Shown here piece by piece: positions 1 through 21,744 of a stretch of DNA of 21,744 bases. The stretch is from a virus. Made by a program: the position numbers and the translations under genes. Within the stretch, counting starts at the first letter, position 1. Every line of letters starts with the position of its first letter. The notes beneath the pieces are model-generated. The model had not been told where the DNA came from. It saw only the letters and a list, made by a program, of their open reading frames with translations, and made no database searches. The stretch is from positions 1-21,744 of the IMG/VR virus record IMGVR_UViG_3300034019_001720; one strand, 5' to 3'.

Positions 1-330
1 TACGGCGACGAGTTGCCCAAGACCGCGGCTACGACGCCCATCCCGCCGTGGATCGACTACGACGAAGACCAGCAGCGAGGTCAGCTCGATACTCTGTCGG
101 TCTCGCTGCCCATCCGGTGGCGCGGCGTCAGTGGCGCCTACTACTACGTGCCGACAAGCGGCGTCACCGTCTACGGGCTCAGGCTCGTCATCGCAGGCGT
201 TGCCCATGCGTGGAATTACAACGGCGTCAACTATTGGCGCTGGGCGCCTACTGTCGCTGACGATGGCGCGACGTATATCGAGTACACCTCGGGAGGGCTC
301 ACTGCGCTCCTTCATAAGGGAGTGGTCTGA
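1..330 (+). CDS. Virion protein, C-terminal part (5' truncated)
   Basis: The frame is open from the first base and ends at TGA 328-330, giving the last 109 residues of a gene that starts outside the window. A TTG at 13 could serve as a start, but no ribosome site precedes it and the frame is open before it, so truncation is the better reading. The residues are rich in Tyr, Gly, Val and Thr with short alternating hydrophobic stretches, as in beta-structured phage surface proteins. It has no recognisable domain. The stop overlaps the next ATG by one base (TGATG), so the two are probably translated together. Calling it a virion protein rests mainly on its place upstream of the ejection-protein genes. 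Confidence 0.65.
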   Translation, partial: YGDELPKTAATTPIPPWIDYDEDQQRGQLDTLSVSLPIRWRGVSGAYYYVPTSGVTVYGLRLVIAGVAHAWNYNGVNYWRWAPTVADDGATYIEYTSGGLTALLHKGVV

Positions 331-1058
331 TGCCGTACACCCCGACAACCACGTTCTCCGCGGGTACCGTGCTCGAGAGCGCCGAGTTCCAGGGCAACCA
401 AGACGAGCTCAAGATCTACCTTCACGAGGGCGTGCAGACCGCGGACCTTGACGCGTCCCAGTGGGTCGAAAACAGGTTTTTGCAGCCGCCGCGAATCGAC
501 CCTGTGCGCGGGCTACAGCACGGCATCTCCGGCTGGCAGGGCGGCCAGACTACCGACGGCCCGGGCGTGAGGTTGAGCTTCGCGTCGAGCTTCTACACGG
601 GTGGCGGAAAATCCGGGGTGGTGCCGGATGAGTGGGCGCCAGTGCCGAACGCTTCTTTCACTCTGCGGCTTCGGCGTCAGGCGAAGGTGTTGCTACACTG
701 GAGCGTCGAGATCGCGAATGGCCCCGACGATTTGAGCACGACAAGCGGATACAACTACGCCGAAGACGACCGATACATCTGGGTCGCGCCCTACGTCGGG
801 AACCTCGACACGGTGCAGCTCTTCCGCGGACAGGAAGTGCGGAACGGGCTTGCTTTCAAAGCTTCAGCGCCCTACGGTACGCGACGCCCTTACGTGCTCG
901 GCGGCTACGGACAGCGCGAGGGCGTGTGCCTCTACCCCGGCACTGAGGCGAGCTACGCGTCTGTCGGGGCTGTCACCGTCGGGATAGGCTACTACTGTCG
1001 CAGCGACCGCGCTGTCATCGCCCGGTGGTCCGTCGCCATCGAAGCCTGGTACGTATAG
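330..1058 (+). CDS. Putative virion structural protein, 242 aa
   Basis: ATG 330 overlaps the previous stop by one base and is preceded by a GGGAG ribosome site. The product is a soluble, aromatic- and Gly-rich protein with no signal peptide or membrane span. The C-terminal half alternates hydrophobic and polar residues (for example VTVGIGYYCRSDRAVIARWSVAIEAWYV), which suggests beta sheets. I do not recognise the family. Its position just before the three ejection-core-like genes fits a tail, nozzle or fibre-associated protein. No enzymatic motif is visible. Confidence 0.7.
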   Translation: MPYTPTTTFSAGTVLESAEFQGNQDELKIYLHEGVQTADLDASQWVENRFLQPPRIDPVRGLQHGISGWQGGQTTDGPGVRLSFASSFYTGGGKSGVVPDEWAPVPNASFTLRLRRQAKVLLHWSVEIANGPDDLSTTSGYNYAEDDRYIWVAPYVGNLDTVQLFRGQEVRNGLAFKASAPYGTRRPYVLGGYGQREGVCLYPGTEASYASVGAVTVGIGYYCRSDRAVIARWSVAIEAWYV

Positions 1059-1067
1059 GAGGTCTGC

Positions 1068-1742
1068 GTGGCTCTCACTCCCATCGCACTCGCGGGCATC
1101 GGCGCCGGGCTCTCGGGCGCGGCCCAGGTTGCGTCTGGTATCGGAGGCGCGGTCGCGGCACGGCGCTCTTTCACCGACGCCGACAAACAGCGCCTACAGC
1201 AGCTGATGCGCGAGCGCAGGCTCGGGGAACTGGGCTTGAGCCAGCGGGAAGAGGCGCAGCTCCGAGGGGCGCTTGGCGGGCAGGTGGAGGCCGCACAAGC
1301 TGCGACCGAACAGGCGGCTCTGCGCGGGATGGCGGGCTCTGGTGGCTCCGCGCGGGACCTCTTCGTCGCGCAGCAGGCCGCCGCGCAGCAGGCCCGCGAG
1401 GCCCAGCGCGACGTCAACCGGGAGGTCGCCCGCGCCGAGACCGAAGCCCGCGCACAGAAGCAAGCAGAGCTGCGCGACCTGATGCGCCAGCGCGCGGCCT
1501 CGCGCAGTGGTTTTGCGCAGGCCACGCTCGGTACCCTGGGCGCTGCCGCCGACGTGGCAGGGGCGGCAGTCACTGCGCGGGGGGCCGAAGTGTCCGCCAT
1601 CGAGCGCGCACGCGCCGAACTGGGTACGGTGGATACGGCTACGCTGCTCCGGCAGTACCAGGGCATGGGCGCCTCTCCCGCTCGCCCAGGCGCCCTGAGC
1701 GATGAGTTCTTGCGCGGCATGATCCTCGGAGGCTCCAAGTGA
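1068..1742 (+). CDS. Small internal virion (ejection) protein, gp14-like, 224 aa
   Basis: GTG 1068 follows a strong AGGAGGT site (1056-1062). Residues 1-31 form an Ala/Gly-rich hydrophobic segment of glycine-zipper type. The rest is charged, Ala/Gln/Arg/Glu-rich helix likely to form coiled coils, with another Ala/Gly stretch near residues 160-185. This plan, a small protein with a membrane-active end and long helices, is typical of the smallest podophage ejection protein (T7 gp14 is 196 aa). It is followed by a 598-aa and a 1293-aa gene, mirroring T7 14-15-16. The assignment is inferred from gene order, size and composition; no residue-level match was made. Confidence 0.55.
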   Translation: MALTPIALAGIGAGLSGAAQVASGIGGAVAARRSFTDADKQRLQQLMRERRLGELGLSQREEAQLRGALGGQVEAAQAATEQAALRGMAGSGGSARDLFVAQQAAAQQAREAQRDVNREVARAETEARAQKQAELRDLMRQRAASRSGFAQATLGTLGAAADVAGAAVTARGAEVSAIERARAELGTVDTATLLRQYQGMGASPARPGALSDEFLRGMILGGSK

Positions 1743-3535
1743 GAAAAGACGCTTACCTCTCCGCCTACGCTGCCTCCGTGGCGTCCGCGCAGCGCATCGA
1801 GCGCATCGAGTCCCAGCTTGAGAGCGAGGTCGAGCGCGAGACTGAGCTCCAGCAGCTCGTCGCGAAGGAATACGACTCTCTGACTTCGCTCGAAGAGACC
1901 CTGCGTACTAAGCAGAGTCCCTTCGACGCGACGGTGAAATTGCTTCAGGAACAGCTCGCGGAAGAGGCGGTTCTCGCGACAGCGGGTGCTGCGGCGGCGC
2001 AGATTCCAGCTGAGATTAAGCGTGGGACATACACCAACACCACCGATTGGATCAATTCCCTAGTTGCGTACTCGAAAGGTAGCAAGCCGCTCAACGAGGT
2101 CCAAATCGAGCTGGTAAGGCAAGAAATCGCGGCGGAACCCAACCGCGAAAACATAGCTGCGGCGGAAAAAGCTCTTGACCGAATCACGTCGGACAAGACC
2201 CGCGTAACGAAGGGTGGGGCGGCCGCGCCGAAGCCGAAGCCCGGTCAGCCCTCGCGTGAGCAGATGGTCGCGCAGCTCGCGCAGATGGGCGAGACCGGCT
2301 GGAAGGGCGGCGCTGCCGGGCAGGCGTTCCGCGAGGGGCTCTCAAGCACGCAAGAAAAAGCGCTGCAAGAGTATTTACAGATCCTGGGCCGTGGAGAGCT
2401 CCCTCCCGAAGACCACCCGGGCGCGCCGATCTATGACCAGGCCGTATCGGTCGGCGGGTTTCAGAACCGCGACGTGAGGCTCTACACGCCCACTTGGGTC
2501 GCGCTGCGCCGCCGTGTCACAGATCTCGAAAGGAAGGCAGATCAGGCGAGCCCCGAGAAGCGCTGGTCAGGGCGCACAGCCGAGCAAGAGTTGGCGTATC
2601 GGGAGCTCAAAGCGCGGGGTATCGACCCTGACGACAAGTACTTTTCCTTGCGCGGCACCCCTGAGTACGCAGTGCTCAAGCGCGCGGAAGAGGTCGGTTC
2701 CGTCGACCTGAACAGATACCCAGGTGGCAAGGCCATCACTGAGTATATCCGCCAGGTTGAAGAGAGTGGCCAGAAGCTCTCTCTGCCCATGCTTGTAGCT
2801 CAGGCGCGCAAGCTCGAGAAAGACCCTGCTGCTGCGACTGAGCTGGCGGCACTCGCTCTGGCGGATGCGAACCGGCGCTTTCTCGAGAAACAGCCGAAGG
2901 GAATAGCACGGACCAAAGAGCAAATTGCCGAGGCGAAGAGTGAGCAAGACCGCGCACGGCTGCAGCTGGAACTGGCGCGGCAAGAGGCCGAACAAGCCGC
3001 AGCCGCTGAGGCAGCACGGCTGAGCAGCGAGGAGGAAGAGAAAAAATACGTGGCCTACCGACAGGCGCAAGCCTCCGAGGCCAAAGCGTTCGAGACGCGG
3101 GTCAAGGCGTTGTCGCAAGCAAAGGGTGAGGAGGCCGAGCGTCAGCGGCGCGAGGAGCGGCTCACCGAGCTGGGAGACGCCCGTGTGCTCGCTAGACCGC
3201 GGATCGCACGGGGCGAGAGAAGGCTGGCAGAGCAGACGCGGTTGCGCGACCTCGCTGTAGACCGTTTGCGCGCAGCCCGTGAGGCTGACTTGTCGGCGGT
3301 GGGCGATGTACTTCGCACTGGCACCACCCTGCTTCGCTCTGATGAGGCCGCTCCTCCCTCACCCGCGGCACCCGCGCCCGCGCCGGACCCGCGTATCGCA
3401 GAGCTTGAGCGCGACATCGAGAGCCTCAAGCGCCAATCGCTTGAGGTCGACGAGGCGGACCCCGGATACGTGACCCTGATGCGCTTGATCGATACGCGCG
3501 AAACCCAGCTCAAAGCACTCAAGGGGGGCAAATGA
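1739..3535 (+). CDS. Internal virion (ejection) core protein, gp15-like coiled-coil protein, 598 aa
   Basis: The GTG start overlaps the previous stop by four bases (GTGA) and has GGAGG just upstream. The product is almost wholly helical. Residues 15-60 are a Glu/Gln/Leu heptad region. A long Ala/Glu/Arg/Gln coiled coil spans roughly residues 375-515, followed by a Pro/Ala linker (PPSPAAPAPAPDP) and a last helical segment. There is no signal peptide, membrane span or catalytic motif. Middle position, size and helical nature fit the second core protein of a podophage ejectosome (T7 gp15, 747 aa). A tail-associated coiled-coil protein is the alternative. Confidence 0.55.
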   Translation: MRKDAYLSAYAASVASAQRIERIESQLESEVERETELQQLVAKEYDSLTSLEETLRTKQSPFDATVKLLQEQLAEEAVLATAGAAAAQIPAEIKRGTYTNTTDWINSLVAYSKGSKPLNEVQIELVRQEIAAEPNRENIAAAEKALDRITSDKTRVTKGGAAAPKPKPGQPSREQMVAQLAQMGETGWKGGAAGQAFREGLSSTQEKALQEYLQILGRGELPPEDHPGAPIYDQAVSVGGFQNRDVRLYTPTWVALRRRVTDLERKADQASPEKRWSGRTAEQELAYRELKARGIDPDDKYFSLRGTPEYAVLKRAEEVGSVDLNRYPGGKAITEYIRQVEESGQKLSLPMLVAQARKLEKDPAAATELAALALADANRRFLEKQPKGIARTKEQIAEAKSEQDRARLQLELARQEAEQAAAAEAARLSSEEEEKKYVAYRQAQASEAKAFETRVKALSQAKGEEAERQRREERLTELGDARVLARPRIARGERRLAEQTRLRDLAVDRLRAAREADLSAVGDVLRTGTTLLRSDEAAPPSPAAPAPAPDPRIAELERDIESLKRQSLEVDEADPGYVTLMRLIDTRETQLKALKGGK

Positions 3536-6500
3536 CACCCGAGCAGGAAGCGGAATTCGAGCGTCGCCGGGAAGCACTGCGGGCGCGGCTCGAGCAAGAG
3601 GCCGCAGCTCAGCCAGCTCCTGCTGCGGCCCCCGCTCCCGCCCTTGAGCCGGTGTCACAGAATTCTTATCTAAAGAAGAAAACAGATTCAGGAACTGTGA
3701 CACCCGCGCCTGCTCCGCGCGTCGACTTCGCCGCGTTCCCGGCGGCTACGGTCCGTGACGTGCCGAAGACGCGTGTGCAGCGCGCCCTCGAAGGGTACCG
3801 CGCGGTGGTGCCGGCAACTGTGACGGAGTCGCGGACCCAGGTCGAGCGCGGCACCCCGCGTAGTTACATCGAGCCCATCGAGCCCGAGTTCGCGCAGAGC
3901 GCCCGCGAGGCCGAAGAGCGTCTTGACGTACCCGCCGAGCGCGAGGCCCAGCTTGAGCGGCGCCCTCTGAGCGGGATGCTTGGGTCTCCGTACCAGCCCG
4001 AGAGCGACGTGCTGCGGCGTCAAGCAGCTTCTCGAGGCGCGGTCAGCACTACCGCGGAGCGCGACAAAGAGTACTTCGAGCAGCGCGAAGGGCTCGTCCC
4101 GTTCCTGCGCCCGACTCGAATTGAGACGCTGCCTGCTGAAGTCCCCGAAGCGGGCACTGAGCGCGTAGTCCGCGAGACGGTAGTGCCGTTTGCTGAGCCC
4201 GTCGCGCGCGCGCCGACCGAAAGAGAGGAGCTGGTCGAGGCTTTCGCGAGGCAGCCGACGCTCACCCGGGACGCAGCTCGGCGAGTGGCGGAAGGCGCGG
4301 AAGTCGGCAAAGAGGAGCGACAGGTCGGTGTTCTTGAGGGCGCGCGTATCGAGACCCCGGCGGAAGCAGTGTTTCGCTCTTTTTCGGCGCTGGTGCCGCA
4401 GACACTGGCCGCGGGCTACCGCGCGCTGCAGCCGGAGGCAGCGAGAGAGGTGAGCGCGAAGATAGAGGATCTAGCTAGATCGGCCGCGCCGAAGTCCCTT
4501 GTGCAGATACACGATATTTTCTATTCCCCTCTCCCCTTCTCGGCGGGGCAAGCGGATAACACTTTTGCTGAGGGGATGCGGCGTGGGTCTACCCTCCTCG
4601 ACATGATGAGTGAAGACCCTGAGATCGTCGCCGATCTCAAACGCAAGTACATCGCCCAAGTAGACGCTATCCGTACCGCCCTATCCGTGAACCCGTCTGC
4701 GCTCGCAGCCTTCGAATCGGCAATACCAGATCCGGACACCTACGCGCAAAATCACGCCAAAGCGATTGGTTTCCTGTACGACCTGGCGCTACCGATGACT
4801 CCCGCGGGTCTCCCCGGCGTGAGTACGGGCCTCCGGGCGCTTGGCAGTGCCGTGCAGGGCGCAGCGGGGGCTTCGGCTGCGGCGAAAGTGGAAAAAGAGA
4901 TTGTGCGTCGCGTCTGGGACGCCGCTGTGCGTGAGACCCCGATGCCCAAGGGCCTCACAGCAGACACCCTCCGAGCGGCCTACGACGCTGTCCCCGTCGA
5001 GCTTCGCGTCGACCCGAACTACCGCCTGGCCGAGGGCGCAGAGGCCAAAATCAAGGCCGAAGCGGCTCGCGCACGGCCTGGCAACGACCTCGTTCGCGTC
5101 AGCCCGAAGTACGCAGTGCCTCGCGCGCAAGTGGCGCGAGCGAAGGCCGCGGCAGACCAGGCGACTTCCGCCTACGTCGAGCGGGCGCGGTCTTTGGGCG
5201 CGGAGATCACTCCTCAGGCTGTCGGGCGCGTGAGGGACCAGGCGGTCTACGACGCGGTCAGCACGCAGGTTCGAGCGCTAGACGAGCTCGGTCAGTACCA
5301 GGTCGTGCTCGACGGCATCGAGAACGAGCGCGCCTGGTCGCAGGTTGTGAGCACCCTGGCGGCTCTGCGCGACCCGGTGGCCGCGACCAAGCGGGCCTCG
5401 ATCGAGGCGGCGGAGCGCGAAGTCAGCCGCAAGGGGCAACAGGCACTCCGGGTGCTTGGGCGCGAGCTGCGCGAGATCGTGCGCACTTCGGAGACGCCCA
5501 TCACTGCGTCGCAGGCGCTTGGGCGTGTGGCAGAGCGCGAGCTGGGCGAGATGATCGCGAAGGCGGACGGCGCCGAGGTTTTCGGCAAGGTCGTGGAAGA
5601 GACCTTCGGAGGGGGTCCCGTAGGCGCGCAATGGCGAGAGACCGCGCTTGACGCGTACCGCAAGCTGTACCCGGGTGAGCCTCTGTGGCGCGTCATCGAG
5701 CCCGACCGCACCGAAAAACTGTACCAGTACATGCGCGGGACGGTGCAGGGTCTGCCCCTTCTGCGGCCCAAGTACGTGCAGAATTCGCTCAAGATCGTCA
5801 TCGAGGAGGGCGTGCGTAAGCGCGTCGCAAAAGAAGCCAAGGCCGCCTACGAGGCCCGCTACGGCACGTTCGACGTGAGCAGAGGCCCGCTGCTCGCCGC
5901 TGAGAACCGCGCTTTCCTCGCCGAGGAGGCGAGGTTCGTCGAAAACGGCGGTGAAGAGCTGTTCCGTTTGAGCGAGTCCCTGCCCACGCGCGCGGGTGGT
6001 GAACCCCTGCCGGCGGGCGAGGCGCTCTCCACTCTGGCTGCCGGGGTGCGCTCGGCCCGGACGACGCTGGGCTACGGCCCCTGGTCGATCCCGGTGGTCG
6101 CGGCCGGCGAGAGCGTGATGGCGCCCATCCGCGCGCTGGCCTACACGGGCATCCTCGGTACCCCGTATCGGCCGGCGCTGATCAAGACCCCGATGGGCAC
6201 GTTCACAGCGCGCGAAGTGGATGAGCTGATCGGCTCTCTTGGCGGGGTCGGCATGACCCGGGCGGACGTCGAGCGCACCGGGCGCCAGGCACACGACCTT
6301 TTCAGAGCCGTCGAGCAAGAGGTCGCACGGGCGCAGGGCAGAACCGCGGAGACCGCCGCACGCAAGGCGTTTGCCGGGACCCCAGCGGCCCTCTCCATCG
6401 CGGCCACCGTCGAGGAAGAGGCCCGGCGGGCTGTGTTCATCAAGGCCTTGCAGCGCGGTCAGACGCCCGAAGCGGCGATTGCGACGGCGCGGCGCTCTCA

Positions 6501-7413
6501 GTACGACTGGGGCGACGCGCGCAACGCGGAGATCGTGACCCGGATCAGCGACGAGTTCGTCCTGGCCACCAAGACTGTGGCTGAGCTGACCGAGCTGCTC
6601 GACCTCGCGATGCGTAGCCCGGCCGCCTACCGCGCCTACCTCCGCGCAAAAGACCGCGCTGATCGACAGTTTGACGAGCTCAACCAGATCGAGAGCCCGG
6701 ATGGGCGCAAGCTCGCGCTCCCGCCGATGGGGAAAAAGCAGGTGCTGGTCGACCTCCCCTTCGTGCCCCCGGTCGGCGTGCTGCTACACCCGCTGCGCGT
6801 AGCCGAGGCTGTAGCGCAGCTGCCGCTGTCACCGGAGGCCGCGCAGATCGTGCTCCAGGGTGGCGCCGACGCTATCGGCGAGTACGCACAGGCCGTGTCC
6901 GACGTAGCCGAGGCGTTTGGCGGGGAGGGCGAAGCTGGCGTCGAGGGCACCCTGCAGCGAGGGGAGCCCAGCATGGAGCAGCTGTACCTCAGCGTTTTGG
7001 CCACATCCAAGATGATGGACCCGACGGGCAGAAATGAGTTTGTCGCCGCGCTGAACTACCTCGACCCGGTCTACGCGAAACCCCCTAAAGATGACGCTGG
7101 GTTCCCGGGGGATCCGCTCGCCTGGCGCACGGAGCCCGCTAACGTGCCCGCGGGGAGCTACGTAGTCTCGGTGTTGCCCGAAGGTGACCGCGATACGCGC
7201 TACTACGTGCTTAGACCGAGCGGGGCGGGACTGCGCAAGCTCCGCGCACTGCGTAGCGTGGCGGCCGCGGCGGGGTTCGACGGCATTACGCGTAACGTCA
7301 TCGCCGCGGAAAAAGCACTGTCCGGAGACGCAGCCGAAGCGGGTCTCTGGCTCATTGGCGCTGAGACTGTCGAAGACCCCACTGCGCGGGCGGTAGACGT
7401 CACGCGCCCATAG
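3532..7413 (+). CDS. Giant internal virion/DNA-ejection protein, gp16-like, 1293 aa
   Basis: ATG 3532 overlaps the previous stop (ATGA) after a G-rich ribosome site. The N-terminal 60 residues are a charged helix followed by a Pro/Ala linker. Residues about 40-60 come from an unusually AT-rich patch flanked by inverted repeats (listed separately). The rest is mainly helical with weakly hydrophobic segments, for example near residues 425-450 and 840-870. It is the largest gene here and third in a 224/598/1293-aa series, matching T7 gp16 (1318 aa). T7 gp16 carries an N-terminal lytic transglycosylase, but I see no clear transglycosylase or peptidase motif here. Function is therefore inferred from synteny. 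Confidence 0.6.
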   Translation: MTPEQEAEFERRREALRARLEQEAAAQPAPAAAPAPALEPVSQNSYLKKKTDSGTVTPAPAPRVDFAAFPAATVRDVPKTRVQRALEGYRAVVPATVTESRTQVERGTPRSYIEPIEPEFAQSAREAEERLDVPAEREAQLERRPLSGMLGSPYQPESDVLRRQAASRGAVSTTAERDKEYFEQREGLVPFLRPTRIETLPAEVPEAGTERVVRETVVPFAEPVARAPTEREELVEAFARQPTLTRDAARRVAEGAEVGKEERQVGVLEGARIETPAEAVFRSFSALVPQTLAAGYRALQPEAAREVSAKIEDLARSAAPKSLVQIHDIFYSPLPFSAGQADNTFAEGMRRGSTLLDMMSEDPEIVADLKRKYIAQVDAIRTALSVNPSALAAFESAIPDPDTYAQNHAKAIGFLYDLALPMTPAGLPGVSTGLRALGSAVQGAAGASAAAKVEKEIVRRVWDAAVRETPMPKGLTADTLRAAYDAVPVELRVDPNYRLAEGAEAKIKAEAARARPGNDLVRVSPKYAVPRAQVARAKAAADQATSAYVERARSLGAEITPQAVGRVRDQAVYDAVSTQVRALDELGQYQVVLDGIENERAWSQVVSTLAALRDPVAATKRASIEAAEREVSRKGQQALRVLGRELREIVRTSETPITASQALGRVAERELGEMIAKADGAEVFGKVVEETFGGGPVGAQWRETALDAYRKLYPGEPLWRVIEPDRTEKLYQYMRGTVQGLPLLRPKYVQNSLKIVIEEGVRKRVAKEAKAAYEARYGTFDVSRGPLLAAENRAFLAEEARFVENGGEELFRLSESLPTRAGGEPLPAGEALSTLAAGVRSARTTLGYGPWSIPVVAAGESVMAPIRALAYTGILGTPYRPALIKTPMGTFTAREVDELIGSLGGVGMTRADVERTGRQAHDLFRAVEQEVARAQGRTAETAARKAFAGTPAALSIAATVEEEARRAVFIKALQRGQTPEAAIATARRSQYDWGDARNAEIVTRISDEFVLATKTVAELTELLDLAMRSPAAYRAYLRAKDRADRQFDELNQIESPDGRKLALPPMGKKQVLVDLPFVPPVGVLLHPLRVAEAVAQLPLSPEAAQIVLQGGADAIGEYAQAVSDVAEAFGGEGEAGVEGTLQRGEPSMEQLYLSVLATSKMMDPTGRNEFVAALNYLDPVYAKPPKDDAGFPGDPLAWRTEPANVPAGSYVVSVLPEGDRDTRYYVLRPSGAGLRKLRALRSVAAAAGFDGITRNVIAAEKALSGDAAEAGLWLIGAETVEDPTARAVDVTRP
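3651..3704. repeat. AT-rich inverted-repeat patch inside the gp16-like gene
   Basis: Perfect 10-bp arms GGTGTCACAG (3651-3660) and CTGTGACACC (3695-3704) enclose 34 bases that are conspicuously AT-rich in a GC-rich gene. The interior holds a second small stem, TTCTT (3663-3667) with AAGAA (3673-3677). The patch keeps the reading frame and encodes SQNSYLKKKTDSGTVT between two Pro/Ala-rich linker pieces. It looks like an in-frame insertion into a tolerant linker. Whether it acts in DNA or RNA is unknown. Confidence 0.7.
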
Positions 7414-7422
7414 GGGTAAGCT
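7394..7422 (+). promoter_or_regulatory. Candidate promoter TAGACG-N17-TAAGCT
   Basis: TAGACG (7394-7399) and TAAGCT (7417-7422) are 17 bp apart, with the -10 box matching TANNNT. The same TAGACG-N17-TANNNT pattern occurs in the divergent control region on the other strand. The element overlaps the 3' end of the 1293-aa gene. Transcription would start near 7429, inside the left arm of the hairpin over the next start codon. It is supported only by consensus-like spacing and recurrence. Confidence 0.4.
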
Positions 7423-7468
7423 GTAGGCACTGCGGGCTGTCCACGCCCGAGGAGGACGCAGTGCCTAC
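7423..7468 (+). promoter_or_regulatory. 12-bp inverted repeat covering a start codon, ribosome site in the loop
   Basis: GTAGGCACTGCG (7423-7434) and CGCAGTGCCTAC (7457-7468) are perfect complements separated by 22 bases. The right arm contains the GTG start at 7461, and the loop contains the GAGGAGG ribosome site (about 7449-7455). A shorter alternative stem, CGGGC/GCCCG (7433-7437 with 7445-7449), could compete. Read-through mRNA from the upstream gene would fold and should hide the start codon. It could alternatively be a DNA operator just downstream of the promoter-like element. Confidence 0.75.
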
Positions 7469-7898
7469 GCGCATCACGCACTACCTGCACGATTCCGTCG
7501 TCGCGCCCGATTCCCCGCCTGCCCTGGGGACCTCTTTTTCGACTGCGGACGTACACGCGCATGACCTTGGCGCGGACCTCCCAGCGTTCCAGTCCGCGCG
7601 AAACTACTACGGCATCGTGACCGGGATCCACGTCCGCGTCACCGACATCGTGACCGCGGCCTCGATCACGATCCGCCTCTGCGCGGACCCAGAGGGCGAC
7701 TTCACGCTCGTGCCCGACGTCACCGCTGACCTGGCCACCGGGCTGACGACAACCGACTCGGGCTGTATCGCCGTCTCGGTAGGGATCCCGATCTACCAGA
7801 TTCTGGGCGGACCGGGCAACAGTACGGTGTATCTCTTTGCTCACGTCGACGCCGGTTCTGCGAATTTTGCGCAGAGCTGTGTGACATGGACAGAGTAG
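7461..7898 (+). CDS. Small putative virion protein, 145 aa
   Basis: GTG 7461 follows GAGGAGG and is the only well-placed start. The product is a soluble protein with many short Val/Ile/Thr/Ala stretches alternating with polar residues, consistent with a beta-sandwich tail, fibre-tip or decoration protein. No domain is recognised. It is the first gene after the ejection block and, unlike its neighbours, has a real intergenic leader (7414-7460) with a promoter-like element and a start-codon hairpin. It is therefore probably expressed at a different time or level. The next ORF, a homing endonuclease, overlaps its end. Confidence 0.7.
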   Translation: MPTRITHYLHDSVVAPDSPPALGTSFSTADVHAHDLGADLPAFQSARNYYGIVTGIHVRVTDIVTAASITIRLCADPEGDFTLVPDVTADLATGLTTTDSGCIAVSVGIPIYQILGGPGNSTVYLFAHVDAGSANFAQSCVTWTE

Positions 7899-8527
7899 TC
7901 ATGGGAAGCTCCGCTACTTGTGGGGTCTATGAAGTCTGGTGCGGGCCGCACTTCTACCAAGGCTCCAGCAAGAACATCCCCGCCCGCCTTCGGTCGCACA
8001 GAAAGTCACTTGCGGCCGGGAGGCACGGCAACACCAAGTTCCAGCGTGCTTTCGACAAGTACGGGTGGACTGACTCATGCGTCCTGGTTGAATGCTCGGA
8101 AGAATCCCGGTTCGGATACGAGCAGGACTACATTGACGCCAACTGGGGCGATCCGAACTTCTTGAACATCACCCCCTCTTCGCGCGGCCCGGTGTGGACC
8201 GATGAGATGAGGGCGAAGGTGAGCGCAACGCTCAAGGGGCGCCCCGCCAACAACAAGGGCAAGCCTGCTACGGAACAGGCCCGTGCTAATATGTCGGAAG
8301 CCCACAAGCTCCGGTATGCCGAAGGGCGCGGGCATTCTGAGGAGGCCATTGAGAAGATGAGAGCAGCCGCTATTGGTAACACGCGCACCAAGGGGGCCAA
8401 ACTCACCTCGGAGCACATCGAGAAGATAGCTTCTACCCACAGGGGACGCAAACGCAGCCCCGAAGCGAGGGCGAACATGGCTGAAGCACAGCGCAAACGG
8501 TGGGCGCGCGCCCGCGAGCAGGAGTGA
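7886..8527 (+). CDS. GIY-YIG homing endonuclease with NUMOD3-type repeats, 213 aa
   Basis: The N-terminal GIY-YIG nuclease domain (about residues 12-95) shows GVY (13-15), YQG (24-26), the expected catalytic Arg (R34, in ARLRSHR) and the catalytic Glu in YEQDYID (E79). Residues about 105-205 carry repeated KGRP/NKGKP, SEAHK and RGRKRSPEARANM units, typical of NUMOD3 DNA-binding modules. Such enzymes cut an unoccupied allele and spread by recombination. ATG 7886 overlaps the upstream gene by 13 bases. ATG 7901 is an alternative that keeps the whole domain. Neither has a convincing ribosome site. It is a freestanding element between two structural genes. Confidence 0.9.
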   Translation: MDRVVMGSSATCGVYEVWCGPHFYQGSSKNIPARLRSHRKSLAAGRHGNTKFQRAFDKYGWTDSCVLVECSEESRFGYEQDYIDANWGDPNFLNITPSSRGPVWTDEMRAKVSATLKGRPANNKGKPATEQARANMSEAHKLRYAEGRGHSEEAIEKMRAAAIGNTRTKGAKLTSEHIEKIASTHRGRKRSPEARANMAEAQRKRWARAREQE

Positions 8528-8530
8528 GCC

Positions 8531-9277
8531 ATGCCCATCGTCCCTGCCTTCAACCCAAACACAGGCGCCAGCGGCGGCCCCGCTCCGGCGGGTGCTGTCG
8601 GCTTCGAGTGGCGGCAGATCACCGATTTTGCCGCCTTGACCGCGAGCGACCCGAACGGTCTGGTTACTGGCTACGCCGCGTCATCGGGCTTGCACTCGGT
8701 CACGCTGGCCACCCTCGCCGTGAGCAATGTCGATTACAATTACGGTTCTGGCGCGAACTTCGCGGGTGCGAGATGGACTTTCCCCCTCACCTACGCTGAC
8801 GGGACGCCCGTTCTCGCGGGCGACACATTCAATTTTCACTCGAAGGTGACTGACTTCGCCGTCGGGGCCGCGAGAAATTACAACATCGCCATGGCGGCGG
8901 TGCAAAACGCGACCAGCACGGTGCTCACGACGATGGACGCGCTGGGGTGCACCTTCGGGATGAGCGGCGTGGGCACCCCGCTCACGGGCACCTGGAGGCG
9001 CAACGTGGTCGGCACCACCTCCTTGGCCGGTGGGGTAACGGTCTACGGTCAATCACTTTTTGGCGGACTTCCCGGCAAGGCGAAGGTGGCTGCGTCTGCC
9101 CTGATACAGTCCGCCAGCGCCGCCGCGCCGACCAACGGCCTCGACGCCAACATTCTCACAGCCGCGGACACCGCGCAGATGTACGGCATCATCGCCGTTG
9201 GCACGCTGGGAACGGTCACGACCACGGGGGGCACCGTGGCCTTCCGGCTTTTTTATGCCGTTGACAAGCTGAGCTGA
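8531..9277 (+). CDS. Putative virion protein, 248 aa
   Basis: ATG 8531 lies three bases past the endonuclease stop, with GGAG just upstream (inside the endonuclease end). The product is rich in Ala, Gly, Thr and Val with few charges, and many short strands are predictable by eye. It resembles phage fibre or decoration proteins rather than enzymes. Its opening (PAFNPNTGASGGPAPAGAVGFEW) is a flexible Gly/Pro/Ala leader, possibly a virion-attachment segment. No named domain is recognised. It follows the ejection block, where T7-like phages carry fibre genes, but is much shorter than T7 gp17. Confidence 0.65.
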   Translation: MPIVPAFNPNTGASGGPAPAGAVGFEWRQITDFAALTASDPNGLVTGYAASSGLHSVTLATLAVSNVDYNYGSGANFAGARWTFPLTYADGTPVLAGDTFNFHSKVTDFAVGAARNYNIAMAAVQNATSTVLTTMDALGCTFGMSGVGTPLTGTWRRNVVGTTSLAGGVTVYGQSLFGGLPGKAKVAASALIQSASAAAPTNGLDANILTAADTAQMYGIIAVGTLGTVTTTGGTVAFRLFYAVDKLS

Positions 9278-9285
9278 GGGGCACC

Positions 9286-9501
9286 ATGATCGTCATCTCT
9301 ACGCGCAGGGCCGGCGTCTTTGACGCGAACGGCGTGTACCACGAGGGCTACGAGCTCGTGCTCACTTGCACCGACGGGGAGGCCACAGACCTGCTCTCGC
9401 GCTACACCCCGGGCGTAGGGACCTCTCCTGGCGTCACGGACGCCCGCATCATCGCGCGCCCCGTGCTCGACGGCATCCTCGGCGCACAGGAGCCCACATG
9501 A
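9286..9501 (+). CDS. Small protein of unknown function, 71 aa
   Basis: ATG 9286 has a GAGGGG ribosome site and sits eight bases after the previous stop. Its own stop overlaps the next ATG (ATGA). The protein is soluble, with a strand-rich first half (MIVISTRRAGVFD, YELVLTC) and no known motif. The tight coupling to the next gene suggests a shared role in late virion or lysis functions, but none can be named. Confidence 0.6.
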   Translation: MIVISTRRAGVFDANGVYHEGYELVLTCTDGEATDLLSRYTPGVGTSPGVTDARIIARPVLDGILGAQEPT

Positions 9502-9812
9502 TCGGACAGATCGACCCTACCGCCATCGCGCCCTACCTCGCGGGCCCTGGGGCGGCGGTACTCGTGCTGCTACTCGTCGGCGCCGCCTGCTATCGGCTCG
9601 TGGTCGAGCATCTCGTCCCGATGGCGCGGACTATCGCTGGCCGCCACCTCGAGCAGATCGACCAGATGCTCGAACAGCAGCGCCGAGACAGCGAGGCTAC
9701 CGTCTCCGCCCTGCGCGGCATCGACGCACGGCTCCAGCGTCTGGAGTTGGTCGATCGAGGTCTACTCCGCGGCGTCGACGAGCGCGTGCGCCCTGACTCG
9801 TTGGGGGGGTGA
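9498..9812 (+). CDS. Single-span membrane protein with coiled coil, holin-like, 104 aa
   Basis: ATG 9498 overlaps the previous stop (ATGA); an upstream start at 9366 would merely shadow that gene. One strong membrane helix lies at about residues 16-37 (GPGAAVLVLLLVGAACYRLVV). A charged helical tail with Leu heptads follows (residues 45-95). The upstream position relative to an endolysin gene suggests holin, UviB/BhlA-like or spanin-like lysis function. No family signature is decisive. The gene ends in a run of seven G directly before TGA (9804-9812), which either serves as the next gene's ribosome site or could allow slippage. Confidence 0.7.
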   Translation: MIGQIDPTAIAPYLAGPGAAVLVLLLVGAACYRLVVEHLVPMARTIAGRHLEQIDQMLEQQRRDSEATVSALRGIDARLQRLELVDRGLLRGVDERVRPDSLGG

Positions 9813-10051
9813 TTGTGCCAAAACCAGCCAAGGGCAAGGCCCGAGTAAAGACTACCGCCGAGGGGCGCAAGGTCTCGTACGGCGCCGCGGGTGCGACCGT
9901 GTCGCCCGGAACGCGTCGTGGGGATGCTTACTGTTCCAGATCCATGGGCCAGATGCGGGACTACCCCGAGGCCGCCGCTGACCCGAACAGCCCTCTGCGT
10001 CTTAGCCGCAAGCGCTGGGCCTGTGTCGGCGAAAAGTCGAAAAAGAGGTAG
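9809..10051 (+). CDS. Small basic phage protein, 80 aa
   Basis: GTG 9809 overlaps the previous stop by four bases (GTGA). A second GTG at 9815 sits at better distance from the G-rich ribosome site. The protein has a Lys/Arg-rich N-terminus and a conserved-looking core (GTRRGDAYCSRSMGQM, then SPLRLSRKRWACVGEKSKKR). I recall comparable GDAYC...LSRKRW.C patterns in small phage proteins of unknown function, but cannot verify the family here. Two Cys and the basic tails could mean nucleic-acid or metal binding; this is speculative. Confidence 0.6.
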   Translation: MIVPKPAKGKARVKTTAEGRKVSYGAAGATVSPGTRRGDAYCSRSMGQMRDYPEAAADPNSPLRLSRKRWACVGEKSKKR

Positions 10052-10053
10052 GC

Positions 10054-10479
10054 ATGGGCCGGTACCGATGGTCTCAGCGCAGTCGTGACCGGCTCGACAG
10101 CTGCCACCCGCTGCTCATCACGCTCTTCGACCGCGTCATCGAGCGCGACGATCTGCCACACGACCTCGCGATACTCTGTGGCCACCGCGCACAGGCCGCC
10201 CAAGACCGTGCCTGGGCCGAGAATAAGTCGCAAAAGCGTTGGCCAAATAGTAAGCACAACACCCTGCCATCCATGGCGGTAGATGTAGCACCATACCGAT
10301 ACGGGCAGATCTCCTGGGAGTGGCCCGACTACCACGACATCGCGCCCATCGTGCAGGACGAGTGGGCGCGGATGGAGAGGGAAGGGCTCACCGAGGGGTA
10401 CCGCCTGACCTGGGGCGGGTCGTGGCGGACTCTCCGCGATGGGCCCCACTGGCAGCTCGACGAGGCAGTCAGCCGATGA
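10054..10479 (+). CDS. Endolysin: M15-family peptidase (D-Ala-D-Ala carboxypeptidase / L-Ala-D-Glu endopeptidase type), 141 aa
   Basis: The protein carries the M15 zinc signature: SKHNTLPSMAVDVAP supplies H68 and D77, and RDGPHWQL supplies D129 and the third zinc ligand H132. Such enzymes cleave peptide crosslinks in peptidoglycan. The length is typical of a bare catalytic domain, with no separate wall-binding domain and no signal peptide, so it would need a holin to reach the wall. It starts two bases after the 80-aa gene. It is the last gene of the rightward late block. Its final 11 bases overlap a convergent gene on the other strand. Confidence 0.88.
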   Translation: MGRYRWSQRSRDRLDSCHPLLITLFDRVIERDDLPHDLAILCGHRAQAAQDRAWAENKSQKRWPNSKHNTLPSMAVDVAPYRYGQISWEWPDYHDIAPIVQDEWARMEREGLTEGYRLTWGGSWRTLRDGPHWQLDEAVSR

Positions 10480-10600
10480 CGAGCGCGAAAAAGTAGTAGA
10501 GCGCGTACGTCGTCATCACGACCCCGGCGAGTAGCTGCGCCAGTAGCACGCTCTCGACGATGAGCGAGAGGCAGCCGCCGACGGCGCGAGCGGTGCTCAC
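10469..10600 (-). CDS. Hydrophobic membrane peptide, 43 aa
   Basis: On the minus strand, GTG 10600-10598 overlaps the stop of the upstream 83-aa gene by four bases (GTGA), the same coupling used through this operon. The product is almost entirely hydrophobic from residue 7 (VGGCLSLIVESVLLAQLLAG...ALYYFFALVIG) with one Glu, so it should insert in the membrane as one long or two short spans. The stop (10469-10471) lies inside the convergent endolysin gene. Membrane disturbance, superinfection exclusion or a holin-like role are possible; none is shown. Confidence 0.65.
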   Translation of the reverse strand: MSTARAVGGCLSLIVESVLLAQLLAGVVMTTYALYYFFALVIG

Positions 10601-10848
10601 GACCACACCGTGTCGTCGACGGCTGTGCGGCCGTCGTCATCCTCGGGCTCGTCGCCGTAGCTCCCGTGCTGGTCGATCACGATGGCGAGGCCGAGCACCC
10701 AGGCGAGGTAGTCGGCGTCATCCTCGGTCCCGCAGTACCAGCACCGGTAGTCGGTGTCGGCGCCGGGCTCGGAGGCGTCCCACATGGAGACGGACCAGCG
10801 ACCGTCGTCGTGCTGCTGTACATCGATACGGATCTCTCGGGATGGCAT
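10597..10848 (-). CDS. Acidic protein of unknown function, 83 aa
   Basis: ATG at 10848-10846 has an AGGAGAG ribosome site at good spacing and overlaps the upstream stop by one base (TGATG). A longer open frame to 11283 is low-complexity Arg/Pro/Ala and is rejected. The N-terminus (REIRIDVQQHDDGRWSVSMWDAS) looks like a beta hairpin. A single CWYC pair follows, then a strongly acidic tail (DEPEDDDGRTAVDD). Third of four leftward genes. The acidic surface could suit a DNA-mimic or inhibitor protein, but this is only a thought from composition. Confidence 0.65.
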   Translation of the reverse strand: MPSREIRIDVQQHDDGRWSVSMWDASEPGADTDYRCWYCGTEDDADYLAWVLGLAIVIDQHGSYGDEPEDDDGRTAVDDTVWS

Positions 10849-11036
10849 CAGTCTCTCCTGCTGGGGCCGTGGCAGCCCATCTCGGGGCAGTGGGGTGAGG
10901 CGATCTGGACACGGAGCACGGTGGTCGAGCGAAAGCCGTTTTTGCGCAGGCGCGGGTCGTAGTGCGGGCGATCCTCTTCCAGCACGGTGCAGCCGCAGCG
11001 CAGCACCCGGGGGGCGACGGTAGCGCGGTCGGTCAC
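10848..11036 (-). CDS. Small Cys/His-rich protein, putative zinc binder, 62 aa
   Basis: GTG 11036-11034 overlaps the upstream stop by four bases (GTGA), and its own stop overlaps the next ATG by one base. The protein has CGC near residues 14-16 and HCPEMGCH near residues 49-56, a cluster able to bind one zinc ion. The middle is basic. Longer upstream starts give Arg/Pro/Ala-rich shadow sequence and are rejected. No family is recognised. Small zinc-binding proteins like this are common among early phage genes that touch host factors. Confidence 0.6.
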   Translation of the reverse strand: MTDRATVAPRVLRCGCTVLEEDRPHYDPRLRKNGFRSTTVLRVQIASPHCPEMGCHGPSRRD

Positions 11037-11425
11037 GCTGCCTCCCCGGCGCTCTCGGTGGCGTGGCGGCGACCGAGGCGCGGCCAGCCGACGTACTGGT
11101 ACTCGGCGAGCAGGCCGCGCTCGATGCGAGCGGCGCGCAGCACAGGGGCGCCGTCGGCGTCGAGGCCGAAGATGGCCACGATGTAGTCCCCGCGCGAGCC
11201 GCGGCGGCTGCGGTACGGGTAGCACCGCACCGACCAGGTGCCCTCGGGGTAGTGCACCTCGCGGCCGCCGGAGTGGCGTGCATCAGCCTCCGCGACGGCC
11301 GAAGCGAGCGTGGCGGTCACGATCTCCAGGTCGAGCACCCGGGCGCGAGTGCGCGGGGGCAGCTCGGCGCGAGCGACGAAGGCGTGAGTGGCGATGGTGT
11401 AGACGAGATCGATGGGAGTGGGCAC
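11033..11425 (-). CDS. Protein of unknown function, first gene of the leftward operon, 130 aa
   Basis: I place the start at GTG 11425-11423 because GAGGA lies four bases upstream and a TAGACG-N17-TAGTAT element lies a further ~40 bases up. The open frame runs to 11752 but its extra part crosses the control region and the divergent gene. The protein has a helical first half (LVYTIATHAFVARAEL, LDLEIVTATLASAVAEAD) and a strand-rich second half (TWSVRCYPYR, DYIVAIFGLD). No motif is recognised. It heads four tightly coupled leftward genes, probably an early or accessory transcription unit. Confidence 0.6.
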   Translation of the reverse strand: MPTPIDLVYTIATHAFVARAELPPRTRARVLDLEIVTATLASAVAEADARHSGGREVHYPEGTWSVRCYPYRSRRGSRGDYIVAIFGLDADGAPVLRAARIERGLLAEYQYVGWPRLGRRHATESAGEAA

Positions 11426-11469
11426 GGGGTCCTCGATGTCGGCGGGGAGGTATCGGCCGCCGATGCACC

Positions 11470-11498
11470 ATACTATCCCCCGACCTGGGAGGCGTCTA
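11470..11498 (-). promoter_or_regulatory. Candidate leftward promoter TAGACG-N17-TAGTAT
   Basis: On the minus strand TAGACG (11498-11493) and TAGTAT (11475-11470) are exactly 17 bp apart, the same pattern as at 7394-7422. A start near 11463 would leave a leader of about 38 bases before the GTG at 11425. It is the best promoter candidate for the four-gene leftward operon. Confidence 0.45.
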
Positions 11499-11513
11499 CG
11501 GGTAGCCACTGCG

Positions 11514-11525
11514 ATTCTCGAGAAT
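11514..11525. promoter_or_regulatory. 12-bp perfect palindrome ATTCTCGAGAAT
   Basis: A perfect dyad about 16 bp upstream of the leftward -35 box. It could be a dimeric regulator site. It is one of several palindromes crowded in this divergent region. Confidence 0.45.
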
Positions 11526-11545
11526 GGCGCCCGGAGGCAAGAGCA

Positions 11546-11557
11546 GCTACCGGTAGC
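11546..11557. promoter_or_regulatory. Operator-like palindrome GCTACCGGTAGC
   Basis: A perfect 12-bp dyad. The core CTACCGGTAG recurs in both copies of the promoter block at 15147 and 15648, where it lies next to a -10 box. The recurrence argues for a shared phage regulator acting here and there. Confidence 0.6.
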
Positions 11558-11578
11558 TTCAGCGCGCACCCACCGGCA

Positions 11579-11629
11579 TGGCACTTCTCTGTTCTTCTTT
11601 TTATAGAGAGAGAGAACAGAGTAGTGCCA
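11579..11629. repeat. AT-rich stem-loop element A (inverted relative to element B)
   Basis: Arms of 17 bp (11579-11595 and 11613-11629) pair with one T-T mismatch and enclose a 17-base loop with TTTTTATAGAGAG. The minus strand of this element closely resembles the plus strand of element B (15087-15139): both read CTCTGTTCT, a pyrimidine run, TATAAAA, then AGAACAGAG. It lies between the leftward operon and the replication genes. The stem is not followed by a T-run, so a classical terminator is unlikely. Confidence 0.75.
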
Positions 11630-11664
11630 CTGCTCGTATACCGCGGTATACTGCTGGCAGGAGG
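11624..11664 (+). promoter_or_regulatory. Rightward promoter candidate with 16-bp operator and ribosome site
   Basis: The perfect palindrome GTATACCGCGGTATAC (11636-11651) overlaps a good -10 box TATACT (11647-11652). A weak -35 box GTGCCA (11624-11629) sits 17 bp upstream, in the right arm of stem-loop A. AGGAGG (11659-11664) sets the ATG at 11670. A dimeric repressor on the palindrome would block this promoter. The downstream gene product is RHH-like, so autoregulation is a natural guess. Confidence 0.55.
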
Positions 11665-11669
11665 CCACT

Positions 11670-12044
11670 ATGGCAGATGAGCTCACCTCGACCCGCATCT
11701 CTCGCACCGACGCCGAACTACTGACGGCAGTAGCCGCGCTCGAGGGCGGCACACACGCCGAAGTGCTGGGGCGCCTGATCGCACGGGCGGTCGGGCCAGA
11801 TCACCCTGTTCGCTCGCCGTCGCGCCGCCTGGCCGAGCAGCTCCTCGCGTGCCGCCCAGTGGTGACTGCTGTTGGCAAGGACGCCCAAGTGCTGGCCATC
11901 TACGCCCTCGCCGACGGCTGCGTCGTAGCGCGGCACATGGGCCACGTGCGGCTGGCGGCAGCGCTGCTCGACCTGCTCGTGGCGGAGATCGCGACGCTCC
12001 GGTCTGGGCGTGACGGCGTCGGCGCGTTAGGCCTCGCAGACTGA
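11670..12044 (+). CDS. Putative ribbon-helix-helix DNA-binding regulator, 124 aa
   Basis: ATG 11670 is fixed by AGGAGG five bases upstream. Residues 5-42 fit a ribbon-helix-helix layout: a strand (LTSTRIS), a helix (RTDAELLTAVAALEGG) and a second helix with a turn (THAEVLGRLIARAV). Residues 60-110 form two further helices that may serve dimerisation or ligand binding. RHH proteins act as dimers on palindromic operators, and a 16-bp palindrome sits in this gene's own promoter. The gene precedes the replication protein, consistent with control of early or replication genes. The RHH call is from pattern only. Confidence 0.55.
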   Translation: MADELTSTRISRTDAELLTAVAALEGGTHAEVLGRLIARAVGPDHPVRSPSRRLAEQLLACRPVVTAVGKDAQVLAIYALADGCVVARHMGHVRLAAALLDLLVAEIATLRSGRDGVGALGLAD

Positions 12045-12061
12045 GACCCCCCAACAGAGAA

Positions 12062-12086
12062 CCCCTCGGGGGACCAACCCGAGGGG
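12062..12086 (+). terminator. GC-rich stem-loop between regulator and replication gene
   Basis: CCCCTCGGG (12062-12070) pairs perfectly with CCCGAGGGG (12078-12086) across a 7-base loop. No T-run follows, so it may be a partial terminator, attenuator or mRNA stabiliser that adjusts the amount of replication protein relative to the regulator. It lies 18 bases before the AGGAGG site of the next gene. Confidence 0.45.
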
Positions 12087-12115
12087 CTCACACCCAACCG
12101 CACCAGGAGGCCGGG

Positions 12116-15088
12116 ATGCAGCCCGACCGCAAAAAGAGTAACAACACCAAGCCGTGGACGCAAGAGGACAGAGCAGCGGAAAAGCGTGCTCAGCTGTGGA
12201 TGAGCCGCACCTTTGGCGCCGCCCCAGCAGGGACGCGCACGGTAGCGCGCGTGCGCCCCGGAGTGCACCAGCCTCAGGCCTTTTCCGCGCCTAGCTTTTT
12301 CGTGAAGCACTCGCAAGAAGAGGTGATGCGCCGCAAAGCGAAGAACATCCCTCTCGCGGGGCTCGCCGACGTCAGGCAGTGCCTGCTGGTTTCGCTCGAC
12401 TGTGACATCGCCGACTACGAGGGCTGCCCTGAAGAGTGGGGCGCAACTAGGGAAGAGCGTAAGCACTTCCTCTACGCTCAGACCGTGGACTACGTCTGCG
12501 ACTGGATGCGCGAAAACGGGTACATCGAAAAAATGCTTTTCGGCTGGGCGCAACTAGGGCTGCCCGCGCCGAACACACTGGTCTACTCCGGGCACGGTGT
12601 GCAGGGGTGGTGGCGGATGCCCGCCGACATGGGGGGCACCGATGGCGCCTGGTCGCACGCTCGTCTGCATCCTGCGTGGGGCGCGTGGGTCCGAGAGGCA
12701 CGCGCGCACCCGGAGCATGGGTGGACGATCGACGCCAACGCCAAAGACCTCGGCACGCGCAACGTCCCCGTGCCGGGTGAGCTCCATCGCTCCGACGCAA
12801 GTGGCACGAAATACGTCACCGTCATCCGCGAGAACCCTGAATCTAGCATCCGCGACCACCTCCTGGCTGTGGCTACGGCCTACGTAGCGCCTACCCCCGC
12901 GCCTAAGCCCGCGCCTAAGCGTGCGGGGGATAAAGAGGAAAAACCGTCGAACGCGCCCCACAAAACAGGTCGAGCCAAGCAGGTCATCTGGCACTCCGAC
13001 TGGGGTGAGTTCCCCGCTGCGGGGACGCGCGATGTCTGCCCTAAGTGCCCACCGGACTCTACGCGCGCGGCTCAAACTTACGAGCGCAAAAACGGAAAAA
13101 GAGTTTTCCACTGCCACCGCTGCAACATCGCCTACCACCAATCCGACGGGAAAAACCGCGACTGGTCCTTCCGCTGGCAGCCCGACGCGGTCGAAATCAA
13201 ACTCGACGCTAACGGCTACGCGATCTGGCCCGAGCTGGCCGAGGTGAGCGTGCTTCGCGTCGGCACGGGCGCGGGCAAAACGAGAATGATGGCCCAGCTG
13301 GCCGAGGCGTGGCCCGGTATCGTGATCTCAATCAACACGACCGTGGCGCTGTCTGAGCAGGCTGCGGCTAAGTACAACATCGCCCACGCGTCCGCCGGGT
13401 CGAAAATAACCGCGGCGCACGGGAGCGTCGCCACCTCTTTTGCGCGGCTGCCGGAGACGCTCAAAGCGCTGACTCCAGAGATGCTGCGCGACGCGCTGAT
13501 CCTGTTCGATGAGTGTGAGTCAGCGTTGGGGCAGCTCGCCTCGATGCTGGCGAAGCGCCCCGAGTGCCTCACTGTGTTGACCGGCGCCGTCGCGCAAGGT
13601 GCGCGGGTACTGCTGGCCGACGCGCACGCCGGCGAACAGACCCGTCTGCTGCTGCGGCAGGCGGCCGAGGAGCGCGCGCAACTCGAGCTCCCTCCGCGCC
13701 AAGCGGTCTGGTATGAGGGGCCCACCACACGCCATCAACTGCGCTACGTCCCGGCTCTGACGCTCCCGAGCGGGAAGGTAATCTCGAGCCACACCCGCGG
13801 GTACGCGCTCATGCTCGAGAGGCTCAAAGCTGGGAAAAGGATCGCTGCCTACGGGTTTTCGAAGAAAACGTTGCACGCCATGGCCGCCGATGCTCGGGAC
13901 ATCGACAAAAAAGCGATTTGCGTGACTAAGGCGGAGCACGAGGATGAGCGCGTAGGTCTCGATCCCGAGTATCTGCAGTCCGCAGACGTGCTCTACTACA
14001 ACAACGCTATGGGCTCTGGCGTCTCACTCGAAAAGGGGCACTACGACGAAGTCTGGCTGTTTACGGAGAACCATTCTCAGCAGGACTACCGAATGCTGGA
14101 GCAAGCCAGTCATCGTGACCGAGCGGCGGCCAAGCGCCCCATCTACGTCTGCGGAGTTCTTCGCGAAAAGCCTGACAGCGTAGAAACCGAGAGCTCACCG
14201 GAGTGGCAGATGGAGGCCGCTGTCGAGCGGTTCCAGCGGGAGGAGGTCGTCGCGCAAAGCGTCGGGGTAACCCTGTTTGTCGACCACCACTTCTCTTTGG
14301 AATCACGCAGAATGTCTTGGCAACAGGCCACAGCCCACGCCGAAGCGGTCCGCACGGGGCGAGGATGGGCGCTACAAGCACTCTTTGACCGGCACGACGT
14401 GCACGTGATGAGCGAGGAAGAGGTCGGTGATCTCGACCTCGGGGCCACGAAATCGCTGCGCCGCTGGAAGAACGCACAAAAGAGGGAAAAAGTAGTGGCA
14501 GTACTCGCCGCCGAGCCCAGCGCCCCTGAGCGCGCCAAAGAGATTGCGGACGGAGATCTGCCAGAGAGCGCTCAAGAGCTGGCAGAATACAGGGCGCATC
14601 GCGTCATCTCTACTGTTGGCGATGCGGTACAGGTATCTGCCACAGCCGCGACGATGTTCGTTACCGCGGAGGTCGACGGGAAACTCGGCGCGGCCGTGAC
14701 GACGGTGGCACTTGCGCGTTGCCTCGGCGAGGGCGGCGAGGTCGCACAGAGGGCGCTGAAGTGGTACCGGGCGCACGTGCATCAGACGCTCGGCGGGCAA
14801 AGCAAGAGCACTATTGTCGCCGCGAGGCGATACCTTAAGTCCGCGCAAGACCTATCGGCGCTGATCTCTGGCATCCTCGCGCTCACCGAGAATGGGCGTG
14901 ACTACCATATCCTAGGCGATCCGCGCGGCGTAAAAGCTCTTCTGCGCAAGGGGCTCATCCCAGTGCAGTGCAAGAAGACAGCCAGCTCGCGCGAGTACTA
15001 CGTCAGGCGCGAAGACGTGCTGCTGGCACTTCAGGCGGCGGATAGGCGGGTCGAGTACATCCGCACTATGGACCTGACCGGGCTGTGA
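12116..15088 (+). CDS. Replication protein: primase-like domain, zinc ribbon and SF2-type origin-binding helicase, 990 aa
   Basis: ATG 12116 follows AGGAGG (12105-12110). The N-terminal part resembles archaeo-eukaryotic primase-like domains: acidic motif SLDCDIAD (93-100), SGHGVQGWW (158-166, compare SGxGxHxYW), and D206 with LGTRNVPVPGE (212-222). A Pro/Ala/Lys linker follows (258-270), then a zinc ribbon C308-x2-C311...C333-x2-C336. The helicase part has Walker A GTGAGKT (383-389), Walker B DECE (465-468) and a C-terminal segment around 625-675 (YNNAMGSGVSLEK...MLEQASHRDR) like the late motifs of herpes-type origin-binding helicases. It probably melts and primes phage DNA. No DNA polymerase gene is seen nearby. 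Confidence 0.75.
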   Translation: MQPDRKKSNNTKPWTQEDRAAEKRAQLWMSRTFGAAPAGTRTVARVRPGVHQPQAFSAPSFFVKHSQEEVMRRKAKNIPLAGLADVRQCLLVSLDCDIADYEGCPEEWGATREERKHFLYAQTVDYVCDWMRENGYIEKMLFGWAQLGLPAPNTLVYSGHGVQGWWRMPADMGGTDGAWSHARLHPAWGAWVREARAHPEHGWTIDANAKDLGTRNVPVPGELHRSDASGTKYVTVIRENPESSIRDHLLAVATAYVAPTPAPKPAPKRAGDKEEKPSNAPHKTGRAKQVIWHSDWGEFPAAGTRDVCPKCPPDSTRAAQTYERKNGKRVFHCHRCNIAYHQSDGKNRDWSFRWQPDAVEIKLDANGYAIWPELAEVSVLRVGTGAGKTRMMAQLAEAWPGIVISINTTVALSEQAAAKYNIAHASAGSKITAAHGSVATSFARLPETLKALTPEMLRDALILFDECESALGQLASMLAKRPECLTVLTGAVAQGARVLLADAHAGEQTRLLLRQAAEERAQLELPPRQAVWYEGPTTRHQLRYVPALTLPSGKVISSHTRGYALMLERLKAGKRIAAYGFSKKTLHAMAADARDIDKKAICVTKAEHEDERVGLDPEYLQSADVLYYNNAMGSGVSLEKGHYDEVWLFTENHSQQDYRMLEQASHRDRAAAKRPIYVCGVLREKPDSVETESSPEWQMEAAVERFQREEVVAQSVGVTLFVDHHFSLESRRMSWQQATAHAEAVRTGRGWALQALFDRHDVHVMSEEEVGDLDLGATKSLRRWKNAQKREKVVAVLAAEPSAPERAKEIADGDLPESAQELAEYRAHRVISTVGDAVQVSATAATMFVTAEVDGKLGAAVTTVALARCLGEGGEVAQRALKWYRAHVHQTLGGQSKSTIVAARRYLKSAQDLSALISGILALTENGRDYHILGDPRGVKALLRKGLIPVQCKKTASSREYYVRREDVLLALQAADRRVEYIRTMDLTGL

Positions 15089-15139
15089 TGGCAGTTCTCT
15101 GTTCTGTCTCTATAAAAGAAAGAACAGAGTTCTGCCATC
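15087..15139. repeat. AT-rich stem-loop element B
   Basis: Arms of 19 bp (15087-15105 and 15121-15139) pair except for two central T-T mismatches. The 15-base loop contains TCTATAAAAGA. The left arm begins on the last two bases of the replication gene's stop codon. On the plus strand the element also contains ATGGCA (15088-15093), 17 bp, TATAAA (15111-15116), a fair sigma70-like promoter pointing right. It is the partner of element A, in opposite orientation. The two bracket the regulator and replication genes. Confidence 0.75.
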
Positions 15140-15146
15140 TGCCCTA

Positions 15147-15215
15147 GTGGGTGGCGCAGCTACCGGTAGTGTGCTAGGCTACCGGTATGCGCTGCCCGCA
15201 CTGCCTCGCCCCGAC
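15147..15215 (+). promoter_or_regulatory. Promoter-operator block, copy 1
   Basis: About 69 bp nearly identical to 15648-15716 (about seven mismatches), offset by 501 bp. It contains CTACCGGTAG (15160-15169) and the variant CTACCGGTAT (15179-15188), centres 19 bp apart, roughly two helical turns. A TANNNT box, TAGGCT (15175-15180), lies between them, six bases before an ATG at 15187. This looks like an operator-flanked promoter giving a leaderless message. The -35 region is not canonical. Confidence 0.6.
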
Positions 15216-15237
15216 TACTGGAGGTTCGCATGAGTGA
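15187..15237 (+). CDS. Leaderless mini-ORF, 16 codons (relic or leader peptide)
   Basis: ATG 15187 lies six bases after TAGGCT and opens MRCPHCLAPTTGGSHE. The first seven residues equal the start of the NrdR-like gene at 15688, so this is a copied gene beginning that diverges after them. Its stop overlaps the start of the next gene by eight bases (ATG at 15230, TGA at 15235-15237), and it contains that gene's GGAGG site. It may be an unselected relic of the duplication or a coupled leader peptide. Confidence 0.4.
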   Translation: MRCPHCLAPTTGGSHE

Positions 15238-15646
15238 AATCTATTACTGCTACTCGATCAACCCCACCGACTTCTGGTTCGGGTCTTTCTGCAAGAAACA
15301 ACTTTTGCAGCATGCGCTAAACAGCATGTCTGACTTAGATGGCTGTATTGATGCAGATTTCGGCGAAGACGCACAAACAACTGTAACACATTTAGTCACG
15401 GAGATGACTCGTCTTGACGAGGTCATGGACGCCTTTGCAAAACTCTTAATCGACAGCGATTGGCGGGAGGAAGCCAGATATTGCTTCTTACCTAGCGAAT
15501 ATGCTCTGCAGATGGCCGTGATGAGAAAGGTAGATAACAACGGGACCACCTATGTGGTGAGCCCGGTCCCGCTGGACTACTTACTGGGCCAGCACAACGA
15601 CTATGCGTACATGGACGAGAACGGGCTGTGGCATAAAGAGCCTTGA
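15230..15646 (+). CDS. AT-richer cargo protein of unknown function, 138 aa
   Basis: ATG 15230 has GGAGG at 15220-15224. The gene is clearly poorer in G+C than its neighbours, with codons such as TTA, ATT, AAA and ACA that are otherwise rare here, suggesting recent acquisition. The product starts MSEIYYCYSINPTDFWFGSFCKK, has an acidic helical middle (DADFGEDAQTTVTHLVTEMTRLDEVMDAFAKLLIDSDW) and no known motif, membrane span or signal. It is flanked by two copies of the 69-bp promoter block, so it looks like a moron inserted with its own copy of the downstream gene's promoter. Confidence 0.7.
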   Translation: MSEIYYCYSINPTDFWFGSFCKKQLLQHALNSMSDLDGCIDADFGEDAQTTVTHLVTEMTRLDEVMDAFAKLLIDSDWREEARYCFLPSEYALQMAVMRKVDNNGTTYVVSPVPLDYLLGQHNDYAYMDENGLWHKEP

Positions 15647-15647
15647 C

Positions 15648-15716
15648 GAGGGTAGCGCCGCTACCGGTAGCGTGCTAGACTACCGGTATGCGCTGCCCGC
15701 ACTGCCTCACCTCGAC
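15648..15716 (+). promoter_or_regulatory. Promoter-operator block, copy 2
   Basis: Second copy of the 69-bp block, with CTACCGGTAG (15661-15670), TAGACT (15676-15681) and CTACCGGTAT (15680-15689). The -10-like TAGACT ends six bases before ATG 15688, and no Shine-Dalgarno sequence precedes that ATG, which supports a leaderless start. The second operator overlaps the -10 box and the ATG, so bound protein should block transcription. Confidence 0.6.
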
Positions 15717-15897
15717 CGCCGTAGCCGAGACCCGTGACGCCACCTCCGTCCGCTGGGCCGGGGCGCGCGAGCTCGCCGAGCACTACCCTGACGCCATCCT
15801 CCGCCGTCGGGTATGCTCCGCACACGGCTCTATCCGCACGATCGAGCTGCCCCTCGACGACTTCCTCGCCGCCGCCAATGCCGCCCAAAAAGCGTGA
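15688..15897 (+). CDS. NrdR-like zinc-ribbon protein, 69 aa
   Basis: The pattern MRCPHC...VAETRDA...ILRRRVCSAHGSIRTIEL matches the N-terminal zinc ribbon of the NrdR repressor (MxCPxC...V.DSR...IRRRRxCxxCxxRFTTxE). Ligands would be C3, C6, C43 and H46, with His replacing the last Cys. The ATP-cone that makes NrdR nucleotide-responsive is absent; the protein stops at 69 aa. It is thus probably a stand-alone DNA- or protein-binding ribbon. The start appears leaderless, under an operator-flanked promoter. Its last 20 bases overlap the next gene. Confidence 0.65.
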   Translation: MRCPHCLTSTAVAETRDATSVRWAGARELAEHYPDAILRRRVCSAHGSIRTIELPLDDFLAAANAAQKA

Positions 15898-16429
15898 CAC
15901 CCTCGTCGCTGTCTGGGACGCGTCGGCCGCCACCGACGCCCATGGCCGCGTCGTGCCTGTCGAGGTCGCAGTCGTGCTCGTGCGCCTCGGTGACGAGCCG
16001 GACGTCGTGGCCGCCGACCGCTGGCCCGTGCGCGTGCCCTACTACGACTACACCGACGAGATTGCCCGTCTGCACGCGCATCACGGCGTGAACCGCTACA
16101 ACGTCCGCCAGTGCCTCGACCTCGCTCAGCTCCGCGAAGAGCTGCTCCGCTCGCCCTACGGTCCGGGGCAGGCCTCACGCCACACGAGCTACGGGAAGCG
16201 GCGCGTGTTCGGCCTCCTGCGCGAGGCTCTGCGGCTGCCGCTGGCACCCGAAGGCGAGTGCATCCAGTCCGTCGCAGCCCACGTGGCCCATCATCGCGAC
16301 CGGCACTACTCTCTGGCGGACGCGGCGCTATGGGCTCGCATCCCGTGTGACGCCCGCACCCTGGCTCACGCCGGTGGCCGGGTCGGGGTCGCGGCGCAGC
16401 TGCTCCTCCACCTCGAGACCCGGGAGTGA
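15878..16429 (+). CDS. Degenerate DnaQ-like (DEDDh) exonuclease-fold protein, 183 aa
   Basis: ATG 15878 lies inside the end of the previous gene; earlier in-frame starts only shadow it, and there is no clear ribosome site, so coupling is likely. The outline follows 3'-5' exonucleases: an opening strand with an acidic residue (VAVWDAS, D14), IARLHAHHGV (compare the IHGI segment), ECIQSVAAHVAHHRDRHYSLADAALWARIP, then RTLAHAGGRVGVAAQLLLHL. Key residues are missing: D-x-E is D14-x-S16, and the HxAxxD motif keeps H164 but has V169 for Asp. It may be a non-catalytic relative. The family call is by pattern only. Confidence 0.45.
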   Translation: MPPKKRDTLVAVWDASAATDAHGRVVPVEVAVVLVRLGDEPDVVAADRWPVRVPYYDYTDEIARLHAHHGVNRYNVRQCLDLAQLREELLRSPYGPGQASRHTSYGKRRVFGLLREALRLPLAPEGECIQSVAAHVAHHRDRHYSLADAALWARIPCDARTLAHAGGRVGVAAQLLLHLETRE

Positions 16430-16431
16430 GT

Positions 16432-16653
16432 ATGGATCCATACACTCGCGGGGAGACAGCGCAGGGCGTCATCGAGCTGATCCCCGACGCGCTGCACGTC
16501 CTGCGGCGCGTGCTCGACGGCGGACCGATGGGAGCGGAGGCCTGCCGCACGGCGCGGTGGGTTGTCGAAAAAGCGTTAGACGTGCTATCCGACGAGGGCG
16601 AGAGTGCCGATGTGCTCGAGCTTCGCGCGGTTCTAGAGGCGGTGAGAAAATGA
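16432..16653 (+). CDS. Small helical protein of unknown function, 73 aa
   Basis: ATG 16432 is chosen because GGGAG (16422-16426) sits five bases upstream. A GTG at 16426 overlaps the previous stop but also overlaps the ribosome site. The protein is mostly helix (TAQGVIELIPDALHVLRRVLDG, ACRTARWVVEKALDVLSDE, DVLELRAVLEAVRK), soluble and acidic. No motif is recognised. Its stop overlaps the methyltransferase ATG (ATGA), so it may be an accessory or dosage partner for that gene. Confidence 0.6.
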   Translation: MDPYTRGETAQGVIELIPDALHVLRRVLDGGPMGAEACRTARWVVEKALDVLSDEGESADVLELRAVLEAVRK

Positions 16654-18308
16654 ACAAACCGTACAAGCTGTGGACTGGTGATTGCCGCGAGGTCGTCGGG
16701 TACGGCTACGCGGAAAATACGTTTGACTCGATCGTCTGCGATCCACCTTACGGTCTTGAGTTCATGGACAAAGCCTGGGACAAAGGCGTTCCAGGGGTCG
16801 AGTTCTGGACGCACGCCCTGCGCGCGGCAAAGCCCGGTGCCTACCTGCTTGCGTTCGGAGGCACAAGAACTTTTCACCGGTTGGCGTGCGCCATCGAGGA
16901 CGCGGGCTGGGAGATCCGCGATTGCATCATGTGGGTCTACGGCACCGGATTTAGCAAAGGATTCAATTTGAGGCGCGCCGGGTGTTGCACTTGTCAAGGA
17001 AAGGCGATACCATACAGCCAGCCTGCAAAGGAGGGCCAACATGGAAAACCGGCAACCGAACACGACATGCGACTATTGCGGGAAAGCGATTTACAGGCGG
17101 CCAGGAGTGCTGGCGAAGAACACAACGAAAGCATGTTCACATCGATGCAGCAACTTCCTGCGGGGCTACAGTCAATTGCACACGCCGGACGCGATTGCGA
17201 AGCGAGCGGCGAAAATGACGGGCATGCAGAATCCAGCATGGAAAGGCGGCAGGTATATCGAGCCGGAGAAGGGGTACGTGATGATTCGGAAGCCGGATCA
17301 TCCGAGGGCGAGGCACAACGGCTATGTGCTGGAGCACATATTGATTGCGGAGCAAATGCTGGAACGACCGTTGACGGATACAGAGGAGGTACACCATATC
17401 AATCACAACAGGGCCGACAACAGGCCGGAGAACCTGAAGGTGTTCAGCAGTCATTTGGAACACTGGATGCAGGAGCATTACACGGACGTGGCGCGTGCCC
17501 GAGATGTGGCAAGCTCAAAGCGGAGTATGAAGGCTGGGGCACCGCGCTCAAACCCGCCTGGGAACCCATCATCGTCGCACAAAAACCTATGAAGACAACT
17601 GTCGCGCAGAACGTGTTGAAGCACGGCACGGGCGCGATCAACATCGAAGGGTGCAGGGTGGGGACGGGTGCTGACAAGGGTGTGTGGCCCATCACGCAAC
17701 GAAGACATAATGACGTTGCTTGGACTGTGCAGCCCGTCGAGACAGACAACAATAGTGGACGCTGGCCCGCGAACCTCATCCACGATGGCTCTGAAGAGGT
17801 GGTGGGGCTGTTCCCGCAGAGCAAGGCTGGCAAAGAAACAAAGGAGCGAGGTAAAGGCGGCATCTGGTCGCCCAGCTCCGGCACACCAGCGGGGCCGCAG
17901 TACGGCGACACCGGCTCCGCAGCGCGCTTCTTTTACTGCGCAAAGGCGTCACGGAAGGATCGCGAAGAGGGGTGCGAGGGGCTGGAGTTGGTAACGCATC
18001 AGAGCGGCATGGGTGGAGCGATGCCGGTTGACGATGACGGGAACGCGAGGGACCGATTAAAGGCACAGAGCCGCAATCATCATCCCACCGTGAAGCCTAC
18101 CGACCTGATGAGGTACCTCGTCCGGTTGGTCACCGCGCCCGGCGGCCTCGTGCTCGACCCCTTCATGGGCTCTGGGTCAACGGGTAAAGCAGCGATGCTC
18201 GAAGGCATGCGCTTTGTCGGCGTCGACCTGAATGCTGAGTACGTCGAGATCGCCAAATCCCGCATCGAGCACGCTCTCACAGCACGCACTGAGCTGGAGG
18301 GGGAGTGA
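16650..18308 (+). CDS. DNA methyltransferase, beta class (N4-cytosine or N6-adenine), interrupted by an out-of-frame HNH gene, 552 aa
   Basis: ATG 16650 overlaps the previous stop (ATGA); the open frame reaches back to 16347 but only shadows other genes. Catalytic motif IV is DPPY (31-34). The C-terminus carries HPTVKPTDLMRYLVRLV and the SAM-binding motif I DPFMGSGSTG (about 503-512). Motif order IV then I defines the beta class. The middle (WGTALKPAWEPI, NINIEGCRVG-like) is typical of phage members. Residues about 131-283 are low-complexity Gln/Glu/Ser/Gly sequence arising from DNA that encodes an HNH nuclease in the +1 frame. The insert separates CCTC (112-115) from CPRC (283-286), probably one split zinc site. 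It likely protects phage DNA from host restriction. Confidence 0.85.
   Translation: MNKPYKLWTGDCREVVGYGYAENTFDSIVCDPPYGLEFMDKAWDKGVPGVEFWTHALRAAKPGAYLLAFGGTRTFHRLACAIEDAGWEIRDCIMWVYGTGFSKGFNLRRAGCCTCQGKAIPYSQPAKEGQHGKPATEHDMRLLRESDLQAARSAGEEHNESMFTSMQQLPAGLQSIAHAGRDCEASGENDGHAESSMERRQVYRAGEGVRDDSEAGSSEGEAQRLCAGAHIDCGANAGTTVDGYRGGTPYQSQQGRQQAGEPEGVQQSFGTLDAGALHGRGACPRCGKLKAEYEGWGTALKPAWEPIIVAQKPMKTTVAQNVLKHGTGAINIEGCRVGTGADKGVWPITQRRHNDVAWTVQPVETDNNSGRWPANLIHDGSEEVVGLFPQSKAGKETKERGKGGIWSPSSGTPAGPQYGDTGSAARFFYCAKASRKDREEGCEGLELVTHQSGMGGAMPVDDDGNARDRLKAQSRNHHPTVKPTDLMRYLVRLVTAPGGLVLDPFMGSGSTGKAAMLEGMRFVGVDLNAEYVEIAKSRIEHALTARTELEGE
17027..17035 (+). promoter_or_regulatory. Strong ribosome site for the nested HNH gene
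   Basis: AAAGGAGGG ends five bases before ATG 17041, inside the methyltransferase frame. Such a strong, well-spaced site argues that the nested HNH frame is really translated rather than a chance open frame. Confidence 0.7.
17041..17592 (+). CDS. HNH homing endonuclease nested in the methyltransferase gene, 183 aa
   Basis: An N-terminal zinc knuckle (C10-x2-C13...C32-x3-C36) precedes a classic HNH domain. Residues 63-146 read NPAWKGGRY...GYV...RKPDHPRA...GYVLEHILIAEQMLERPL, then EEVHHINHNRADNRPENLKVF, with H118/H119, N127, N131, H138 and H141 as the metal and catalytic core. These enzymes nick or cut specific sites to spread their own gene. The ORF has its own strong ribosome site and lies one frame off from the methyltransferase. 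Its last ~35 residues overlap conserved methyltransferase codons and are probably extra sequence rather than ancestral HNH. Confidence 0.88.
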   Translation: MENRQPNTTCDYCGKAIYRRPGVLAKNTTKACSHRCSNFLRGYSQLHTPDAIAKRAAKMTGMQNPAWKGGRYIEPEKGYVMIRKPDHPRARHNGYVLEHILIAEQMLERPLTDTEEVHHINHNRADNRPENLKVFSSHLEHWMQEHYTDVARARDVASSKRSMKAGAPRSNPPGNPSSSHKNL

Positions 18309-19849
18309 CTTTTGTCCCAGCGTCAGTGCCGAAGGCAATGCGTGAGGACGTGGCCGCTCTGCTGAGCGACCAGAAAAGCTTCTTTTCTTTGCTCAAAATC
18401 CAGCACAAGACGTCGAAGCAGCAGGTACCTTTTGCGCCGAATGACGCGCAGTGGCGCTTTCTCGAACTTCTCAAGTCTGGGCACAAGCGCATCATCGTGG
18501 TCAAGGCGCGTCAGGTGGGTATCTCGACCGCCATGCGCGCCGAGGGGATGCGACAGGCGTACATCGCCCACGACCCCGACGTGCACGCTGTTCTCAGCTT
18601 TCACGAGCGAAGCGCCAAGTACCTGCGCGCCCAAGACCAGCGATGGGTACGCGGACTTCCGGCTCTGCTCAAGCGAAAGATGGCAACGGACAACGTCACC
18701 GACATGCGCTACGCCGACACCGGCGCAGGGGTCTCCGCGTACACTACAGGTGGTAGAGGTGGCACAAGATCTTTTGCCTTCAACTCGGCACACTTGTCGG
18801 AATTTGCATTCTACAGCGACGCCGACGAGAACCTCGCCCAGGTCGATGCAACCGTCGGCGCGACTGGCGTGATTGTGGTCGAATCCACGGTCAACGTGCC
18901 GGGTGACGCGTTCCACCGGCTCGTGGCGGGTGCGCCGCAGAACGGGTGGGAGCTGTACACGTATTGGTGGTGGGAGTACCCCGACTACACTCTCGGCGAC
19001 TTGCCGGAGTTCGAGATCTCGCCGGAAGAGGCAGTCGAGAAGGAGCGCTACGGGCTCACTTTCGGGCAGCTCGCGTGGCGGCGTGAACGCATTGCGACCT
19101 TGACACTGCCGAAGTTCCGCCGCGAATACCCAGCGTGTATGGATGATTGTTTCATTTTGCGCGCTGGCGGCTACTACGACTACGACGCGCTGCAGGGCAT
19201 CACGGCCGTGCCGTACTCCGTCAGCCAGCCCTACCACCTCGAGCTGGAGCCGCCTGTCGCCGGGGACAACTACGTGCTCGGCGCGGACCCGTCAGGTGGC
19301 GTCGGGATGGACTACTCCACGATCTGCGTGGTCTCGGTATCTACGCGGCAACCTGTATACGTGTACAGGAACAACACCATCGCGCCCGCTCAGTTCGCGC
19401 AAAAAATCGCTGAAGTGGCCTCACGCTACAACCAGGCCCTCGTGCTCTGCGAGTCAAACAACCACGGCCACGCCGTGCTGCTCGAGCTCCACCACTGCCG
19501 CTACCACAACCTATGGCAGCGCGCGGGCAAGCCCTGGGTGACGACGCAGAGCTCGAAGCTGGAGGCCTTCGAAGCGCTGCGCGACGCTCTGCCGAGCGTG
19601 GTGATGCTCGACCAGAGCACCCTCGCAGAGCTCAAGTCGCTTTCGATCCCAGCGGGCAAAATCACACCGTCTGCGCCCGACGGGATGCACGACGACTCCG
19701 CGATGGCTGCGGCCCTCGCCTACCGGTGTTACGCTGACGTGCCAGCGCACCTGCGTAACCGCCCTACCGCCCGCAATCCGCACGGCGTCACCGCGGCCCA
19801 AGTGCTCGCAGCCGGCCGGCGCAACCGTCTCTCCCCGGGAGGCCCCTAA
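18305..19849 (+). CDS. Terminase large subunit (ATPase-nuclease), 514 aa
   Basis: GTG 18305 overlaps the methyltransferase stop (GTGA) after a GGAGGGGGA site. The ATPase half has an adenine/Walker A region VVKARQVGIST (65-75) of the KARQxGxST type and a Walker B-like AHLSEFAFY with E166. The C-terminal RNase H-like nuclease shows LGADPSGG (D328), ALVLCESNNHG (E383) and HDDSAMAAALA (D463/D464). It drives DNA into the procapsid and cuts concatemers. No small-terminase gene is recognisable beside it; the usual place upstream is taken by the methyltransferase. Confidence 0.93.
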   Translation: MTFVPASVPKAMREDVAALLSDQKSFFSLLKIQHKTSKQQVPFAPNDAQWRFLELLKSGHKRIIVVKARQVGISTAMRAEGMRQAYIAHDPDVHAVLSFHERSAKYLRAQDQRWVRGLPALLKRKMATDNVTDMRYADTGAGVSAYTTGGRGGTRSFAFNSAHLSEFAFYSDADENLAQVDATVGATGVIVVESTVNVPGDAFHRLVAGAPQNGWELYTYWWWEYPDYTLGDLPEFEISPEEAVEKERYGLTFGQLAWRRERIATLTLPKFRREYPACMDDCFILRAGGYYDYDALQGITAVPYSVSQPYHLELEPPVAGDNYVLGADPSGGVGMDYSTICVVSVSTRQPVYVYRNNTIAPAQFAQKIAEVASRYNQALVLCESNNHGHAVLLELHHCRYHNLWQRAGKPWVTTQSSKLEAFEALRDALPSVVMLDQSTLAELKSLSIPAGKITPSAPDGMHDDSAMAAALAYRCYADVPAHLRNRPTARNPHGVTAAQVLAAGRRNRLSPGGP

Positions 19850-21552
19850 TGCTGCAGCCCCGCGCCGTTGCGCGAATCGTCGAGAACCACGACAACTACT
19901 GGTCCGGGCGTCGCGCAGAGCTCAAATCGTGGCACGACGTCTATATGACGCGCTTCTGGGCGGGCTCGATGCACGCCAAGGCGCGCAACTACGTAGAGGT
20001 GGCCAAGGCGTTCGCGGTCGTCGAGAGCTACCTCGGCGCGCTGTACGCGAAAAACCCGTCCGTGGTCGTACAGCCAGACCTGCGCGCTACGGGCAACCCG
20101 CCCGCGGCCCAGGCGGTCGCCAACCACTTCCTGCTGCGCACGCGCGAGCAGATCGAAGACGCGACCCGTCTCGCCCTCATCTTCCCAAGCTCCGCGCTGA
20201 AGCTGGCGCCCGTCGAAGACATCGACCCGCTGCGGCGAATCGCCATCATGGCCATCCCGCCGTGGGAGCTGGTACTCGACCGCTCGGCACCCGAGTGGAG
20301 CCGCCAACGCTACGTCGGCCACAGCTACCAGATGCCCCTCGCCGAGGCACGGATGCGCTACTCCCGCCCGGCGAACGCGTTTGTCCCGCGGGCCTTCCAG
20401 AAGTGGCTTGACGTCGAAGATGGGCCCTACCAGAGCCAGGGCCGCTACGGGGAGGTCGCTGACGAGCGCGACTGGGTGCGCGTAGTGGAGATGTACGACC
20501 TCATCGCAGACCGGCTGCTTGTCTGGTCACCCGACTACGCGAATGGGGACAAGTACCTTTTCCGCGGTGTGCGCGTTCAGAAGGGCGCTCTTGACGCGGA
20601 AGCTGGCGTCGACGAGCAGGAGGAGATGGAGGTCGAGACCGTCACTACTGGGATTCCGTTCAGAACGTCCTCGAACCGGCCCATCGTGCCCATCGTGCCG
20701 ATGTACTTCGCGAGAGACCCGAGTTGCCCGCTCGACGGCTATTCGCTTGTCGGGCGCATTTACGACCAGTTGCGCGAGCTCAACGTGTTCAGGTCGTACA
20801 CCGCGCGTGGTGTGCGGCGCATGGCGCGGCAGTGGCTCGTGAAAAAGGGTCTCCTCGACGAAGAGGCTGTCGCGAAAATCAACGAGGGTCGCGACGGGGA
20901 GATGATCGAGATCGACCTCCCCCCCGGGGCTGAGCTCACGGGCGCGATGATTCCGGTGCCGTCGGAGCCTATCCCTGGCGACATCACCGCCTACCAGGGC
21001 CTCGTTGAGGCCGACATTCAGGCGAGTGGCGTCAACGCGCCCTTTGTGAGCGGCGAGGTCACTGGCGTCACCGCCACCGAAAACAGGCTGCTGGCCGAGT
21101 ACACCGCAAGTCAGCTCGGCCGGATGGTCCGCGCTCGCGATGCAGTGATTGCTGAGATCGCTAAGGTGTACTGCGTCATGCTCGCGGTCACACTGGCCGA
21201 CGAAGGTGAGCCCCTCGTGCTGCCCAACGTCGGGCCTATCGTGCTCACCGCGCAAGACCTTGAGGCCGACTACACCTACTGGGCCGCCGACGCGGGCAGC
21301 AGCCCGATGGCCGACCAGGCGAAGCGGGACGAGATGACGCAGCTGGTCCCGCTCCTGCTACAGCTCGGTGTTGCGCCGGAAGCGCTGCGGTCAGAGATGA
21401 TCCGGATGTACGGCCTGCCCGAGACCCTGCTGCTGCCCCCAGAAGCCCCGCCGAGCGCGGAGGAGGTACCCAATGCCGAAGTCCCCGGAGATGGAATTGC
21501 TGCAGGTGGCCCGTCAGCGGGACCGGGCGTTGGAGGCGTCGATGGCCTCTGA
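19849..21552 (+). CDS. Portal protein, 567 aa
   Basis: ATG 19849 overlaps the terminase stop by one base (TAATG). Typical portal features are NYVEVAKAFAVVESYLGALYAKNPSVVVQP near residues 46-76, a central domain, the long stem-like helix region (DGYSLVGRIYDQLRELNVFRSYTARGVRRMARQWLV) and the ATENRLLAEYTASQLGRMVRARDAVIAEIAKV segment of the crown side. The last ~40 residues are Pro/Gly/Ala-rich and disordered. The portal ring joins head and tail and is the docking site of the terminase encoded just upstream. Its 3' end overlaps the next gene by 80 bases. Confidence 0.8.
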   Translation: MLQPRAVARIVENHDNYWSGRRAELKSWHDVYMTRFWAGSMHAKARNYVEVAKAFAVVESYLGALYAKNPSVVVQPDLRATGNPPAAQAVANHFLLRTREQIEDATRLALIFPSSALKLAPVEDIDPLRRIAIMAIPPWELVLDRSAPEWSRQRYVGHSYQMPLAEARMRYSRPANAFVPRAFQKWLDVEDGPYQSQGRYGEVADERDWVRVVEMYDLIADRLLVWSPDYANGDKYLFRGVRVQKGALDAEAGVDEQEEMEVETVTTGIPFRTSSNRPIVPIVPMYFARDPSCPLDGYSLVGRIYDQLRELNVFRSYTARGVRRMARQWLVKKGLLDEEAVAKINEGRDGEMIEIDLPPGAELTGAMIPVPSEPIPGDITAYQGLVEADIQASGVNAPFVSGEVTGVTATENRLLAEYTASQLGRMVRARDAVIAEIAKVYCVMLAVTLADEGEPLVLPNVGPIVLTAQDLEADYTYWAADAGSSPMADQAKRDEMTQLVPLLLQLGVAPEALRSEMIRMYGLPETLLLPPEAPPSAEEVPNAEVPGDGIAAGGPSAGPGVGGVDGL

Positions 21553-21744
21553 GATGCCTGAGTCGCGCGTCGCGTACTCGCCAGGCGTTTTGCGCGACCT
21601 GACCAAGGCGCTCAACGCGGTGCTGCCGATGTTCTCGACGACGATCGAGATGATTGAGGTACCGCAGGGCGACGTGCGCGTACTGCCGCCAGAGATGGTC
21701 CGGTACCTCGCGATGGTGCAACAGGCCGCTACGGACTACGGCCT
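21473..21744 (+). CDS. Head-module gene, 5' part (runs off the window)
   Basis: ATG 21473 has GGAGGAGGT nine bases or less upstream, inside the portal gene, and the frame stays open to the last base (90 complete codons). It begins MPKSPEMELLQVARQRDRALEA and continues with predicted helices (SPGVLRDLTKALNAVLPMF) and a short strand region. Scaffold, capsid-assembly or unknown head proteins usually follow the portal, but no family is recognised. The 80-base overlap with the disordered portal tail is long for this genome. Confidence 0.7.
   Translation, partial: MPKSPEMELLQVARQRDRALEASMASEMPESRVAYSPGVLRDLTKALNAVLPMFSTTIEMIEVPQGDVRVLPPEMVRYLAMVQQAATDYG

Follow-up and report, generated by a model that had tools for sequence, protein, structure and literature searches.

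The locus examined here raises the question of what two AT-rich palindromes do at the two ends of a phage replication module. The window, that is the whole 21,744-nt stretch of viral DNA analysed, carries element A (positions 11,579 to 11,629) and element B (15,087 to 15,139), and the module bracketed by them consists of the regulator-like gene of a 124-aa protein and the gene of a 990-aa replication protein. A sequence-only reading had pointed out the pair and had listed replication origins, outward promoters, binding sites for the 990-aa protein and ends of a mobile cassette as explanations.

Anatomy of the paired elements

Element A, assigned to the minus strand, had 17-bp arms (one mismatch) around a 17-nt core, which reads CTCTCTCTATAAAAAGA on that strand; written from 11,579 to 11,629, its layout is TGGCACT[T]CTCTGTTCT - 17-nt core - AGAACAGAG[T]AGTGCCA. 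Element B, on the plus strand, had 19-bp arms (two mismatches) and a 15-nt core, GTCTCTATAAAAGAA, in the layout GATGGCAG[TT]CTCTGTTCT - 15-nt core - AGAACAGAG[TT]CTGCCATC. Element A occupies a divergent intergenic region, with a minus-strand gene on one side and the regulator gene on the other, and element B starts within the 990-aa gene, inside its stop codon.

The positions and the near-perfect 17–19 bp arms given by the sequence-only reading were confirmed: both elements are real palindromes and ranked first and second among the short-loop stems in a scan of the whole window. RNA fold z-scores lay between -6.6 and -8.1 for A and B on both strands, DNA fold z-scores were -6.9 and -9.0, and none of 200 shuffles matched the fold stability of either element. 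A lone palindrome scoring 14 was reached in one of six Markov-shuffled windows; chance can thus yield one palindrome, but it is not an explanation for two palindromes with the same arms. Further descriptions also held. The elements are AT-rich against a GC-rich background (58–59% AT vs. ~35% for the window), the minus strand of A matches the plus strand of B (inverted pairs I2 and I5, 79–81%), and neither stem is an ordinary terminator, as no T-run follows either stem on either strand and a terminator scan did not report the full stems.

The four arms of A and B have a 17-mer in common, TGGCA-N3-CTCTGTTCT. A pattern search of the window allowing up to three mismatches returned exactly four matches, which were the four arms, against 0.3 expected; none of the shuffles reached four. 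The boxes were located at 11,579–11,595 (A-left, AGAACAGAG-AAG-TGCCA on the minus strand), 11,613–11,629 (A-right, plus strand, AGAACAGAG-TAG-TGCCA), 15,089–15,105 (B-left, AGAACAGAG-AAC-TGCCA on the minus strand) and 15,121–15,137 (B-right, plus strand, AGAACAGAG-TTC-TGCCA). Save for weak three-mismatch matches, no further copies turned up, either elsewhere in the window or in the contigs that add ~6 kb to the genome, and the four-fold box is confined to the module. At arm position 6, A has a C:G pair where B has G:C, one double change through which pairing symmetry was kept. The two cores contain the same directional 11-nt sequence, TCTCTATAAAA, which is oriented outward in both elements.

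The similarity between A and B continues into their outward flanks (GTGGGTG..AGCTACCGGTAG), which are promoter- or operator-like in look. On the outward side of A there is a palindrome, GCTACCGGTAGC (11,546–11,557). The outward flank of B on the plus strand, GTGGGTGGCGC-AGCTACCGGTAG-TGTGC-TAGGCT-ACCGGT-ATG (15,149–15,189), is promoter-like, with a -10 TAGGCT six bases ahead of the ATG, and is repeated at 15,650–15,690.

The bracketed genes and their distribution

The 990-aa protein (12,116–15,088, plus strand) contained prim-pol-like, zinc-finger-like, CyRepA1/origin-binding-type helicase and helix-turn-helix-like parts. The helicase part, residues 376–712, matched CyRepA1 (E = 6e-16) and origin-binding families, not SF3. 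The NF042913 model of CyRepA1 replication proteins scored 58.5 bits over these residues, below its curated cut-off of 200 bits, and judged by this score the protein is a distant relative of CyRepA1, not a member. Phrog matches were to 'replication' (9e-8) and 'replication origin binding' (1.5e-4), with a weak match of residues 151–244 to 'DNA polymerase/primase' (prim-pol; E = 0.006); neither Pfam nor PDB gave a match for an archaeo-eukaryotic primase domain. Residues ~308–337 form a Cys/His zinc-finger-like region, and the C-terminus looks helix-turn-helix-like by eye. An AlphaFold model made without an alignment had a pLDDT of 36 and was left unused. Among the searches made, none recognised a DNA polymerase in the window.

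The 124-aa protein (11,670–12,044, plus strand) had no family match; in a low-confidence model its strand-helix-helix N-terminus resembles, by eye, a ribbon-helix-helix repressor. The operon promoter, GTGCCA-N17-TATACT (11,624–11,652), has a -10-like TATACT overlapped by a perfect palindrome, GTATACCGCGGTATAC (11,637–11,652), which is likely an autoregulatory operator. Between the two genes on the plus strand is a GC-rich hairpin, CCCCTCGGG/CCCGAGGGG (12,062–12,086), possibly serving this phage as an ordinary terminator or attenuator. Rfam and tRNA scans returned nothing.

Elements A and B were carried by one phage species only and lay in a block without substitutions; the module had the same orientation in all four contigs. 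Where sister contigs differed, identity ended at 11,216–11,217, ~360 bp outside A, and it ran ~1.7 kb beyond B. In viral contigs, relatives of the 990-aa protein came from the same species only, and genome contigs had none; tblastn against phages and plasmids gave only a weak match, to the origin-binding protein of Enterobacter phage KKP_3711. Terminase, terminase alignment and capsid searches recovered the same species or phages 22–30% identical that had no module homologue. The hairpin DNA pattern occurred in viral and genome contigs in this species and otherwise as unrelated chance matches, and the module proteins were absent from other loci with the operator pattern GCTACCGGTAG-N-CTACCGGTA.

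Possible functions of A and B

The reading that we favor, with a probability of about 45%, is that A and B act in cis in replication, as sites where the replication protein binds and melts the DNA. In each element, two inverted 17-bp boxes enclose a short AT-rich core. These boxes would be bound by the 990-aa protein, probably via its C-terminal DNA-binding region, and its helicase would then melt the core or stabilise the extruded hairpin; the N-terminal primase-like domain would start DNA synthesis, and a host polymerase would carry on. At least one element, most likely B, would be an origin, and A may serve as a further origin or as a cis-acting control site for the same protein, an arrangement that could also let that protein regulate the adjacent divergent promoters. 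We infer both the binding protein and the start of replication at these sites. Support comes from the four near-identical boxes, all in A and B, from AT-rich cores that keep the directional 11-nt sequence, from the pairing symmetry kept at arm position 6, from the replication protein encoded by the flanked gene and from the lack of a recognised DNA polymerase in the window, together with the layouts of known replicons described below. Points against it include a GC skew that does not change clearly at either element and the promoter- or operator-like similarity of the outward flanks.

That flank similarity bears on an unlikely alternative, in which A and B are outward promoters or operators. 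A -10-like TATAAA in each core would face outward from the replication operon, with the arms as operator halves over -35 and +1, and one regulator would switch the gene blocks to the left and to the right in concert. The outward orientation of both cores fits such an arrangement, as do the outward flanks, GCTACCGGTAGC included, which are more alike (score 52, above 99% of shuffles) than the inward flanks (40), and by eye there is no other good -10 between A and the leftward gene. However, against random pairings of real segments from the window the flank score is only in the top ~1–5%, and B has the separate -10-like TAGGCT beside its ATG, duplicated at 15,650 without a hairpin. The spacing of the promoter-like hexamers, correctly quoted beforehand as 17 in B and 19 in A, is not preserved, where 16–18 nt would be wanted in both, and a consensus scan reported neither. 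It is also doubtful that A and B are terminators, insulators or mRNA 3' ends, that is, bidirectional U-less RNA hairpins with B ending the replication transcript and A blocking read-through into its promoter. B does begin in a stop codon, the RNA folds are very stable, and two other genes have hairpins lacking T-runs within ~20 nt 3' (7,423–7,468 and 12,062–12,086); but those hairpins are GC-rich whereas A and B are AT-rich, and a terminator needs neither the same arm sequences nor a directional core. Moreover, the genes on the two sides of A diverge, which leaves no sense transcript to end there; third-codon-position substitutions support the minus-strand genes.

It is very improbable that A and B are inverted recombination sites (loxP-like arms, asymmetric core) at which the replication module is flipped, or that they mark the ends of a mobile cassette. 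The inverted orientation, palindromic arms and asymmetric core would suit such sites, and contigs that have otherwise diverged do share the module in an identical block. Conservative recombination is normally intolerant of unequal cores, and those of A and B differ in length (17 and 15 nt) and in sequence; none of the window proteins scanned was recognised as a recombinase. Inversion sites were rejected on the unequal cores and the single orientation in four of four contigs. Cassette ends, one of the options first listed, were rejected because the one mapped identity boundary is away from A and identity extends well past B; there was also no visible target-site duplication. Among those options, origins or binding sites for the 990-aa protein were best supported, by anatomy and precedent.

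Known replicons and significance

The closest precedents share layout with the phage module. In the Sulfolobus islandicus plasmid pRN1, the replication gene of the orf56/orf904 operon has on its 3' side an AT-rich stem-loop that is essential for replication, and BIP-1 phages have a similar stem-loop downstream of their replication gene (PMC4234260). pRN1 has a small repressor and a multifunctional prim-pol/helicase protein in one operon with a stem-loop downstream, and the tailed BIP-1/BPP-1 phages have a primase-helicase type replication protein with a large stem-loop 3' of its gene; both layouts resemble that of the phage, whose prim-pol match is weak. Element B has this trait, as it lies immediately 3' of the replication gene. 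The same scan found in pRN1 a single stem-loop with 21-bp arms and a 58-nt loop, whose start lies 54 bp beyond the gene, and in BPP-1 a single stem-loop of other sequence and size with no inverted second copy, whereas the phage has two inverted copies, with shorter loops than in pRN1. In P4, same-type repeats in two separated sites, ori and crr, bracket alpha, with crr just 3' of the gene; unlike in the phage, these are arrays of short type 1 repeats without paired hairpins, and alpha combines a Toprim primase with an SF3 helicase. Letters common to CTCTGTTC and the P4 type 1 repeats were treated as probable coincidence. The phage lacks the SF3 helicase of the pRN1/BIP-1 type, and since its helicase is SF2/CyRepA1-like and those of pRN1, BIP-1 and P4 are SF3, the analogy is one of layout, not homology.

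Herpes simplex virus has three redundant origins per genome; in its OriS, an AT-rich spacer separates two inverted boxes, which the SF2 origin-binding helicase UL9/OBP recognises (PMC12543377). A and B resemble OriS in their inverted boxes and AT-rich spacer, and in the SF2-type helicase of the protein proposed to bind them, but the box sequence is unrelated, OriS has a third box, the herpesvirus primase and polymerase are separate, and the protein likeness concerns the helicase core. In plasmid pSYSA, ssr7036-slr7037 has a small gene ahead of the one for a large CyRepA1-family protein on a replicating fragment of ~3.6 kb (PMC9978351), the same gene order as in the phage. However, this well-studied CyRepA1 replicon, in which copy control is by antisense RNA, had no paired hairpins or comparable stem-loop by scan, which counts against the origin reading. 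A more specific proposal, that twin OriS-like inverted hairpin origins bracket a tailed phage's own repressor/primase-helicase operon so that one initiator fires replication at both ends of the gene that encodes it and controls divergent promoters at the same sites, is speculative and unlikely in full.

It is rare for the origin of an uncultured phage to be located, and a paired palindromic element coupled to a replication module built on a single protein is a concrete, testable origin candidate. The self-contained 3.6 kb module, with its regulator, initiator and two sites, is suited to a mini-replicon assay. Its design would be a doubled version of one known from an archaeal plasmid and a few other phages. 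If the replication reading is true, it would carry the stem-loop-origin idea over from pRN1 and the Bordetella phages to a helicase of the CyRepA1/origin-binding type, in a herpesvirus-like origin architecture.

Hairpins A and B and their shared arms

Hairpins A (11579-11629) and B (15087-15139), found at exactly the positions reported in the sequence-only reading, ranked second and first among all stems in the window when loops were limited to 20 nt (22 and 60 in later scans). One shuffled window out of six gave a stem of equal score, and a lone palindrome would therefore be unremarkable; two palindromes sharing their arm sequence, unlike a single one, are remarkable. A pattern search for the 17-mer TGGCA-N3-CTCTGTTCT fitted the four arms only, against 0.3 matches expected (up to three mismatches), and four matches were reached in none of 100 shuffles. 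Fold energies of A and B lay 6.6-9.0 standard deviations under shuffles. The arms vary in their middle three positions: position 6 is C in both A arms and G in both B arms, a double change that keeps the pairing, and the T-T mismatches fall among the positions that follow. Both AT-rich cores contain an outward-facing TCTCTATAAAA, and each hairpin kept its orientation in all contigs.

Gene setting, flanks and sister contigs

The window, a virus record of 21,744 bases from IMG/VR, comes from a GC-rich tailed phage with a terminase, a portal-like gene, structural genes and a lysis-type peptidase. Sister contigs contribute a capsid gene and ~6 kb on the right side, and this extension did not match the window start. 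The only replication gene recognisable within the window was the 990-aa frame (12116-15088, plus strand), and B starts within its stop codon. A lies inside the ~160-bp region separating a minus-strand gene from the 124-aa gene (11670-12044, plus strand). Minus-strand placement of the leftward genes is supported by the substitutions between the window and sister contig L002, most of which fell at third codon positions of these genes (10/16 and 15/27).

Right of A, the perfect palindrome GTATACCGCGGTATAC overlaps a consensus-like promoter (GTGCCA-N17-TATACT) and is a plausible candidate operator. GTGGGTG(G/C)CGC-N0-3-AGCTACCGGTAG occurs on the outward side of both hairpins. The CTACCGGTAG palindrome was enriched (7 matches vs. 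1.3 expected) and at 15149-15189 and 15650-15690 is part of promoter-like units whose -10 (TAGGCT or TAGACT) ends six bases upstream of an ATG (at 15178-15190 and 15679-15691). This spacing suggests leaderless transcripts, a common habit in actinobacteria, and is a possible hint to the host. A 67-bp direct repeat (91%; 15149-15716) surrounds a 138-aa gene of low GC (49%) that looks like a foreign insert, its arrival accompanied by duplication of the promoter and start of the 69-aa zinc-ribbon gene. A third hairpin (7423-7468; 12-bp perfect arms, GTAGGCACTGCG) directly follows the 1293-aa gene, without a T-run.

Other carriers of the 990-aa gene were only three contigs, all of the same species. 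From 11217 to at least 16834 the window was identical to L002 and L003; left of 11216 it differed from them at 97 places (indels included) in ~700 bases. This sharp boundary between a diverged left part and 5.6 kb free of substitutions points to a breakpoint of recent exchange at 11216-11217, inside the minus-strand gene and not at A. With both hairpins inside this identical block, their conservation is uninformative. Elsewhere, a GIY-YIG/NUMOD3 homing endonuclease gene (7886-8527) is cleanly missing in L003 (window 7899 joined to 8531), and thus represents a recent insertion or loss. An HNH endonuclease frame lies inside an N6/N4 DNA methylase gene in a different frame (16347-18308 and 17041-17592); this stretch is shorter and diverged in L003, and L007 lacks 16653-18305 entirely.

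The two operon proteins and known systems

The 990-aa protein matched the CyRepA1 plasmid replication family at 58.5 bits, under the cut-off, as well as phrog families of replication and replication-origin binding; its N-terminus weakly matched a DNA polymerase/primase phrog. By eye, the protein appears to carry SGxG...W and KDLxxRxxPxPGxLxR, stretches typical of archaeo-eukaryotic primases. A CPKC...CHRC pair and the Walker motif GTGAGKT were read from the sequence in the same way, as was RGVKALLRKGLIPV...YYVRREDVLLAL near the C-terminus, which resembles an excisionase-type helix-turn-helix. The 124-aa N-terminus appears, by eye and in a low-confidence model with two consistent helices, to be a strand-helix-helix like that of ribbon-helix-helix repressors.

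In the minimal replicon of pRN1, the genes for a small repressor and a prim-pol/helicase protein are followed by a stem-loop that must be intact, and the authors of that work noted that Bordetella phages carry a comparable one on the 3' side of their replication gene (PMC4234260). The present module likewise has a repressor-like and initiator operon with a hairpin directly 3' of the initiator gene. The hairpin scan recovered a single hairpin each in pRN1 (5084-5183) and BPP-1 (L119 3608-3711). The helicase class of the 990-aa protein differs from that of pRN1 and its primase match is weak, so the module is not a proven pRN1-type member. Same-sequence sites on both sides of the initiator recall P4, whose record annotates repeats of a single type at two places flanking alpha: crr, immediately 3' of that gene, and ori, on its opposite side. 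Inverted boxes around an AT-rich core resemble HSV OriS, where an SF2 helicase binds the boxes and destabilises the AT-rich spacer (PMC12543377). In Enterobacter phage KKP_3711, ~1.3 kb without annotated genes (L028:605-1879), upstream of an origin-binding-protein gene, contains a hairpin with 12-bp arms (698-740) and is a candidate origin.

Function of the hairpin pair

A and B may be sites of replication to which the 990-aa protein binds, B being the likelier origin, a reading given a probability of about 45% and favoured because the module combines traits of the pRN1/Bordetella, P4 and HSV OriS precedents. We infer this function from layout and precedent only. Outward promoters, which seem unlikely, would account for the way the cores face and for the conservation of the outward flanks. 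They leave the unequal spacing unexplained, however, and would need such long palindromic arms only if the arms served as operators. Terminators lacking a U-run are doubtful to the same degree: B fits, as do other gene-end hairpins of the phage (7423-7468 and 12062-12086), whereas A does not. Either role can be compatible with an origin at A and B. Recombination sites or the ends of a mobile cassette, the latter an option of the sequence-only reading, are highly improbable given the unequal cores, the single orientation and an identity boundary lying at 11216-11217 rather than at A.

The pair itself is real and well-defined. It is unusual in that the element occurs twice, as inverted copies on either side of its own initiator operon. 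If its role as replication sites is confirmed, this arrangement would be a novel form of an already known type.
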